DNA of 64,000 bases from Comamonas terrae (GTDB lineage Bacteria; Pseudomonadota; Gammaproteobacteria; Burkholderiales; Burkholderiaceae_C), in assembly GCF_001544075.1 (NCBI RefSeq), contig NZ_BCNT01000001.1, positions 558,001 to 622,000 on the forward strand, read 5' to 3'. Both the position numbers and the translations under genes were made by a program. Positions within the stretch are counted from its first letter, which is position 1. Each line of letters starts with the position of its first letter. Under the pieces are notes generated by a model. It worked only from the letters and a program-made list of their open reading frames with translations. It did not search any database and had not been told where the DNA came from. Shown piece after piece: positions 1 to 64,000 of the stretch.

Positions 1-1
1 T

Positions 2-1612
2 CTGGCCGAGGAGATCATCGGCGAGGAGCTGTCGCCGTGCGTCGGCACCCGCGGCAAGTACTCTGCCAGCTTCGACGGCCTGACCTTTATGAACGACGTG
101 GCTTTCGAGCACAAGACACTCAACAGCACCCTGCGCGAGGTCCTGGTGCCCGGCTGCACGGGCGCCGACCTGCCGCTGCAGTACCGGGTGCAGATGGAGC
201 AGCAGGCCATGGTCTCCGGTTGCGAACGCATTTTGTTCATGGCCAGCAAGTGGACGGCCGAAGGCCTGCCGGTCGAGGAGTATCACTGCTGGTACGAGCC
301 CGACGCCGAGCTGCGCGCCCAGATCATCGCCGGCTGGGAGCAGATCGAGAAAGACGTGGCAGCCTACGACGCCAGCGCGCCGCAGCCGGCGCCCGCAGTG
401 GCCGAGCCCGTGGAAAGCCTGCCTGCCGTGGCCGTCCAGCTGCAGGGCAGCCTTGCTGTGGTGTCGAATCTGGACAAGTTCGGCGATGCCCTGCGCGGCT
501 TCATCAGCCGCATGGTGTCCAAGCCAAGCACCGACCAGGAGTTCGCGGATGCCGATGCCGAGTGCAAAGCGCTGAAGAAGGCCGAGGACATGCTGGAGGC
601 GGCCGAGTCCAGCGCGCTGGCCCAAGTCAGCGACGTGGAGCTGCTGCGCCGCACTGTGGCCGACCTCAAGAACTTGGCGCGCACCACACGGCTGGCGCGC
701 GAAAAGTTGGTCGCAGCAGAGAAGGATGCTCGCCGCACGGCGCTGGTGACGGACGCCCAGAAGGAACTGGATGGGCACGTCACAGCGCTGAACCAGCGCC
801 TGGGCGCCAATTGGCTGCCTCGGATTGCGGGCGGCTTTGCGGAAACGATCAAGGGCAAGAAGTCGCTGACCAACATGCAGGACGCCGTGGCCGTGGCCTT
901 GACCAGCGCCAAGCACGAAGCCAATCAGCTGGCCAGCCGCCTGGAGACGAACCGGAAGCATCTCGTGCAGGAGGGTACCGACTGGATCGCCCTCTTTGCC
1001 GACTTCGCCACTGTGGGCACAAAGGCGCCCGAGGACTTCCAGGCCCTGGCCGCCCTGCGAATCGGTCAGCACAAGCAAGCCGAGGCCCAGCGCCTGGAGG
1101 CCGAGCGTGCACGGATCCGCGCCGAAGAGGAGGCCAAAGCGAAACGTGAAGCCGAGGCGAAGGTCAAGGCCGAACTGGAACAGCAGCGTCAGCAGGTGCA
1201 GCAACAGGTCCAGGCCGCTCAGGCCGACATCGCCCAAGCCCAGCAAGACGGCACGCTGGCCAAGCCGTTGGCAGATGACCTGTCCAGCCTTGTCGCTGAC
1301 CAAGCTGCCGAAGGTGTGGCCGGCATCGATGCCCAGCAGGCGATCAGCACAGCCAAGGCCAGCGCTGCAGTGGCGCCGGCTGCCGTGCCGGCCGAGGACG
1401 AGCCGGTGCTGACCCTGGGCCAGATCAACACCAGGATGGAGGCCCTGGGTCTGGGAAAGATATCGGCAGCCACCCTGGAGTTCCACGGCATCCCCTTCGC
1501 GAAGGAGCGCGCGGCCGTGCAGATCAAGGCCACCCAGGCGCGCCGGCTGATGCTGCTGATCTCGATGGGCGCGCGAAAGCTGGCCGACGAAGTACCGGCC
1601 ACCACCGTTTAA
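2..1612 (+). CDS. YqaJ-type (lambda-exonuclease-like) recombination nuclease with long C-terminal extension, 5' partial
   Basis: The reading frame is open from base 2, so the true start is upstream of the window and the ATG at 89 is internal. The visible N-terminal part carries YqaJ/lambda-exo signatures: SASFDGL (metal-binding Asp), then EHKTL (Glu and Lys of the nuclease core), then LQYRVQMEQQ and a WYEPD segment. This fold makes a 5'-3' dsDNA exonuclease that works with a single-strand annealing protein in phage recombination. The last ~350 residues are unusual. They form a predicted helical, charged region rich in Ala, Glu, Gln and Lys (coiled-coil-like around bases 1080-1330) and a small C-terminal domain ending ARKLADEVPATTV. 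The stop is followed by a stem-loop and then the HU-like gene, so it is probably co-transcribed with the downstream recombination genes. The nuclease assignment is strong; the role of the tail is unknown. Confidence 0.85.
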   Translation: MAEEIIGEELSPCVGTRGKYSASFDGLTFMNDVAFEHKTLNSTLREVLVPGCTGADLPLQYRVQMEQQAMVSGCERILFMASKWTAEGLPVEEYHCWYEPDAELRAQIIAGWEQIEKDVAAYDASAPQPAPAVAEPVESLPAVAVQLQGSLAVVSNLDKFGDALRGFISRMVSKPSTDQEFADADAECKALKKAEDMLEAAESSALAQVSDVELLRRTVADLKNLARTTRLAREKLVAAEKDARRTALVTDAQKELDGHVTALNQRLGANWLPRIAGGFAETIKGKKSLTNMQDAVAVALTSAKHEANQLASRLETNRKHLVQEGTDWIALFADFATVGTKAPEDFQALAALRIGQHKQAEAQRLEAERARIRAEEEAKAKREAEAKVKAELEQQRQQVQQQVQAAQADIAQAQQDGTLAKPLADDLSSLVADQAAEGVAGIDAQQAISTAKASAAVAPAAVPAEDEPVLTLGQINTRMEALGLGKISAATLEFHGIPFAKERAAVQIKATQARRLMLLISMGARKLADEVPATTV

Positions 1613-1619
1613 CCACCCC

Positions 1620-1638
1620 GCCCGGCCCTGCGCCGGGC
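1620..1638 (+). other. Intergenic stem-loop before the HU-like gene
   Basis: GCCCGG (1620-1625) pairs with CCGGGC (1633-1638) across a 7-base loop. It sits between the nuclease stop and the AAGGA ribosome binding site at 1646-1650. No T-tract follows, so it is not a classical terminator. It belongs to a series of hairpins placed just ahead of start codons in this operon. Confidence 0.6.
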
Positions 1639-1657
1639 ACACCCCAAGGAGCCTCCC

Positions 1658-1930
1658 GTGAACAAATCCGACCTGATCGACTACATCGCAACCGACGCCC
1701 TCATCACCAAATCGGAGGCCGGCCGGGCTCTCGATGCAGCGATCCATGCCATCCGCCACGCCCTCCAGAAAGGCAACGATGTCCACCTGAACGGCTTCGG
1801 CACCTTCAGCGTGGCCACGCGCGCCGGCCGCACCGGCCGCAACCCGCGCACTGGCGAGACCGTCACGATCGCCGCCGCGCGCGTGCCGAAGTTCAAGCCC
1901 GGCAAGCACCTGAAGGATGCCGTGAACTGA
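1658..1930 (+). CDS. Phage-encoded HU-family DNA-bending protein
   Basis: This is a 90-residue protein, the full HU/IHF length. It starts at GTG 1658 with AAGGA 8 bases upstream. The hallmark segment GFGTFSV is followed by the DNA-binding arm [15 protein letters not shown] and the C-terminal [15 protein letters not shown] bends DNA and would suit recombination, replication or packaging in a phage. It resembles the chromosomal HU at 18892-19164 in the beta arm but differs in the N-terminal helices ([19 protein letters not shown]), so it is a diverged paralogue and not a recent copy. It lies between the exonuclease and the acidic-tailed protein, in the likely recombination module. A strong terminator-like hairpin follows. 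Confidence 0.93.
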
Positions 1931-1954
1931 TCAGCCCCGCAACGACTGCCCCTG

Positions 1955-1982
1955 GCCCGCTGCTACCCAGCGGGCTTTTTTT
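1955..1982 (+). terminator. Terminator-like hairpin between HU-like gene and next CDS
   Basis: GCCCGCTG (1955-1962) pairs perfectly with CAGCGGGC (1968-1975) across loop CTACC and is followed by seven Ts. It looks like a good intrinsic terminator, yet it ends only about 18 bases before the next start codon (2001), whose ribosome binding site AAAGGA is at 1990-1995. Confidence 0.8.
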
Positions 1983-2000
1983 CATTCCCAAAGGAACACC

Positions 2001-2693
2001 ATGGCCTTCGAACTGGCTGAACCCACAACAGTAGCGATCACTAACGCCAACCCCCGCCGCGAGTTGCACGGCGAAGAAAAGGTCCGCGCGATCGACCTTT
2101 CCTTCACCCTGACCGGCGAAAACACCCTGCTGGACTTGATCGAGCCGGGCCTGCGCGAGCACCACTATTGCAACAACGCGCTCAAGGACGGCCAGGATCC
2201 GCTCCCCGGCGTCGTCATCCCGTTGCCGAACCTGCGCCACCCGCAGCTTCCCCTGATCTACCACTATGGCAAGGGGCAGAAATGGCGCGGCTATCACTTC
2301 ATCTGGGACTGGGGCATCGACGAGAACCACGTCGATTTCACCGACGCGGTTCTGTCCGGCCTGCAGTACGAGTTGTCAGAGGGCGGCAGCGTGACCATCA
2401 AGGGCACGATCTCATACAACGGCGAGGAGCTGCAGGACAACGACCTCTTCGGCGAGCTGTCCGGCCTGGCCGCCGAAGGGGAAATCTCCATCAAGCTGCT
2501 CGCACCGGCCGAACTGGTCCAGGCCAAGAAGGGCTACCGCGCTGGCAAGCCCGACACGCCGCCGGCCAGGGACAGCGGCAGCGGCGAACTCGATTTCGAC
2601 GATGACGACGAAGACAGCGAGGAGGAAGGCGACGGCGAAGAACGCACGCCCGAATCCGCCTTCGCCGACTCGGTGCTGGGCGACCAGCAGTAA
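2001..2693 (+). CDS. Uncharacterised phage early protein with acidic tail (possible ssDNA-binding protein)
   Basis: This 230-residue protein starts at ATG 2001 with AAAGGA six bases upstream. I do not recognise the family by name. Residues ~1-190 are a mixed alpha/beta globular part (motifs KVRAIDLSFTLTGENTLLDLIEPGL and YHYGKGQKWRGYHFIWDWG). Residues ~193-215 are extremely acidic (LDFDDDDEDSEEEGDGEE). Phage single-strand binding proteins such as T7 gp2.5 end in acidic tails that recruit partners, and the gene lies in the exonuclease module, so an SSB or annealing-partner role is plausible. That is inference from position and tail only; no OB-fold motif can be proven by eye. Confidence 0.8.
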   Translation: MAFELAEPTTVAITNANPRRELHGEEKVRAIDLSFTLTGENTLLDLIEPGLREHHYCNNALKDGQDPLPGVVIPLPNLRHPQLPLIYHYGKGQKWRGYHFIWDWGIDENHVDFTDAVLSGLQYELSEGGSVTIKGTISYNGEELQDNDLFGELSGLAAEGEISIKLLAPAELVQAKKGYRAGKPDTPPARDSGSGELDFDDDDEDSEEEGDGEERTPESAFADSVLGDQQ

Positions 2694-2741
2694 CCCCTCA
2701 CCAGAGGCATGAGCACAGGGCGCGCTGCGCCTTGTCCTGAT

Positions 2742-3008
2742 TCACTCTGTCGGGAGGTCAGCTGCGATGACCGTTGGTGGATCCTCACCGTCTGCCAACT
2801 TCTCGCGAGCTACCTGATGGATCACTTCCCAGTGTTTGTCATAGGCCGCGCGATATCGGGAACTTTCGTCAGGCCCGTCGCCAACTCCCAGCGCGTCGAG
2901 AGCCGCGCCGGTAACGAAGCCTCGTTGCATGACCTCACCGGAAAGAAAGTCGAACCCTACCTTGCGTGGGTTCATCTTGTAGCTGGGATCTTTGTCGCAC
3001 TGGTCCAT
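2742..3008 (-). CDS. Small uncharacterised protein on the opposite strand of the phage operon
   Basis: The protein has 88 residues. Reading leftward, AGGGAGG sits 5 bases before the ATG at 3008, a strong ribosome binding site that supports a real gene. The + strand frame over the same bases has no such support. The sequence is soluble and charged, with a helix-like stretch (SSRYRAAYDKHWEVIHQVAREKL). I do not recognise the family and see no catalytic motif. It is the only gene in this operon pointing left, converging on the 230-aa protein gene and divergent from the helicase-methyltransferase gene. A regulatory or moron-type role is possible but unproven. Confidence 0.65.
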   Translation of the reverse strand: MDQCDKDPSYKMNPRKVGFDFLSGEVMQRGFVTGAALDALGVGDGPDESSRYRAAYDKHWEVIHQVAREKLADGEDPPTVIAADLPTE

Positions 3009-3048
3009 AAACGCCTCCCTATTTGAATCAGCTGAAGTTTATCCACCT

Positions 3049-3074
3049 GCCCGCATCGCGCGGGCTTTTGCTTT
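3049..3074 (+). terminator. Terminator-like hairpin just upstream of the helicase-methyltransferase start
   Basis: GCCCGC (3049-3054) pairs with GCGGGC (3060-3065), followed by TTTTGCTTTT. It ends about 10 bases before the ATG at 3085, repeating the pattern of hairpins abutting start codons seen across this operon. Confidence 0.6.
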
Positions 3075-3084
3075 TCTGGACCCT

Positions 3085-5622
3085 ATGACCGACACCTACG
3101 ACACATTCCTGCGCGCCAAGGTGACGCTGCCGACCGACACCGGGTTTCCTTGCGAGCCGCACGAAGTCAATCCTCTGCTCAAGCCCCACCAGGTGGCCAT
3201 GGTCTGCTGGGCCGTGCGAGGCGGCCGGCGAGCGCTCTTCGCGGCCTTCGGCCTGGGCAAGAGCGTGATGCAGCTCGAGATCGTGCGCATCACCCGCGCC
3301 AAGGCCGGCGGCATGGGCCTGATCGTGATCCCGCTGGGCGTGCGCCAAGAGTTCTTTCGGGACGCGGCCATGCTGGGCATCAAGGTCAAGTTCGTGCGCG
3401 CCATCGAGGACTGCGACGATCCGGAGGGCATCTACCTGACGAACTACGAGACGGTGCGGGACGGCAAGCTGGACCCGACGCGCTTCACCGTGGCCAGCTT
3501 GGACGAGGCCTCATGCCTGCGCGGCTTCGGCGGAACCAAGACCTTTCGCGAGTTCATGGCCCTGTTCGCCGGCGACCGCAAAACCATGGACGCGCGAGTG
3601 CGCACCGTTGGCGTGCCGTACCGATTCGTGGCCACGGCCACGCCGAGCCCCAACGAATTCATAGAGTTGCTGGCCTACTCGGCCTTTCTGGGGGTGATGG
3701 ACGTTGGCCAGGCCAAGACGCGGTTCTTCAAGCGCAACAGCGAGAAGGCCGACCAGCTGACGATCCACCCGCACAAGGAACGTGAATTCTGGATGTGGTG
3801 TGCCTCCTGGGGCCTGTTCGTGCAGCGGCCCAGTGACCTGGGCTTCAGCGACGAGGGGTACGAGCTGCCGCCACTGGACGTGCGCTGGCACGAGATCGCC
3901 GCCGACCACGAGCAGGCCGGCCACGAGGTCTACGGCCAGGCCCGCATGTTCAAGGCAGAGGCCATCGGGATCATCGAGGCCTCGCGCGAGAAGCGCGACA
4001 GCCTGCAGGCGCGCATCGCCAAGATGATGGAGATCCGGGCCGAGGACCCGGGCGCCCACCGAATCCTCTGGCACGACCTGGAAGCTGAGCGGCACGCGAT
4101 CGAGCGCGCGGTGCCCACGGCCGTCAGCGTCTACGGCAACCAGGATCTGGACGAGCGCGAGCAGGCCATCGTGGACTTCAGCGACGGCCGCATCCAAGAG
4201 CTGGCGGCCAAGCCCGTGATCGCGGGCAGCGGCTGCAACTTCCAGCGGCACTGTGCCTGGGCCGTGTTCCTGGGCATCGGCTTCAAGTTCAACGACTTCA
4301 TTCAGGCGATCCACCGGCTGCAGCGCTTCCTCCAGACGAAGGAGGTGCGCGTCGACCTGATCTACACCGAGGCCGAGCGCCAGATCCGAAGGGACCTGGA
4401 GCGCAAATGGGCCCAGCACCACGAAATGATGGCAAAAATGACAGAAATCATCCGCGAGTTCGGCCTATCCCAGGCTGGCATGGCCGCTTCCCTCACCCGC
4501 AAAATGGGCGTGGAGCGCACCGAGGTGAAAGGCGAGCGCTTCACCTGCGTCCACAACGACTGCGTGCGCGAGACGGCCGCCATGGCCGACAACAGCGTGG
4601 GCCTGGTGCTGACCAGCATCCCCTTCAGCACGCAGTACGAGTACTCGCCCAACTATGCGGACTTCGGCCACACCGACAACAACGAGCACTTCTTCCAGCA
4701 GATGGACTTTCTGGTGCCGCAGCTGTTGCGGGTGCTGCAGCCGGGCCGGATAGCCGCCATCCACGTCAAGGACAGGATCGTGCCCAGCGGCCTGGGTGAC
4801 CATGCCTTCCAGACGGTCTACCCTTTCCACCTGGACACGATCGAGTGCTTCCGGCGGCACGGCTTCGGCTACATGGGCATGAAGACCATCGTCACCGACG
4901 TGGTGCGCGAAAACAACCAGACCTATCGCCTGGGCTGGACCGAGCAGTGCAAAGACGGTACCAAGATGGGCGTGGGCATGCCGGAGTACTTGCTGATCTT
5001 CCGCAAGCCGCCGACCAGCACCGAGAAGACCTACGCGGACACGCCCGTGGTCAAGGACAAGGCCACCTATACCCGGGCCCGATGGCAGGCGGACGCGCAC
5101 GGCTTTGCGCGCAGCTCGGGCGACCGGCCGCTGCAGCCGGAGCACCTGGCCGGCCTTCCCCACGATGCGATCTACCAGCTGTTCAAGAAGCACAGCCTGC
5201 AGGAGGTCTACAACTATGAGCACCACGTGCGCATTGCCCAGCACCTGGAGGACGCCGGCCAGTTGCCGGTGACCTTCATGCTGCTACAGCCTCAGAGCTG
5301 GAGCGACGAGGTCTGGAGCGACATCACCCGCATGCTGACCTTGAACGGCGCCCAGTCGGCCAAGGGCAAGGAAATGCACCTGTGCCCGATGCAGTTCGAT
5401 ATCGCTGACCGGGCCATCGTGCAGTGGAGCAATCCGGGCGATGAGGTCTACGACCCTTTCGGCGGCCTGATGACTGTGCCCTACCGCGCTCTGAAGCTGG
5501 GCCGGCGCGGCCGCGGGTGCGAGCTATCGCTCCAGTACTTCCTCGATGGCGTCAGCTACTGCCAGGCCATGGAGCGCGAGATCAGCATGCCGTCCCTTTT
5601 CGATTCGCTCGAGCTGGCCTGA
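3085..5622 (+). CDS. Helicase-DNA methyltransferase fusion protein
   Basis: The likely start is ATG 3085 (845 aa). The frame stays open upstream, but that part overlaps the divergent gene and the hairpin. Residues ~1-430 are an SF2/SNF2-like motor: degenerate Walker A FGLGKS (55-60), Walker B-like LDEAS (139-143), an ATATPSP motif, and QAIHRLQR (407-414) matching helicase motif VI. Residues ~480-840 are an amino-methyltransferase of the beta type: catalytic-loop-like TSIPFS (510-515) comes first and the SAM-binding DPFGG (790-794) comes late. The usual catalytic motif is TSPPY or DPPY; here it is TSIPFS, so activity or base specificity may be altered. No nuclease motif is obvious. It is followed by a C5 methyltransferase gene, suggesting joint modification or protection of phage DNA. 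The fusion itself is clear from sequence; the biological role is inference. Confidence 0.85.
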   Translation: MTDTYDTFLRAKVTLPTDTGFPCEPHEVNPLLKPHQVAMVCWAVRGGRRALFAAFGLGKSVMQLEIVRITRAKAGGMGLIVIPLGVRQEFFRDAAMLGIKVKFVRAIEDCDDPEGIYLTNYETVRDGKLDPTRFTVASLDEASCLRGFGGTKTFREFMALFAGDRKTMDARVRTVGVPYRFVATATPSPNEFIELLAYSAFLGVMDVGQAKTRFFKRNSEKADQLTIHPHKEREFWMWCASWGLFVQRPSDLGFSDEGYELPPLDVRWHEIAADHEQAGHEVYGQARMFKAEAIGIIEASREKRDSLQARIAKMMEIRAEDPGAHRILWHDLEAERHAIERAVPTAVSVYGNQDLDEREQAIVDFSDGRIQELAAKPVIAGSGCNFQRHCAWAVFLGIGFKFNDFIQAIHRLQRFLQTKEVRVDLIYTEAERQIRRDLERKWAQHHEMMAKMTEIIREFGLSQAGMAASLTRKMGVERTEVKGERFTCVHNDCVRETAAMADNSVGLVLTSIPFSTQYEYSPNYADFGHTDNNEHFFQQMDFLVPQLLRVLQPGRIAAIHVKDRIVPSGLGDHAFQTVYPFHLDTIECFRRHGFGYMGMKTIVTDVVRENNQTYRLGWTEQCKDGTKMGVGMPEYLLIFRKPPTSTEKTYADTPVVKDKATYTRARWQADAHGFARSSGDRPLQPEHLAGLPHDAIYQLFKKHSLQEVYNYEHHVRIAQHLEDAGQLPVTFMLLQPQSWSDEVWSDITRMLTLNGAQSAKGKEMHLCPMQFDIADRAIVQWSNPGDEVYDPFGGLMTVPYRALKLGRRGRGCELSLQYFLDGVSYCQAMEREISMPSLFDSLELA

Positions 5623-5645
5623 CGCACTTCCATTCCATTCACCCA

Positions 5646-5672
5646 GCCCACCACCAGGTGGGCTTTCTTTTT
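5646..5672 (+). terminator. Terminator-like hairpin before the cytosine methyltransferase gene
   Basis: GCCCACC (5646-5652) and GGTGGGC (5657-5663) form a perfect 7-bp stem with loop ACCA, followed by TTTCTTTTT. It ends about 10 bases before the start codon at 5683. Confidence 0.7.
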
Positions 5673-5682
5673 GGGACACGTG

Positions 5683-7479
5683 ATGATCACCAAGGAAATC
5701 AAGCACTTCCACCTTTTCTGCGGCCTGGGCGGCGGCGCACGCGGCTTCAACCGGGCCAGCCCGCGCGTGGGCAACCTGCAGGCGCGCTTCCGCTGCCTGG
5801 GCGGCATCGACGTGGACGCGGCCAGCATCCGCGACTTCAGCCGCCTGACGGGCGTGCCCGGCACCGTGCTTGACCTGTTCGACCGCGAGCAGTACCGCAC
5901 CTTCCACGGCAGCGAGCCGCCGGCGGACTGGCGCGAGGCCACGGCCACCGACATCCAGCGCGCGGCAGGCGGCGAGCGCCCCCACATCGTTTTCCTCTCG
6001 GCTCCCTGCAAGGGCTTCAGCGGCCTGCTGTCCGAGGGCAAGAGCAAGACCGACAAGTACCAGGCCCTGAACCGCCTGACCCTGCGCGGCGTCTGGCTGA
6101 TGCTCGAGGCCTGGCACGACGACCCGCCGGAACTGATCATCTTCGAGAACGTGCCCAGGATTGCCACGCGCGGCCGGCACCTGCTGGACCAGATCGTCAG
6201 CCTGCTGCGCGCCTACGGCTACGCGGTGGCCGAGACGACGCACGACTGTGGCGAGATCGGCGGCCTGGCCCAGAGCCGCAAGCGTTTCCTGCTGGTGGCC
6301 CGGCACATCGAGAAGGTACCGCCCTTCCTGTACCAGCCCGATGCCAAGCCGCTGCGCGCCGTGGGCGACGTGCTGGGCCGCATGCTGCTGCCGGGCGACC
6401 TGCGCGCCGGTCCCATGCACCGCGTGCCGAGCCTGCAGTGGAAGACCTGGGTGCGGCTGGCGTTCGTGGAGGCCGGCTCGGACTGGCGCAGCCTGAATCG
6501 GCTGGCGGTCGAGGACGGAAAGCTGCGCGACTACCTGATCGTGCCAGAGATGCATGCCGGCGTCCTGGGCGTGCAGGGCTGGGAGCGGCCCAGCACCACC
6601 ATCACAGGCAAAGGCCGGCCAGCCTGCGGCAACTTTGCCGTGGCCGATCCACGCTTCGAGCAGTCCGCCCTGTGGAAAGACGGCCAAGCCTACGGCGTGC
6701 GCCGCTGGGACGGCAGCACCGGCACTGTGGCCGGCCAGCAGGGCCCTGGCCAGGGCGCGTACAGCGTGGCGGATCCTCGGCACCATGGCCCAGCCAAGCA
6801 CAGCAACGAGTTCCGCATCGTTCGCTGGGACCGGGCTTCCATGGCTGTGACCAGTGCTCACGGCACGGGCCAGGCCGTCGCCGACCCACGCGGCGGGGCC
6901 GACCCCTCGCAACTGCACGGCAAGCGCCATGTAACCGCCTGGATCGATCCGACACGCGCCGTTATCGCGGGCAGCACGTCGGGCGAAGGTGCATATGCCG
7001 TGGCAGATCCACGGCCGGGCATGCGCCGCGAGGCCGGCGACCATTACCTGACCGGCGGCCACTACGGCGTCGTGCCCTGGGAATCCTCGGCCGGAGCCGT
7101 CAGCGCCGCGGCCTGCCACGACAACGGCCGCTGGACTGTTGCCGACCCGCGCGCCATGCCGGCGCCGGCGGAAAAGCTGGTCTGCCGGATCGTGGCCGAG
7201 GACGGCACCTGGCACCGGCCCTTCACCACCCTGGAGCTGGCCGCCCTGCAGAGCCTCGTGGATCCAGAGGAGATGCTGGAACTGGACGGCTTGAGCGATC
7301 AGGCCTGGCGCGAGCGCATCGGCAATGCCGTCCCCAGCGCCGCCGGCGAGGCCATTGCCCACGTCATGGGCGAGACGCTGCTGCTGGCGTGGACTGGCGA
7401 GACCTTCCTGCTCTCGGCTCAGCCGATCTGGGTGCGGCCCATGGCTGTTGCCCTGTCCCTGCCTTCCGCAGCCGCCTGA
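5683..7479 (+). CDS. C5-cytosine DNA methyltransferase with VADPR-repeat insert
   Basis: The start is ATG 5683 (598 aa) with GGGA 6 bases upstream; a TTG at 5671 is in frame but inside the hairpin's T-tract. m5C methyltransferase motifs are in order: motif I GLGGGARGF (14-22), motif IV with the catalytic Cys in APCKGFSGL (Cys109), motif VI ENV (155-157), motif VIII QSRKRF (197-202) and motif X RIGNAVPSAAGEAI (545 onward). Between VIII and X, where the target recognition region should lie, the protein has a degenerate tandem repeat. Five VADPR units stand at residues 320, 362, 399, 440 and 486, each preceded by a W/V-rich segment ending in a Gly-rich turn. This repeat-built recognition region is unusual. 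No partner restriction enzyme is seen, so it is probably a solitary phage methylase. Confidence 0.93.
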   Translation: MITKEIKHFHLFCGLGGGARGFNRASPRVGNLQARFRCLGGIDVDAASIRDFSRLTGVPGTVLDLFDREQYRTFHGSEPPADWREATATDIQRAAGGERPHIVFLSAPCKGFSGLLSEGKSKTDKYQALNRLTLRGVWLMLEAWHDDPPELIIFENVPRIATRGRHLLDQIVSLLRAYGYAVAETTHDCGEIGGLAQSRKRFLLVARHIEKVPPFLYQPDAKPLRAVGDVLGRMLLPGDLRAGPMHRVPSLQWKTWVRLAFVEAGSDWRSLNRLAVEDGKLRDYLIVPEMHAGVLGVQGWERPSTTITGKGRPACGNFAVADPRFEQSALWKDGQAYGVRRWDGSTGTVAGQQGPGQGAYSVADPRHHGPAKHSNEFRIVRWDRASMAVTSAHGTGQAVADPRGGADPSQLHGKRHVTAWIDPTRAVIAGSTSGEGAYAVADPRPGMRREAGDHYLTGGHYGVVPWESSAGAVSAAACHDNGRWTVADPRAMPAPAEKLVCRIVAEDGTWHRPFTTLELAALQSLVDPEEMLELDGLSDQAWRERIGNAVPSAAGEAIAHVMGETLLLAWTGETFLLSAQPIWVRPMAVALSLPSAAA

Positions 7480-7499
7480 GCGCTGCCCCGCTACCTGCT

Positions 7500-7518
7500 G
7501 GCCTGCCTTGCGCAGGCC
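7500..7518 (+). other. Intergenic stem-loop before the Gp37/Gp68 gene
   Basis: GGCCTGC (7500-7506) pairs with GCAGGCC (7512-7518) across loop CTTGC, followed by a short ATTTCC. It is 18 bases from the ATG at 7537 and of the same class as the other pre-start hairpins of this operon. Confidence 0.55.
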
Positions 7519-7536
7519 ATTTCCATGGAGAAAGCA

Positions 7537-8436
7537 ATGTCAGAAAACAGCAAGATCGAATGGACCGATCACACCTTCAACCCCTGGGACGGCTGCCAGA
7601 AGGTAGGCCCAGGCTGTGACCACTGCTACGCTGAGACGCGCAATGCGCGCTATGCGGGCGGCACGGCGATCAACTGGGGCCCGGGCGCACCGCGGCGCAG
7701 GACCAGCGCCGCCAACTGGCGCAAGCCGCTGGCCTGGAACGCCAACCACGAGGCCTTCTTTGCCGAACACGGCCGCCGGCAGCGCGTCTTCTGCGCCTCG
7801 CTGGCCGACGTGTTCGACAACGCGGTCGATCCTCAGTGGCGCGCGGACCTTTTCAGCCTGATCGCCAAGACGCCCAATCTGGATTGGCTGCTGCTGACCA
7901 AGCGCATTGGCAACGTCAAGTCCATGCTGGCCGAGATTGCACTCGATGAAGAGGCCTATTGGCCGCTTTCGGAGGAAATGCCTCTGCCCAATGTCTGGGT
8001 CGGCGCCACCATCGTGAACCGTGAAGAAATGCTGCGGGACGGGCCGAAGCTCAAGACCATACCGGCGCGCGTGCACTTCTGGAGCTGCGAACCACTGCTG
8101 TCCGATCTCGGCGAGATTCCGCGCGAACTGTTGCCGGACTGGGTGATCGCCGGCGGCGAGAGCGGCCCCGGCGCGCGACCGATGCATCCCGACTGGGCGC
8201 GCTCCCTGCGCGATCAGTGCCAGGCAGCCGGCGTGGCCTTCCATTACAAGCAGCACGGCGAATGGTTGCCTATTGGCAAGGAGCCTGGAGAAGCCACGCG
8301 CCAGATCCTTGCGCACGCCCGCCCGGAAGCGCGCTGCTATTCGTGGCCAGACGGTGAAACCCTGGTGCACGTTGGCAAGAAGGCCGCAGGCCGCCTGCTG
8401 GACGGCCGCACCTGGGACGAGGTTCCCACGCCATGA
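7537..8436 (+). CDS. Phage Gp37/Gp68 family (DUF5131) protein
   Basis: The start chosen is ATG 7537 (299 aa), because GGAG at 7527-7530 is correctly spaced; the in-frame ATG at 7525 overlaps that ribosome binding site. The N-terminus shows the family hallmark IEWTDHTFNPWDGCQKVGPGCDHCYAE, given here as separate parts: TFNPWDGC, then GC-x2-CYAE. The C-terminal half has WVIAGGESGPGARPM and HYKQHGEW, also diagnostic. The Cys pattern Cx6Cx2C near the N-terminus recalls iron-sulfur or radical-SAM clusters but is not the standard Cx3Cx2C; a radical-SAM-like fold is inference. The family is common in phages and its reaction is not established to my knowledge. It lies directly downstream of two DNA methyltransferases, so nucleic-acid modification is a reasonable guess. 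It overlaps the next gene by four bases. Confidence 0.9.
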   Translation: MSENSKIEWTDHTFNPWDGCQKVGPGCDHCYAETRNARYAGGTAINWGPGAPRRRTSAANWRKPLAWNANHEAFFAEHGRRQRVFCASLADVFDNAVDPQWRADLFSLIAKTPNLDWLLLTKRIGNVKSMLAEIALDEEAYWPLSEEMPLPNVWVGATIVNREEMLRDGPKLKTIPARVHFWSCEPLLSDLGEIPRELLPDWVIAGGESGPGARPMHPDWARSLRDQCQAAGVAFHYKQHGEWLPIGKEPGEATRQILAHARPEARCYSWPDGETLVHVGKKAAGRLLDGRTWDEVPTP

Positions 8437-8657
8437 CAACCGCCGCCTTCAGCGCCCAGGCGCCGCACATCCGGGCCGCCCTGGCCCAGGTCAAGCGCAC
8501 GTACTGCGCCCCGCCCGCCTTCGCCCCGGCCGAGAAAGTGTCCGGGCACTTCGAGTGTCCGCGCTGCAAGAGCCGGCTGAACTTCACCGTCCTGACCAGC
8601 GGCCTGACCTCGGGCCGCTGCACGGCCGCCGCCTGTATTTCATGGAGCATGCAATGA
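8433..8657 (+). CDS. Small zinc-ribbon-like phage protein
   Basis: This 74-residue protein starts at an ATG that overlaps the previous stop (ATGA, 8433-8436), indicating translational coupling. It contains CPRC in the middle and a second Cys pair (C-x4-C) near the end (GRCTAAAC), a zinc-ribbon-like arrangement. I do not recognise a named family. Its own stop overlaps the next start by four bases, so it is embedded in a tightly coupled string of small genes. A nucleic-acid-binding accessory role is only a guess from the Cys pattern. Confidence 0.75.
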   Translation: MTTAAFSAQAPHIRAALAQVKRTYCAPPAFAPAEKVSGHFECPRCKSRLNFTVLTSGLTSGRCTAAACISWSMQ

Positions 8658-9202
8658 CAGACAAGAGAACTTGCGAAATTTCGCAAACTGCCGTCCGCGG
8701 CAATGTGGACGAATTGGCCATGCTGGTGCGCCGGCTCGTCCAGTCCCTTCGCAAAGCCGCGCCGGACAACGATCTCGCCGACCAAGCGCTGGACTACCTC
8801 AAGCGATACGGCATGGGTGGAACACTTCTGCGCGATGCTCCAACAAATGTTCCACTGGATGTTCCAGCAGGAATGAAGCCCAGCAAGGCTCCGGGGGCCG
8901 CTGGAACATCGCCCAGCGCCAGCGCACCGGAAAATGTTCCAGCACTGCGGGCAGCGCTCGAGGATGCCAAGGCCGCCATCAACAGCATGAAGATGGAAGC
9001 CGAGACGGCCGCCCAGGGCGACGAGCAGATGATGCTGGAGGCCTGCGAGCAAATCTCGACCGAGGGCCTGGCTGCTTCGCTGGCGATCGATGCCGTGCTT
9101 GCCGCTGCCCCGACAGCGGATGCGCTGGGTGCCAAATGCGCGGCGTGCTTCTTCGCAGGCTGCTGCGAGCACCAGGCGACCGAGCACGCATCGAGGCCGT
9201 GA
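8654..9202 (+). CDS. Uncharacterised phage protein containing a TGGAACA site cluster
   Basis: The protein has 182 residues and starts at ATG 8654, overlapping the previous stop by four bases. The N-terminal ~50 residues are helical (VDELAMLVRRLVQSLRKA). The middle is a Pro/Ala/Ser-rich linker with repeated NVP/DVP units, followed by a helical domain (LRAALEDAKAAINSMKMEAE) and a Cys-containing tail (CAACFFAGCCEH). I see no known domain. The DNA encoding the linker holds five copies of TGTTCCA/TGGAACA in both orientations (listed separately), so this part of the gene may also act as a protein-binding site. It overlaps the next gene by one base. Confidence 0.75.
   Translation: MTDKRTCEISQTAVRGNVDELAMLVRRLVQSLRKAAPDNDLADQALDYLKRYGMGGTLLRDAPTNVPLDVPAGMKPSKAPGAAGTSPSASAPENVPALRAALEDAKAAINSMKMEAETAAQGDEQMMLEACEQISTEGLAASLAIDAVLAAAPTADALGAKCAACFFAGCCEHQATEHASRP
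8818..8941. repeat. Cluster of five TGGAACA/TGTTCCA heptamers inside a CDS
   Basis: Exact copies stand at 8818-8824 (TGGAACA), 8848-8854 (TGTTCCA), 8860-8866 (TGTTCCA), 8902-8908 (TGGAACA) and 8935-8941 (TGTTCCA). Two orientations are used, so the repeats are not just a repeated peptide. They resemble iterons or an operator array. Two further copies in the element (about 1176 and 10249) lie singly in coding sequence. Confidence 0.6.
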
Positions 9203-9381
9203 TGCGCGATCTGCGCGACCAGGCGAACAACGAAGCGGAAATCGCATGGAAGCGTCACAAGGGGCCGATGGCCGCGTACTGGCGTGCCGTGGCCACCTAT
9301 GCCCGGCACATAGCGCATGCCTTGAGCAAACCGAAATCACAGCCCGCCCAGGCGCAGGAGGGACAGCAGCATGAACTATGA
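9202..9381 (+). CDS. Small basic phage protein, uncharacterised
   Basis: The protein has 59 residues. Its ATG (9202) overlaps the last base of the previous stop, and its end overlaps the next gene by 11 bases; the next gene's ribosome binding site GGAGGG lies inside this gene. The sequence is helical and basic (EAEIAWKRHKGPMAAYWRAVATYARHIAHAL given in part: AEIAWKRHKGPMAAYWRAV). I do not recognise a family. The evidence for a real gene is the tight overlap on both sides and reading in the same direction as its neighbours. Confidence 0.6.
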   Translation: MRDLRDQANNEAEIAWKRHKGPMAAYWRAVATYARHIAHALSKPKSQPAQAQEGQQHEL

Positions 9382-9751
9382 CCATAAACGCGTAAGCCCT
9401 GAAGGGCGCGCCCTGGGCATCCAGCTTGCGCGCTTGGTGGAACCCATCATCAAGAACCTCGAAAAGCAAGGCGAGCCGGACGAGCGATGCAAGTCCTGTG
9501 CCTTCCGCGCTGGCACGGTTCCCAATGGCTGCCTGCAGACCATGGCAGATGCGATCAAGGCCATGCTGGAGCAGAAGCCTTTTCTCTGCCATGTCCAGCG
9601 CTATGCGAACGGCCAGCACAAGCTGTGCGCAGGCTGGCTTGCAACCCAGTGGGGTTCGGCAGATTGGCAACCAGTCCAGTGCTCCTGGGAATTCTCACCT
9701 CCCGATGTGCCGGACCTTCATTCAGCTGAGGAAGGAGATCAGCAGCCATGA
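9371..9751 (+). CDS. Cysteine-rich phage protein, uncharacterised
   Basis: The protein has 126 residues. ATG 9371 is preceded by GGAGGG with good spacing. It contains CKSC followed by spaced Cys residues (GC, FLCH, LCAGW), six in all plus a His. This arrangement recurs in small phage proteins of proteobacteria and could bind zinc or an iron-sulfur cluster; no function is known to me. It overlaps the following micro-gene by four bases (ATGA), continuing the coupled series. Confidence 0.78.
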   Translation: MNYDHKRVSPEGRALGIQLARLVEPIIKNLEKQGEPDERCKSCAFRAGTVPNGCLQTMADAIKAMLEQKPFLCHVQRYANGQHKLCAGWLATQWGSADWQPVQCSWEFSPPDVPDLHSAEEGDQQP

Positions 9752-9819
9752 GCCGCCGTGCACGACAAAGGCGCGACAAGCGCCAGCCCTGGCCAACATG
9801 GCCAGACGACGAAACCTAA
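9748..9819 (+). CDS. Arginine-rich micro-protein (23 aa)
   Basis: The start ATG 9748 overlaps the preceding stop (ATGA), and AAGGAG stands at 9732-9737. The peptide begins MSRRARQRRDKRQPW, an arginine-rich motif, and ends acidic (PDDET). Its length and basic N-terminus recall the RNA-binding arm of lambda N-type antiterminators, but it is far shorter than those proteins. It is followed at once by a stem-loop. Translation is plausible from the coupled start and ribosome binding site; function is speculative. Confidence 0.45.
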   Translation: MSRRARQRRDKRQPWPTWPDDET

Positions 9820-9825
9820 TCGACA

Positions 9826-9846
9826 GCCGCCTTCGGGCGGCATTTT
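9826..9846 (+). other. Stem-loop with TTCG tetraloop before the DUF4224 gene
   Basis: GCCGCC (9826-9831), loop TTCG and GGCGGC (9836-9841) form a very stable UUCG hairpin followed by ATTTTC. It stands 12 bases before the DUF4224 start, the sixth pre-start hairpin of this operon. Confidence 0.6.
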
Positions 9847-9858
9847 CATGGAGCAGCC

Positions 9859-10095
9859 ATGAACACGAACATCACCCTCTCTGAACAGGAAATCGCCGAC
9901 ATTACCGGCTACAGGCAGCCAGCCCGCCAGCTGGCCCAACTTCTGGCGCTGGGGTTCTTCCGTGCCCGAATCTCACGGTCGGGCCGCGTGCTGCTGGAAC
10001 GTGCGCACTACGACGCCGTTTGCACCGGTGCGACCTCAACCTCCATGGCCCAACAGCCACAGCTGCGTAAGCCATCGCTTCGTCTGGCAACTTGA
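9859..10095 (+). CDS. DUF4224 family phage protein
   Basis: The protein has 78 residues and starts at ATG 9859 with GGAG at 9850-9853. The N-terminal LSEQEIADITGYRQPARQLAQL is the DUF4224 signature: a short helix-turn-helix-like domain often encoded directly upstream of phage integrases. It probably binds DNA and may act as a recombination directionality factor, by analogy with small basic proteins in this position; that is inference. Its stop overlaps the alternative TTG start of the integrase gene. Confidence 0.85.
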   Translation: MNTNITLSEQEIADITGYRQPARQLAQLLALGFFRARISRSGRVLLERAHYDAVCTGATSTSMAQQPQLRKPSLRLAT

Positions 10096-10103
10096 ATTTG
10101 AGT

Positions 10104-11126
10104 ATGACCAAATCTGACCTACCAAAACGTGTCCACATCAAGAGCGGCTCGTACTGGCATGTACGCGCCGAAGGGAAGAAGCGCGTTTGGACCAAGCTCT
10201 GCCGTGTGCGCGATGGCATGCCGGCCATGTACCGGGCCCTCGCAGACTTGGAACAGGCAGAGCTGAAGTCAGAAATGATGCCCGCCCTGATTGCTGACTG
10301 GATGCTGGAGGTATCCAGTCAGCACAAGCCAAAAACCCAGGCGAATGACCTCTATCAGACCAACACCATCAAGGAAGCCTTCGCCGAGTTCCGGGCCAGC
10401 CAAGTGCGGCCGTCACACATCGCCGAATTCCTGAAAGCCTACAAGAATCGGCCTCGATCCTATAACGCCTACCGCACGATGCTGCGCGAGCTCATGCGAT
10501 ATGCCGAGGAGAAGGACTACCGGGCCGAGGGCACGAACCCCGTGGACTCGATCAAGACCGCGAAGACGCCGCCTCGCACCCGGTACATCACAGACTCGGA
10601 GCTGCGGCGAATCAAAGTTGGTATCTGCTACGGCGATGACGGCAAGCGCACGCGCAGCGGTCCGATGATCTGCTGCCTGGTCGAGATGGCCCTGCTCACT
10701 GGGCAACGGGCCAGTGACTTGCTGGAACTGGAATGGGGAGACATCAGCAGCAAAGGCATCCTCTTCAGGCCTGGAAAGACCGCTGACAGCACGGCAGTCG
10801 CGATCCTGGTGCAGTGGACGCCACGCCTGCGGAAGCTGGTGGACCGGCTCAAGGCCTTCCCACAAAGTGGCCATCGTCATGTGTTTTGCAAACTCGACGG
10901 CCAGGCCTACACCTATTCCGGCGCCTCCAGCGCTTGGAAGCGAGGCCTCAAACGGGCCGGCCTGGTGAACACCCAGTTTCGGGATCTGCGCGCCAAAGCG
11001 CTCACTGACATCGACGAGTCCCACGACATCAAAGCCGCCCAGCGCCTTGGCGGCCACTCCACCCAATCCCAGACAGCTGACTACATTCGGCATAAGCGAG
11101 CCATCACCGCGAAGGCCGCAAAGTAG
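10104..11126 (+). CDS. int: Tyrosine-type site-specific integrase
   Basis: The ATG start at 10104 gives 340 aa; an in-frame TTG at 10092 overlaps the DUF4224 stop and could be used for coupling. The N-terminal ~150 residues are an arm/core-binding region. The C-terminal catalytic domain shows LTGQRASDLLELEW (first catalytic Arg), GHRHVFC, FRDLRAKAL (the HxxR box with Arg in place of His, common in phage integrases), LGGHS, and the nucleophile in TADYIRHKR. It would integrate and, with an excisionase, excise the element at the tRNA-Pro gene, whose 3' fragment begins about 110 bases after the stop. The gene points toward the attachment site. Confidence 0.95.
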   Translation: MTKSDLPKRVHIKSGSYWHVRAEGKKRVWTKLCRVRDGMPAMYRALADLEQAELKSEMMPALIADWMLEVSSQHKPKTQANDLYQTNTIKEAFAEFRASQVRPSHIAEFLKAYKNRPRSYNAYRTMLRELMRYAEEKDYRAEGTNPVDSIKTAKTPPRTRYITDSELRRIKVGICYGDDGKRTRSGPMICCLVEMALLTGQRASDLLELEWGDISSKGILFRPGKTADSTAVAILVQWTPRLRKLVDRLKAFPQSGHRHVFCKLDGQAYTYSGASSAWKRGLKRAGLVNTQFRDLRAKALTDIDESHDIKAAQRLGGHSTQSQTADYIRHKRAITAKAAK

Positions 11127-11234
11127 GTGCAAAAGCCATCTAACCAAGCTCTGCAAGTTATTGATAAATAACGACGCGGAACAGACATAGCGTTAGAAGA
11201 AAATCGCCTAAGCGGTTGTTTTTCTTGGCAAACG

Positions 11235-11286
11235 TCTCTGCTTTGGGAGCAGAGGGTCGCGAGTTCGAATCCCGCCGCTCCGACCA
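11235..11286 (+). other. Attachment site: 3' fragment of tRNA-Pro(TGG)
   Basis: The anticodon arm TCTGC-TTTGGGA-GCAGA (anticodon TGG at 11244-11246), the T-arm with TTCGAAT and the acceptor end CGCTCCG-A-CCA are present. The expected 5' half starting CGGAGCG is absent upstream, where the sequence is AT-rich. It is therefore the duplicated tRNA end left by integration (right attachment site), not a functional tRNA gene. Confidence 0.88.
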
Positions 11287-11295
11287 TAAAAGACA

Positions 11296-11329
11296 ACGGC
11301 CTACGTGAGAAATCACGCAGGCCGTTTTT
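11296..11329 (+). terminator. Intrinsic terminator of the tRNA-Pro locus
   Basis: ACGGCCT and AGGCCGT arms extended by CGTGA/TCACG enclose loop GAAA, followed by five Ts. It lies just after the CCA end and probably served the original chromosomal tRNA. Confidence 0.85.
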
Positions 11330-11463
11330 CTATGCATTTCCGGGCCCTCCAACGCACTGGAAAGCCCTTCTTGCATGGATCCCGCCAGCCAGGCCTGCAA
11401 ACTCAATTGTCTGGCGGCGCTGCCGCCGCAGGCAGCCGGCCCGCAAGCCCGAAACCACTCGCC

Positions 11464-12933
11464 TCACGCTTCGCTCAGGCGCCGGTCCCTGGTCCTGGCC
11501 TGATAGGCACGCGCCTTTTCTGCGTACATGGCCTGGTCCGCGCGCTGCACGATGGACTCTATGGGCGTGCCCTCGTGACCGCAGGCCATGCCCATGGACA
11601 CATGGATGGTGTGCCCCGGATAGAACTGGTTGTTCAATTCCAGCAGCGACAGGATCCGCTCCTGCACGGCCTGGGCGCCCCGCTCGTCGGTTGCCGGCAG
11701 CAGCACCATGAACTCGTCGCCGCCAATGCGGGCCGCACAGGCCGGCGCATCCACGGCCTTGGCCAGCACTTCGCCCATGCGGCGCAGCATGGCATCCCCT
11801 GCCGCATGTCCATGCTCGTCATTGACGCCCTTGAGGCCATTCATGTCTATGGCAATCAGCGACAGCGGCCAAGGCCCCTTGCGGGACAGGCGGTTGAGCT
11901 CCTCCGTATAGAAAGCCCGGTTGCGCAGCTGGGTCAGTACATCATGCTTGCCCAGGTACTCCAGATAGGCCTCGGCCTTCTTGCGGGCCGTGATGTCCAC
12001 CAGAGACAGCAGCACCAGGCCCCAGTTCTCCATATGGCTGGACATGATGGAGAACTCCAGGTGGATGTGGAGCACATCGCCGGTCAGCGCGTAGTTCACA
12101 ACCTCCCGCTGCTGCACCAGCTTGCCGTCCCACAGGTCCTGCAATTGCTCGGCAAACGACTCATACATCTCCCCGCGGAAGATCTTGGGCAGGTTTTGCA
12201 GCAGCTGGGCCTTGCTCTGCGCACCGAACATCTGCAGCGTCTGCCGGTTGACGTCGAGGACGTGGATCTCCTGCATGCACCGCGTGACGAATTCCGGATG
12301 TACCTTCAGGAAAGTGCGAAAGTCGCTGATCCCCTTTGCCCGCACTTCATCGAGCAACCGCTTGACCTCGCGGAAGTCCTCCACCCATAGCGATACGGGC
12401 GAGTACTCGAACAAGTCCCTGGCATATTGCTCGCTGCGCTGCAATTGCAGCGTGCTCTGCACTTCGGTGGTGACATCTTCCAGCGAAACCAGTACCCGGC
12501 TCCAGCTATCCTCATAGCCGGGTAGCACCCGGGCCCGCACCTGCACATCCAGCCGCCGCCCATCCAGTGCATAGTTGACCGACCGGGTCTCGAAGCTGAG
12601 CTGCCCCTGCCATAGCGCGAGCAACTCGCTCACGATGCTATCGAGCATGTCACCGCGAAAGACTTCATGCAAACGGCCTTGCAATGTCTGCTGGTCGGGA
12701 GCCTTGAACAAATCCAGGGTGTATTGGTTGACGCGCAGGACCTTGTAGGACTGGCTGCAACGCGCCAGTCGCTGCGGGTCTTCTCGCAGAAATGCAAGCA
12801 GGTCCACAACCCCGTTGGCTCGCCATTGATCGAACAACTGCCTGAGCTCGCTGTAATCCTCCATCCAGAGCGATACAGGAGCAAGGTCGAACATGTCTTC
12901 GAAGTCCAGACCTTCTGCGAGTGAATTTGTCAC
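11464..12933 (-). CDS. Diguanylate cyclase with two PAS-like sensor domains
   Basis: The preferred start is GTG 12933 (489 aa), which has GGAGG 8 bases upstream; a GTG at 12948 is in frame but lacks this. Residues ~10-140 and ~155-290 are two copies of the same PAS-like domain (both begin with PVSLW-EDF/Y and end V-LVSLEDVT or VLLSLVDIT). The C-terminal ~170 residues are a GGDEF domain with intact RIGGDEF, making cyclic di-GMP from two GTP. The inhibitory RxxD site normally found ahead of GGDEF is absent (Asp and Ala occupy those positions), so product inhibition through that site is unlikely. No membrane segment is visible; it is a cytoplasmic sensor enzyme with unknown ligand. It is transcribed leftward toward the prophage end. 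Confidence 0.93.
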   Translation of the reverse strand: MTNSLAEGLDFEDMFDLAPVSLWMEDYSELRQLFDQWRANGVVDLLAFLREDPQRLARCSQSYKVLRVNQYTLDLFKAPDQQTLQGRLHEVFRGDMLDSIVSELLALWQGQLSFETRSVNYALDGRRLDVQVRARVLPGYEDSWSRVLVSLEDVTTEVQSTLQLQRSEQYARDLFEYSPVSLWVEDFREVKRLLDEVRAKGISDFRTFLKVHPEFVTRCMQEIHVLDVNRQTLQMFGAQSKAQLLQNLPKIFRGEMYESFAEQLQDLWDGKLVQQREVVNYALTGDVLHIHLEFSIMSSHMENWGLVLLSLVDITARKKAEAYLEYLGKHDVLTQLRNRAFYTEELNRLSRKGPWPLSLIAIDMNGLKGVNDEHGHAAGDAMLRRMGEVLAKAVDAPACAARIGGDEFMVLLPATDERGAQAVQERILSLLELNNQFYPGHTIHVSMGMACGHEGTPIESIVQRADQAMYAEKARAYQARTRDRRLSEA

Positions 12934-13064
12934 AAAGAACACCTCCACTCACAATTATTGCCGACATGGCCATGCGGGCGGGCCCATCGCATGAACGCAG
13001 CGAAGATCTGACACGGACATTGCCCGAAGGAGCCGGGCCAAGCGCCGGTTGGGAAGAGAGAGGC

Positions 13065-13334
13065 CTATCTCTTGAACTGGGAATGCAGGCTTACCAGACG
13101 CTTGGCCAATGTTTCCGCGTCATAGGCCATCGCATAGACAGAAGTCGTGCCGATGCTTACATGCTCATACCAGAGATGAAGCGCCTCGACGCCCGCCCTG
13201 ACGCCGACAGCCCCTTGCCGTATGGCTGCCGAAATCGTTACAGCTTGAAATTCGGCAATCTCATTTCTTCCATCAAGAATCCGGGCGCTGTAGATGCCGG
13301 GGTCCGTTTGATCGATGTGCAAGGAAATGATCAT
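13065..13334 (-). CDS. Small hypothetical protein
   Basis: This is an 89-residue protein if started at ATG 13334 (MIISLHIDQTDPG); an upstream ATG at 13352 is also in frame, and neither has a strong ribosome binding site. The sequence looks like a compact mixed alpha/beta domain with a strand-turn-strand start, but I recognise no family. A nearby palindrome AAGAATAATTCTT (13390-13402) lies about 55 bases upstream and may be a control site. The protein-like composition supports a gene; function is unknown. Confidence 0.55.
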   Translation of the reverse strand: MIISLHIDQTDPGIYSARILDGRNEIAEFQAVTISAAIRQGAVGVRAGVEALHLWYEHVSIGTTSVYAMAYDAETLAKRLVSLHSQFKR

Positions 13335-13352
13335 GCCCTGATGGTAGGGCAT

Positions 13353-13674
13353 GACTGACGTGCGAGCGACTAACTTTTGGCAATGGAATAAGAATAATTC
13401 TTGGTTTTAACTATCACATCAAATATCCCAGAACGATTCAATAACGACACATGCTGCAACAGCTATTCCATCAAACCATATAAGGCCGACCGGCCATCAA
13501 GAATAGCTCCTACGACCTTTCCATCGGCTTGTCACCAATATTGAACAAGGTTTGCCCGATCCAGAACCACCCGATTTTCAGATGCCTGCATGGCACATTT
13601 TTCTGCAGGCTCCACGGGGGATTGAAGCAACACAAGCAGTATTCCGTCCGTCTATTCGATTAGCCGAGTAAAAC
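13353..13674. other. AT-richer spacer between divergent genes
   Basis: No credible CDS is present. It contains the palindrome AAGAATAATTCTT at 13390-13402 (partial Fur-box resemblance) and a degenerate copy of the dispersed ATAGCT repeat near 13502-13540. It must hold the promoters of both flanking genes, but I cannot define -35/-10 boxes with confidence. Confidence 0.5.
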
Positions 13675-14196
13675 ATGCCAAACATCCAATACAACGTGCA
13701 GGAAAAAAACAAAAAAGACGTAATGGGCTCCATGCCTGATTCTTCCAGCGCATCCTATGCCGATCATTCACGGCTGCTGACCGCTTTCGATCACTTTGCC
13801 AACAAGGTCACGCGCTGGGCAGGAACACCCATCGCATTCTGCGCAGCACTGGTCGCAGTGTGCATATGGGCAGCGGTGGGCCCGATGTTCCATTACTCGG
13901 AGACTTGGCAGTTGGTCATCAACACCGGCACCACCATCGTGACCTTCCTGATGGTCTTCCTCATCCAGCAAAGCCAGAACAAGGACAGCGTGGCATTGCA
14001 CCTCAAGCTCAACGAACTGCTGGCCGCCAGCAAAGTGGCAAGCAATCGCATGATCGGTATCGAAGACCTTGATGAAGAACAGCTGCGCGAAGTGGCTGCC
14101 TTCTATGACAGCCTGGCTGCCCGGGCGCGCAAGGCGGGCAAGGACAAGGAATGCCACTCCATCGATGATGACGATTCAAAGCCCGTCGACTTCTAG
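13675..14196 (+). CDS. Low-affinity iron permease family membrane protein
   Basis: The protein has 173 residues. Two membrane segments lie at ~52-70 (IAFCAALVAVCIWAAVG) and ~80-98 (LVINTGTTIVTFLMVFLIQ), followed by QQSQNKDSVALHLKLNELLAA, the signature of this family. The last ~50 residues are charged and cytoplasmic. Bacterial members are named after a yeast low-affinity iron transporter by similarity, and transport by the bacterial proteins is not well proven. The start at 13675 lacks a clear ribosome binding site; an internal Met at 13723 is an alternative. It is alone on its strand here. Confidence 0.85.
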   Translation: MPNIQYNVQEKNKKDVMGSMPDSSSASYADHSRLLTAFDHFANKVTRWAGTPIAFCAALVAVCIWAAVGPMFHYSETWQLVINTGTTIVTFLMVFLIQQSQNKDSVALHLKLNELLAASKVASNRMIGIEDLDEEQLREVAAFYDSLAARARKAGKDKECHSIDDDDSKPVDF

Positions 14197-14228
14197 CTGC
14201 ATATGCGCAGGACTCCTCGCCCTCCGCC

Positions 14229-14681
14229 TTACGCCCGCAATCGGGCCATGGCCTCGCGCTTGCCCATTTTGAGAATTGCCTGAAGACGTTCCAGCTGCGC
14301 TGCGCGCGGCATCACTTTGCCGCTTTCCCAGCGACTGACGGAAAGAGTGGATGCCTCCAGCAAGACGGCCATGGCCTGTTGGGAAATTCCCAGTTTCTTC
14401 CGTTTGGCAACCAGCATCTGCGCATTGAACTTGAAGCGATTTGCTTTGGGGGCCGCTTCCTCGGCAGCCTGGGAAGCCGCTTTTTCATTGGTGCCGACCC
14501 GGACCATATCTCTTCTTGCAGTTTTCAAGTCGGAAGCCAATTTCTTGATTTCCTGCTTCAGCGCCACGATCTCGGCCCGCTGAGCCGCAGCGGCCTTTCG
14601 CAGGACTTCGAGTTCCGCTTTGATTTCCTTGCGCGCCACACGCGAAACTTCAGTCCGGAATGCATCAGAAAAAGCAGTCAT
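14229..14681 (-). CDS. XRE-type helix-turn-helix regulator with N-terminal coiled coil
   Basis: The start ATG 14681 (150 aa) is preceded by GGGGG at suitable distance; the ATG at 14684 is equally possible. Residues ~15-65 form a predicted coiled coil (KAELEVLRKAAAAQRAEIVAL). Residues ~90-145 are a Cro/CI-type helix-turn-helix (LGISQQAMAVLLEASTLSVS then RWESGK). A perfect palindrome TGTACTGTACA stands just upstream (14700-14710), a likely autoregulatory operator. The target genes are unknown. Confidence 0.85.
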   Translation of the reverse strand: MTAFSDAFRTEVSRVARKEIKAELEVLRKAAAAQRAEIVALKQEIKKLASDLKTARRDMVRVGTNEKAASQAAEEAAPKANRFKFNAQMLVAKRKKLGISQQAMAVLLEASTLSVSRWESGKVMPRAAQLERLQAILKMGKREAMARLRA

Positions 14682-14699
14682 CATTTCACCCCCTTGTGA

Positions 14700-14710
14700 T
14701 GTACTGTACA
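14700..14710. promoter_or_regulatory. Palindrome TGTACTGTACA, candidate operator of the XRE regulator
   Basis: This is a perfect inverted repeat TGTAC-T-GTACA, about 19 bases upstream of the regulator's start codon. The position would block transcription or early elongation of the gene, as expected for autoregulation. The assignment is inference. Confidence 0.45.
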
Positions 14711-14711
14711 A

Positions 14712-15135
14712 AGCTCATCCGTCCATGTGAAGCGGTAGCTGAAACCACAAGGCGCAACGCCATGCATATACAAAGATGGCAAGGTTTTTCTGCCGCCATC
14801 CGGCCGATACCGGCACAGAGTACTCGGGCACCAGCACCGGCCAAGCTCGTTTTATTGAAAGAAGGTTTGCATTTGCCATCGTCGCATGCAGCCTCACCGC
14901 CGCATGCCATTCCGCAGCGCCACCATCAGAGCCGTGTTTCAGCAAACTTTAAGACGCCGGCGCGACGCTTGCGGCTGAGTCGCTTCATGGAAGCCCAGGT
15001 CTAACCATGGCTTCCATGCAGACACTCACGCTAGGCCACAGACGGCAAGCGTTCTCGCACCGACATGAAGGCATCGAAAGCATTCGCCACTTCGATGGAC
15101 GCATCCGATGCAAAGGATCACACAGGAAATACCAT
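14712..15135. other. Non-coding stretch upstream of the H-NS-like gene
   Basis: No convincing gene is seen. Frames open across it lack ribosome binding sites and have shadow-like composition. It must contain the divergent promoters of the XRE regulator and the H-NS-like gene. Confidence 0.5.
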
Positions 15136-15432
15136 ATGAAAACACATACGGCCTCATACAAAGAATTGCTGGCACAGCGTGCGGCACTGGAGCAGCAAAT
15201 TGCTACAGCCCGTGAAGCAGAGGTCACCGAAGCAATACATCAGATCCGGACCTTGGTAGAGAGTTTCGGTCTCACCCATGAAGATGTTTTTCCTCCAGCC
15301 AAGAAGAGGCGTACGACTGGCTTGGTAGCTCCGAGATACCAGGATCCGGCGACCGGCCATACCTGGACTGGCCGCGGCAAGCCGCCTGTCTGGATCAAGG
15401 ACAAGGACCGCACGCAGTTCGAAATCCAATAA
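15136..15432 (+). CDS. H-NS family histone-like protein
   Basis: The protein has 98 residues, starting at ATG 15136 with AGGAAA upstream. The N-terminal ~50 residues are the oligomerising helix (YKELLAQRAALEQQIATARE). The C-terminal YQDPATGHTWTGRGKPPVWI is the H-NS DNA-binding loop, with the GRGKPP core that reads AT-rich minor groove. It would silence horizontally acquired DNA, which fits its place between a prophage and several atypical genes. It is full length for the short betaproteobacterial type, which is often multi-copy. A strong terminator follows. Confidence 0.95.
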   Translation: MKTHTASYKELLAQRAALEQQIATAREAEVTEAIHQIRTLVESFGLTHEDVFPPAKKRRTTGLVAPRYQDPATGHTWTGRGKPPVWIKDKDRTQFEIQ

Positions 15433-15436
15433 ACTC

Positions 15437-15468
15437 TGGAAAAAATGGCCTTGAAGGCCATTTTTTCC
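15437..15468. terminator. Intrinsic terminator after the H-NS-like gene
   Basis: TGGAAAAAATGGCCT pairs perfectly with AGGCCATTTTTTCCA around loop TGA. It is symmetrical, so it can act in both directions. Confidence 0.9.
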
Positions 15469-15671
15469 AATACGTCAGCGCTTTATGCCATCACTCGGCA
15501 CCACCGCTTCCTCGCATGGCATTGAAAGCGTTTTCCGCCCTCTACAGCAAGTGGCTCTTCCAATTCTTCAGATACACGGCTGAAAAACCGAGGTAACGGC
15601 AAGCATACAAAGCCATATCCATTGGTGCGACGTACGTATTTCGAGCATCAGGCTACAGTGAACTTCTACGT

Positions 15672-16007
15672 CTATGGCTCTTTCGACGCCTCGTCTGCAG
15701 GCATCACTGCACCACTGACTGCTGCACTCCCGAATGCGCCGACCACGCTTCCCAAGGCACTCCCCACCACCGCCCCTACCGGGCCGGCAACTGCAGCGCC
15801 GATTGCAGCACCGGCCGCCATGCCTGCAACCGCAGCGCCACCCGCCATGCTGGTCCGCGCCTCCCGCGCCGCTTCCGCGGGAGACAGCCCGAACTGAGCA
15901 CCGGCATCAGCATCCTGCGACGGAACACCATGCCCGGGTTTGGCCTGTTCGAGCAGGTCGGGGTCCACCGGCTTGTCGATATGGCGCGGAAAGTTGCTCG
16001 CTCTCAT
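15672..16007 (-). CDS. Small glycine-zipper protein
   Basis: The start is ATG 16007 (111 aa), with AAAGG 8 bases upstream. The N-terminal half is hydrophilic (HIDKPVDPDLLEQAKPGHG). The C-terminal half is an Ala/Gly-rich hydrophobic stretch with GxxxG-type spacing (GMAAGAAIGAAVAGPVGAVV), typical of glycine-zipper proteins that insert into or lie on membranes. There is no signal peptide or lipobox. Function is unknown; these proteins are often stress-related. It is a single gene facing left. Confidence 0.7.
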   Translation of the reverse strand: MRASNFPRHIDKPVDPDLLEQAKPGHGVPSQDADAGAQFGLSPAEAAREARTSMAGGAAVAGMAAGAAIGAAVAGPVGAVVGSALGSVVGAFGSAAVSGAVMPADEASKEP

Positions 16008-16198
16008 CAGCAGGCCTTTCGAATTCCATAAAGCAGATGCTCCCATCCATCCCTACAACGACTCCAGGGGGATAGCCGCTCTTCATCTAAGTCCTGCAGG
16101 CAACCCCGGTTGCCGGAGCCGGTCCCGGAGCGCCGTAGTCATGCGGACAGTTGTTGCCCGCTCCGTTTTCAGCCCGCTTGCAGCCAGTAAGACACAAA

Positions 16199-16237
16199 AG
16201 AAAAAACGCGCCAAGCTGCAAGCACTGGCGCGTTTTC
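16199..16237 (-). terminator. Terminator of the distal tRNA-His gene
   Basis: On the minus strand ACGCGCCA pairs with TTGGCGCGT and is followed by a T-run. It lies directly after the tRNA 3' end. Confidence 0.8.
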
Positions 16238-16242
16238 TGATT

Positions 16243-16319
16243 TGGGGTGGCTGATGGGACTCGAACCCACGACAACAGGAATCACAATCCTGGACTCTAC
16301 CAACTGAGCTACAGCCACC
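16243..16319 (-). tRNA. tRNA-His (GTG), copy 2
   Basis: This is a full cloverleaf on the minus strand: acceptor GGTGGCTG/CAGCCACC with encoded CCA, the D-arm AGCTCAGTTGG, anticodon loop ATTGTGATT (anticodon GTG) and the T-arm with TTCGAGT. Its sequence is identical to the copy at 16431-16507. The encoded first G provides the G-1 identity base of tRNA-His. Confidence 0.97.
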
Positions 16320-16393
16320 GTAGAAGCAATGATTCTACTGTAAAAACATCGCCTTTCGAGGCTTGCAAAGCAAGTACGACTTTTGGCAATGTA

Positions 16394-16423
16394 AAACGCC
16401 TCATGGTGCATGAGGCGTTTTTT
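16394..16423. terminator. Hairpin between the two tRNA-His genes
   Basis: AAACGCCTCA and TGAGGCGTTT flank loop TGGTGCA. The T-run is strong in the + direction and weaker in the direction of tRNA transcription, so read-through to the second copy is possible. Confidence 0.75.
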
Positions 16424-16430
16424 TCTGATC

Positions 16431-16507
16431 TGGGGTGGCTGATGGGACTCGAACCCACGACAACAGGAATCACAATCCTGGACTCTACCAACTGAGCTAC
16501 AGCCACC
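16431..16507 (-). tRNA. tRNA-His (GTG), copy 1
   Basis: This copy is identical in sequence to the one at 16243-16319, with encoded CCA. A TACAAT -10-like box lies about 12 bases upstream of the 5' end (16520-16525 read on the minus strand). Confidence 0.97.
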
Positions 16508-16577
16508 GTAGAGACATCTATTGTACTTCAGGAAAATCAGTCCTCAGTCGAACTTCGAACTAATTTCCCAATTCAGT

Positions 16578-18473
16578 TCAAGGCCGGGCGACCTTGATCT
16601 GGACCTTCAGCTGTTTCTTCAGCAGCTCGTAATATGCCATCACTTCGGCCAGCGACGACCACTGCACGAATTGGGCCCGCTGCTGCTCCAGCAACTGGGC
16701 GTCCGTCGCGGGGCGCTCCACAATGCGACCGACCTTCACCACGGCATAGCCTTCGGAACCCAGGTCCACACCCACCCAGGAAGGCAGTGCAGCCGTCGAC
16801 GCGCTCAGCGCCGCATCCACGACCTCTCGCGGCAGATTCTGGGGCTGGTCGCGGCTCACGGTCACGGCAGCAGCCAGCTGCGCGGCATCAGGCTTGGCCT
16901 TCCAGGCGGCCAGCTTGGCCTGCCCTTCCTGGCGAGCCAGTTCGGCCGACTTCTGTGCCACATACAGCTGCTTGAGCTTGTCGCCCACCTCGTTCATCGG
17001 CAAGGTGCGGGCCGCCGAATATTGCGTCACGCGGCCGGCGGCCAGGCTGTTGGGAGCCAGCTCCACCGCGTCGGTATTACGCTTGTTTTCCAGCGAATCC
17101 TTGGAGAACAACGCCTCCAGGAAACGGGCATTGGCCAGAGGGCCTTGCGCGCCCGCAGAAGGCTGGCGGGTCACATGGTCAACCTTGTGGATGGTCAGCT
17201 TGAACTTGTCGGCAACGGGCTGCAGGCTGTCCGACTGCTCGTAGACGCCATTCGAGAAGGCTTCGGCCATTTCGGCGAATTTGCGCTGGGCCTGCTGCTT
17301 CCTGAGCTCGGCCTCCAGCTTGGGACGCATTTCCTCGAACGAAGGCGCCTTGGGCTTTTTGATGCCGGTCAGCTCGATGATGTGGTAGCCGAAGTCGGAT
17401 TCGATCACATCGCTGATCTCGCCTTCCTTCATGCCGAACACGGCATCCTCGAACGGCTTGACCATGGCGCCGCGGCCAAAATACCCCAGGTCGCCGCCGG
17501 AAGCCGCGGAACCCGGATCCTGCGAGTTGGCCTTGGCCACTTCCGCAAAGCTCTTGGGGTTCGCACGTACCTTGGCCAGCAGTTCCTCCGCCCTGGCCTT
17601 TGCCTTGGCACGATCGGCCGCCGGAGCATCCTTGGCGGCATTGATCAGGATATGGCTGGCGCGCCGTTCTTCAGGGCCGGCCAGACGTTCCGCGTTTTCC
17701 TTGTAATAGGTGCGCAGATCGTCTTCGCTCAGCGTGATCCCGGCCTCCACGGCAGCCAGATCCAGCTGCACATATTCCACCGAAGCCTCTTCGGGCTGCT
17801 GGAAGCGGCTGGTATGGGCTTCGTAATAAGCCTTGAGCTCGGCTTCTGAAGGCTGCACCTTGTCGGCGAACGCCTTGGCATCGAAGCGGGCCACCTGCAC
17901 TTCCCGGCGCTGGTACAGCGCATCCATGGCCTGCTTGAGCTCCGCATCGGTCGTGAACACCGTGCCGGAAATGCCGCCCAGCACCTGGTTGAGGGCCAGT
18001 TCATTGCGCAGATTGGCTTCGAAGCCTTCGGGCGTCATGCCCTGCGAGCCCACGAGTGCCTTGTAGGCCTGTGCGTCCAACGAGCCATCGGGCTTGCGCA
18101 GGGCAGCAATCGCGGGAATCTCCTGCAAGGTGCGCACCAGCTGCTCGTCGGTCGTGGTCAGATGCAGCTTCTTCACGGCCGCCGCCAGCACGCGGTCGCG
18201 CACCAGCTTTTCCAGCGTGGCGTAGCGGGCCTCTGGCGAGTCCAGCAGCTTCACATCCATGTTGGGATTCTGGGCGCGCAGCCTGTCGCTTTCCACGCGA
18301 TGCGCATTGTCCCAATCCTGTTGCGTGATGTCATGACCATCCACCCGGGCCACGGTCTTGCTCGACTCCGTGAAATAGTTCTGGTTGATCCCGACAAAGA
18401 TGAAGGAGGGAATGATCAGCAAGAACAACAAGATCATCACGAACTTGGAATGCTTGCGGATGGATTCGAACAT
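16578..18473 (-). CDS. ppiD: Membrane-anchored periplasmic peptidyl-prolyl isomerase PpiD
   Basis: The protein has 631 aa, full length for PpiD. Residues ~12-30 ([19 protein letters not shown]) are the single membrane anchor. A SurA/PpiD-type N-terminal chaperone region follows (~35-260). The parvulin domain spans ~265-365 ([39 protein letters not shown]). A second helical region fills the C-terminus. It helps fold proteins leaving the Sec translocon. The start [11 protein letters not shown] is the usual one for the family. In many proteobacteria ppiD follows an HU gene, as it does here (HU, then tRNA-Val, then ppiD). Confidence 0.95.
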
Positions 18474-18494
18474 GGTCTATCTTTCTGCGGCAGC

Positions 18495-18523
18495 AAAAAC
18501 AAAGGCGAACTTGCGTTCGCCTT
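18495..18523 (-). terminator. Minus-strand hairpin upstream of ppiD
   Basis: On the minus strand AAGGCGAA and TTCGCCTT form a stem followed by TTTGTTTTT. It lies between the tRNA-Val unit and ppiD and ends about 20 bases before the ppiD start codon. Confidence 0.6.
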
Positions 18524-18759
18524 CGGTATTGTTCAGTGGTGAAGCCATCAGGCACGCCCGAGATACGCCACAGACCGGGTCTCTACAGAGCATCAAAGCG
18601 CCACAGCATGTGCCATCCAACCTCCACCAACGGGTTAGGCTAATCTGGAGCATTCTACCTGCGCGCCCTACGGTTGCCGCTGCCCGCTGTTGCATGGCCG
18701 TCATAAAACCGGATTTGCTCCATGTCGCGGGACAGTGCCTGGCAACAATGCAGAAACGA

Positions 18760-18788
18760 AAAAGCACCTGGAAACTCCAGGTGCTTTT
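18760..18788 (-). terminator. Terminator of the HU / tRNA-Val unit
   Basis: AAAAGCACCTGGA pairs perfectly with TCCAGGTGCTTTT around loop AAC, just after the tRNA-Val 3' end on the minus strand. Confidence 0.9.
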
Positions 18789-18799
18789 CAATGTTTTGG

Positions 18800-18876
18800 T
18801 GGTGGGTGCTAACGGGGTCGAACCGCTGACCTACGCCTTGTAAGGGCGCCGCTCTACCAACTGAGCTAAGCACCCC
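18800..18876 (-). tRNA. tRNA-Val (TAC)
   Basis: This is a complete minus-strand cloverleaf: acceptor GGGGTGC/GCACCCA with encoded CCA, D-arm AGCTCAGTTGG, anticodon loop CTTACAA (anticodon TAC) and T-arm with TTCGACC. It begins 15 bases downstream of the HU stop codon, so it is likely co-transcribed with HU. Confidence 0.97.
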
Positions 18877-18891
18877 ACCGAAAACCGGTTG

Positions 18892-19164
18892 TCAGTTCAG
18901 GGCATCCTTCAATGCCTTGCCCGGACGGAACTTTGGAACCTTGGCGGCCTTGATCTTGATGGTGTCGCCGGTGCGAGGATTGCGGCCGGTGCGGGCAGCA
19001 CGCTTGCCGACGGCGAATGTGCCAAAACCAACGAGCGATACTGTACCACCTTTTTTCAGCGTCTTTTTCACTGCGTCGATGGTGGAATCCAGTGCACGCG
19101 CAGCAGCGGCCTTGGAAATGTCGGCGTTGGTAGCGATGTGCTCAATCAGTTCGGTTTTATTCAC
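18892..19164 (-). CDS. hupB: Chromosomal DNA-binding protein HU
   Basis: The protein has 90 aa from a GTG start at 19164 ([18 protein letters not shown]), the standard HU N-terminus; the frame is open further upstream but without support. The core [21 protein letters not shown] and the end [13 protein letters not shown] are canonical. It is the host nucleoid protein, dimeric, bending DNA non-specifically. tRNA-Val and a shared terminator follow immediately. A second, diverged HU is carried by the prophage at 1658-1930. Confidence 0.97.
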
Positions 19165-19576
19165 AAGATGCCTCTCGAGAAATAAGTGAATGGAATGCCT
19201 CTGTGGCCGCAAATTTGGCGCAACCAGATGACCGGTGCGGACAGATACGGAATCTGGCTTGCTGCTCATCTGCACTGCCTTGCGACATCTGCATTCGGCT
19301 TGAAGCCATGGACTTTCCACATGTCAATTCGCGCTGCGCATCACAGCGACAAGATTTGATTCTATGCGGTTTTGCGGGCTTTTTCGGCTTCGCAAGTGGC
19401 TTTTTTGCTGGGTGCGGCGTGTCGGCTTCACGGATTGACAAGGGTTCACAAAGCATCCGGCTTTTCCCGCACTCGCCGGCGCGCCGTCCACGCACTGCCG
19501 CAAAAGCGGCAAATACTCACAAAAACATAGCAAAAAGCGCTTGATGAAAAAGCGCTTCAAGGGATTTCGACGCAGC
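19165..19576. other. Non-coding stretch between HU and pgsA
   Basis: It holds the upstream region of HU and, at 19535-19557, the hairpin that probably terminates pgsA. No credible gene is seen in any frame. Confidence 0.5.
19535..19557 (-). terminator. Terminator after pgsA
   Basis: Two AAGCGCTT units (19535-19542 and 19550-19557) form the stem; on the minus strand it is followed by TTTTTGC. It lies about 20 bases past the pgsA stop. Confidence 0.75.
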
Positions 19577-20146
19577 TCAGTGCGAGATGCGGGCGCGGAT
19601 CTCGGGCAAAGCTTTCTGCAGGTAATAGACCATGGACCAGACCGTGAGCACGGCCGCGATCCAGATCAGCCCCTGTCCCCAGACGCCGGTATCGAAGCCG
19701 CGAAACAACACGCCGTCGTAGAGCAGGAAGGGAATGGCTACCATCTGCGCCGTGGTCTTGAGCTTGCCCAGCATATGCACGGCCACGCTCTTGCTGGCAC
19801 CGATGTGCGCCATCCATTCGCGCAGCGCGGAGATGGCAATCTCGCGCCCGATGATGATCAGGGCCACGAACACGTCCGTGCGCTGCAGGTGCACCAGCAC
19901 CAGCAGCGAAGCGCAGACCAGGAACTTGTCGGCCACCGGATCAAGAAACGCGCCGAACGCCGAGGTCTGGTTGAGCCTGCGTGCCAGGTAGCCGTCGAGC
20001 CAGTCCGTGGCGGCGAAGACGATGAACATCAGCGTGGCAATCAGATTGCGTGTCGCAGGCTCCAGCGGCGTATAGAACACCCCGACGATGAGCGGAATCG
20101 CCACGATCCGCGTACAGGTCATCAAGGTGGGGATGGTCAGAAACAT
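19577..20146 (-). CDS. pgsA: CDP-diacylglycerol-glycerol-3-phosphate 3-phosphatidyltransferase
   Basis: The start is taken at MFLTIPTLMTCTR (20146, 189 aa), the usual beginning of the family; ATGs at 20155 and 20182 are in frame with no better ribosome binding site. The full CDP-alcohol phosphatidyltransferase motif is present (DWLDGYLARR then FGAFLDPVADK). Several hydrophobic segments make it an inner-membrane protein. It forms phosphatidylglycerol phosphate, the committed step to PG and cardiolipin. It is adjacent to and in line with uvrC, a conserved arrangement in proteobacteria. Confidence 0.95.
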   Translation of the reverse strand: MFLTIPTLMTCTRIVAIPLIVGVFYTPLEPATRNLIATLMFIVFAATDWLDGYLARRLNQTSAFGAFLDPVADKFLVCASLLVLVHLQRTDVFVALIIIGREIAISALREWMAHIGASKSVAVHMLGKLKTTAQMVAIPFLLYDGVLFRGFDTGVWGQGLIWIAAVLTVWSMVYYLQKALPEIRARISH

Positions 20147-20256
20147 GGGCGCCATTGTGTCACGGGCGCAGGCTCCGGGCATGCGTCAAGACCGACGTGA
20201 AGCGCACAAAGCAACACATCGCACGGGTGCTGCGTGCCCTACCGCAGCGGCATGCC

Positions 20257-22209
20257 TCAATGCAGCGCACGGTAGATGTCTTCGGCGAGACTTGCGGAGA
20301 TGCCGTCCACCGTCATCAGGTCCTCCACGCTGGCCTCTGCCACGCCACGCACGCCGCCAAAGCGCTGCAGCAGCCGCGCACGCTTCTTGGGCCCGACGCC
20401 GGGGATTTCCTCCAGCTGCCCGCCGCCCACGCGCACCTTGGCCCGCGCCGCGCGCATGCCGGTGATCGCGAAGCGGTGGGCCTCGTCGCGGATCTGGGCC
20501 ACCAGCATGAGCGCTGCGGAGTCGTGGCCCAGGTAGACCTTGTCGCGCCCATCGGCAAAGACCAGCTCTTCGAGGCCGACCTTGCGGCCCTCGCCCTTTT
20601 CCACGCCGACGATGCGCGACAGGTCCAGCCCCAGCTCGGTGAACACTTCGCGTGCCATGCTGACTTGGCCCTTGCCTCCGTCCACCAGCACCAGGTCGGG
20701 CAGTCGCGGCTGCTTGCCGGTCAGCTCCGCCCCGCCCGCCTCGCGCTGGGCTTCGGCCACGGGCCGGTAGCGGCGCGTGAGAACCTGACGCATGGCCGCG
20801 TAGTCGTCGCCTCCCGTGATGCCTTCGATGTTGAAGCGGCGGTATTCGCTGCTCTGCATCCGGTGGTGATGGAACACCACGCAGGAAGCCTGCGTGTTCT
20901 CGCCGCTGGTGTGCGAGATGTCGAAGCATTCGATGCTCAGCTCGTCGAGGTTGTCCACGGGCAGGTCCAGCGCCTCTGCCAGGGCCCGCGTGCGCGCCTG
21001 CTGCGATCCTTCCTCGGCCAACAGCCGCGCGAGCTGGATGTCGGCATTCTTTTGCGCCATCTCCAGCCAGATGCGGCGCTGCTCGCGCGGCTGCTGCACC
21101 ACCGTGATGCGCACGCCGCTCTGCTCGGTCAGCAGCTCCACCAGCTTTCGGTCCACCGGGTGGCTGACGATCAGCGTGGGCGGCACGGCCACGCCCACAT
21201 AGTGCTGCGCGATGAAGGCATCGAGCACCAATTCTTCCACCGGACGTGCGGCAGCGGCCGCATCGAGTTCCTGCTCGCTCGTATACACCGAGGCTGCATC
21301 GCCCAGGTTGGCCGGGAAATACGGCCGGTCGCCCAGATGCCGGCCGCCGCGCACCATGGCCAGATTCACGCAGGCGCGCCCGCCCTGCACCTTGACGGCG
21401 AGGATGTCCACGTCCTTGTCGTCGGCAGTCTCGATGGACTGCTGGTGCAGCACGCGCGACAGCGCGGTGATCTGGTTGCGCACCTCGGCCGCCTTCTCGT
21501 ATTCGAGCTTTTCCGCATGCTCCATCATGCGTGTCTCCAGTTGCCGCATCAGCTCCTGGGTTTCGCCGCGCAGCATGGCCTCGGCATTGCGCACGTCGAG
21601 CGCATAGGCCTCGGGCGAAATCAAATCCACGCAAGGCCCTGTGCAGCGCTTGATCTGGTAGAGCAGGCAGGGACGGCTGCGGTTGGCAAACACCGTGTCC
21701 TCGCAGGTGCGCAGGCGAAACACCTTCTGCAGCAACTGCATGCTTTCCTTCACGGCCCAGGCGCTGGGATACGGGCCGAAGTAGCGGTGCTTCTTGTCGA
21801 CGGCACCGCGGTAATAGGCCATGCGCGGGAAGGTCTGGAAGGCAGGCTCTCCGTCCTTGCCGTCGCGCTGCGCCACCCCGGTGATCTTCAGATAGGGGTA
21901 GCTCTTGTCATCCCGGAACAGGATGTTGTACTTGGGGTGCTGGGTCTTGATGAGGTTGTTTTCCAGCAGCAGTGCCTCGGCCTCGGAGCGCACCACCGTG
22001 GTTTCCATGCGCGCGATCTTGCCGACCATGTGGCCTATGCGCGTGCCGCCATGGTCTTTCTGGAAATAGCTGGAGACGCGGCGCTTGAGGTTGATAGCCT
22101 TGCCCACGTAGAGCAAGGTGCCTGCGGCGTCGAAGTAGCGGTAAACGCCCGGCAGCGGCGGCAGTGCCGCCACCTGGGCCAGCAGTTCATCGGAATGCGG
22201 GGAAGACAT
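20257..22209 (-). CDS. uvrC: Excinuclease ABC subunit C
   Basis: The protein has 650 aa. The N-terminal GIY-YIG nuclease ([19 protein letters not shown]) makes the 3' incision. Cys residues near 150-175 precede a UVR motif ([20 protein letters not shown]). The C-terminal RNase-H-like nuclease makes the 5' incision ([11 protein letters not shown]). Tandem helix-hairpin-helix elements close the protein ([35 protein letters not shown]). All parts are intact. It acts with UvrAB in nucleotide excision repair. No LexA box is seen immediately upstream. Confidence 0.97.
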
Positions 22210-22301
22210 GGTCGCTATTGTCCGCGCATGCGGGTACCCCTGGCACCGCAGTCCGCCCGCGAAAGGAAGCCGGCCCGCACTCCGCCGTACATCGCTTCAA
22301 C

Positions 22302-22376
22302 AAGAATAGCTACCGACGCTTCATAGACAAGCGATTCAGCCATTTCCATGCAAAAAAGCCCGGATGACCCGGGCCT
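22302..22376. repeat. Dispersed ATAGCT-type repeat, copy between uvrC and the binding-protein gene
   Basis: The core ATAGCTACCGACGC, nine bases, then AAGCG and AGCCATTT match, base for base at most positions, the reverse complement of the element inside the DUF748 gene (39872-39941). Related copies are near 49271 and 57155. Confidence 0.55.
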
Positions 22377-22379
22377 TTT
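22353..22379 (-). terminator. Terminator of the catabolic operon
   Basis: On the minus strand GGCCCGGG and CCGGGCTT arms enclose TCAT, followed by TTTTTT. It is placed 20 bases past the stop of the binding-protein gene. Confidence 0.8.
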
Positions 22380-22397
22380 GCCATGCCGGCAGCCGGC

Positions 22398-23387
22398 TTA
22401 CTCGGCCTCGATCCTGGAGGATTTCACCACCTGGGCCCAGTTCGCGTATTCGGTCTTGACCATGGCGCCCAGCTGTTGCGGGTTCATGTAGTCGGCCGTG
22501 GCACCCTGCTCCTCGGCTTTCTTTCTGAAGGCCGGGTCTTCCACCACCTTCTTGAGATCGGCCGTCAGCTTGTCGATCACGGGCTGGGGCGTGGCCTTGG
22601 GCGCGAACACGGCAAACCACGAGGTGGCATTCACGCCGGGATAGCCGGCTTCGGCCGTCGTCGGTACATTGGGCAGGCTGGGCAGGCGCTGCTTGCCCGT
22701 CACGGCCAGCACGCGCAGCTTGCCGCTTTGCACATGGGGCATGAAGGGCGGCGCGGTGCCGAAGGTCAGGTCCACCTGGCCCCCCAGCAGGTCCTGCAGC
22801 GCGGGACCCGTGCCCTTGTAGGGAACGTGCACCATCTTCACGCCGGCCTGCTGCTCCAGCATGGCGCCCGTCACATGCTGCAGCGAGCCGTTGCCCGAGG
22901 AGGCGTAGTTGAGCTTGCCCGGATGGGCCTTGGCGTAGCTGACCAGTTCGGCCAGCGTCTTCACCGGCAGCTCGGCGCGCGCCACGATGATCTGCGGGGC
23001 CGACAGCACATTGGCCACGGGCGCGAAGTCGCTCTGCTCCCAGCTCCTGGCCTTGACCAGATGGGGCGAGATCACGTGGTAGCCCGAGTACTGCATGAGC
23101 AGGGTGTAGCCGTCGGGCTCGGCCCGCTTGACCAGGTTGGCGGCAATGGCGCCGTTGCCGCCGCCCTTGTTGTCCACCACCACGGACTGGCCCAGCACCG
23201 GGGCCAGGGCCTGCGCCGCCATGCGGCCGGCCAGGTCGGTGGTGCCGCCCGCTGCGGCCGGCACGATCATCAGCACGGTCTTGCTGGGATAGCCACCCTG
23301 GGCCAGGGCTTGGCCGGCCGGCAGGCCCAGGGCCAGGGCCGCAGCAGCTGCTGCTGCCAGGTGAATGCGTCGACGTTGAATGCGCAT
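22398..23387 (-). CDS. Bug/TctC-type tripartite transport solute-binding protein
   Basis: The start is ATG 23387 (329 aa), supported by AAGGAGA upstream. The signal peptide has an RRRR start and cleavage after AQALAQ (residues ~1-28). The mature part is typical Bug: YPSKTVLMIVPAAAGGTTDLAGR, VVVDNKGGGNGAIAA, HVPYKGTGPALQDLLGGQVDL. It would bind a small carboxylate in the periplasm. Betaproteobacteria carry many such genes, often as lone binding proteins next to catabolic genes. It is the last gene of the operon with the CoA-transferase and the HMG-CoA lyase family enzyme. The ligand cannot be read from sequence. Confidence 0.93.
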   Translation of the reverse strand: MRIQRRRIHLAAAAAAALALGLPAGQALAQGGYPSKTVLMIVPAAAGGTTDLAGRMAAQALAPVLGQSVVVDNKGGGNGAIAANLVKRAEPDGYTLLMQYSGYHVISPHLVKARSWEQSDFAPVANVLSAPQIIVARAELPVKTLAELVSYAKAHPGKLNYASSGNGSLQHVTGAMLEQQAGVKMVHVPYKGTGPALQDLLGGQVDLTFGTAPPFMPHVQSGKLRVLAVTGKQRLPSLPNVPTTAEAGYPGVNATSWFAVFAPKATPQPVIDKLTADLKKVVEDPAFRKKAEEQGATADYMNPQQLGAMVKTEYANWAQVVKSSRIEAE

Positions 23388-23507
23388 GGAAATGTCTCCT
23401 TGTTGATGCCGATGTGATTTTTTTGTGGTGCAGGCGAAAGCCCTGTGCGGCGCCTCCCCCGAGACTCCGCACGCCGACATGCGCCGACAGCTTGCCGGCG
23501 CGGCCGT

Positions 23508-24497
23508 TCAGGCCCTGGCCAGGGCACGTTCCCTGATGTCCGCGAAATCGGCAGGCGGCTGGTGCAGGTCCCAGCGCGTGCCGGCCTTGGCGATCTGGCT
23601 GGGCGTCTCATGCCCGATCAGTTCGGGCAGCGCGCGCGCCGCGGCCACGATCTGCGCCAGCTCCACGCCCGTGTCGTAGCCCATGAGCTGCAGCGCGTGC
23701 ACGATCTCCTCGGTGCAGGCGTTGCCCGAGGCACCTGGCGCATACGGGCAGCCGCCCAGGCCGCCGATCGAGGCATCGAAGCGGTCCGCGCCCGCATCGA
23801 TGGACGCCAGAACATTGGCCAGCGCCATGCCGCGCGTGTTGTGGAAATGCAGCGTCAGGCCCAGCGCGGGCCAGCGCGCCTTGAAGGCCCGGACCAGTTC
23901 ATGCACCTGGCTCGGATAGGCCATGCCCGTGGTGTCGCACAGCGTGATGCCCTGCACGCCCAGATCGGCAAAGCGCTGTACCCAGTCCAGCACTTCGGCC
24001 TGCGGCACCTCGCCCTCCATGGGGCAGCCGAAGCAGCACGACAGCGAGACATTGACCGGCACGCCGGCCTGCTGCGCCGTGGCGATGACCTGCCGCAGCG
24101 AGGCGAACGATTGCCTGCGCTGCATGCGCAGATTGCAGAGGTTGTGCGTCTCGCTGACCGACATGACCAGGTTGAGTTCGTCCGTGCGGGCCTCGATGGC
24201 GCGCTCGGCACCGCGCACGTTGGGCACCAGCGCCGTGTAGACGGTGCCGGGCCGGCGCTCTATCTCGCGCATCACGATCTCGCCGTCGCGCAGCGCGGGA
24301 ATGGCCGTGGGCGAGACGAAGGCCGTGACCTCGATCTTGGACAGGCCGGCTTGAGACAGCGCATTGACCAGCGCGATCTTGTCCCCGGTGGGCACGAAGG
24401 CCTGCTCCATCTGCAGGCCGTCGCGCGTGCCGACCTCGTTCATGAAGATGCGCCGGCCCGCGCCCTGCCAGGCGGAAGTGTGGAATGCTGTGCTCAT
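23508..24497 (-). CDS. HMG-CoA lyase family enzyme
   Basis: The protein has 329 aa. Family motifs are IFMNEVGTRDGLQ near the N-terminus, ACxGCP-type SCCFGCPMEGEV, CDTTGMAYP, HFHNTRGMALAN (metal ligands) and the diagnostic GGLGGCPYAPGASGN with the catalytic Cys. It cleaves a 3-hydroxy-3-methylglutaryl-CoA-like thioester to acetyl-CoA and a keto acid; the exact acyl group is uncertain, and citramalyl- or itaconate-related substrates are alternatives. Its ATG overlaps the stop of the CoA-transferase gene by four bases, indicating coupled translation, so the pair probably activates and then cleaves the same acid. Confidence 0.93.
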   Translation of the reverse strand: MSTAFHTSAWQGAGRRIFMNEVGTRDGLQMEQAFVPTGDKIALVNALSQAGLSKIEVTAFVSPTAIPALRDGEIVMREIERRPGTVYTALVPNVRGAERAIEARTDELNLVMSVSETHNLCNLRMQRRQSFASLRQVIATAQQAGVPVNVSLSCCFGCPMEGEVPQAEVLDWVQRFADLGVQGITLCDTTGMAYPSQVHELVRAFKARWPALGLTLHFHNTRGMALANVLASIDAGADRFDASIGGLGGCPYAPGASGNACTEEIVHALQLMGYDTGVELAQIVAAARALPELIGHETPSQIAKAGTRWDLHQPPADFADIRERALARA

Positions 24498-25726
24498 TGG
24501 ATGATGCCCTTTTCACGCAGCTGCGCGATCTGCGCGGCCGTCAGGCCCACCTCGGCCAGCACCGCGTCGGTGTCGTCGCCCACATGGGGGGCGCTGGCGC
24601 GCACCGTGCCCGGCGTGAGCGAGAGCTTGGGCACGATGCCGGGCACCTCGAGGTCGTAGCCGTCGCGCGTGCGCTGGGTCAGGATCATGTCGCGGGCGCG
24701 GTAGTGCGGGTCCTCGGCAATGTCGCGCGCCGTATAGACCTTGCCGGCGGGCACGCGGGCCTTGGCCAGCTCCTGCATCACGGCATGCACGGTGCGGCCA
24801 TGCGTCCAGTCGCCGATGGCCGCATCGATCTCGGCCACGCGTGCCACACGGCCCGCGTTATGGGTCAGGTCGGGCGCATCGGCCAGATCCTGGCGGCCTA
24901 TGGCCGCCATCAGGCGCTTGAAGATGGAGTCGCCGTTGCCTGCCACCAGCACCCAGCCATCCTGGCAGGGATAGGCATTGGACGGGGCGATGCCCGGCAG
25001 CGCGCTGCCTGCGGCCTCGCGCACGGCGCCGAAGGCGCTGTATTCGGGAATCAGGCTTTCCATCACGTTGAACACGGCCTCGTGCAGGGCCACGTCGATG
25101 ACCTGGCCCGGACCGCCGTTCACCTTGCGGTGGTACAGCGCCATCATCACGCCGATCACGCCATGCAGCGCGGCCAGCGTGTCGCCGATCGACACACCCA
25201 CGCGCACCGGCACGCGGCCGGGTTCGGCCGTCAGATGGCGCAGGCCGCCCATGGCCTCGCCGATCACGCCGAAGCCCGGCAGATCGCGGTAGGGGCCTGT
25301 CTGGCCGTAGCCCGAGATGCGCAGGATCACCAGGCCGGGATTGATGGCATGCAGCGCCTCGGGCGACATGCCCCAGCCTTCCAGCGTGCCGGGGCGGAAG
25401 TTCTCGACCAGCACATCGGCCTCGGCGATGAGGCGGCGGGCCACGTCCTGGGCTTCCTTCTGGCGCAGGTCCAGTGCCACCGAGCGCTTGTTGCGCGACT
25501 GTACCTGCCACCAGACGGAGGTCCCCTCCTTGATCAGCCGCCAGTTGCGCAGCGGGTCGCCCGCGCCGGGGGCCTCGATCTTGATCACGTCGGCGCCGAA
25601 TTCGCCCAGCGTCTTGCCGCAGAACGGGCCGGCGATCAACTGCCCCATTTCCACCACCTTCACGCCTTGCAGCGCGCTGGGCGTATCCACGGGCGTGGCG
25701 GGATTCCTGATGTTGCTTGCGTTCAT
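24494..25726 (-). CDS. CaiB/BaiF (family III) CoA-transferase
   Basis: The start is ATG 25726 (410 aa); the frame is open further but the upstream part is the divergent promoter region. Motifs are GVKVVEMGQLIAGPFCGKTLGEFGADVIKIE (split here: VVEMGQLIAGPF and FGADVIKIE), SRNKRSVALDLR, ADVLVENFRPG and GYGQTGPY. The catalytic Asp lies in the usual position after GVSIGDTLAALHG. It moves CoA between acyl groups. It is the first gene of the operon and is divergent from a LysR regulator. Confidence 0.93.
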   Translation of the reverse strand: MNASNIRNPATPVDTPSALQGVKVVEMGQLIAGPFCGKTLGEFGADVIKIEAPGAGDPLRNWRLIKEGTSVWWQVQSRNKRSVALDLRQKEAQDVARRLIAEADVLVENFRPGTLEGWGMSPEALHAINPGLVILRISGYGQTGPYRDLPGFGVIGEAMGGLRHLTAEPGRVPVRVGVSIGDTLAALHGVIGVMMALYHRKVNGGPGQVIDVALHEAVFNVMESLIPEYSAFGAVREAAGSALPGIAPSNAYPCQDGWVLVAGNGDSIFKRLMAAIGRQDLADAPDLTHNAGRVARVAEIDAAIGDWTHGRTVHAVMQELAKARVPAGKVYTARDIAEDPHYRARDMILTQRTRDGYDLEVPGIVPKLSLTPGTVRASAPHVGDDTDAVLAEVGLTAAQIAQLREKGIIQ

Positions 25727-25814
25727 CCAGTTGTCTCTCTTGGCGCCATGTCTCCAGGCGAAACACGGCTTTCGGGCCATCTTGCCTCGGGAGCGGCACA
25801 TTGCAAAACGCTCA

Positions 25815-25836
25815 AATGCGAAGCTGCCATCGCATT
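25815..25836. promoter_or_regulatory. Inverted repeat AATGCGA-N8-TCGCATT, candidate LysR-type operator
   Basis: This is a perfect 7-bp inverted repeat with an 8-base spacer, centred about 45 bases from the LysR start and 100 bases from the CoA-transferase start. Position and symmetry suit a LysR-type binding site controlling both genes. Assignment is inference. Confidence 0.55.
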
Positions 25837-25869
25837 CGGGCATGGCCCGGCGGGATAAAGTCCCTCCCT

Positions 25870-26784
25870 ATGAAACTGGATCCGATCACCTTGCGCCTGT
25901 TCGTGGCCGTGATGGAAGAAAACGCCATTGCACGGGCTGCCGCGCGCGAGCACATTGCCCCTTCGGCCGCCAGCCGGCGCCTGGCGGAGCTCGAGGACCG
26001 GCTGCAGGTGGAACTGTTCACCCGCAGCAACCGCGGCAGCACGCCCACGGCGGCGGCCTATGCGCTGCTGCACATGGCGCGCGGCGTGCTCAACGAGCTC
26101 GACGGCATCGCCACGCAGATGAAGGACTATGCGCACGACGGCGGCCGGGGCCTGCGCGGCCATGTGCGCGTGATGGCCAACATTTCCAGCATCACCCAGT
26201 TCCTGCCCGCGCAGCTGCAGAGCTTTCTGAGCCAGCATCCGCATGTGGACGTGCGCCTGCAGGAGCGCGTGAGCAACGACATCGCACGCGCCGTGGCCGA
26301 CAACGAGGCCGATATCGGCCTGCTCAACAACGGCAGCTACGGCAACAAGATCAGCCTGCGGCCCTACCGCAGCGACCGCCTGGCCGTGGTCGTGCCGCGC
26401 GGCCATGCGCTGGCGCGCCACCGCAGCCTGGCGCTGGCCCAGGTGGTGGCGCACGACCTGATCGGCATGCATGCCGACAGCGCGCTCAACCACCTGATCA
26501 CGCGCGCGGCCGCCGATCAGGGCCTGCAGCCGCGCCTGCGCATGAAGGTGACAGGCTATGACGCGCTGTGCCTGATGGTGGCCGCAGGCCTGGGCATAGG
26601 CATACTGCCCGAAGGCAGCGCGCGTATCTACATGGGTACGCTGCCGCTGCGCTGCATACGGCTGGCCGAGCCCTGGGCCGAGCGCCAGCTCATGCTGTGC
26701 GTGCGCTCGCAGGATGCGCTCTCGCCCGTGGCCCAGTTGCTGGTCGAACATCTATGCGAGCCCGGCCCCACAGAGATTGAATAG
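25870..26784 (+). CDS. LysR-type transcriptional regulator
   Basis: The start is ATG 25870 (304 aa). The N-terminal winged helix-turn-helix is typical (LRLFVAVMEENAIARAAAREHIAPSAASRRLAELEDRLQ in part: AIARAAAREHIAPSAASRRL). The C-terminal ~210 residues form the effector-binding domain. It is divergent from the CoA-transferase/lyase/Bug operon with a shared 143-base intergenic region containing a palindrome, so it most likely activates that operon in response to the substrate. It ends three bases before earP, which is probably incidental. Confidence 0.94.
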   Translation: MKLDPITLRLFVAVMEENAIARAAAREHIAPSAASRRLAELEDRLQVELFTRSNRGSTPTAAAYALLHMARGVLNELDGIATQMKDYAHDGGRGLRGHVRVMANISSITQFLPAQLQSFLSQHPHVDVRLQERVSNDIARAVADNEADIGLLNNGSYGNKISLRPYRSDRLAVVVPRGHALARHRSLALAQVVAHDLIGMHADSALNHLITRAAADQGLQPRLRMKVTGYDALCLMVAAGLGIGILPEGSARIYMGTLPLRCIRLAEPWAERQLMLCVRSQDALSPVAQLLVEHLCEPGPTEIE

Positions 26785-26787
26785 AAC

Positions 26788-27915
26788 ATGCTGGATTTTC
26801 ATCCCCTTTCCTCCGAGGCCGCGCCCCTGGCCCATGCGCCGCGCACCTGGGATATTTTTTGCCAGGTCATCGACAACTTCGGCGATGTAGGCGCGTGCTG
26901 GCGCATCGCCGCCGAACTGGCCGCGCGCGGCCAGCAGGTGCGGCTGTGGATGGACGATGCCAGCGCCCTGCAATGGATGGCGCCGCAGCCGCATCCGGCG
27001 GGGCTGGCCGTGCGCCCATGGCCCGCACAAGCCGCAAACGTGCCCGAGTCCGCCGGCGATGTCGTCATCGAAGCCTTTGGTTGCGAGATACCCGCGCCCT
27101 TTGTGCGGCGCATTGCCGACAGGGCCGCCACGGGAGCGCCGCCGGTATGGATCAATCTGGAATACCTGTCGGCCGAAGACTATGTGGAGCGCTGCCACCG
27201 CCTGCCTTCGCCGTTGATGTCCGGGCCCGCGGCCGGCATGACGCGCTGGTTCTTCTACCCTGGCTTCACCACTGCCACCGGTGCGCTGGCGCGCGAGCAG
27301 GACCTGGCCGCGCGCCAGCAGGCCTTCGCGGGCCGGAGGGCCGGCTGGCGTTCGCGTTTGGGCATGGCCGAAGGCGATTGCGCGATTTCGCTGTTCTGCT
27401 ACGAACCCGCAGCCCTGCCCCGGTTCATGGAGCAGCTGCAGGCAGCCGCTACGCTGCGGCCGCACCTGCTGGTGACGCCGGGCCGCGCCACGGCGGCCGT
27501 CCAGGCCTTGCCGCCACCTGCGGCGGACCGGCCCGCCCTCCACTATCTGCAGCCCAGCCCCCAGCCGCTGTTCGACGAGATGCTCTGGGGCTGCGACTTG
27601 AATCTGGTGCGTGGCGAGGATTCGCTGGTGCGCGCGCTGTGGGCCGGCCAGCCCCTGGTCTGGCACATCTATCCGCAGCATGACGCTGCGCACCATGGCA
27701 AGCTCGAGGCCTTTCTCGACTGGCTGCAGGCGCCAGCCAGCCTGCGCGCCTTCCACCATGCCTGGAACGGCATGACCGCACCGCAAGCATTGCCTTTGCT
27801 CAACCCTGCGATGCTGCAGGAATGGCAGCAATGCGTGCAGGCCGCACGCACGCGGCTGGCAATGCAAACGGATTTGATTGCACAGCTTCAAGCCTTTGTT
27901 GCGGAAAAAAGCTAA
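26788..27915 (+). CDS. earP: EF-P arginine rhamnosyltransferase
   Basis: The protein has 375 aa. The N-terminus has WDIFCQVIDNFGDVGACWR, the EarP signature with the catalytic Asp, then EAFGCEIP, WINLEYLSAEDYVE and WFFYPGFTTATGAL. The C-terminal part has GCDLNLVRGEDSLVRALWAGQPLVWHIYPQ (in part: RGEDSLVRALWAG), which binds TDP-rhamnose. The enzyme puts rhamnose on Arg32 of EF-P so that it can rescue ribosomes at proline stretches. The target gene efp lies directly downstream. No good ribosome binding site is seen, and the gene begins three bases after the LysR stop. Confidence 0.95.
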   Translation: MLDFHPLSSEAAPLAHAPRTWDIFCQVIDNFGDVGACWRIAAELAARGQQVRLWMDDASALQWMAPQPHPAGLAVRPWPAQAANVPESAGDVVIEAFGCEIPAPFVRRIADRAATGAPPVWINLEYLSAEDYVERCHRLPSPLMSGPAAGMTRWFFYPGFTTATGALAREQDLAARQQAFAGRRAGWRSRLGMAEGDCAISLFCYEPAALPRFMEQLQAAATLRPHLLVTPGRATAAVQALPPPAADRPALHYLQPSPQPLFDEMLWGCDLNLVRGEDSLVRALWAGQPLVWHIYPQHDAAHHGKLEAFLDWLQAPASLRAFHHAWNGMTAPQALPLLNPAMLQEWQQCVQAARTRLAMQTDLIAQLQAFVAEKS

Positions 27916-28078
27916 AATCTACGTTTTGCCTCCCGGTGCGCGCCGCTTGCAGCCGCAAACTCGCTGTCCGGGTCGCTCCACCGCCGCGGACCACGCGGCA
28001 GGCCCCGCCGCCGCACTTTGACTTTTGCGATCAGCTTGCCTGCCGTGTAGAGCGGCTCCAACCTTTCATAAGCAAGCC

Positions 28079-28633
28079 ATGAAAATCGCTCAAGAAATCC
28101 GCGCCGGCAACGTGATCATGCAGGGCAAGGACCCCATGATCGTCCTGAAGACCGAATACGCCCGTGGCGGCCGTGGCGCAGCTACCGTGCGCATGAAGCT
28201 CAAGTCCCTGCTGGGCAACATGGGCACCGAAGTGGTCTTCAAGGCCGACGACAAGATCGACAACGTGATCCTGGACAAGAAGGAGTGCACCTACTCCTAC
28301 TTCGCCGACCCCATGTACGTCTGGATGGACTCCGAATACAACCAGTACGAAGTGGAAGCCGCCAACATGGGCGATGCCATCAGCTACCTGGAAGACGGCA
28401 TGGAAGCCGAAGTCGTGTTCTACGACGGCAAGGCCATCTCCTGCGAACTGCCCACCACCGTGGTGCGTGAAATCACCTGGACCGAACCTGCCGTCAAGGG
28501 CGACACATCGGGCAAGGTGCTCAAGCCCGCCAAGATCGCCACCGGCTTCGAAGTGGCCGTGCCCCTGTTCGTGGACCAGGGCGACAAGGTCGAAATCGAC
28601 ACCCGCACCGGCGAATACCGCAAGCGCGTCTAA
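28079..28633 (+). CDS. efp: Elongation factor P (arginine-32 type)
   Basis: The protein has 184 aa, full length, with three beta-barrel domains. The start [20 protein letters not shown] is chosen from family length. The modification loop reads [10 protein letters not shown] with Arg at position 32, the EarP target, in place of the Lys of EpmA-type EF-P. The ending [11 protein letters not shown] is canonical. EF-P promotes peptide bond formation at polyproline. earP lies 163 bases upstream; a terminator follows. Confidence 0.97.
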
Positions 28634-28655
28634 GCTGCGCCTGCGCTCCCCTGCA

Positions 28656-28690
28656 AAGCCCCTGGCAGCCCGTCTGCCAGGGGCTTTTTC
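28656..28690 (+). terminator. Terminator of efp
   Basis: AAGCCCCTGGCAG and CTGCCAGGGGCTT form a perfect 13-bp stem with loop CCCGT and a T-run. Confidence 0.93.
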
Positions 28691-28730
28691 TTTGCCGGGC
28701 CAGCATTGCACAATATTTACCCGGATTTAA

Positions 28731-28759
28731 TTGACTTCATATTTTTATACGGATAATAT
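28731..28759 (+). promoter_or_regulatory. Sigma70 promoter upstream of the MATE gene
   Basis: TTGACT (28731-28736), 17 bases, then TAATAT (28754-28759), in an AT-rich island. This is the best-matching promoter seen in the window. Transcription would start near 28766, giving a ~240-base leader before the MATE start. Confidence 0.75.
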
Positions 28760-28852
28760 TTGGCACCATGCCGCTGCATCTTGGGAGGCCGCTGTGGGCC
28801 CCCAGGTCAGCGGCATGATCTTTCACCGCCACTGCCGGATAGGACAAGCACA

Positions 28853-29008
28853 TTGACAGGAGAGGCCCTTGCGCAACACATCGAGGTCCTCCCCCAGGAC
28901 ATGCGAAGCTACCTGCACCCGATCAGCCAGCTGGCCGAGACCCTTGCAGAACTGAAGGTTCTGCAGGCCTCCAATTTCTCGTCGCAATACCAGACACACA
29001 ACACATGA
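28853..29008 (+). CDS. Small reading frame coupled to the MATE gene (possible leader peptide)
   Basis: Starting at TTG 28853 (AGGA 8 bases upstream), 51 codons run to a stop that overlaps the MATE start (ATGA, 29005-29008). The peptide is helical (HPISQLAETLAELKVLQAS) and ordinary in composition. The MATE gene itself has no visible ribosome binding site, so coupled translation from this frame would explain its expression. A shorter start at ATG 28901 is possible. I recognise no family; it may be a leader. Confidence 0.4.
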   Translation: MTGEALAQHIEVLPQDMRSYLHPISQLAETLAELKVLQASNFSSQYQTHNT

Positions 29009-30426
29009 CGAAGTCCGACAATGCCCTGCCGCAGGCCGCCGCGCCTGCTCTGCCCGCTCCCGCAGGCCCGCCCATCGCCTCCGGCAGCCAGCCCTTGTGG
29101 CGCATCTTTCTGGTGTTCCTCGGGCCCATGGTCCTGGCCAACATCCTGCAGTCGCTGTCCGGCACCATCAACAGCGTCTTCATCGGCCAGATGCTGGGCG
29201 TACAGGCACTGGCTGCGGTTGCGGCCTTCTTCCCTGTGATGTTCCTGTTCATTGCCTTCGTGATCGGCCTGGGCGCAGGCGCCTCGGTATTGGTCGGCCA
29301 GGCCTACGGTGCACGCCTGCAGGACAAGCTGCGCGCCATCGCCGGCACGGCCATGTGCGTGGGCATGCTGTTCGGCGCCGTCGTCGCCCTGTTCGGCGGC
29401 CTGTTCACCGAGCCGCTGATGCGCCTGCTGGGTACGCCGCCCGACATCATGGAGCAGGCCACGCTGTATTCGCGCATCGTGCTGCTGGGCATGCCCGGGC
29501 TGTTCGTGTTCCTGCTGGCCACCTCGCTGCTGCGCGGCGTGGGCGACACGGTCTCTCCCATGCTGGCGCTGCTGATCTCCACGGCCACGGGCCTCATCTG
29601 CACACCGGCGCTGATCGCGGGCTGGGGCGGGCTGCCGCGCCTGGGCGTGGCCAGCGCGGGCGTGTCCATGATCATCGGCTTCACGCTGGCCCTGGCCTGG
29701 CTGTGCTGGCGACTGCGCCGCATTGCCAGCCCGCTGGCACCCAACGCCGCGCTGTGGAAGGCGATGCGCATCGACAGGGCACTGCTCAAGAGCATTCTGC
29801 GCGTGGGCATTCCCACGGGAGTGCAGATGATCGCCTCGTCCCTGGCTGGCCTGGTCGTCGTCTCCCTGGTCAACGGCTTCGGCTCCAGCGCCACGGCGGC
29901 CTACGGCGCGGTCAACCAGATCAACTCGTTCGCCCAGTTTCCCGTGATCTCGGTGGCCATCACGGCATCCATACTCGGTGCGCAGGCCATCGGCGCGGGC
30001 CACAGCGAACGACTGGGAGCCATCACCGCCACGGCCATCCGCATGAACCTTGCTCTGGGGACGGCCCTGGCGCTGATCGGCAGCCTGTTCGCCCGGCCGC
30101 TGCTGGGCCTGTTCATCACCGACGAGCAGGTGCTGGCGCTGGCGATCGAGCTGCTGTACATCGTGCTGTGGAGCGGGCTGCTGCTGGGCTGCTTCATTGC
30201 GCTGTCCTCGGTCATGCGTGCCAGCGGCGACGTGGTCATTCCGACGGCCATCACCATCGCGGTGCTGGCCGTGCTGGAGCTGCCGCTGGCCTGGTGGCTC
30301 AGCCGCGGCTTCGGCCTCATGGGCATCTGGATGGCTTTTCCGCTGTCCTACACCATCACTCTGGGCCTGCAGACCGCCTACTACCGGCTGGCCTGGAAGA
30401 AAAAGCCGATCCGAAGAATGGTCTGA
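29005..30426 (+). CDS. MATE family multidrug exporter
   Basis: The protein has 473 aa with about 12 membrane segments in two MatE repeats. The first covers ~25-240 (FLVFLGPMVLANILQSLSGT, GLGAGASVLVGQAYGA) and the second ~255-465 (GIPTGVQMIASSLAGLVVVS, AITASILGAQAIGAG). It would export cationic drugs or metabolites in exchange for Na+ or H+. The N-terminal 20 residues are Pro/Ala-rich and cytoplasmic. It lies behind a strong promoter and a coupled small frame. A bidirectional terminator separates it from the convergent alcohol dehydrogenase. Confidence 0.94.
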   Translation: MTKSDNALPQAAAPALPAPAGPPIASGSQPLWRIFLVFLGPMVLANILQSLSGTINSVFIGQMLGVQALAAVAAFFPVMFLFIAFVIGLGAGASVLVGQAYGARLQDKLRAIAGTAMCVGMLFGAVVALFGGLFTEPLMRLLGTPPDIMEQATLYSRIVLLGMPGLFVFLLATSLLRGVGDTVSPMLALLISTATGLICTPALIAGWGGLPRLGVASAGVSMIIGFTLALAWLCWRLRRIASPLAPNAALWKAMRIDRALLKSILRVGIPTGVQMIASSLAGLVVVSLVNGFGSSATAAYGAVNQINSFAQFPVISVAITASILGAQAIGAGHSERLGAITATAIRMNLALGTALALIGSLFARPLLGLFITDEQVLALAIELLYIVLWSGLLLGCFIALSSVMRASGDVVIPTAITIAVLAVLELPLAWWLSRGFGLMGIWMAFPLSYTITLGLQTAYYRLAWKKKPIRRMV

Positions 30427-30437
30427 TGCAGGAAAAA

Positions 30438-30467
30438 GCAAAAGGCTTCCCGAGGGAAGCCTTTTGC
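30438..30467. terminator. Bidirectional terminator between MATE and alcohol dehydrogenase
   Basis: GCAAAAGGCTTCC and GGAAGCCTTTTGC flank loop CGAG, between two converging genes. Confidence 0.9.
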
Positions 30468-30479
30468 CTGCATGAACGC

Positions 30480-31517
30480 TCAGGCGTTCAGGTCGAGCAC
30501 GACGCGGCCTTCGATCCTGCCCGCGTGCATGCGGGAGAAGATGTCGTTGATGTTCTCCAGCCGGTCGGTGGTCACCGTGGCCCTGACCTTGCCCATGGCC
30601 GCGAAGTCCAGCGACTCCTGCAAATCCAGCCGCGTGCCCACGATGGAGCCGCGCACGGTCACGCCGCTGAGCACCATGTTGAAAATGGGCAGCGGGAAGC
30701 TGCCGGGCGGCAGGCCGTTGAGCGACACCGTGCCGCCGCGCCGCACCATGCCCAGCGCCTGCTCGAAGGCCTGGGGCGACACGGCCGTCACCAGGGCGCC
30801 GTGGGCTCCGCCAATCTCCTTCTTGAGGTAGGCTGCCGGGTCCGTGGTCAGGGCGTTGACCGTGACCTGGGCCCCCAGGCGCCGGGCCAGCTCCAGCTTG
30901 GCATCGTCCACATCCACGGCCGCCACATTCAGGCCCATGGCCTTGGCATACTGCACGGCCATATGGCCCAGGCCACCGATGCCCGAGATCACCACCCAGT
31001 TGCCGGGCCTGGTGTCGGTGACCTTCAACCCCTTGTAGACGGTGACGCCCGCGCATAGCACCGGAGCGATCTCGATGAGGTCCACATTGCCGGGCAGCAG
31101 GCCCACGAAATTGGCATCGGCCAGCGCATACTGCGCAAAGCCGCCGTTGACGGAATAGCCGGTGTTCTTCTGCTGCTCGCACAGCGTCTCCCAGCCGCCC
31201 AGGCAATGCTCGCAATGGCCGCAGGCCGTGTAAAGCCACGGAATGCCGACGCGGTCGCCTTCCTTGACATGGGTGACACCCGCACCCACGGCAGCCACAT
31301 AGCCCACGCCTTCATGGCCCGGGATGAAGGGCGGATTGGGCTTGACCGGCCAGTCGCCATGCGCGGCATGCAAGTCGGTATGGCAGACGCCGCAGGCTTC
31401 GATCTTCACCAGCACGTGGCCGGGATCGGGCCGGGGCACCTGGACTTCTTCAATGATCAGGGGCTTGCCAAACTCCCGCACCACAGCGGCCTTCATGGTC
31501 CTGTTCATTCGCGCCAT
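30480..31517 (-). CDS. adhP: Zinc-dependent alcohol dehydrogenase (AdhP-like)
   Basis: The protein is 345 aa from ATG 31517; Met residues at 31508 and 31496 are alternatives. Catalytic zinc ligands are in [16 protein letters not shown] and GHEGVGYV. The structural zinc loop is [15 protein letters not shown]. The NAD-binding Rossmann turn is [17 protein letters not shown]. It is the propanol-preferring medium-chain type, oxidising primary alcohols with NAD. It is a single gene, convergent with MATE. Confidence 0.94.
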
Positions 31518-31599
31518 CCTTTCACTGCTACAAACGATATGGACAGCATCTCAGCGAACTGGCCGCTCCGCCCTGATGAAGATCAAGGCTCTCCGCAAA

Positions 31600-31633
31600 G
31601 CAAAAAAGGCAGGGGGGCCCTGCCTTTTTTGCT
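31600..31633 (-). terminator. Terminator of rimO
   Basis: AGCAAAAAAGGCAGGG and CCCTGCCTTTTTTGCT pair perfectly around GG, just past the rimO stop on the minus strand. Confidence 0.9.
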
Positions 31634-31649
31634 TGGCCGCCAGCGCGCC

Positions 31650-33059
31650 TCAGACCGGCTGGCCCACCAGATCGTGGCCCTGCGTGCCCACAATCTTCAC
31701 ATTGATCAGCTCGCCCACCTTGTAGGTCTTGCTGGCCTTCTCGGGCGGCAGCAGATGGACCACGCCGTCGATCTCCGGAGCATCGGCATAGGTACGGCCC
31801 ACGCCGCCCTTCTTGCCCAGGCCGATGGACTTGTCCACCAGCACCTTCATGACCTGGCCCACGCGGCGCTGCAGACGCTGGATGGATACCTCCTCGGCCA
31901 CCTCCATGAAGCGCGCGCGGCGCGCCTCGCGCACTTCCTCGGGCAGCATGCCGGGCAGCTCGTTGGCCGTCGCGCCTTCCACGGGGCTGTAGGCAAAGCA
32001 GCCGGCACGGTCGATCCCGGCCTCGCGGATGAAATCCAGCAGATGCTCGAACTCCTCCTCCGTCTCGCCAGGGAAGCCGGCAATGAAGGTGGAGCGGATC
32101 ACCAGCTCGGGGCAGACCTTGCGCCACTCGCGGATGCGCTCCAGGTTCTTCTCGCCGCTGGCCGGGCGCTTCATGCGCTTGAGGACATCAGGGTGGCTGT
32201 GCTGCAGCGGCACGTCCAGATAGGGCAGCACCAGGCCCTGCGCCATCAGCGGCAGGATGGCGTCCACCGTAGGATAGGGGTACACATAGTGAAGCCGCAC
32301 CCAGGCGCCGTGCTGTGCGGCCAGCTTGCCCAGTTCCTCGGTCAGCTCCAGCATGCGGGTCTTGACCGGCTTGCCGTCCCAGAAGCCCGTGCGGTACTTC
32401 ACGTCCACGCCGTAGGCCGAGGTGTCCTGGCTGATGACCAGCAGCTCCTTGACGCCGCCTTCGAACAGTGCCTTGGCTTCCTTGAGCACGTCGCCGATCG
32501 GGCGCGAGACCAGATCGCCGCGCATCGAGGGAATGATGCAGAAGGTGCAGCGGTGGTTGCAGCCTTCGGAAATCTTCAGGTAGGCATAGTGCTTGGGCGT
32601 GAGCTTGATGCCGGCTTCGCCGATGGCCCCCGGGATTCCACCGGGGATCAGGTCCACGAAGGGATCGTGCGGCTTGGGCAGGTGGGTGTGGACGGCATCC
32701 ATCACCTCCTGCGTGGCATGCGGGCCGGTCACGGCCAGCACGCTGGGGTGCACTTCGGCCACCATGCTGCCGCCTTCCTTGCCCGACTTGGCGCCCAGGC
32801 AGCCCGTCACGATCACCTTGCCGTTGGCGGCCAGCGCCTCGCCGATGGTATCCAGGCTTTCCTTGACCGCGTCATCGATGAAGCCGCAGGTATTGACGAT
32901 GACCAGGTCCGCCCCCTCGAAGGTCTTGGAGGTCTGATAGCCCTCGGCGCTGAGCTGCGTGAGGATCAGCTCGCTGTCGGTCAACGCCTTCGGACATCCG
33001 AGGGATACGAAGCCGACCTTGGGCGCCGCCTGTGTGGGGGTGTTGTGTTCGCTAGTCAT
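31650..33059 (-). CDS. rimO: Ribosomal protein S12 methylthiotransferase
   Basis: The protein has 469 aa. The N-terminal MTTase domain has three cluster Cys residues ([29 protein letters not shown]). The radical SAM motif is CNHRCTFC with [13 protein letters not shown]-terminal TRAM domain binds substrate. It adds a methylthio group to Asp of ribosomal protein S12. All Cys ligands are intact. It is slightly longer than the E. coli enzyme owing to an N-terminal tail and a Gly/Pro loop. Confidence 0.96.
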
Positions 33060-33223
33060 TGATGTGCTTTAAATCCTTGCGCCCCGGCCGGACAGGACAG
33101 CAGCGCGTACGGCCCATCCATGCCCGGCGAGCCAAAACCAACCCTCGATTTTAACGGTGGGCCTGCAACCGTGCTCCGGCACGGCCATGCGCCCGGCCCT
33201 GTCTCTGCAGGATTTGCCATGAA

Positions 33224-33257
33224 AAATGCCGCTCACCGGCATCGGTGAGCGGCATTT
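33224..33257 (-). terminator. Terminator after the DUF349 gene
   Basis: AAATGCCGCTCACC and GGTGAGCGGCATTT flank GGCATC; on the minus strand a T-run follows. Confidence 0.92.
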
Positions 33258-33316
33258 CCCCTAGGGCGGTTCCGGAGTGCCGTTCGCAGGGAATGAGGCG
33301 CCCGGTGCCTGGGCAG

Positions 33317-35950
33317 TTACTTCTTCAGCAGATGCTTGAGCGCATTCTGCAGGCGGCGGGCCGAGGCTTCGTCGCGGGCGCTGGCCAGTACCTGCGCTGC
33401 ATCCTGGCCCCAGGTTTCCTGGGGCGAAGGATCGTTGCGGCGCGTGAGCATCTGCAGTTGCAGCGCGCGGCGGGCGGCCAGCTGGTCGGCCGGCGTGGGC
33501 ACGTCGGCGGCCATTTCCAGGCGCAGCAGCGCCTGCGAAGCATCACCCTTGGGAGCGGATGCAATGGCCTGGGACCAGGCAGAACGCACAGGTGCCGTCA
33601 CGCGGCCGCCCAGTTGCTGGGCCGAAGGCAGTTGCGACGCATCGCGCGCTTCCCAGGCGCTCATCAGCTGGCTCAGCGCCTCGCCGTGGGCCTGGGCCGC
33701 CAGCTTGCGCAAGGCTTCCTGGGCATGCTCCATGGCCTCGCGCTGGGCGCGGAAGGCCGGATCGGCCAGGCGCGGACCGCGCTCCTCGCGGGCGAAGTCA
33801 CGCCCGCCGCGGCCGGCATCGCGGCCACGCTCGCCACCGCGGGCATCGCGACCACGGCCGGCATCCCTGCGGTCGCCGGGACGGCCTGCACCGGGACGGC
33901 CGGAGACAGCGGCTGCCGCATCCTTTTTCATGCCGGGGCGGTCGTCGCCACGCACGGCCACGACGGAACGGGCAGGCTGGGCCGGTGCTTGCGTTTCCGA
34001 AGCGTCGGACGCTTGCTCCGTCTGGCTTTGCGCCTGATTCTGCTGCGCGTCTGCGACGGCCTGGCTCTTGAGCACGGATTCGAGCTCGGCCATGGCTGCG
34101 CGGATCTGCTGCGCATCGCCGCTGGCATTGGCCGCCTCGACGGCCTTCGAAGCTTCCAGCACGCGGCGATCGCGTTCGGACAGCTCGGCTGCGGCACGCG
34201 GGCCGCGCTCGCTGCCCTTGCGGTTGAAGGCTTCGTCCAGCGGCTTGCGGAAGGCATCCCACAACTTTTGCTCGTGCTTGCGGTCCAGCGGCACGGCCTG
34301 GGCCTCGGCCTGCCAGCGCTGCTGCAGGGCCTTGACGGCATCGATGCGCAGGCTGGGCGCAGCGCCCAGGGCCGTGGCTTCTTCGATCATGGCATGGCGG
34401 CGCTGCAGGCTGGCCTTTTGCGCGGCATGCAGCGGCGCTTCGGCTGCAGCCATGGCCTGCTTGAACAGCGGCTGCAATTCGGCAAACAGCTTTTCGCCGA
34501 TGTGGCCGCTCTCGCGCCAGCGCTCGGCAAACTGCCGCAGCGCGCGGGCCATGCCCTTCCAGTCTTCGCTGGCGGCATGCTCGGCCGCCCAGGCCTTGAT
34601 TTCCTCGATCAGGGCCAGGCGCAGGGCCTTGGCCTGGCTGCTGTCCTGGCGCACCTTCTCATGCCAGGCCTCGACAACCTTGTAGGCCGCGTTGCAGGCC
34701 TCGTCGAACTTCTTCCACAGCGCATGGTTGGCCACCGCACCCTGGTCGGCCTGCTTCCACTGCTCGCGCAGGCTGCGCAGGGTTTCCTGGATCTTGCGGC
34801 CGCCCAGGGCCTGGCCTTCAGGGCGGTTGATCAGGCCTTCGGCCTTGGCCACCAGCTCCTCGCGCAGCTTGTCGGCATTCTGGCGCTGCCAGCCTTCGGC
34901 TTCGCCGGCAGCCACCAGGGCTTCGTGCACTTCGCTCACCAGCGCGTCGTCCACAAAGCGGCCATGGGACTTGATGGCGGCGCGCATGGCCTGCACGGCG
35001 GCAGAGCCGGCCTTGCCGGCAGCGGTTTCTTCCTTGAGAGCCTGCAGCGCCTGTCCGATGGCGGCCTTGGCGGCTTCCACCTGCTCGGGCGAAGGCTTGC
35101 CTCGGCCGCCGGCTGCGGCACGGCCCGCAGCTGCGGGCTTGGCGGCTTCCGCAGGCGCAGCCTCGGGCGGCAGGCCGCGCGCCACGCGGATCTCATCGGC
35201 CCATACGGGCACCGTGGGCAACGGCGCGTTCTCGTCGGCGGCCGCCGCTTCGGTCTGGGCCAGTGCGGACTGGAAGGCTTCCCAGACCAGGGTCAGCTGT
35301 GCCGAGGCGGCTTCCAGCTGGGGCGGGAAACGGGCATCCACGCTGCTCCAGCTGGCATCGCCGGTCAGCTCACCGGCCTGCTCCTGCCAGCGGCCCACGT
35401 CGGCGCGCAGCGCTTCCAGCGCGGCCTGGGCATCGCGCCAGGACTTGGTGGACAGTACCTCGATACGCTGCGCCAGCAGCAGGGCCACTTCGCGCTGCAC
35501 CTGGGTGCGGTGCTGCAGGTCTTCCACCGCCTTCACGCGCTCGGCCAGTTGGGCCTTGAACTGCGACAGCGGCTCGCGCGACAGCGCCGCACCGGCCTTG
35601 GCCGCATCACGCTGCCAGGCAGCTGCAGCGGCGGCATCGAAAGGCGTGGCCGACAGCAGGGCCTGGGCCTTCTCGGCCCATTCCACGGAGATTTTTTCCT
35701 GGTTTTCGGTACGGCGGATCTCGTCCAGGCGCTCGCGCACCGCACGAGCCGCGCTCTTGTCGCGCGCGCTCAGTTCCTTGAGAACGTCCTGGAGCTGCTC
35801 CACCGAAGGCTGGGTCGCGAGCCATTCGCGGATGCGCGCGGCGCGGTCGCCCGAGGTTTCGGCGGAGAAAGCGCCACCCGTCAATGCATCCAGCGGATGT
35901 TGCTCAGAATTCTTGCTGGGAGCTGGGTTCACTTCGGGTGCATCGGACAT
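33317..35950 (-). CDS. Large DUF349 repeat protein
   Basis: The start is taken at MSDAPEVNPAP (35950, 877 aa); an ATG at 35977 is in frame and neither has a clear ribosome binding site. The protein is Ala-rich and mostly helical, with several DUF349-type units recognisable by W-x-x-x-G-like helices (LRKEQWKQADQ-like, ERWRESGHIGEKLFAEL, KKFDEACNAAYKVVEAWHEK in part). Residues ~690-760 are a low-complexity Arg/Gly/Asp segment (GRDARGGERGRDAGRGGRD) reminiscent of RNA-binding RGG tracts. A globular helical end follows. The function of DUF349 proteins is not established. It is probably cytoplasmic. Confidence 0.85.
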   Translation of the reverse strand: MSDAPEVNPAPSKNSEQHPLDALTGGAFSAETSGDRAARIREWLATQPSVEQLQDVLKELSARDKSAARAVRERLDEIRRTENQEKISVEWAEKAQALLSATPFDAAAAAAWQRDAAKAGAALSREPLSQFKAQLAERVKAVEDLQHRTQVQREVALLLAQRIEVLSTKSWRDAQAALEALRADVGRWQEQAGELTGDASWSSVDARFPPQLEAASAQLTLVWEAFQSALAQTEAAAADENAPLPTVPVWADEIRVARGLPPEAAPAEAAKPAAAGRAAAGGRGKPSPEQVEAAKAAIGQALQALKEETAAGKAGSAAVQAMRAAIKSHGRFVDDALVSEVHEALVAAGEAEGWQRQNADKLREELVAKAEGLINRPEGQALGGRKIQETLRSLREQWKQADQGAVANHALWKKFDEACNAAYKVVEAWHEKVRQDSSQAKALRLALIEEIKAWAAEHAASEDWKGMARALRQFAERWRESGHIGEKLFAELQPLFKQAMAAAEAPLHAAQKASLQRRHAMIEEATALGAAPSLRIDAVKALQQRWQAEAQAVPLDRKHEQKLWDAFRKPLDEAFNRKGSERGPRAAAELSERDRRVLEASKAVEAANASGDAQQIRAAMAELESVLKSQAVADAQQNQAQSQTEQASDASETQAPAQPARSVVAVRGDDRPGMKKDAAAAVSGRPGAGRPGDRRDAGRGRDARGGERGRDAGRGGRDFAREERGPRLADPAFRAQREAMEHAQEALRKLAAQAHGEALSQLMSAWEARDASQLPSAQQLGGRVTAPVRSAWSQAIASAPKGDASQALLRLEMAADVPTPADQLAARRALQLQMLTRRNDPSPQETWGQDAAQVLASARDEASARRLQNALKHLLKK

Positions 35951-36253
35951 GGTGCTGCGAGGAGGAATAGATGACATGTACTGATAAAGGAATGCTTGCT
36001 GTCCGCTCCGACGGGAGCGTGGCAACCATTGCCAGCCTATATGGGGGCATATGGAGCAAGCGCAAGCCTGGACGCGGCCGCGTCCGGGCAAAGGCGTATT
36101 TTCGCCGTTATTTGCGGCTCGGCCAAAAAACGCCGGAATAAGCGTGCCGTTCCTAGCGGCATGGCCGGCAGGAAGGTACAGCGTACCAAAGTCGGGTCGG
36201 CCGCTGCCGCTGCCTGACCTTTGGGCAGGGAGAAAGGCGCGGGCCTTTCCCGA
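35951..36253. other. Spacer between the DUF349 and DUF748 genes
   Basis: No gene is seen. On the minus strand a weak hairpin (GAAAGGC/GCCTTTC, 36232-36249) follows the DUF748 stop. The rest must include the DUF349 promoter. Confidence 0.45.
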
Positions 36254-39200
36254 TCACTGGGTGGACAGGCTGAGCTGGGCGCGCGGCGTCCAGTCCTTGT
36301 CCTGGCCGTCCGTCCTTGGCGCGCCGAGGAACAGGCGCTCCAGCGGCAGCTGCTGGCTGGCCAGATAGTCGCGCACTGCCACGCCGCGCGCCAGCGCGAG
36401 TTCGCGCATGGCATCGTCGGGCACGGCGATGCTGTCCACCAGCAGGGCCTTCATCTGCTCGGGCGGCAGGTCCTTGGCCAGGCCGATCATGTTGCGCGGC
36501 TTCTTGATGTCGGAACGGCTGTAGACGGCCTTGAGCAGCGCGGGGCGTTCGGCGTCGGTGATCTCGGCCACATCCTCGCCGCTCTTGCCATCGCGGATGG
36601 CTTGGCGGCGCTTTTGCGCCAGCAGCAGGCGATCCAGCTCCACGGACTTCCAGGCCTGGCGGTCCTCGGCATCGCGGGCCTCGCCCACCACGGTCATCTT
36701 GAGCGCCGGGCGGTCGTTGAGCGCCTTGACGATCTTGGCCAGGCCTTCCCTGGCCTTGGCGTCCAGCTTGGCACTGCCCGGGGCGAAGTTCACCGCACCC
36801 GACTCGTCGCCGCCCGAGAACGCACCCGACAGCAGCGCGAACGGCGCCGTCACGGCCTTCATGATCAGGTTGCCGATCACCTTGAAGATGATGGGCGCCA
36901 GGCGGAACTGCGGATCGTTGAGCGAGCCGCTGATGGGCACGTCCAGGTCGATCACGCCATTGCGGTCGGCCAGAAGGGCCACGGCCAGGCGCACCGGCAG
37001 CGAGGCCGGTGCCCCGGGCACGGCTTCGCCGAAGGTCAGCTGGTTGAGCACCAGCTTGTTGGAGGCCGTGAGCTGGCCGTCGGGCTGGATCTTGTAGTTC
37101 ACGTCCATGTGCAGCTTGCCACGCTCGATGCCATGGCCTGCGTACTTGATCGAATACGGCGACAGCGGCGACAGCTCCAGATCGCGCATCTGCGCCCGCA
37201 CGTCCATGGCCAGCGGCCTGGCCAGCGGATTGATCTTGCCGGTGATGTCCAGCGAGGCCGTGCCCTGGGCTCGGCCCTTGATTTCCAGGTCGGCCATCTG
37301 GGGCCCGTCCTGGCCTTCGGGGGCCTGCGAGGAGAACGCGCTCAGGCGGCCCGACAGCTCACTGAGGTCGGCCGAGTAATTGGGCTGGATGAAATAGTCG
37401 GAGAACTGCACCTTGCCGCCCGTCAGCACGATGGGGCCCACCTTGATGACGGGCGCCGGGCCGGAGTCTTCGGGCTTGGCAGGCGCCGCGGCGGCAACGG
37501 GCGCTTCCGGCTTTTCGCCGGCCGCGGCCTTGGCATCGGCCTGCGCGTTCTGCTGCACCGACTGCTCGGAGCGCTCGGTCTTGACGATGTCCTGCAGGTT
37601 GATGCGGCCGTTGCGCTGCACGATGACGCGCGCGAAGAAATCGCCCAGTGCCGTCTCGCGCACGGTCACGCGCAGCGGCTGCGCGGGCTTGAGCTGCAGC
37701 TCCAGTCCGCGCACGGCCAGCGTTTTCCAGGCAAGCAGGTCGTCGCCCAGACCCAGGCCGGTCTCGCGCGCCAGCGCCTTGGCGCGGTCGGCCGTGGAAT
37801 CGTTGAGCACCGCTGTCAGTGCGCCCTTGGCCGTGCGCGGCTTGTCGCCGGTTTCAGGCTGCACGGGCGCTGCCAGCCGCGAGCGCATGCGCAGGTCGTT
37901 GAGCTCCACATCGCCTTGTACGTTGACTTCGGGCCCTCTGGCCAGCGCCGCATACTGCACCTTGCCCCGGAAGTTGCCGTCGGCACGTACCAGGTCCACG
38001 TTGAGCTGGCTGCCGAAATACGGCTCGAACGCATGCAGCGGCACGCCGCGCGCCTGCAGCTGGCCCTGGGCCGAAACCGGCGCCAGGCCGAACTGGCCCC
38101 GGAAGCTCAGGCTGCCGGCCTGCACGCGCCGGCCCGAGCCCACCTTGGCCGACAGCTCCAGCGGCGTGGGCGCCGCCTTGGCGGCCAGGGGCTCCAGCGC
38201 ACCCAGACGTACACGCAGGGCACTCAACTCCAGTTGCACATTGTTTCTGGCACCGGTCTCCGCAGAGGGCGCTTCATCCCTGTACTGAATCACGCCGCCA
38301 TCGACGTCCACCGCAGCCAGCTTGACCGCCCAGGGCCTGGCCGGCCCACTGCCCTTGGCTGGCGCCGCCTTCGCACGGGATGCATGGGGAGCCGCAGATG
38401 CAGCAGGCAGCCAGCGCTCATACATCCAGCGGCCCTGGGCATCGCGCGTCGCGGCCAATTGCGGCTTTTGCAGGACGATGGATTCGATCTGCACCTGCTG
38501 CGACGCCAGATCCACCTGCGCACCCTGCACTTTCAACTGCTCGATGCTGACGGGCGCCTGCTTGTCCTGCAGCTGTACCTTGTCGGCCGTCAGTTCGGCG
38601 ATCCGGGCCACGATCCCGTCCTTGCCCCAGGCCAGTTCGGCCCGGGTGTCGAGCATGGCCGTCAACCGGGGCTTGAAGTGCGCAGCGACATAGGGCTCCA
38701 CCCACTGCAGCGGCAGTTGCCCCAGCTCCAGGTTGAGTCGGCCCTCTTGCACGGTCGCCGTTCCCTGCACGGCCAGGGAGACTGCGCCAGTTCCTTCCTG
38801 CGCCTGGGCGCCCTGGTTCAGCCGGGCCTTGAGCGCCAGATGCATGGGCTGGCTCATGGGCCACAGCACGTCGCGCGCCTCGACATGCAGGGGAGCCAGC
38901 GTCAGGACTGCGGGCGCCGTGCCGGTGGCGGCATCGTTCCAGTGCACGGTTGCACCGTCCATGTCGAACTGGTGCAGCGACAGCTTCAGGCCCTTGTCGG
39001 CTGCGGGTTGGGCCTCGGCGGTCTTTTCGGCTGGCGCCGCAGGCTCCTTGGTCTTGGCCTGGGCAGCTCCATCATGGGAAGTACCCTGCAGGCTCAGCCA
39101 GTTGATCACGCCCTCGGCATTGCGGCTGGCGAAGATTTCCGGCTTGTCCCAGCGCACCGATTCCAGTTCGACCTGCTGCTGCAGCGGCTGCACGTTCTTG

Positions 39201-40153
39201 AGCTGGGCTTGCAGCTGATCGAAGCGCAGCAGCGGCGCATTCTGCCGGTCATCGATGGCCACCTTGCTCAGCGCCAGCTTGCCGCTGACATGGACCATGG
39301 GTTCGGCCAGTTGCTCGAAGCGGATATCCAGGTCGGTATCCAGCACCCCCGAGCGCGGTTGCACGGGCACGGAGGCAGGCACATAGCCCAGGTACGGCGT
39401 CAGATCGATGCCCTCCCATTTGAGCTGTACGGAAGTCTGGCGCCTGTCGGTGAACGGCGTGCTCTCGGCCTGCGACTGGAACCGGCTGCCGTTGAGGTCG
39501 AAGGCCAGGTGGGGCAGCACCTTGATTTCGCGCTTGGACGCCAGGTTGCTGATGAAGGGAATGCTCAGCTGCAAATCCTTGAGCTCATGCTTGCGCTGCA
39601 CCACCTCGTCGTTCAGCTCCACCCGGCCGTCGCGCAGGGCGATGTTGTAGAGCGCGAACTGCACGGGCTTGGACGGCTCGGGGCTGGGCTCGGCCAGCTT
39701 GGCCAGCACGTCGTCGATGTCCAGCCGGCCCAGCGCATGCTGGGTCAGGCGCACCACGGGCGCGTCCACCTCCACGGCGTCGAGCACGGGCGCCAGCCTG
39801 AACAGCGACTGCAGGCTGGCGTTGACATAGATCCGCTTGATCTGCAGCTGCGGCTCGGCTGCGGCGTTTTCTACCAAATTTTGGCTTCCAGCGCTTTCCC
39901 CACCTGCGTCGGAAGCTATGCTTTTTGAGGCTTTGTCTATGCTCAGGTCATGGAGGGTAATGGCCAGCGCCCAGGGCTCGAACTGCACCTTGCCCACATG
40001 CACAGGGCGCCCCAGCTTGGCCGATGCCTGCTTCTCCAGCTGGCTCTTGGCAATCACGGGCACCAGCGCCCAGGCCAGAAACCCCAGCAGCAGGATGGCA
40101 GAAACAGCCCAGATCAGGCGACGCAACCAGGGGCGAGATGCAAGCAATGGCAT
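36254..40153 (-). CDS. Giant DUF748 / AsmA-like envelope protein
   Basis: The start is MPLLASRPWLRRLIWAVS (40153, 1299 aa). One N-terminal membrane segment (residues ~11-30, LIWAVSAILLLGFLAWALVPVI) is followed by a very long periplasmic beta-rich region with repeated VDVDGGVIQYRD / TLHDLSIDK-type units, typical of DUF748 and AsmA-like proteins thought to bridge the membranes and carry lipids. The C-terminal ~150 residues form a separate helical/beta domain (RLFLGAPRTDGQ). An Ala/Glu/Pro-rich linker precedes it. Residues ~71-94 are encoded by an inserted dispersed repeat, in frame. Lipid transport is inference from family. Gene order gives no further clue. Confidence 0.88.
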   Translation of the reverse strand: MPLLASRPWLRRLIWAVSAILLLGFLAWALVPVIAKSQLEKQASAKLGRPVHVGKVQFEPWALAITLHDLSIDKASKSIASDAGGESAGSQNLVENAAAEPQLQIKRIYVNASLQSLFRLAPVLDAVEVDAPVVRLTQHALGRLDIDDVLAKLAEPSPEPSKPVQFALYNIALRDGRVELNDEVVQRKHELKDLQLSIPFISNLASKREIKVLPHLAFDLNGSRFQSQAESTPFTDRRQTSVQLKWEGIDLTPYLGYVPASVPVQPRSGVLDTDLDIRFEQLAEPMVHVSGKLALSKVAIDDRQNAPLLRFDQLQAQLKNVQPLQQQVELESVRWDKPEIFASRNAEGVINWLSLQGTSHDGAAQAKTKEPAAPAEKTAEAQPAADKGLKLSLHQFDMDGATVHWNDAATGTAPAVLTLAPLHVEARDVLWPMSQPMHLALKARLNQGAQAQEGTGAVSLAVQGTATVQEGRLNLELGQLPLQWVEPYVAAHFKPRLTAMLDTRAELAWGKDGIVARIAELTADKVQLQDKQAPVSIEQLKVQGAQVDLASQQVQIESIVLQKPQLAATRDAQGRWMYERWLPAASAAPHASRAKAAPAKGSGPARPWAVKLAAVDVDGGVIQYRDEAPSAETGARNNVQLELSALRVRLGALEPLAAKAAPTPLELSAKVGSGRRVQAGSLSFRGQFGLAPVSAQGQLQARGVPLHAFEPYFGSQLNVDLVRADGNFRGKVQYAALARGPEVNVQGDVELNDLRMRSRLAAPVQPETGDKPRTAKGALTAVLNDSTADRAKALARETGLGLGDDLLAWKTLAVRGLELQLKPAQPLRVTVRETALGDFFARVIVQRNGRINLQDIVKTERSEQSVQQNAQADAKAAAGEKPEAPVAAAAPAKPEDSGPAPVIKVGPIVLTGGKVQFSDYFIQPNYSADLSELSGRLSAFSSQAPEGQDGPQMADLEIKGRAQGTASLDITGKINPLARPLAMDVRAQMRDLELSPLSPYSIKYAGHGIERGKLHMDVNYKIQPDGQLTASNKLVLNQLTFGEAVPGAPASLPVRLAVALLADRNGVIDLDVPISGSLNDPQFRLAPIIFKVIGNLIMKAVTAPFALLSGAFSGGDESGAVNFAPGSAKLDAKAREGLAKIVKALNDRPALKMTVVGEARDAEDRQAWKSVELDRLLLAQKRRQAIRDGKSGEDVAEITDAERPALLKAVYSRSDIKKPRNMIGLAKDLPPEQMKALLVDSIAVPDDAMRELALARGVAVRDYLASQQLPLERLFLGAPRTDGQDKDWTPRAQLSLSTQ
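39872..39941 (-). repeat. Dispersed repeat inserted in frame in the DUF748 gene
   Basis: Read on the minus strand it has GCATAGCTTCCGACGC, nine bases, AAGCG, then AAGCCAAAATTT, matching the intergenic copy at 22302-22376. It is noticeably poorer in GC than the surrounding gene. It encodes a Ser/Gly/Ala-rich stretch (SDAGGESAGSQN) without interrupting the frame. Confidence 0.6.
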
Positions 40154-40457
40154 GAGAGATAGGAAATGGCAAAGAACTCGGGGCAGGCAGGCCCGGCCTC
40201 GGGGCAGCGGCGGGCCGGTACGCAAGCAGGTCCGGCCATGGCGCAAATGTACTCTTTGCAGGCACCTTCAGGCAGGACAGGCGCGGTACCGCGCCGCTGA
40301 CGCGGCATACGGCGCAAAACGCTCTATATATAAGAGCGTGCAGCGGCTTTCCCTGGGAGTGTGCCTGCCATTGACAACCTGCACGGCCAAGGCACCCGGT
40401 GCAAATGCAAAAAATCTACAGAAGCCCGAGAAAGCAAAGCAGATGCCTCCAAACGAC

Positions 40458-40493
40458 AAAGCCCGGAAGCGGAGAAACCGGCTTCCGGGCTTT
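40458..40493. terminator. Perfect hairpin, bidirectional terminator-like
   Basis: AAAGCCCGGAAGC and GCTTCCGGGCTTT form a 13-bp perfect stem with a 10-base loop. T-runs are short on both sides. Confidence 0.65.
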
Positions 40494-40803
40494 ACGGCAA
40501 GTACCAGACTGTGCCGTTTTTCGCAGTCAAGGAGGGTGTGGTCCTTGCTGCTGGAAGCAAGAGATTGCTCCCTGGGGTGCCGCAGCGAAGTTGTAGAGCA
40601 AATGGCCGGGTAGAGTTCCCTGGCTGGGTTTGCCTTTCCCTTTCCTTTGGCAGTCACCTGCGATGTGCAGGTGGATTCACTATATCCCTGCAGATCCCGC
40701 CCAGCCAGGTTTTTTTCATTTTTTTGCGTTTTGATGACAAACCCGGCAATGTGAGCATCCACACCGCTTGAACAGAGCGATTTGCGGCCTTGGAAATTCA
40801 AAC

Positions 40804-40823
40804 AACTGTATTCATATACAGTT
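40804..40823. promoter_or_regulatory. LexA (SOS) box
   Basis: AACTGTATTCATATACAGTT matches CTGT-N8-ACAG perfectly, with 8-bp symmetrical arms. On the minus strand a perfect TATAAT (40826-40831) lies next to it, and on the + strand TATTAT/TATAAA follows it. Either direction could be repressed by LexA. No coding gene is obviously controlled. Confidence 0.7.
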
Positions 40824-40863
40824 TTATTATAAATTTAAAGTATAAAAACCAAGGTTGTTAGTG

Positions 40864-40893
40864 TTGACCTAATATTTAGCCCCCCCCTAGAAT
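40864..40893 (+). promoter_or_regulatory. Promoter-like pair TTGACC-N18-TAGAAT
   Basis: TTGACC (40864-40869) and TAGAAT (40888-40893) are separated by 18 bases that include eight Cs. Transcription from it would meet a terminator within about 15 bases, so it may instead be part of a transcript starting upstream, or a promoter whose gene was lost. Confidence 0.4.
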
Positions 40894-40898
40894 CCGCC

Positions 40899-40921
40899 AG
40901 CGCTCGAATAGAGCGTTTTTT
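40899..40921 (+). terminator. First of two tandem + strand terminators
   Basis: AGCGCTC and GAGCGTT pair around GAATA and are followed by a run of six Ts (40916-40921). Confidence 0.75.
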
Positions 40922-40951
40922 GTTTCCGCTGCCTCACGACTGAGCAGATCT

Positions 40952-40979
40952 GCAAACGCCCTCTGCGGGCTTTTTTTGC
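40952..40979 (+). terminator. Second of two tandem + strand terminators
   Basis: GCAAA-C-GCCC pairs with GGGC-TTTGC-type sequence and carries seven Ts. It stops transcription before the transglycosylase gene at 41079. Confidence 0.65.
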
Positions 40980-41078
40980 GGATCCGCAGCGTACCTCATC
41001 AAGGGTGAGTCTTCGGCCTTGCATCGCGCACCCGCTGCGCCTGCCCTGGGCTGACACCGCCGCTAGAAAGGACAAGCT

Positions 41079-42056
41079 ATGCCAGCGTCAGGAAAATTTG
41101 TCGCCTCCGCGCGCACGTTGGGCCATCAGGTGGCCAACGGTTTTCTTGCTCTCACTCACAACGGCTTCGCCCTGCTGGGCCTGGCCGTGGCCATTGCGGC
41201 CCTTACTCTGATCTCCCGCCCCGACCTGCGCCAGGCCGGCGAGGCCCAGCTGCGCCAGTGGCTGGACCAGCGCCACCCCCAGGCCCTGGCCGCTGCGCCG
41301 GCGCCGGCCGCCAATTCGCTGGCTCAGCCGGTCGTTGCCAGCGACCGCGCCACCGCAGCCAACCCCAAGGCCCTGCCCAAGGAACAGGCCGCCGTGGCCT
41401 ACTGGCTCAGCAAGAAATACCGCGTCGCGCCCGAGCCCATCGCCGCCCTGGTCAGCGCCGCCTACGAGCAAGGCAAGGCCAACAAGCTCGACCCCACGCT
41501 GATCCTGGCCATCATGGCCATCGAATCGAGCTTCAACCCGTTTGCCCAGAGCACCGTCGGCGCCCAGGGCCTGATGCAGGTCATGACCTCGGTGCACACC
41601 GACAAGTACGAAAGCTTCGGTGGCCAGCATGCGGCTTTCGACCCGGTGACCAACCTCAAGGTCGGCGTCAAGGTGCTCAAGGAATGCATTGCGCGTGCCG
41701 GCTCCATCGAAGGCGGTCTGCGCTACTACGTGGGCGCAGCCAACCTCGAAAGCGATGGCGGCTATGCCGCCAAGGTGCTGGCCGAGCACCAGCGCCTGCG
41801 CCTGGCTGCCGGCCTGCGCGCCGAATCGGTGATGACCGCCAAGGTCGCGACACCGGTCCAGAAAGCCAGGCCTGCTGCCGTGGCCACCAAGGACGACTCC
41901 GTTCCCCCGCCGGCTGCCGACCTGAACGCCAAGCCCGTGGCCGGTGCCATCGCCCCGGCCGCCACGCTGGCACTGGCGCAGGCCGGGCAGAAAGCCAAGA
42001 TCGGCGCCACCATCACCCACGCGGAACAGGTGGCGCTGGCCGAACCCAAGATCTGA
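41079..42056 (+). CDS. SLT-family lytic transglycosylase
   Basis: The start is ATG 41079 with AAAGGA upstream (325 aa). A hydrophobic segment at ~25-50 (GFALLGLAVAIAALTLIS) anchors it or serves as an uncleaved signal. The transglycosylase domain at ~125-245 has the catalytic Glu in IMAIESSFNPFAQS, then VGAQGLMQVM and LRYYVGAANL. The last ~80 residues are an Ala/Pro/Lys-rich tail. It cuts peptidoglycan between MurNAc and GlcNAc. It is a single gene between terminators. Confidence 0.93.
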   Translation: MPASGKFVASARTLGHQVANGFLALTHNGFALLGLAVAIAALTLISRPDLRQAGEAQLRQWLDQRHPQALAAAPAPAANSLAQPVVASDRATAANPKALPKEQAAVAYWLSKKYRVAPEPIAALVSAAYEQGKANKLDPTLILAIMAIESSFNPFAQSTVGAQGLMQVMTSVHTDKYESFGGQHAAFDPVTNLKVGVKVLKECIARAGSIEGGLRYYVGAANLESDGGYAAKVLAEHQRLRLAAGLRAESVMTAKVATPVQKARPAAVATKDDSVPPPAADLNAKPVAGAIAPAATLALAQAGQKAKIGATITHAEQVALAEPKI

Positions 42057-42088
42057 CATTCCTGCCGCAGGCAGTCCCAGGCGAAACG

Positions 42089-42111
42089 AGCTGGCTCAAG
42101 CCAGCTTTTTT
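42089..42111 (+). terminator. Terminator after the transglycosylase gene
   Basis: AGCTGGCT and AGCCAGCT flank CA and are followed by a T-rich tract. Confidence 0.92.
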
Positions 42112-42187
42112 ATTTTGGCGGCAGGTCCGCGCCCGGGCGAACAGCCCGCAGGCAGCCGGCCCGTGCCAGCTCAGCTACACTAGCGGA

Positions 42188-42340
42188 TGTACGCAACTGG
42201 CGATAGGCGCAGCTTCCTCTGGGGCTGCCGCTGACGTGGAAACCGACGGATGGGCTTTCATCTGTAACCACCGGGGAGCGTACCGCCCAGGGCCTGCGCG
42301 ATTGGGACCTGCAAGCGTTTCAGCCGTTCGCCTGGGCAGC
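42188..42340 (+). ncRNA. ZTP (pfl) riboswitch candidate upstream of glyA
   Basis: Conserved pieces are in order: AACTGGCG, GTGGAAACC, AACCACCGGGGAGCGT, then a variable linker, and GCCGTTCGCCTGGGCA. This is the pattern of the pfl/ZTP riboswitch, which senses the purine intermediate ZMP/ZTP when one-carbon units run short. ACGC near the 5' end can pair with GCGT closing the first domain. glyA, directly downstream, supplies one-carbon folate and is a known target class. Exact ends are approximate. Confidence 0.75.
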
Positions 42341-42378
42341 CCTTGGCCTCAAGGGAATTTCAAGTTCACAGGACTGCC

Positions 42379-43626
42379 ATGTTTCAACGCACCAATACCG
42401 TCGCCAAAGTCGACCCCGAGCTGTTTGCCGCCATCCAGGCCGAAGACCTGCGCCAGCAGGAACACATCGAGCTGATCGCCAGCGAGAACTACTGCTCTCC
42501 CGCCGTCATGGAGGCCCAGGGCTCCCAGCTGACCAACAAGTACGCCGAAGGCTATCCCGGCAAGCGCTACTACGGCGGCTGCGAGAACGTCGATGTGGTC
42601 GAGCAGCTGGCCATCGACCGCGTCAAGCAGATCTTCGGCGCCGAGGCCGCCAACGTGCAACCCAACTCCGGCTCGCAGGCCAACCAGGCCGTGCTGATGG
42701 CCTTTGCCAAACCCGGCGACACCATCCTGGGCATGAGCCTGGCCGAAGGCGGCCACCTGACCCACGGCATGGCGCTGAACATGTCGGGCAAGTGGTTCAA
42801 TGCCGTCTCCTACGGCCTGAACGCCGAGGAAGCCATCGATTACGACAAGCTCGAAGCCCTGGCCCGCGAGCACAAGCCCCGCATCATCGTGGCCGGCGCC
42901 TCGGCCTATGCGCTGCGCATCGATTTCGAGCGCTTCGCCAAGATCGCCAAGGAAGTCGGCGCCATCTTCTGGGTGGACATGGCCCACTATGCCGGCCTGA
43001 TCGCCGCCGGCGTGTACCCCAACCCCGTGCCCCACGCCGACGTGGTCACGACCACCACGCACAAGAGCCTGCGCGGCCCGCGCGGCGGCGTGATCCTGAT
43101 GAAGGCAGAGCACGAGAAGGCCATCAACAGCGCCATCTTCCCCGGCCTGCAGGGCGGCCCGCTGATGCACGTGATCGCCGGCAAGGCCGTGGCCTTCAAG
43201 GAAGCGCTGACGCCCGAGTTCAAGGCCTACCAGGAGCAGGTCATCAAGAACGCCAAGGTATTCGCCGACACGCTGACCGAGCGCGGCCTGCGCATCGTTT
43301 CCGGCCGTACCGAAAGCCACGTGATGCTGGTGGACCTGCGCGCCAAGGGCATTACCGGCAAGGCGGCCGAAGCCGCTCTGGGCCAGGCCCACATCACGGT
43401 CAACAAGAACGCCATCCCCAACGACCCCGAAAAGCCCTTCGTGACCAGCGGCATCCGCATCGGCACGCCCGCCATGACCACGCGCGGCTTCGGCGAGGAA
43501 GAGACCCGCATCACGGCCAATCTGGTGGCCGACGTGCTGGACAACCCCAACGACGAGGCAGTGATTGCGGCCGTGCGCGCCAAGGTGGCCGAGCTGACCG
43601 CAAGGTTCCCCGTCTACGGCCAGTAA
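42379..43626 (+). CDS. glyA: Serine hydroxymethyltransferase
   Basis: The start is ATG 42379 (415 aa) with AGGA upstream; the frame extends to 42343 but that lies in the riboswitch leader. Motifs are [21 protein letters not shown] in part, [12 protein letters not shown], and the PLP Lys in [16 protein letters not shown]. It converts serine and tetrahydrofolate to glycine and 5,10-methylene-THF, which the thyA and folA products near the end of this window then use. Control is likely through the upstream riboswitch. nrdR follows 22 bases after the stop. Confidence 0.98.
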
Positions 43627-43648
43627 TCGAGGCTTTCGCCGCTACGCC

Positions 43649-44104
43649 ATGAAGTGCCCTTTCTGCAGTCACCCGGACACGCAAGTCGTGGAGACGCGCG
43701 AGTCCGAAGACGGGGGCTTCATCCGCCGCCGCCGCCGCTGCGGCGGCTGCGACAAGCGCTTCACGACCTATGAGCGGCCCGAAGTCAGCTTTCCGACCAT
43801 CGTCAAGAAGGACGGCCGGCGCATCGAATACGAGCGCGCCAAGCTGCTGGGCTCGTTCCAGATCGCGCTGCGCAAGCGTCCTGTCAGCACCGAGCGCATC
43901 GACAAGGCCATAGACCGCATCGAGGACCGGCTGCTCAACGTGGGCACGCGCGAAATCGACTCCAGCCGCCTGGGCGAATTGGTAATGGAAGAGCTCAAGG
44001 GCATGGACAAGGTCGGCTACATCCGCTTTGCCAGCGTGTACCGCAGCTTCGAGGATGTAGACGACTTCAAGAGCATCATGGACGAGATGCGTGCGCCCAA
44101 GTAA
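43649..44104 (+). CDS. nrdR: Transcriptional repressor NrdR
   Basis: The protein has 151 aa. The zinc ribbon is [18 protein letters not shown] with [17 protein letters not shown]. The ATP-cone domain follows ([20 protein letters not shown]-type: [16 protein letters not shown]). It senses ATP/dATP and represses ribonucleotide reductase genes. The start codon is that of the family. It is probably co-transcribed with glyA, a common pairing in betaproteobacteria. Confidence 0.98.
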
Positions 44105-44139
44105 GTGAAGACGCCGCGCTGGAAGCGGCCCGCGTTACC

Positions 44140-44172
44140 AAAGGCATCGATGGCGACATCGGTGCCTTTTTT
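44140..44172 (+). terminator. Terminator of glyA-nrdR
   Basis: AAAGGCA/TGCCTTT arms with an inner GATG/CATC stem are followed by a T-run. Confidence 0.85.
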
Positions 44173-44208
44173 CATCTCCGCACGGCAGGCCCCGGACCCG
44201 CGATGAAA

Positions 44209-44238
44209 AAAGCCCGCGCTCCTTCGGGCGCGGGCTTT
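44209..44238 (-). terminator. Terminator of the gamma-glutamyltransferase gene
   Basis: AAAGCCCGCGC and GCGCGGGCTTT flank TCCTTCGG; on the minus strand a T-run follows. Confidence 0.92.
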
Positions 44239-44265
44239 CCAGGCATGGCTGGCACTGGATCGCGA

Positions 44266-46239
44266 TCAGAGCGCTCCGTCGCCCAGCACAATGCCTTCGC
44301 GCCGCGGATCGGCCCCGCCCTGCAGCATGGGCTTGCCGTCCTTGGTCACGCGCATGATGGTCGCCACGCCGCTCGACTGCGGGCTGTTGGACACCTTGTG
44401 CCCCTTGGCCTTGAGGCCGTCGATCAGGCCCGTGAGGTCCAGCGTGGTGTTGGAGCCGTCCACGTTCGTGGTCGGGCTGTTGCTGGCGCCGAAAACCACG
44501 AGCGACGTGGCCTGCTGCGCATCCAGGCCCCAGTCCAGCGCACCCACCACGGTCTTGAGCACGTACTGGATGATGTTGCCGCCGCCCGGCGAGCCCGTGG
44601 CCATCACGAACTCGCCCGGCTCGTTGCCCTTGAAGACCAGCGTCGGCGCCATGGTGCTGCGCGGGCGCTTGCCCGGCGCCAGGCGATTGGCGATCGGCAC
44701 GCCGCTTGCAGGGTCCGCCGGATCGGCGGAGAAGTCGGTGAGCTGGTTGGTCAGCAGAAAGCCGTCGACCATGTGGAACGAGCCCATGCTGGACTCGACC
44801 GTCGTCGTCATCGACACCGCATTGCCATAGGCATCGACCACCGACAGATGCGTGGTGCCATGCTCCACCGTCTTGTCCACGCCCAGCGGCACCGGACCGA
44901 GGTCGCCAGCCGTGGCCGTGCCCATGCTCTGGTCCATGTTGATGAGGCTGGCGCGATGCTTGAGATAGTCCGTGTTGAGCATGGTGGCGACGCCGCTTCC
45001 AGGCAGCGGGATGAAATCGGTATCCGCCACATACTTGTCGCGGTCCGCGTAGGCCAGACGCTCGGCTTCCGAGACCAGGTGCACACCCGTCACGCTCGGG
45101 ATGCCGCCCTCGTTGGACGGGTTCGCGGGCCCGTACTGCGCCAGGTTGAACTGGCCCAAGATGCCCAGCGACTGCGCGATCGCGATGCCACCCGAAGAAG
45201 GCGGCGCCATGGTGCAGACGTGGTAGCTGCTGCGGTAGTTCACGCAGACCGGATCGCGCTTCTTGGCCTGGTAGCCGGCCAGATCGCCCAGGGTGATCAG
45301 GCCGGGGGTGATGGGCGTCCTGGCCGCATCGTCGCCCACCGACTGCGCCACCTTGGCCACGATGGCCTGCGCGATCTCGCCCGTATAAAGCGCATCGGCG
45401 CCCTTCTGCGCGATCGCCTTCAGCGTCTTCGCATAGGGCAGATTGGTCATGGTCTCGCCGGTGGCGCGCGGCGTTCCATCCGCGTGGAAATAAGTGGCCA
45501 TGGCATTGGCATCGAGCGCGAGGCTGGAAGCATTGCTCTTGATCGCATCGCCCAGGCGGCCGGGAATCCTGAAGCCGTCGGTCGACAGCTTGATGCCATA
45601 GTCGAACAGGCCGCTCCAGGCCAGCTTGCCGTGTTCCTTCTGCGCCATCTCCAGCATGCGCAGCACGCCGGGCACGCCGATGGAGCGGCCGCTGCGGCGG
45701 GCGGACGGTACAGGCTTGGGCGAGTTCGGGTCCGCCTGGTCCTGGCGCAGCAGGTAATAGCCGGTGGCCGCCGCAGGCGCGGTCTCGCGGCCGTCATAGG
45801 CCACGACCTTCCTGGTCTTGGCGTCGAAATACACCATGAACGCGCTGCCGGCGATGGTGCTGGATTGCGGCTCCACCAGGCCCAGCACAGCCTGCATGGC
45901 CACCGCGGCATCGACGGCCGAGCCGCCGGCCTTGAGGATGTCGCAGCCGGCCTTGACGGCCAGCGGCGTATTGGCAACGGCCATGTAGCGGCTCGAATTC
46001 TTGGCCGTCAGCCCCAGCCGGTAGCCCGAAGCCGCCTCCGGCGCGGCGGGGTCGCCGGCCAGGCCGGAGCCGACGACGACCGAGGCGCCGCCGCTGCCCT
46101 GTACCGTGCAGCTGTTGGGATTGTTGTCGACGATCAACGCCTGCTCGAGACCGCCGCTTTGCCCGTCCCCACCGCAGCTGGCCAGAAGAAATACCGCCAG
46201 CGTCAACGGCGCCAGCGGCCAGAGTTTTCTTGTGCGCAT
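44266..46239 (-). CDS. ggt: Lipoprotein gamma-glutamyltransferase
   Basis: The start is ATG 46239 (657 aa), chosen for AAGGAGG nine bases upstream and because a lipoprotein signal follows (MRTRKLWPLAPLTLAVFLLASCGG, lipobox LLASC). The large-subunit part has ILKAGGSAVDAAVAMQ and the acyl-binding region. Autocleavage would occur before the catalytic Thr in EHGTTHLSVVDAYGNAVS. The small subunit has FMLTNQ-type FLLTNQLTDF, RPRSTMAPTL and GSPGGGNIIQ. It hydrolyses or transfers the glutamyl group of glutathione at the envelope. The lipid anchor is a variation on the soluble periplasmic enzyme of E. coli. Confidence 0.94.
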   Translation of the reverse strand: MRTRKLWPLAPLTLAVFLLASCGGDGQSGGLEQALIVDNNPNSCTVQGSGGASVVVGSGLAGDPAAPEAASGYRLGLTAKNSSRYMAVANTPLAVKAGCDILKAGGSAVDAAVAMQAVLGLVEPQSSTIAGSAFMVYFDAKTRKVVAYDGRETAPAAATGYYLLRQDQADPNSPKPVPSARRSGRSIGVPGVLRMLEMAQKEHGKLAWSGLFDYGIKLSTDGFRIPGRLGDAIKSNASSLALDANAMATYFHADGTPRATGETMTNLPYAKTLKAIAQKGADALYTGEIAQAIVAKVAQSVGDDAARTPITPGLITLGDLAGYQAKKRDPVCVNYRSSYHVCTMAPPSSGGIAIAQSLGILGQFNLAQYGPANPSNEGGIPSVTGVHLVSEAERLAYADRDKYVADTDFIPLPGSGVATMLNTDYLKHRASLINMDQSMGTATAGDLGPVPLGVDKTVEHGTTHLSVVDAYGNAVSMTTTVESSMGSFHMVDGFLLTNQLTDFSADPADPASGVPIANRLAPGKRPRSTMAPTLVFKGNEPGEFVMATGSPGGGNIIQYVLKTVVGALDWGLDAQQATSLVVFGASNSPTTNVDGSNTTLDLTGLIDGLKAKGHKVSNSPQSSGVATIMRVTKDGKPMLQGGADPRREGIVLGDGAL

Positions 46240-46618
46240 GCTTGCTTGCCTCCTTGTGTGCATGGTGTGCGGCGCGATGAAGCGCCCGAAGCCGGATGGC
46301 GTCCCGCACAGCCGTACGGCCCGGGCCGTGCATCCGGTACGGGGCGGCAGCCCGCTCCGCCCGGCGAGCAGGAAGGACGCCACCCGCCTGCCACTTTATC
46401 GGCAGGCGCCGGCAAGCCCGATGGTGTTTGGTCTCTTGCACGACAGATGGTTCTCATGCGTACCATCTTGCGGAGGCCGCGGCCACACCCGTGGAAGCGG
46501 TGCACAGGAATGCAAAAAAAGAAGCTGCCAGCGTCCGGAACACCTTGGCTTCAGGTGGTTTCATCACCTAAACCAAGGCATGCCATGCGCTGGCAGCTTC
46601 GTTTTTGCTAGCAGCAGC
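46240..46618. other. Spacer between ggt and aroC
   Basis: No gene is seen. It contains the upstream region of ggt and, at 46514-46606, the nested hairpin that ends aroC. Confidence 0.5.
46514..46606 (-). terminator. Large nested terminator of aroC
   Basis: The outer stem GAAGCTGCCAGCG (46521-46533) pairs with CGCTGGCAGCTTC (46588-46600). Inside it CCTTGG pairs with CCAAGG and AGGTG with CACCT. On the minus strand seven Ts follow. It is far larger than the other terminators of this window. Confidence 0.75.
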
Positions 46619-47719
46619 TCAGCGGCTGGCGGATGCGGGAATCGGCAGCAGGCCCGTATCCACGTCGCCGCACTGGGCACGATGGCGCAGTGCGTGGTCC
46701 ATGACCACCAGGGCCAGCAGCGCCTCGGCAATGGGCGCGGCGCGGATGCCCACGCAGGGGTCGTGGCGGCCCTTGGTGATGACCTCGGTGCTCTGGCCAT
46801 GCACGTCGATGGATTCACGCGGCTTGATGATGGAGCTGGTGGGCTTGACGGCGATGCGCACTTCCAGGTCCTGGCCCGTGCTGATGCCGCCCACGATGCC
46901 GCCCGCGTTGTTGCTGCGAAAGCCCTCGGGGCTCAGCGAATCGCCATGCGTGGTGCCGCGCTGGGCCACGCTGTCGAAACCGGCGCCGATCTCCACGGCC
47001 TTGACCGCGTTCAGGCCCATCATGGCGTAGGCAATGTCGGCGTCCAGGCGGTCGTACAGCGGCTGGCCCAGGCCCACGGGCATGCCGCTGGCCTGGATGC
47101 GCAGCGCCGCGCCGCAGGAGTCGCCCGACTTGCGCAGCTGCTCCATGTATTCCTCGTAGCGGCTCACATCGGACACGGGCGCGAAGAACGGGTTGTGGGG
47201 CACATGCTCCCAGCTCTCGAACGGAATATCGAGTTCGCCCACCTGGGTCATGCAGGCGCGAAACTGGGTGCCGAACTTTTCCTTGAGCCATTTCTTGGCC
47301 ACGGCGCCTGCGGCCACCGTGGGCGCCGTCAGGCGGGCCGAGGAGCGGCCGCCGCCGCGCGGATCGCGGATGCCGTATTTCTGGAAATAGGCATAGTCGG
47401 CATGGCCGGGGCGAAAGCTCTGGGCGATGTTGGAGTAATCCTTGCTGCGCTGGTCCGTGTTGCGGATCAAGAGCGCGATCGGCGTGCCCGTGGTCCTGCC
47501 CTCGTACACGCCCGAGAGGATTTCCACCGCGTCGGGCTCGTTGCGCTGGGTCACGAACTTGCTGGTGCCGGGGCGGCGGCGGTCCAGGTCGCGCTGGATG
47601 TCCGCCTCGCTCAGTTCCATGCCCGGGGGGCAGCCGTCAATCACGCAGCCGATGGCCGGGCCGTGGGATTCACCGAAATTCGTGACGCAAAAAAGGGTGC
47701 CAAAGGTATTGCCGCTCAT
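46619..47719 (-). CDS. aroC: Chorismate synthase
   Basis: The start [20 protein letters not shown] (47719, 366 aa) is the canonical N-terminus; the upstream open frame has no support. FMN/substrate motifs are [18 protein letters not shown] (split), [38 protein letters not shown] and [15 protein letters not shown]. It makes chorismate from EPSP, ending the shikimate pathway. It is complete. Confidence 0.98.
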
Positions 47720-47827
47720 AGACCGACGATTATGCCTGCGGCCTTTGCCGCGCGGCCGTGCGCGGGCGTCACAAGACTGCTGCGCAGCCATCGCGCATGC
47801 CGCAGGCCCGGCTCTGCGCTCTTCGGG

Positions 47828-49273
47828 CTACCAGCGCGGCGGCTGGCTGCCGGGCGGCATGGACGGATGGTCCCAGGCCACGGGCGTGCGCGAGAACTGC
47901 GCACAGTGGCGCACGGCCTGCAGCCGGCCGAAGCCGCTGTCCAGCGTTTCCAGGTATGGCGTGATATCGGGCCGCGCCGCATCCCAGTCCGGCTGCGCCA
48001 CGCGCCCCAGGCTGCGCAGCCAGTGCGCCACCCCGGCCAGCGTGACGCGCACGCGCCAGCTGCCGCCCTCGGCGGCCTGCCTGAGCAGCGCCGCCTGCAC
48101 GCCAAAGGCCAGCAGAAAGCCCGCGCCATAGTCCAGCGCCTGCATGGGCAGCACACGCGGCTTGGCCAGGAGGGGATTGCCGGGCTCGCGTGCCTGCGCC
48201 TCGTCCACATTGATGCCGCTGGCCGTCTGCACGATGGAATCGAAGCCGCGCCGGCCTGCCCACGGCCCCTGCCAGCCATAGGCGCACAGCTCGGCCACCA
48301 CCAGGCCCGGGCGCAGCTGCGCCAGCCGTTCGGCGCCAAAGCCCCGGGCCTGCAGGGCACCGGGCCGGTAGGCCTGCATGAAGACATGGGCCTGGGAAGC
48401 CAGCGCCTCCAGCGCCTGCCGGCCTTCTCCATCGTTCAGGTCCAGGTGCACGGAGCGCTTGCCCCGGCTGGTGTCGGCAATGGCTTCAATATTGGGCAGG
48501 CTCGGGCTGTTGACCAGCATGACATCGGCGCCGTAGGCCGCCAGCGTGCGCCCTGCCACCGGGCCGGCCAGGATGCGGGTCAGATCCAGCACCCTGATGC
48601 CCGCCAGCGGTCGCTGCTGCGCATCCAGCCCCGGCAGCTTGCGCGGCGGCGCATCGCCCATGCGCTGCAGCGCCACCAGCGGCTGGGCGGCCACCACGGC
48701 ATCCTGCCCCAGGGCCTGCCAGGCCGCATGGCTGCGCGAGGCCGCCACGGGCAACCCCTGCCCGGCCGCCCTGGCTTCGAAGTCCTGCGCACGCCAGTGC
48801 TGCAGCGCCTGCTCCACGGCCGCACGCGGCGTCTCGCTTCCAGCGGGCAAACCCAGCAGCGCCAGCGCACCGTCGCGGTGGTGGTCGAAGTTCGCATGGA
48901 TGCGCACCCAGCCCGGCTCGCCCACGGCCGTACCGCAGGCATACAGGCCCGAGATCGGCGCCCACAGCTGCGGCACCTGGCCGTCGAGCGTGAAAAAGCC
49001 GCTGCTCTCGAACGCCGCATGCTGGGCGTCGATGCCCACGGTCTGCGCCGGCAGGCCCGGCGTGCGCAGCGCGCCGATCTCGGTGGCCGCCAGCGCCGCC
49101 GCGCCCACGCTGGCCTGCACCACATCGGCTGAGGCAAAGCTGGAGGCAAAACCGCGCGCCGCGCCCGTCAGCGCTGCGCGATCCAGGGCCCGCGCGTCCA
49201 GCCCGCACTGCGTCCAAAGGGCTGCCAGCGCGGCCGGTGCACGAGAGGCTGGGTTGGAGGAATCGTTTTCCAT
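47828..49273 (-). CDS. CaiB/BaiF family protein (second copy in window)
   Basis: The start is ATG 49273 (481 aa), within a dispersed repeat; a GTG at 49282 is also in frame. The protein is built of a divergent N-terminal CoA-transferase-like half (~1-215) and a recognisable CaiB half (LAGIRVLDLTRILAGPVAGRTLAAYGADVMLV in part, DTSRGKRSVHLDLND, AHVFMQAYRPGALQARGFG, LCAYGWQGPWAGRRGFD). It may be an acyl-CoA transferase or a racemase-like relative; the substrate is unknown. It does not belong to the catabolic operon at 22398-25726. The gene lies 108 bases upstream of aroC on the same strand. Confidence 0.88.
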   Translation of the reverse strand: MENDSSNPASRAPAALAALWTQCGLDARALDRAALTGAARGFASSFASADVVQASVGAAALAATEIGALRTPGLPAQTVGIDAQHAAFESSGFFTLDGQVPQLWAPISGLYACGTAVGEPGWVRIHANFDHHRDGALALLGLPAGSETPRAAVEQALQHWRAQDFEARAAGQGLPVAASRSHAAWQALGQDAVVAAQPLVALQRMGDAPPRKLPGLDAQQRPLAGIRVLDLTRILAGPVAGRTLAAYGADVMLVNSPSLPNIEAIADTSRGKRSVHLDLNDGEGRQALEALASQAHVFMQAYRPGALQARGFGAERLAQLRPGLVVAELCAYGWQGPWAGRRGFDSIVQTASGINVDEAQAREPGNPLLAKPRVLPMQALDYGAGFLLAFGVQAALLRQAAEGGSWRVRVTLAGVAHWLRSLGRVAQPDWDAARPDITPYLETLDSGFGRLQAVRHCAQFSRTPVAWDHPSMPPGSQPPRW

Positions 49274-49325
49274 AGCTACCACCGCTTGTCCTTCAACGGC
49301 TTGAGGCCGATTTCATTCAAAAAAC
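49271..49325. repeat. Dispersed repeat copy overlapping the start of the CaiB-family gene
   Basis: ATAGCTACCACCGC, then ACGGCTTGAGGCCGATTT and an A-run. It is related to the copies at 22302 and 39872 and lies across the gene's start region. Confidence 0.5.
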
Positions 49326-49347
49326 TGCAGCCCTGGCTCCCAAATGA

Positions 49348-49371
49348 CAGACCCCGCGGCTGCGGGGTCTG
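49348..49371 (-). terminator. Terminator of the CBS protein gene
   Basis: CAGACCCCGC and GCGGGGTCTG flank GGCT. The T-run is poor. Confidence 0.7.
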
Positions 49372-49408
49372 GGTGCATGGATTCAGTGCCGGGCCGGCTC
49401 CGGTGCCG

Positions 49409-49861
49409 TCACTCGGCGCCCTGGCGCTCGCCTTCGGGCCAGTCGCGGATATAGGCCTTGAGCATGCGGTTCTCGAAGTTCTGGCTGTCCACCACGGCCT
49501 TGGCCACGTCGTAGAGGCTGATCACGCCCATGAGCATGCGCTTGTCCATCACCGGCATGTAGCGCGCATGGCGGTCCAGCATCATGCGGCGCACCTCGTC
49601 CATGTCGGTTTCCAGCGTGCAGGTCATGGGCGCGTCGTCCATGGCCGAGCGCACGGTCATGTTGGCAATGCCGCCGGTCTTGACGAAGCCCTGGATCACT
49701 TCGCGGAAAGTCAGCATGCCCACCACGTCGCCATGCTCCATGACGACCAGCGAGCCAATGTCCTTGTCCGACATGACCTGCACGGCCGCAGCCAGGCTTT
49801 CGTCGGGCGACACCGTGTACAGCGTGTTGCCCTTGACGCGCAGGATGTCACTTACTTTCAT
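49409..49861 (-). CDS. CBS-domain pair protein
   Basis: The protein has 150 aa, starting at ATG 49861 with GGAG nine bases upstream. Two CBS motifs are visible, residues ~8-60 (LYTVSPDESLAAAVQVMSDKDIGSLVVMEHGDVVGMLTFRE in part) and ~75-130 (MTCTLETDMDEVRRMMLDRHARYMPVMD). Such pairs bind adenosyl compounds and act as sensors. No attached catalytic domain is present. It is divergent from the metY-like gene, with 147 bases between them. Confidence 0.93.
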   Translation of the reverse strand: MKVSDILRVKGNTLYTVSPDESLAAAVQVMSDKDIGSLVVMEHGDVVGMLTFREVIQGFVKTGGIANMTVRSAMDDAPMTCTLETDMDEVRRMMLDRHARYMPVMDKRMLMGVISLYDVAKAVVDSQNFENRMLKAYIRDWPEGERQGAE

Positions 49862-50008
49862 TGCCGTTCTCCAATCTTCTCTGGGGTCTCCCGCCCGGCG
49901 CAGGCCCGGCTGTCGCCATGGCGGCCGCCGCGCGGCGCGGAAGTGATAGTGCGAGCACAAATATAGCCCACAATGCCCGCTGCAACCGACAACCATGGAG
50001 ACCTTGCG

Positions 50009-51307
50009 ATGCCCGGTTATTCCGATCCCGGCTTTGACACCCTGAGCCTGCACGCCGGCGCCCAGCCCGACCCGGCCACCGGGGCGCGGGCCGTGCCCAT
50101 CCACCTGACGACCTCCTTCGTCTTCGAGTCCAGCGACCATGCGGCCAGCCTGTTCAACCTGGAGCGGCCCGGCCACGTCTACAGCCGCCTGAGCAACCCA
50201 ACCAACGCCGTGCTGGAGCAGCGCGTGTCGGCACTGGAAGGCGGCGTGGGCGCCATCGCCGTGGCCAGCGGCCAGGCGGCGCTGCACCTGTCCATCGCCA
50301 CGCTGATGGGCGCGGGCAGCCACATCGTGGCCAGCACGGCGCTGTACGGCGGCAGCCAGAACCTGCTGCACTACACGCTGCGCCGCTTCGGCATCGAGAC
50401 GACCTTCGTTGCGCCCGGCGACATCGACGGCTGGCGCGCTGCCATCCGCCCTAACACCAGGCTGTTCTTCGGCGAGACCGTGGGCAACCCCGGGCTGGAT
50501 GTGCTGGACATTCCCACCGTGTCTTCAATAGCCCACGAGGCCGGCGTGCCCCTGCTGGTGGACTCCACCCTCACCTCGCCCTGGCTGATCAAGCCTTTCG
50601 AACATGGCGCGGACATGGTCTACCACTCGGCCACCAAGTTCCTCTCAGGCCACGGCACGGTGATCGGCGGCATCGTGGTGGACGGCGGCAGCTTCGACTG
50701 GGAAAAAAGCGGCAAATTTCCCGAACTCACCGCGCCCTACGATGGCTTCCACAACATGGTGTTCAGCGAGGAAAGCACGGTGGGCGCCTTTTTGCTGCGC
50801 GCGCGCCGCGAGGGCCTGCGCGACTTCGGCGCCTGCATGAGCCCGCACACCGCCTGGCTGATCCTGCAAGGCATAGAGACTTTGCCGCTGCGCATGCAGC
50901 AGCACATGCGCAACACCGAGAAGGTGGTGCAGTTCCTGGCCAGCCATCCGCTGGTCAGCCGCGTGGGCCATCCCATGCTGGAGTCGCATCCCTCGCATGC
51001 ATTGGCAAAGCAGTTGCTGCCGCGCGGCGCGGGCTCGGTGTTCAGCTTCGACATCGCCGGCAACCGCAACCAGGGCAAAAAGTTCATCGAGACGCTCAAG
51101 CTCTTCAGCCACCTGGCCAACGTGGGCGACTGCCGCTCGCTGGTCATCCACCCGGCCAGCACCACGCACTTCCGCATGAGCGACGAGGCGCTGGCCCAGG
51201 CCGGCATCGGCCAGGGCACGATCCGCCTGTCCATCGGCCTGGAGGATGCCGACGATCTGATCGACGATCTGAAGCGCGCGCTCAAGGCCGCCGAGAAAGC
51301 GGCTTGA
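50009..51307 (+). CDS. metY: O-acetylhomoserine sulfhydrylase (MetY-like)
   Basis: The start is ATG 50009 with GGAGACC upstream (432 aa). Cys/Met metabolism PLP enzyme family: LHAGAQPDPATGARAVPIHLTTSFVF (in part), YSRLSNPTNAVLEQRVSALEGG, and the PLP Lys in YHSATKFLSGHG. The insertion pattern and length suit O-acetyl-L-homoserine sulfhydrylase, which makes homocysteine from sulfide; cystathionine synthase is less likely. It opens the rightward cluster. Confidence 0.92.
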   Translation: MPGYSDPGFDTLSLHAGAQPDPATGARAVPIHLTTSFVFESSDHAASLFNLERPGHVYSRLSNPTNAVLEQRVSALEGGVGAIAVASGQAALHLSIATLMGAGSHIVASTALYGGSQNLLHYTLRRFGIETTFVAPGDIDGWRAAIRPNTRLFFGETVGNPGLDVLDIPTVSSIAHEAGVPLLVDSTLTSPWLIKPFEHGADMVYHSATKFLSGHGTVIGGIVVDGGSFDWEKSGKFPELTAPYDGFHNMVFSEESTVGAFLLRARREGLRDFGACMSPHTAWLILQGIETLPLRMQQHMRNTEKVVQFLASHPLVSRVGHPMLESHPSHALAKQLLPRGAGSVFSFDIAGNRNQGKKFIETLKLFSHLANVGDCRSLVIHPASTTHFRMSDEALAQAGIGQGTIRLSIGLEDADDLIDDLKRALKAAEKAA

Positions 51308-51321
51308 GGCAGACTTCGCCC

Positions 51322-52824
51322 ATGGCCGGCACCACAGCTTTCGACTGGCAGGCTTTCGAGCAGACCCTGTTCGATGCCTGGTGGCAGGACGCGCAGGGCT
51401 TTCTCGCGGCCCATCCCGCCGAACGCATTTACGCATTCGCGCTCGGCGGGCTGTACCGCGAGGAAGACGGGCCCATCTACCTGCCCTGCCTTGCCGCGAA
51501 TTCCGAGGCCGCCTATGCCGAGGACTTCGGCGGCGACGCGGATGGCGAACCGGACAGCCTCGGCCATGTGCGCTTCCATCCGGCCGACTGGCGCTGGCCC
51601 GAGCTCGGCTCCGACGCCACCTCGGCCAGGCTCCGGCAGGCCGAGGTGGCGCTGAACGCCGAAGCAACCTCCGGCACCGTGGCGCACTGGCGTGCGACCG
51701 AGGCGCGCCTGCTCGGCGTGCTGGTGCGCGTGTGCAGGTCGCTCGCCCAGGCGCTCCGAAGCTCCCGCTGGCAAGACCGGCTCACCGAGGACTTCATCTG
51801 CTGGCTCTCCACCCCGGATGACGGTGAAGAAGCGGACCTCGCGCGCCAATGCCTTGGCGACGAGGTTTTCGCGCGCATCTTCAGCGGCAATGCCCAGCAG
51901 GACGAGGAGCGGCGGCGCATTGCCGCATTGCCGCTGGATGACCGGATCCGCTACCACATCGCCTGCCTGCAGGGCATTCCCGATGCATCGCTGGGCCTGG
52001 ACCGCGCGCACGCGCAGTCGCAGCGCGAGGCAGCGCAGACCGCGCTCTGGCACATCGGCGGCCTGCGGGTGGCCCATGCGCTGCTGCCGCTGCTGGACAA
52101 GCCCATGCAGCAATGGCAGGCGGCCTTCATGCTCGCGCGGCTGGGCGTTGCCGATGGGCAGGTGATTGCGGCGCTGCGCATGCATGTGCTCCAGCCCGCC
52201 GGGAAACGCGAGCACGAGAGCGGCCGCGACTGGTGCGCAGCCGCCCTGGGCGCACTCGGCGACAGCGACTGGCTGCTGCAACAGCTGGACGCCGATCGCG
52301 CGGCCTTGCCTGTCCAGCGCATTGCCCACGGCATCGCCCACCCATACCGTGCCTGGAACAGCCGTGAAGACACGGCCCCCATTGCGCTGGACTACGCGCC
52401 GCTCGAAGCGGCCCTGGCCCATCGCACCCAGGCGGCGTCCATGCTGCAGGCGCTTGCCAGCGAGCTGGCGCCCGGGTCGGGCTACTGCACGCTGCGCGCG
52501 GGCGACGTGGCCGAGGCCGTGCGCGGCCTGCAATCGCCCCATGCGCTGGTGCGCATGCACGCCGCCGCCATCGTGGGCGAGCGTGCGCTCGGCGACGCCG
52601 CGGCGCAACAGCTGCTGCCTGCGCTGGCCCATGCCATCGCGCACGAGGCCGAGCTGTCCGTTCGCCGCCTTGCCATGATTTCGCTGCGGGACTGGAGACA
52701 TGAATGCGCGCCCTGGCGCGCCAGCATCGCGCAGGCGGCAGAGCGCGATGCCAGCGAGGAGATCCGCGGCATTGCCCGCGAGCTGCTGCGCCAGCTGCCC
52801 GAAAACAGGATGCCCGCACCATGA
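51322..52824 (+). CDS. DUF4303-like protein with HEAT-like repeats
   Basis: The start is ATG 51322 (500 aa), 15 bases after metY. Residues ~1-195 look like a DUF4303 domain (LFDAWWQDAQGFLAAHPAERIYAFALGG, YLPCLAANSEAAYAED), a family often found in immunity or SMI1-like settings. Residues ~210-490 are helical repeats of HEAT type (ARLGVADGQVIAALRMHVL, MISLRDWRHECAPWR). Its stop overlaps the next gene's ATG by four bases. I see no catalytic motif. An immunity or scaffold role is inference. The DUF4303 call is moderate. Confidence 0.75.
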   Translation: MAGTTAFDWQAFEQTLFDAWWQDAQGFLAAHPAERIYAFALGGLYREEDGPIYLPCLAANSEAAYAEDFGGDADGEPDSLGHVRFHPADWRWPELGSDATSARLRQAEVALNAEATSGTVAHWRATEARLLGVLVRVCRSLAQALRSSRWQDRLTEDFICWLSTPDDGEEADLARQCLGDEVFARIFSGNAQQDEERRRIAALPLDDRIRYHIACLQGIPDASLGLDRAHAQSQREAAQTALWHIGGLRVAHALLPLLDKPMQQWQAAFMLARLGVADGQVIAALRMHVLQPAGKREHESGRDWCAAALGALGDSDWLLQQLDADRAALPVQRIAHGIAHPYRAWNSREDTAPIALDYAPLEAALAHRTQAASMLQALASELAPGSGYCTLRAGDVAEAVRGLQSPHALVRMHAAAIVGERALGDAAAQQLLPALAHAIAHEAELSVRRLAMISLRDWRHECAPWRASIAQAAERDASEEIRGIARELLRQLPENRMPAP

Positions 52825-53300
52825 CCTTCGAGCCGATGACGATCCGCAGTTTCGAAACCGCCGACACGGAAGCCGTGGTCCGGCTCTGGAGCGCATGCGG
52901 ACTTACGCGCCCCTGGAACGATCCCTACAAGGACATCGAGCGCAAGCGCACCGTGCAGCCCGAGATGTTCCTCGTCGGCACCGGCGCGGAAGGCGCCATC
53001 ATCGCAAGCGCCATGTTCGGCTACGAGGGCCATCGCGGCTGGGTGAACTATCTGGCCGTGCATCCCGACCATGAACGCCGCGGCCATGCCCGCGCGCTCA
53101 TGCAGCGCGGCGAAGCCATGCTCGTCGAGCGCGGTTGCCCCAAGCTCAACCTCCAGGTGCGCAGCGGCAACGATGCCGTCATCGCTTTCTACCAGCGCCT
53201 CGGCTATGCGGACGACCACACGGTATCGCTGGGCAAGCGGCTGATTCCCGATCCGCCACGCCAGGCGCTGCCATCCACGCATTCCCCATCCATTCTTTAG
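52821..53300 (+). CDS. GNAT family acetyltransferase (YpeA-like)
   Basis: The protein has 159 aa. Its ATG overlaps the previous stop by four bases. GNAT motif A is VNYLAVHPDHERRGHARALM; motif B follows (NLQVRSGNDAVIAFYQRLGY). An extra ~20-residue tail follows the domain. The substrate is unknown. The coupling to the DUF4303-like gene suggests co-regulation. Confidence 0.93.
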   Translation: MTFEPMTIRSFETADTEAVVRLWSACGLTRPWNDPYKDIERKRTVQPEMFLVGTGAEGAIIASAMFGYEGHRGWVNYLAVHPDHERRGHARALMQRGEAMLVERGCPKLNLQVRSGNDAVIAFYQRLGYADDHTVSLGKRLIPDPPRQALPSTHSPSIL

Positions 53301-53311
53301 GAGACCCGCGC

Positions 53312-54121
53312 ATGCACATCGACGTCCATGGCGCCCAGATCTATGCCTATACCGGCGGCAAGTCTTTCGATGCCGCCAAGCCCACGGCCATCTTCATCCA
53401 CGGCGTGCTGTGCGACCACAGCGTCTGGGCGCTGCAAAGCCGCTACATGGCCAATCACGGCTGGAACGTGCTGGCCATCGACCTGCCCGGCCATTGCAGA
53501 AGCGGCGGCGAGGCGCCCAGGTCCGTCGAGGACGCGGCCGCCTTCATCGGCCGGCTGATGGATGCGGCAGGCCTGGAAAAAGCCGCGCTGATCGGCCACA
53601 GCTGGGGCAGCCTGATCGCGATGGAAGCCGCCGCGCGGCTCAGGCAGCGCATCAGCCACCTGGTGCTGGTGGGCACGGCCTTTCCGATGAAGGTCTCGCC
53701 CGCCCTGCTCGACTCGGCGCTGAACACGCCCGAAAAGGCCATTGCCATGGTCAACACCTTCTCGCGCGCCACGCTGTCGCCGCCTGGCGGCGCGGGCAGC
53801 TGGGTCTATGGCGCAGGCATGGCCCTGGGCCGGCGCGTGCTGGCCAGCAATGCCGACACCAATCTGCTGCATGCCGGCTTCGTGGCCTGCGACCGCTATG
53901 CGGGCGGCGAAGCCGCCATGGCCGGGATCACGGCGCCCGTGCTGTTCGTGCTGGGCGAGCAGGACCAGATGACCTCGCCCCGGGCCGCCAGGGGGCTGGT
54001 CGATGCAGCGCAGGCCGCGGGCAGGCAGGTCAAGGTGCAGATGATTCCCAACGGCCACAACCAGATGACGGAATCGCCCGACGAGACCCTGTTCGCGATT
54101 CGCGATTTCCTCGCGCGCTGA
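53312..54121 (+). CDS. Alpha/beta hydrolase
   Basis: The protein has 269 aa, starting at ATG 53312 with TAGGAGA upstream. Oxyanion region IFIHGVLCDHSVW, nucleophile elbow GHSWGS (Ser), acid Asp in VLGEQDQMT and catalytic His in GHNQM are all present. It is a soluble esterase-type enzyme with unknown substrate. It is in line with the acetyltransferase genes. Confidence 0.93.
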   Translation: MHIDVHGAQIYAYTGGKSFDAAKPTAIFIHGVLCDHSVWALQSRYMANHGWNVLAIDLPGHCRSGGEAPRSVEDAAAFIGRLMDAAGLEKAALIGHSWGSLIAMEAAARLRQRISHLVLVGTAFPMKVSPALLDSALNTPEKAIAMVNTFSRATLSPPGGAGSWVYGAGMALGRRVLASNADTNLLHAGFVACDRYAGGEAAMAGITAPVLFVLGEQDQMTSPRAARGLVDAAQAAGRQVKVQMIPNGHNQMTESPDETLFAIRDFLAR

Positions 54122-54138
54122 GGCCTTATGCTCGGCGC

Positions 54139-55017
54139 ATGACCGATGCTTTTCTGCCCTGCAGCCGACTGCCCCGAGCCTGTGCCGGCTGGAGCGCCAT
54201 CGCGCTGACCGGCCTCACGCCCCGGCGCAGGCTGGATCTTGCGGACAAGAGGGCGGACTGGAAAGAGGCGCTGGCGGCCCTTGGGCGCTTCGCGGCGAGC
54301 CCCGGCTATGCACGGCCCATGGACATGCGCGCTGACGCCGCACTGGACAATTACCACCAGTGGCAGGAAGCCGGGCAGCAGGCCTGCCGGCTGCTGATCT
54401 ACGGCCTGGACCTGGGGCTGGACGGCGCAGTGCTGCGCCCCATCTACCTGGAAACCGTGGCCTTGTGGAAGGATGCCGCCGCCGTGGCCGGCCATGCCCG
54501 CGCCAGTATGGCGCAATACGGGCAGGACGATGGCGTGGCCCCGCCGATTGCCACGATTGCCACGCGCGGCAGCGGCTATCCCTGTGCCGTCATCCTGCTG
54601 GCCCTGGCCTCGCTGCTCGATGCCCAGGACGAGGTGCCGGCCATCGTGGAGCAAGTGCTGGCCTTCGATACCGACCGGCTGCTCGACTATCTGAGCGCCG
54701 GCGCCATCGAGCTGCACGCCGTCAACGAGACACTGTTCCACAAGCGTCCCTACGGCGCACTGCTGCCGTTCTTCGAGCAGCTCGATGCCGCCCTGCCCGG
54801 CCCGCTGGTTCCCTACCTGAAGGCCCAGTACGAAGAGTTCCACCGACTCTCGCCCAGGCAGCAGAAAAAAGGCGGGCCCTGGCTGGGCACCTATTACTGG
54901 GCACTGGAGGTCGCCGCGCTGTCCGTGCTGTACGGCTGGGACGATACGGCGCTGCGCGCCTCGCCTTGCTATCCGGCCGACCTGGTGGACTTTGCCCGGG
55001 TGCGTGCCACCGCCTGA
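54139..55017 (+). CDS. PoNi-type immunity protein (DUF1911)
   Basis: The protein has 292 aa, start at ATG 54139, 17 bases after the hydrolase stop. The N-terminal part is helical, and the C-terminal domain shows YYWALEVAALSVLYGWDDTALRASPCYPADLVDFAR (in part: ALEVAALSVLYGWDD and YPADLVDFAR), matching the DUF1911 domain of proteins that neutralise PoNe DNase toxins. No PoNe toxin, T6SS or contact-dependent gene is next to it in this window. It therefore looks like an orphan immunity gene, which can protect against toxins of other strains. Confidence 0.82.
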   Translation: MTDAFLPCSRLPRACAGWSAIALTGLTPRRRLDLADKRADWKEALAALGRFAASPGYARPMDMRADAALDNYHQWQEAGQQACRLLIYGLDLGLDGAVLRPIYLETVALWKDAAAVAGHARASMAQYGQDDGVAPPIATIATRGSGYPCAVILLALASLLDAQDEVPAIVEQVLAFDTDRLLDYLSAGAIELHAVNETLFHKRPYGALLPFFEQLDAALPGPLVPYLKAQYEEFHRLSPRQQKKGGPWLGTYYWALEVAALSVLYGWDDTALRASPCYPADLVDFARVRATA

Positions 55018-55037
55018 AACAACCAAGGAAACTCTGG

Positions 55038-55586
55038 ATGCCTTCTTCCACGACGAACAACGAAATACGCCTGATCGACTGCAACGAGGCCGAACACGCC
55101 GCACCCATCCTCGACATCCTGAACGAAGCCATCGTCAACTCGACGGCGCTGTACGACTACGTGCCCCGACCTCCGCAAGCCATGCAGGCCTGGTTCGCCA
55201 CCAAGCGCGCGGGCGGCTTTCCCGTGGTGGGCGCCGTCGATGCCTCGGGCACGCTGCTGGGCTTTGCCAGCTGGGGCGCATTCCGCGCCTTTCCGGCCTA
55301 CAAGTACACGGTGGAGCACAGCGTCTATGTGCACCACACGCAACGCGGGCGCGGCCTGGGCAAGCTGCTGATGCAGGAGCTGATACGCCGCGCGCGCCAG
55401 GCCCAGGTCCATGTACTGGTGGCCTGCATCGATGCCTCCAACGGCGCCAGCATCGACCTGCACCAGCGGCTGGGCTTCACCCATTCGGGCACTTTTCCCC
55501 AGGCCGGCTTCAAGTTCGGGCGCTGGCTGGACGTGGCCTTCTACCAGCTCACGCTGGAGACGCCGCTGCACCCCGTGGACGGCTGA
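55038..55586 (+). CDS. Phosphinothricin N-acetyltransferase-like GNAT
   Basis: The protein has 182 aa, start ATG 55038 with AAGGAA upstream. PAT-type motifs are ILNEAIVNSTALYDYVPR, GFASWGAFRAFPAYKYTVEHSVYVH (in part) and QRGRGLGKLLMQELI, followed by IDASNGASIDLHQRLGF. The family acetylates phosphinothricin or methionine sulfone-like amino groups. It is the last gene of the rightward cluster. Confidence 0.94.
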   Translation: MPSSTTNNEIRLIDCNEAEHAAPILDILNEAIVNSTALYDYVPRPPQAMQAWFATKRAGGFPVVGAVDASGTLLGFASWGAFRAFPAYKYTVEHSVYVHHTQRGRGLGKLLMQELIRRARQAQVHVLVACIDASNGASIDLHQRLGFTHSGTFPQAGFKFGRWLDVAFYQLTLETPLHPVDG

Positions 55587-55646
55587 ACGCCCGGGGCATT
55601 GCTGCCAGCAGGCCCATGCGCCGGAGCGGCGCAGGCCGTCCGGGCC

Positions 55647-56450
55647 TCAAAGCGCGGCCAGAAAGCGCGCGATGCGTTCCGTGATGCGCCCGGGCAGTTC
55701 GCGGTGCGGCACATGGCCGCCGCCGGCGATGATCTCGGTCTCCACCGGCCCCGCCGCCCACTGCCGGATGTTCTCGGGATGCACCAGCGAGCCGAATTCG
55801 TCGCGCTCGCCATGGATGGCCAGCACCGGGCAATGCACGCGGGCCAGAGCCTGGTCCAGGCGGTAACCCGCAAACTCGGGCGAGAGCCAGCTGTCCACCC
55901 AGGCCGACAGCACCCAGGCCGCCTTGTCGCCGTGGTAGCGGGCCAGGCGCTGCAGCTGGCCCGGCTGGGCAAAATCGTCGCGCGCCGCGCGGATGCCCTG
56001 CAGCGTGCGGTCCTCCACAAAGGTCTGGGCCGATTCGGTGACCAGGGCCTGGCACTGCGCCCCATAGGCAGCGGCCACCATGGCGGCCATGCCGCCGCCC
56101 ACGCTGTGGCCCAGCGCGACAAAGGCATCGAGCCCCAGCGCCCGGTGCACCGGGGTGAAGCCGGCCTGCACCTCCTGCGCCACGAAGTCGGCGGCCAGCC
56201 GGCCGGGGTGGGGATCCGACCAGCCAAAGCCCAGCCGGTCATAGGCGATCACGTCGCGCCCCGTGGCGGCGGCCAGTTGCTCGGGGAACTCGCGCCACAG
56301 CGCCACGCTGCCCAGCGAATCATGCAGCAGCACGACGGGCGCGCGGCCGCCTGCGCCATCCGCATGCCAGCGCCTGGCATACAGGCGGCCGGCGGGCGTG
56401 GGCACGAGGGCTTCGCTGGTGGCACAAGAAGGGATGGCGGACGGATTCAT
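55647..56450 (-). CDS. Alpha/beta hydrolase
   Basis: The start is ATG 56450 (267 aa) with GAGG upstream; the longer frame has no support. HG-region VVLLHDSLGSVALWREFP, nucleophile GHSVGGGMA, Asp in IHGERDEFG, and His in GGGHVPHRELPG are visible. It is related to haloalkane/ester hydrolases; the substrate is unknown. It converges on the PAT-type acetyltransferase gene. Confidence 0.9.
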   Translation of the reverse strand: MNPSAIPSCATSEALVPTPAGRLYARRWHADGAGGRAPVVLLHDSLGSVALWREFPEQLAAATGRDVIAYDRLGFGWSDPHPGRLAADFVAQEVQAGFTPVHRALGLDAFVALGHSVGGGMAAMVAAAYGAQCQALVTESAQTFVEDRTLQGIRAARDDFAQPGQLQRLARYHGDKAAWVLSAWVDSWLSPEFAGYRLDQALARVHCPVLAIHGERDEFGSLVHPENIRQWAAGPVETEIIAGGGHVPHRELPGRITERIARFLAAL

Positions 56451-56786
56451 GGTGGACGAACCTCGGGCATGAAAGGCGGGCGGGCTGGCTGCGTCGCCCT
56501 GCATGGGACAAGCCTAAAGGCTGCAGGCCGCCTGCGGCTGCCGCCATGGCGACGCTGGCAGCATTTGCCGCGCCGCCGTCCCATTTTGCGCAAGGCCGCC
56601 AGCCCTTCCCTGTCTTGAGTCTTGGCGGTTTCCCGCTGGCCGGCGGCAGCTGCAGGGCGTATAAAAGCCATGGGCGTGCCCTTGCCGCGCGCCCTGCATG
56701 CATCCGGGCCGGCACGCCCGCTCCCGCGATGCGCCGGCGGCAATTCCAAAACACTCCAGGCCGCGCCATCTTGCAAAGGATTTGCC

Positions 56787-57143
56787 ATGTCCCGCACCTC
56801 CGACCCTGGAGTCCCTGGCGCTGCCACTCCGGTGGACCCGCGCCAGTTCAAGAGCTTTGCCGAGTTCTACCCCTTCTATCTGCGCGAGCACAGCAATGCC
56901 ATGTGCCGGCGCTTGCATTTCGTCGGCACCTCGCTGTCGCTGCTGTTCCTGATCGGCTTGGTGGTGACCGGCCACCTCTGGTATCTGATCGCCGGCCTGG
57001 CCTGCGGCTACGGTTTTGCCTGGGTCGGCCATTTCGCTTTCGAGAAGAACCGGCCGGCCAGCTTCAAGCGCCCGCTCTACAGCTTCATCGGCGACTGGAT
57101 GATGTGGCGCGACATTCTGCTGGGCCGCATCTCTCTGCACTGA
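56787..57143 (+). CDS. DUF962 / Mpo1-like membrane protein
   Basis: The protein has 118 aa, starting at ATG 56787 with AAAGGA upstream. FYPFYLREHSNAMCRRLHFVGT and FAWVGHFAFEKNRPA are the family's conserved ends, with His residues that could bind metal. Two membrane stretches (LSLLFLIGLVVTG, LIAGLACGYGFA) lie between them. The yeast homologue Mpo1 is an Fe-dependent dioxygenase acting on 2-hydroxy fatty acids; applying that here is inference. The gene is alone between two minus-strand genes. Confidence 0.92.
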   Translation: MSRTSDPGVPGAATPVDPRQFKSFAEFYPFYLREHSNAMCRRLHFVGTSLSLLFLIGLVVTGHLWYLIAGLACGYGFAWVGHFAFEKNRPASFKRPLYSFIGDWMMWRDILLGRISLH

Positions 57144-57154
57144 TTCCTTATCGA

Positions 57155-57214
57155 TTTTCGTAGCGGGCAGCGCTTGCCATGGTCCGATTTCAGGCGATAA
57201 ACCGCCTGAAAACC
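57155..57214. repeat. Dispersed repeat copy (degenerate)
   Basis: GTAGCGGGCAGCGCTTG, then CCGATTTCAGGCGATAA. It resembles the 49271 copy in the CCGATTT segment and the leading GTAGC/GCGCTTG core. It lies just past the stop of the YihY gene. Confidence 0.4.
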
Positions 57215-57251
57215 TTGCTCCACATGCGCAAGCCGCTATGCGTCCAGGAGC

Positions 57252-58973
57252 TCAAAGCAAGTCCGCCAGCGTCATCTGCGAAAGCTGGGCCCGCTGCCAC
57301 AGCGGCGCCACGGCGTCCGACGGCGCCAGCAGCAGGGCCTGCACCAGCGGCGCCACAGAGGTGGCGCGCGGATCGACCAGCAGCACATAGCGCGGCTCGG
57401 TGCTCTCCAGCGATGCCTGGGCGCCCGGCGGCTGCACGGCGCCCACCCAGTCCAGCTGCGCCAGCGCCTCCAGCACGGGCAGGATCTGCGCGGGCTCCAT
57501 GCGCAGGCGGCGCGCCAGCTGCCACAGGTACAGGCCCTTGTGCGGCAGCTCGCGCTCCCGGGCCAGGCATTGCAGGATTTCCACGGCCAGCTCGAACTGC
57601 CAGCCCTGGTGGCCGCCGAGCCGCTCCACACCGGCCAGCACCGTGGGCAGATAGGCGGTGACCAGCGCGCCGAGCAGCACGATGCACCAGGCCACGTACA
57701 TCCAGATCAGCAAAATGGGCAAGGTGGCAAAGGCGCCGTAGATCACCGAATACGTGGGTACCGAGGTCAGGTAGACGCCAAGGACCTTCTTGGCCAGCTC
57801 CATGCAGACCGAGACGAAGATGCCGCCCACCCAGGCATGGCGCCAGCGCACCGGCGTGTTGGGCACGTAGTGGTACAGGCCGGCCATGCCCGCGGCCAGC
57901 ACCATGAACTCGATGGAGTCGAACACGAAGCGCAGGCTCTCGGGCAGGGCATTGACCAATCCCCTGGATGCCGACATCACATACGACGACAGCACCAGGC
58001 TCAGCCCCAGCACCAGCGGCCCCAGCGTGATCGCGGCCCAGTAGATCAGCACGCGCTGGCCCAGCGGCCGCAGCTGGCGCACGCGCCAGATGTTGTTGAG
58101 CGTGCGGTCTATGGTCAGTATCAGCGCCACGGCCGTGACCATCAGGATCGAAAAGCCCACCAGCCCCAGCCGGCTGGCCTTGGAGGCGAACTGCGTGAGG
58201 TAGCCCAGCACCTGGCGCGCGATGGTCTCGGGGATCAGGCTGTCCACCAGCCAGCGCTCCAGCACCTGCTGCACCTTGCCGAAAATCGGAAACGCCGTGA
58301 ACAGGGCCAGCGCCACCGTGAAGAACGGCACCAGCGCCAGCAGCGTGGTGAAGGTCAGGCTGCTGGCCGTCACGCCCAACCGGTCCTCGCGGAAACGCGC
58401 GCTCAGCACATGCCAGGTATTGGCCCACGGAAAGGTGCGCAGGCGCTGGTGGATGCGCCGGCCGCGGCGGTGCACATAGGCCTTGATCTCCTCGGCGGAC
58501 ACCGGCTTCAGCGCAATGCGCGGCAGCAGGCGGGGCACCATCTGCGCATAGCGCTGCCTGGCGGGGCGCGTGAAGCGCCCGATTCTTTCCTGCAGGGGCT
58601 CCGCTGCCGGTCCCGGTGTTGCCTGCTGGGCCTGCCGTGCCGGCTCCTGCGGTTGCGGTGCCGCAGCCGCATAGGGTGAAGGGCTGGCAAAGGAGCCGGC
58701 AGCCGGCGCCTGTTCGGCCCCCAGCTGCAGCTCCTGCTGGGCAGAGGCGCCGGGCTCGGCCGCAGCCGCCGGCGCGGGGCGGGCCGCAACGGCCGTGCGG
58801 GCGGCCTGCAGCCAGCCCGGCGTGGCGCCTTCGGCTGCCGGCGGGACTGCGGGAAGCGCCGACGGGTCGAGGCTGGGCTCGCGGCCCGGGCCGCCCGGCG
58901 GGTCCTGTTCGGCGCGCCGCTCCGGCTCGCCCTGCAACGCGGCCCAGAAGCCGGGGTTCTTGGACTTTTTCAT
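57252..58973 (-). CDS. YihY/UPF0761 (RNase BN-like) membrane protein with long N-terminal extension
   Basis: The start is MKKSKNPGFW (58973, 573 aa); the upstream open frame crosses a repeat. The first ~145 residues are Pro/Ala/Gln-rich and disordered-looking (PAPAAAAEPGASAQQELQLG). Residues ~190-460 hold about six membrane segments of the YihY family, with ASSLTFTTLLALVPFFTVAL as the signature. A C-terminal helix-turn-helix-like cytoplasmic part follows (LYLWQLARRLRMEPAQILPVLEAL). The name RNase BN was a historical misassignment; the role of YihY is unknown. Confidence 0.9.
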   Translation of the reverse strand: MKKSKNPGFWAALQGEPERRAEQDPPGGPGREPSLDPSALPAVPPAAEGATPGWLQAARTAVAARPAPAAAAEPGASAQQELQLGAEQAPAAGSFASPSPYAAAAPQPQEPARQAQQATPGPAAEPLQERIGRFTRPARQRYAQMVPRLLPRIALKPVSAEEIKAYVHRRGRRIHQRLRTFPWANTWHVLSARFREDRLGVTASSLTFTTLLALVPFFTVALALFTAFPIFGKVQQVLERWLVDSLIPETIARQVLGYLTQFASKASRLGLVGFSILMVTAVALILTIDRTLNNIWRVRQLRPLGQRVLIYWAAITLGPLVLGLSLVLSSYVMSASRGLVNALPESLRFVFDSIEFMVLAAGMAGLYHYVPNTPVRWRHAWVGGIFVSVCMELAKKVLGVYLTSVPTYSVIYGAFATLPILLIWMYVAWCIVLLGALVTAYLPTVLAGVERLGGHQGWQFELAVEILQCLARERELPHKGLYLWQLARRLRMEPAQILPVLEALAQLDWVGAVQPPGAQASLESTEPRYVLLVDPRATSVAPLVQALLLAPSDAVAPLWQRAQLSQMTLADLL

Positions 58974-58998
58974 CGCCGGGCCGCCCCTGGATGACAAG

Positions 58999-59047
58999 CG
59001 CCCCTCTTGGGGGCAGCGACCACACGGAGTGAGGGAGCGTGGGGGCC
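58999..59047. repeat. GC-rich repeat-like element
   Basis: CCCCTCTTGGGGGCAGCG, then GGAGTGAGGGAGCGTGGGGGC. It has internal symmetry and is of a type I associate with intergenic repeats in Comamonadaceae. Only one copy is in this window, so repeat status rests on memory. Confidence 0.35.
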
Positions 59048-59181
59048 ATTCATGCGCGCACCTCGGCCGCCCATTCAACGGGCACGGCGCTGCGCACGCC
59101 CTTTTCGAGCGGCGCCGCAAGGCCGATACGAACAACTACAGATACAAGAGTCACTGCCATGGCCGATATGATGCCATCGCT

Positions 59182-59631
59182 ATGACCGACGCCATTTCCC
59201 CGCCCCCGCCTGCCGCCCCCGCAGACTCCCCGCAGCAGGCGCCCGCCACGCCCGGCGCCGATGTCGCCGCAACGCGCTGGCTGGCCGCGGGCAGCCTGTT
59301 TGCGCTGATCGTGCTGTGCGTGGCCTGGGAGCTGTGGCTGGCGCCCATGCGCCCCGGCGGCAGCTGGCTGTTCCTCAAGGCGCTGCCGCTGGCCTTTGCG
59401 CTCGCGGGCCTGCTCAAGCGCCGCATGTATACCTACCGCTGGGTCAGCCTGCTGGTGTGGCTGTATTTCACCGAAGGCGTGGTGCGCGCCTGGAGCGATG
59501 CCGCGCCCAGCCGCTGGCTGGCCCTGGCCGAAGTGGCGTTGTGCCTGCTGCTGTTCGCGGCCTGCGCGGCCCATGTGCGCTGGCGCCAGCGCGCGGCGCG
59601 CCGGACATCGGCCCAGACCGCACAAGACTGA
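59182..59631 (+). CDS. DUF2069 membrane protein
   Basis: The protein has 149 aa, from ATG 59182. The N-terminal ~30 residues are Pro/Ala-rich. Four membrane segments follow (LAAGSLFALIVLCVAWELWL, LPLAFALAGLLKRR, WVSLLVWLYFTEGVVRAWS, LALAEVALCLLLFAACAAH). This is the DUF2069 pattern (YTYRWVSLLVWLYFTEGV-like). Function is unknown. It is divergent from the YihY gene. Confidence 0.9.
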   Translation: MTDAISPPPPAAPADSPQQAPATPGADVAATRWLAAGSLFALIVLCVAWELWLAPMRPGGSWLFLKALPLAFALAGLLKRRMYTYRWVSLLVWLYFTEGVVRAWSDAAPSRWLALAEVALCLLLFAACAAHVRWRQRAARRTSAQTAQD

Positions 59632-59676
59632 ATTTTCCATCCACCAGCTCCGAAGAGCATTGAGAGAGTTGCAAGC

Positions 59677-61098
59677 ATGACCGCATTCCTAGACCAGTTG
59701 CGCCAGATCGTCGGTGCCGCCCATGTCCTGACCGACGGCGACCTCGCCGCCTGGGAGCAGGACTGGCGCAAGCGCGTGCAGGGCAAGGCCCTGGCCGTGG
59801 TGCGTCCCGCCGATACCGCCCAGGTGGCGGCCGTGGTCAAGGCCTGCGCCGAGGCCAGGGTCGCCCTCGTGCCCCAGGGCGGCAATACCGGCCTGTCGGT
59901 CGGCTCCACGCCGGATGGCAGCGGCACGCAGATCGTGCTCAGCCTCACGCGGCTGAACCGCGTGCGCCATATCGACAGGGACAACCTGAGCTTCACCGTG
60001 GAAGCCGGCTGCATTCTGCAAAGCCTGCAGGAGACCGCGGAAAAGCACGGCCTGCTGTTCCCGCTGTCGCTGGCCGCCGAAGGCAGCTGCACCATTGGCG
60101 GCAACCTGGGCACGAACGCCGGCGGCACGCAGGTGGTGCGCTACGGCAATACGCGCGAGCTGTGCCTGGGCCTGGAAGTGGTCACGCCCCAGGGCGAGGT
60201 GTGGGACGGCCTCAAGGGCCTGCGCAAGGACAACACCGGCTACGACCTGCGCGACCTGTTCATCGGCAGCGAAGGCACGCTGGGCATCATCACCGCCGCG
60301 ACCATGAAGCTCTTTCCCCAGCCCGCGGCCCAGCTCACGGCCTGGGCCGCCGTGCCGTCGATGGAAGCCGCCGTGCGCCTGCTGGGCATGGCGCACCAGC
60401 ACCTGGGCGCGGGCCTGACGGGCTTCGAGGTCATGGGCCAGTTCGCGCTGAGCCTGGTCGCCAAGCACATGCCGCAGCTGCGCGTGCCCTTCGCGGACCA
60501 GGAGGATGCCCCCTACTGCGTGCTGCTGGAGAATTCGGACAGCGAGTCCGAAGCCCATGCGCGCGAGCGCTTCGAGCACCTGCTGGAGCTGGCCTTCGAG
60601 GACGGCTGCGTGCTCGATGCCGTGGTGGCCGAGAGCCTGGCCCAGGCGCATGAGCTGTGGCATATCCGCGAAAGCATCCCGCTGGCCCAGGCCGAGGAAG
60701 GCCTGAACATCAAGCACGACATCTCGATCGCGGCCTCGCGCATTCCGGCCTTCGTGGCGCATACCGACGCGCTGCTGCAGCGCGAGATCGCCGGCGTGCG
60801 CCTGGTCAACTTCGGGCACCTGGGCGACGGCAACCTGCACTACAACGTGCAGGCGCCGGCCGATGGCGACCCCAAGGCCTTCCTGCGCGAGCAGGAAGAG
60901 CGCGTCAACCACCTGGTCTACGAGGCCGTGGCCGCATTTGGCGGCTCGTTCTCGGCCGAGCACGGCGTGGGCGCGCTCAAGGTGGACAAGCTGGAGACAT
61001 ACCAGTCGCCCGTGGCGCTCTCGATGATGCGTGCCATCAAGAATGCGCTGGACCCGCTGGGCATCATGAACCCCGGCGTGGTGCTGGCCAGGGGCTGA
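59677..61098 (+). CDS. FAD-linked D-2-hydroxyacid dehydrogenase (glycolate oxidase/D-2HG family)
   Basis: The protein has 473 aa. The FAD-binding half has VVRPADTAQVAAVVKACAE, VPQGGNTGLSVGS, GNLGTNAGGTQVVRYGNTRE and IGSEGTLGIITAATMKLFP. The C-terminal half has HLGDGNLHYNV (metal/substrate His) and EHGVGALKVDKLE, with the conserved end IKNALDPLGIMNPGV. It oxidises a D-2-hydroxyacid such as D-lactate or D-2-hydroxyglutarate; specificity cannot be read. A terminator follows. Confidence 0.94.
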   Translation: MTAFLDQLRQIVGAAHVLTDGDLAAWEQDWRKRVQGKALAVVRPADTAQVAAVVKACAEARVALVPQGGNTGLSVGSTPDGSGTQIVLSLTRLNRVRHIDRDNLSFTVEAGCILQSLQETAEKHGLLFPLSLAAEGSCTIGGNLGTNAGGTQVVRYGNTRELCLGLEVVTPQGEVWDGLKGLRKDNTGYDLRDLFIGSEGTLGIITAATMKLFPQPAAQLTAWAAVPSMEAAVRLLGMAHQHLGAGLTGFEVMGQFALSLVAKHMPQLRVPFADQEDAPYCVLLENSDSESEAHARERFEHLLELAFEDGCVLDAVVAESLAQAHELWHIRESIPLAQAEEGLNIKHDISIAASRIPAFVAHTDALLQREIAGVRLVNFGHLGDGNLHYNVQAPADGDPKAFLREQEERVNHLVYEAVAAFGGSFSAEHGVGALKVDKLETYQSPVALSMMRAIKNALDPLGIMNPGVVLARG

Positions 61099-61118
61099 GC
61101 CTTTGCCGCTGCGCCCGT

Positions 61119-61154
61119 AAAAAAGCCCCGCCGGCAAGCCCGCGGGGCTTTTTT
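61119..61154 (+). terminator. Terminator between the FAD oxidase and lipoprotein genes
   Basis: AAAAAAGCCCCGC and GCGGGGCTTTTTT flank a 10-base loop. It can serve both converging genes. Confidence 0.93.
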
Positions 61155-61171
61155 GCAACCCGGCCGCTCGC

Positions 61172-61795
61172 TCAGGATGCCGGTGCCGTGGTCTGGTTGC
61201 CGATGACGGTCTTGATCTCGGGCGTCCACTCGATGTCCGGGCCCTCCACATCGGTGTAGACGGTGTGGCGGCCCTGGGTCAGCAGCCACACGCGTATGCC
61301 GTTGCGCGCCGGGTCGATCACGATGGCGGCCATCTCCTCGCCGCCCTGGTGCGGCCGGTTGCCCGCAAGGCTCAGCAGCTTGCCCTCGAGCTTCAAGGGC
61401 CCCACGGTGTCCATGTTCTTGAGCAGCGTTTCGTACTGCTCGCCCAGCAGGGGCTTGAGGTGGGCCGCCAGCGGGCCGGTCTTCAGGTAATCCGTGCCCT
61501 CATGCCGGTATTTGCCCACCTGGCTGCTCAGGCTGTCCAGCCGGGCCTCGCCCTCGGCGCCCCGGTACGGAATGCGCACTTCCTGGACGGAAGAATCGCC
61601 GGCCGGCGCCGCAGGGGCTGCCGAAGCAGCGGCGGTATTGCTCACGCCATGGACCGCCGAATTGGCCTCGGGCGCCGCAGGCTTCGTGCGGTCCGCCTCG
61701 GCGCCAGGCGCGCCGGGCTTGTCGCAGGCCGCCAGCAGCGCGCAGCAGGCGCCGGCAGCCAGCACGGTTTTCCAGGACAGGGACTTCAAATGCAT
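61172..61795 (-). CDS. Uncharacterised lipoprotein
   Basis: The protein is 207 aa from ATG 61795, with GAGGAG seven bases upstream. The lipoprotein signal ends in LLAACDK (lipobox Cys at ~24). An Ala/Pro-rich linker precedes a globular domain (EVRIPYRGAEGEARLDSLSSQVGKYR in part, YLKTGPLAAHLKPLLGEQYETLL, NGIRVWLLTQGRHTVYTD) without a name I recognise. It is probably attached to the outer membrane on the periplasmic side. It is a single gene, convergent with the FAD oxidase gene. Confidence 0.85.
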   Translation of the reverse strand: MHLKSLSWKTVLAAGACCALLAACDKPGAPGAEADRTKPAAPEANSAVHGVSNTAAASAAPAAPAGDSSVQEVRIPYRGAEGEARLDSLSSQVGKYRHEGTDYLKTGPLAAHLKPLLGEQYETLLKNMDTVGPLKLEGKLLSLAGNRPHQGGEEMAAIVIDPARNGIRVWLLTQGRHTVYTDVEGPDIEWTPEIKTVIGNQTTAPAS

Positions 61796-62130
61796 GCATC
61801 AACTCCTCGAATCGGATCAATCCGGTACAAACTTGCGGTCATTGTGACCCTGGCGCGCGCCCCGGGTTCCTCAGGCTGAACCGGCAATTGCGCCCCGGGC
61901 ATGTCCTACACCGCCGCCTCCGCTGCAACGCAGGCATGAAGCGCACCGGCAGATGCGGACATGCGCCGACATGCCGCAAGGGCTCGCCCGGCGTGGCACA
62001 CTAGGCCCGATTCCGGCCCGGCTGGCGCAGTGCCCTGCACTGGCGCCGGCAGGCCCCGACAGATTGCCGATTTCCACGGTCCACCGGCCAGGGGCCCCGA
62101 CGGCCCGGCCATATTTCCAAGTTCTGCACC
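61796..62130. other. Spacer upstream of thyA
   Basis: No gene is seen. It must carry the divergent promoters of the lipoprotein gene and thyA; I find no clear -35/-10 pair. Confidence 0.45.
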
Positions 62131-62958
62131 ATGGACTCCACCCGCCAGCCACTGCGCCCCGTGCGCTGCCAATACGAAACCTTCATGCGCCATGTGTTCG
62201 AGCATGGCGTCTCCAAGACCGACCGCACGGGCACCGGCACGCGCAGCGTGTTCGGCTACCAGATGCGCTTCGATCTGTCCGAGGGCTTCCCGCTGGTCAC
62301 CACCAAGAAGGTGCACCTGAAGTCCATCATCCTGGAGCTGCTGTGGTTCCTGCGCGGCGACAGCAATGTGAAATGGCTGCAGGAGCGTGGCTGCACCATC
62401 TGGGACGAATGGGCGCGCGAGGACGGCAGCCTGGGGCCCGTCTACGGCGTGCAGTGGCGCAGCTGGCCCAGGGCCGACGGCACCCACATCGACCAGATCG
62501 CCGAGGTGGTCAGGCAGCTCAAGACCAATCCCGACTCCCGCCGCATCATCGTCAGCGCCTGGAACGTGGCCGACCTGGACAAGATGGCGCTCATGCCCTG
62601 CCACGCCTTCTTCCAGTTCTACGTGGCCGACGGCAAGCTCAGCTGCCAGCTCTACCAGCGCAGCGCCGACATCTTCCTCGGCGTGCCGTTCAACATCGCC
62701 AGCTACGCGCTGCTGACCCACATGCTGGCCCAGCAGTGCGACCTGGAGGTAGGCGACTTCATCTGGACCGGCGGCGACTGCCACATCTACAACAACCACT
62801 TCGAGCAGGTGCAGACCCAGCTGGCGCGCTACCCGTTCGCCTACCCCACGCTGCATATCAAGCGCCGCCCGGACTCCATCTTCGACTACGCATACGAAGA
62901 CTTCGAAGTACAGAGCTACCAGCACCATGCGGCCATCAAGGCGCCGGTGGCAGTCTGA
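62131..62958 (+). CDS. thyA: Thymidylate synthase
   Basis: The protein has 275 aa. Motifs are [40 protein letters not shown], the catalytic Cys in [28 protein letters not shown] (in part: MPCHAFFQF and [20 protein letters not shown]) and [15 protein letters not shown]. It methylates dUMP with methylene-THF, yielding dihydrofolate for the next gene's product. It is complete. Confidence 0.98.
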
Positions 62959-63068
62959 GGGTTGCTATGAAAACAAAAGCTGCCCGCGCATGATGTTCCT
63001 TGTTTTCACGATGGAATCCATCTGAAACCCAGCACGGACCAGCGCCAGCAGCTCACCTATCGATAGAA

Positions 63069-63569
63069 ATGGCCATTCACCTGATTTATGCCCGCGCCGC
63101 CAACGGCGTCATCGGCAAGGACAACGCCATGCCCTGGCACCTGCCGGAGGACCTGGCGCACTTCAAGCAGCTCACCCAGGGCTGCGCCGTCGTCATGGGC
63201 CGCAAGACCTGGGACTCGCTGCCCGCGCGCTTTCGACCGCTGCCCGGGCGCACCAACATCGTGGTCACGCGCCAGAGCGGCTGGCAGCCCGAGCCGCCCT
63301 CGGACCAGGTGCTGCGCGCCGACAGCCTGGAGCAGGCTCTGGAGCACGGCCAGCAAATCTCGCAGGACGTCTGGGTCATGGGCGGCGCCCAGATCTATGC
63401 CCAGGCCCTGCCCCTGGCCCACAGCGTGGAAGTGACCGAGATCGGCCGCGACTACGAAGGTGATGCCTACGCCCCCACGCTGGGTGCGCAATGGCACGAA
63501 GTCTCGCGCAGCAGCCATGTGGCGGCCAGCGGCCTGCCCTATGACTTCGTGCGCTACGAAAAGCGCTAG
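63069..63569 (+). CDS. folA: Dihydrofolate reductase
   Basis: The start is MAIHLIYARAANGVIG (63069, 166 aa), the usual N-terminus; an upstream frame from 63000 has no support. Motifs are GKDNAMPWHLPEDLAHFKQLT (split), VVMGRKTWDSLP, PGRTNIVVTRQ and VWVMGGAQIYAQAL. It regenerates tetrahydrofolate, completing the thyA cycle. The 110-base gap to thyA carries a repeat-like sequence. A strong hairpin follows. Confidence 0.98.
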   Translation: MAIHLIYARAANGVIGKDNAMPWHLPEDLAHFKQLTQGCAVVMGRKTWDSLPARFRPLPGRTNIVVTRQSGWQPEPPSDQVLRADSLEQALEHGQQISQDVWVMGGAQIYAQALPLAHSVEVTEIGRDYEGDAYAPTLGAQWHEVSRSSHVAASGLPYDFVRYEKR

Positions 63570-63596
63570 CACTGCCGCCGCGCCCAGCCACCCGCA

Positions 63597-63630
63597 GGCC
63601 GCAAAAGCGGCCTGCGCCGCTTTTGCGGCC
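63597..63630. terminator. Terminator after folA
   Basis: GGCCGCAAAAGCGG and CCGCTTTTGCGGCC form a perfect 14-bp stem around CCTGCG. Confidence 0.8.
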
Positions 63631-63805
63631 GCTGTCCGCTCCCCCAGTCCGTCCCGTGACATTTTCCACTAGCGTGTTGCGGCGCAACAAACCGATAATG
63701 GCAGACATTGCCTGGGTAACCATCCAAACCAACAGCACCCGGCTTGGCGCTCTGGCATCCGTCCCACCCTGTTCGTGAACCGAGCTTCGCCGCCATCGTC
63801 CGCCC

Positions 63806-64000
63806 ATGAGCCTCGTCCAGCCCCTTCCTTCCGGCCCACTCGATATCGTGGGCGACATCCACGGCGAAATCGACGCACTGGAGCAGCTGCTGGGCCATCT
63901 GGGCTACGACCCTGAGGGCCGCCATCCCGACGGCCGCCGCCTGGTCTTCGTGGGCGACTTCTGCGACCGCGGCCCCGACAGCCCCGCGGTGCTGAACCTC
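63806..64000 (+). CDS. Calcineurin-like metallophosphoesterase, 3' partial
   Basis: The gene runs off the right edge; 65 residues are visible from ATG 63806. The metal-binding motifs of the PP2A-like phosphoesterase fold are present: DIVGDIHGEIDAL (DxH) and VFVGDFCDRGPDSP (GDxxDRG). It would be a serine/threonine phosphatase- or Ap4A-hydrolase-like enzyme; the rest is needed to decide. A perfect palindrome TGTTGCG-G-CGCAACA (63675-63689) lies about 120 bases upstream and may be a regulatory site. Confidence 0.88.
   Translation, partial: MSLVQPLPSGPLDIVGDIHGEIDALEQLLGHLGYDPEGRHPDGRRLVFVGDFCDRGPDSPAVLNL

Follow-up and report, generated by a model that had tools for sequence, protein, structure and literature searches.

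SOS antisense RNAs of the IstR/tisB type are part of the SOS network and are cis-encoded against a toxin mRNA. The RNA described here would resemble them in its proposed SOS membership and would differ in that no toxin-mRNA partner was noticed when its own locus was inspected for other features. The Betaproteobacteria toxic small RNA (RF02278), which is said to be under LexA control, is likewise a small RNA of these bacteria, with matches in 52 of 53 Comamonas genomes. In the genome studied here it matches at C3 and C18 and not at the locus of the present RNA, and the palindrome CTGT-N8-ACAG was absent from all four RF02278 loci inspected in fetched DNA. The nearest functional analogue known to us is DinR of Klebsiella, a LexA-controlled, trans-acting sRNA of the SOS response that arises by cleavage from the dinI mRNA 3′ end and represses ftsZ (PMC10907235). 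DinR thus derives from an mRNA, whereas the Comamonas RNA seems to have its own gene, and no conserved frame was seen between the LexA box and the terminator.

We analyzed a 64 kb stretch of Comamonas terrae DNA (the window), in which a sequence-only reading had proposed an SOS-controlled small RNA in an AT-rich island. That proposal finds support on the minus strand, where it had been mentioned only in passing, and not on the plus strand, where it had mainly been placed. The reading we favor, with a probability of about 0.8, is a stand-alone, LexA-repressed small RNA encoded on the minus strand, probably with a second, LexA-independent promoter, that would act in trans. The island is the ~925-nt gap separating two divergent ORFs; it had been described as having no coding gene on either side, but an AsmA-like ORF (minus strand) and a lytic-transglycosylase-like ORF (plus strand) flank it. 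Both names are given by sequence likeness, and both ORFs have relatives adjoining the RNA in other genera. The features of the locus are as follows.

Minus strand, beginning ~300 nt beyond the terminator of the RNA in the window: AsmA-like ORF
40452-40590, minus strand: 3′ domain of the RNA, the stretch covered by matches to covariance models R1 and R2
40458-40493, minus strand: terminator hairpin AAAGCCCGG..CCGGGCUUU, predicted 3′ end of the RNA; 99.3% paired
40494-40517, minus strand: hairpin H3, ACGGC..GCCGU; 95.1% of cells paired in the outer stem and 66.3% in the inner one
40523-40551, minus strand: hairpin H2 with a C-rich apical loop; 76.4% of cells paired, lower part poorly aligned
40553-40572, minus strand: hairpin H1, GGGAGCAAUCUCUUGCUUCC; GCAA/UUGC core almost invariant, outer pairs covarying, 99.0% of cells paired
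40655-40673, minus strand: 5′ hairpin of the RNA, CACCTGC..GCAGGTG, covarying within the genus
40679-40684, minus strand: candidate promoter P2 with -10 TATAGT, in a block conserved across part of the genus
40806-40821, minus strand: LexA (SOS) box CTGT-N8-ACAG, palindrome CTGTATTCATATACAG, directly downstream of the putative P1 of the RNA gene
40826-40831, minus strand: alternative P1 -10, TATAAT, 4 nt before the LexA box and with no clear -35
40867-40839, minus strand: best candidate for promoter P1, TCAACA-17-TATACT
40864-40893, plus strand: promoter TTGACC-18-TAGAAT, a scan hit that belongs to the transglycosylase gene and lies outside the RNA gene
40899-40917, plus strand: 5′ hairpin of the predicted transglycosylase transcript, earlier taken for the first of two terminators
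41079-42056, plus strand: lytic-transglycosylase-like gene, divergent and conserved neighbor of the RNA

A conserved, covarying RNA on the minus strand

The sequence-only reading had suggested, as an aside, an RNA on this strand with its end at 40458. A strong hairpin does end near there, and a conserved, covarying structured RNA was found. The predicted gene comprises H1-H3 with the terminator (40458-40572) and a 5′ part reaching to ~40684, and the fold z-score is -5.6 for 40456-40684 and -4.35 for 40456-40820. The U-tract of the terminator is short in Comamonas. The family alignment covers the 3′ domain only and holds 91 sequences (90 distinct), with a structure hand-written from two family members. 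Over the 91 sequences, 89.1% of cells are paired, and 31-51% when the partners are slid by 1-3 columns. Both sides changed in 24 of the 36 pairs, giving 233 such cells vs. a mean of 79 after shuffling, a number that none of 500 shuffles reached. The minus-strand locus thus holds a covarying structure, as expected of a structured RNA. The motif CUCC occurs in the 3′ side of H2 in 76 of the 91 sequences, and CUCUCC in 32, partly within the stem. For the 5′ hairpin, a family-wide test gave 44 of 68 against shuffles with a mean of 34 and a largest value of 42, which is no clear separation.

If the locus were transcribed under SOS control, its transcript might code for a small TisB-like peptide. 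The minus strand does have short frames, such as those of 20-45 codons close to the box in some Comamonas, but no listed frame is common to all 29 genus loci, and the most widespread one (21 loci) overlaps the -10 of P2 and is cut short in the window. Furthermore, many single-base indels are found in the conserved 3′ part, and such indels between species argue against coding. A coding transcript is therefore regarded as very improbable.

At the RNA, all families of Rfam release 15 stay below their gathering scores, both in the window and in the loci of 34 relatives, thus the RNA would deserve an entry whatever its function. Two described RNAs, anti-hemB and sR035, match its 3′ part weakly and far below their cut-offs: sR035 (RF02760), with a cut-off of 233 bits, reaches 23.4 bits in the window and, among 14 loci, 26.4 bits in L023 alone, and anti-hemB (RF02837) scores 30.8 bits in L064 (one of 20 loci), with a cut-off of 49.5 bits. 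These two and the weaker, chance-like matches from permissive Rfam scans, all under cut-off, were rejected. For 6S RNA (RF00013), no match was found in the genome at E ≤ 0.001, with the control matched in 5 of 14 genomes. A literature search returned no paper recognizable, by its title or the opening of its abstract, as a description of the RNA, which is weak evidence, as subscription papers fall mostly outside its scope. At gathering score, the window holds three tRNAs and one ZTP riboswitch and nothing else. The ZMP/ZTP riboswitch (RF01750, 42.7 bits) lies at 42183-42344 on the plus strand, directly before a glyA-like gene at 42343, and is also present in several relatives; a tandem tRNA-His pair, both with anticodon gtg, lies at 16243-16506 on the minus strand.

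When the DNA of 40440-41080 was used as a query, 29 of 53 Comamonas genomes were matched, some by short pieces only. The covariance model R1, built from the 29 genus sequences, had matches at E ≤ 0.01 in 94 of the 299 genomes of the family. R2, built from the 91 sequences, matched 122 of the 299, in 63 of 141 genera, at E ≤ 1e-4, with one match each at that cut-off and many matches being its own members; within the genus, it matched 33 of 53 genomes at E ≤ 0.01 (31 strong, 2 weak). More than half of the family genomes have no match. Among 300 genomes of the order, seven outside the family were matched, only at E-values of 7.8e-4 to 9e-3, and these are taken as chance by E-value alone. The RNA does not, on these matches, appear convincingly present beyond the family.

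Of 70 fetched loci, 68 have the transglycosylase gene upstream of the RNA and divergent from it. On the downstream side, an AsmA-like match is present in 49 of the 70, the one in L120 being a fragment. Among the other 21 loci, two end at the contig end and 19 were inspected; by eye, a gene related to ORF 33317-36091, the next one in the window, starts in 14 of the 19, and L128 has an opposite-strand gene downstream of the RNA. These counts can be compared with what one would expect if the RNA were not a trans-acting sRNA but the 5′ leader, attenuator or riboswitch-like, of the same-strand AsmA-like gene. Such a leader could explain the shared strand, the terminator-ended form ~300 nt before the AsmA-like ORF, the strong nucleotide conservation and the 49 loci with an AsmA-like match. 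However, the downstream gene varies between loci, and the terminator is 99.3% paired (a single hand-written fold being considered). Conservation of the RNA while the downstream gene changes argues against a leader of one gene and favors action in trans, and we find the leader improbable. A separate gene would also fit the terminator and the candidate P1, both recognized by sequence, and the variable downstream gene.

Plus-strand elements of the transglycosylase gene

The sequence-only reading had placed its SOS-controlled small RNA on the plus strand, between 40893 and 40980, with two plus-strand terminators following the LexA box. The promoter-like site TTGACC-18-TAGAAT is indeed present at 40864-40893, and a terminator-like hairpin with a T-run follows at 40899-40917; the second terminator falls below the scan threshold. 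The promoter needs no extra RNA, because the transglycosylase ORF at 41079 lies downstream of it. Its TTGAC and TAGAAT are identical across 29 aligned Comamonas loci, and a strict pattern for the transglycosylase promoter was matched in 50 of 70 family loci. The hairpin begins within ~10 nt of the expected first base of the transcript, and the T-run after it is confined to part of the genus. These elements are best understood as the conserved promoter and the 5′ hairpin of the divergent transglycosylase gene. The run of eight Cs, thought to pair with ribosome-binding sites, sits in the spacer of this promoter and is missing from the other 28 aligned Comamonas loci, so that a non-conserved promoter spacer accounts for it. 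The LexA box lies 42 nt upstream of the -35 of the promoter, which also speaks against a plus-strand SOS RNA. A lost tRNA locus had been offered as another origin, and ARAGORN gives no tRNA at the site. Since the promoter and hairpin are those of the transglycosylase gene, the C8 run is not conserved and no tRNA is found, the plus-strand proposal fails, and we give it almost no credence.

In the leader of the transglycosylase gene (40950-41000, plus strand), one Comamonas clade has a hairpin rich in GC with T's after it (GGCGCCCC..GGGGCGCTTTT), which was not observed in other clades. This clade-specific hairpin is a possible attenuator.

The LexA box and the minus-strand promoters

In the alignment, the minus strand reads in the order promoter-like blocks, LexA palindrome, a less conserved stretch, TATAGT, the 5′ hairpin, the three hairpins and the terminator. 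The best candidate for the first promoter is TCAACA-17-TATACT, the only minus-strand hit of the scan, which would place the box at about +12 to +27. Spacings from TCAA(C/T)A to a -10-like hexamer peak sharply at exactly 17 nt, the value found in 20 of the 29 genus loci and in 24 of the 46 loci outside the genus. The region is AT-rich, where -10 look-alikes abound, and of the 14 Comamonas loci that lack the RNA, 8 likewise carry a P1-like -10 at the same spacing, thus P1 is less tied to the RNA than the box is. The TATAAT that had been noted as abutting the box is present at 40826-40831 and is kept as the alternative; a -10-like hexamer at its offset occurs in 18 of 29 genus and 8 of 46 non-genus loci. 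The candidate P2 is put forward from conservation within the genus. Upstream of it (40708-40743, minus strand), inspection by eye showed a stretch resembling GTCATCAA..GCAATCAAATGCAAAA in Comamonas, and at the corresponding place in L077, L110, L122 and L127, in several other genera, an inverted element CAATCG..CATTGA followed by A-rich DNA was seen, also by eye. The element upstream of P2 is possibly a binding site for another regulator of the RNA.

The perfect LexA box noted earlier, CTGTATTCATATACAG at 40806-40821, is the sole CTGT-N8-ACAG in the window. By chance, 0.62 matches are expected in 64 kb, and at least one was present in 49 of 100 shuffles; the box alone is therefore not significant, and other evidence is needed. 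Such evidence comes from the comparison of loci. Among the 29 genus loci, the box in register matches 8/8 positions in 18, 7/8 in 3 and 6/8 in 8. Outside the genus, 12 of 66 loci have a perfect box at a distance of 150-330 nt before the model start; the same interval gave 0 for each of 11 permuted palindromes, and the box itself gave 0 at a displaced place. With one mismatch allowed, the box is found in 24 of the 66 loci and the permuted palindromes in 0-7, while in the one-mismatch control at the displaced place the palindrome TGCT reaches 15 of 66 and CTGT 1 of 66.

The position of the box was also measured from the transglycosylase promoter, in the 46 non-genus loci where this promoter was recognized, leaving out 20 further loci without a recognizable one. 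A box of at least 7/8 is found at offset 42 or 43 after the -35 in 16 of the 46, with a mean of 0.19 per offset. Eight of the 12 perfect non-genus boxes are in this 42/43 register, and those of L076, L103, L108 and L120 are outside the register or have no recognizable promoter. The remaining 30 of the 46 loci have no box of at least 7/8 in register, and the RNA is commoner than the box across loci. The absence of the box from these 30 loci suggests that SOS control is one input to the RNA, perhaps not the main one, and that its basic task hardly depends on SOS everywhere; the box may be an added or an often lost input.

Because the box keeps its distance to the transglycosylase promoter, one has to ask which gene it serves. 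Twenty Comamonas genomes, 16 of them without an R2 match, were searched for the transglycosylase gene, which was found in 19. In 15 of these 19 loci the RNA is absent by R2; the transglycosylase promoter pattern is present in 14 of the 15 and a box in register in one (L174). A box of at least 7/8 is thus found in 21 of 29 Comamonas loci with the RNA vs. 1 of 15 without it (P ~ 6e-5, Fisher's exact test, which ignores shared ancestry). Among the other loci, L168 and L169 contain the RNA, with boxes of 7/8 and 6/8, respectively, and L185 and L186 are matched more weakly by the RNA model and lack a box in register; with these four included, the same test, again ignoring shared ancestry, gives P = 1e-4. 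Within Comamonas, the LexA box is associated with the RNA more than with the transglycosylase gene. If the box instead served the divergent transglycosylase gene, or both genes, LexA would sit ~70 bp upstream of the transglycosylase start and tune that gene, and the RNA gene would be a bystander. The fixed spacing leaves a small chance of LexA acting there, as the box is 42-43 nt from the -35 even in L110 and L115, where it is ~390 nt from the RNA. But the box lies directly after the minus-strand promoter elements and far upstream of the plus-strand promoter, and 14 of the 15 Comamonas loci without the RNA keep the promoter while 1 of the 15 has the box. We consider transglycosylase control with the RNA as bystander quite unlikely. 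The exceptional locus L174 (Comamonas G025) has a perfect box in register beside the transglycosylase promoter and no RNA match by R2; its RNA may have diverged or been lost.

The same motif was followed through the genome. ACTGT-N8-ACAG gives 24 strand hits vs. 9 for the reversed control. In a Pfam scan of 10 ORFs near boxes, five were of SOS or repair types (SRAP, VRR-NUC/FAN1, methylguanine methyltransferase, radical-SAM and UmuD-like S24, each preceded by the motif), four had no family match and one (L038) was HlyD-type, i.e., non-SOS. By sequence, the box in the window stands at a predicted promoter and the same motif precedes SOS-type genes of the genome, as expected of a LexA regulon. 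Perfect palindromic SOS boxes were also observed at L036 (G000:C3:334705) and L044 (G000:C8:159229), and at both sites the single nearby ORF that was scanned matched no Pfam family; these are possible further uncharacterized SOS genes.

Proposed action and meaning of the RNA

For the stand-alone, LexA-repressed RNA that we prefer, transcription, start sites, LexA binding, induction and action in trans are inferred from the DNA, and the mechanism would run as follows. In undamaged cells, LexA bound at the box right after P1 would block P1. Upon DNA damage, RecA-triggered cleavage of LexA would free P1, and the transcript would run through H1, H2 and H3 to the terminator at 40458, giving an RNA of ~370 nt. 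The putative P2, near 40684, would yield a shorter basal form of ~220 nt without damage. In trans, the C-rich loop of H2 and its flank (CUCC, CUCUCC) might pair with the ribosome-binding sites of target mRNAs, and this pairing might adjust their translation during SOS. Such an anti-Shine-Dalgarno mode, with whatever targets it may have, is the simplest and our preferred one, and is suggested much more tentatively than the RNA itself; the near-invariant core of H1 would also fit a protein-binding site. For the ftsZ and ftsA starts as targets, a crude test gave a duplex signal no better than that of 41 gene starts of the window.

SulA was found in none of 31 Comamonas genomes, with E. coli the sole match among 14 controls. 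This leaves room for another division checkpoint, and none is thereby shown. It is conceivable, though on balance we doubt it, that the RNA is a family-wide, LexA-operated effector of SOS in bacteria with no recognizable SulA, performing a damage-checkpoint task that is done by proteins elsewhere. The RNA can be followed further by its covariance model, by its fixed locus and by a simple test of induction. If our reading is true, this conserved RNA, free-standing and equipped with a LexA operator, would constitute an RNA arm of the SOS response in a large bacterial family.
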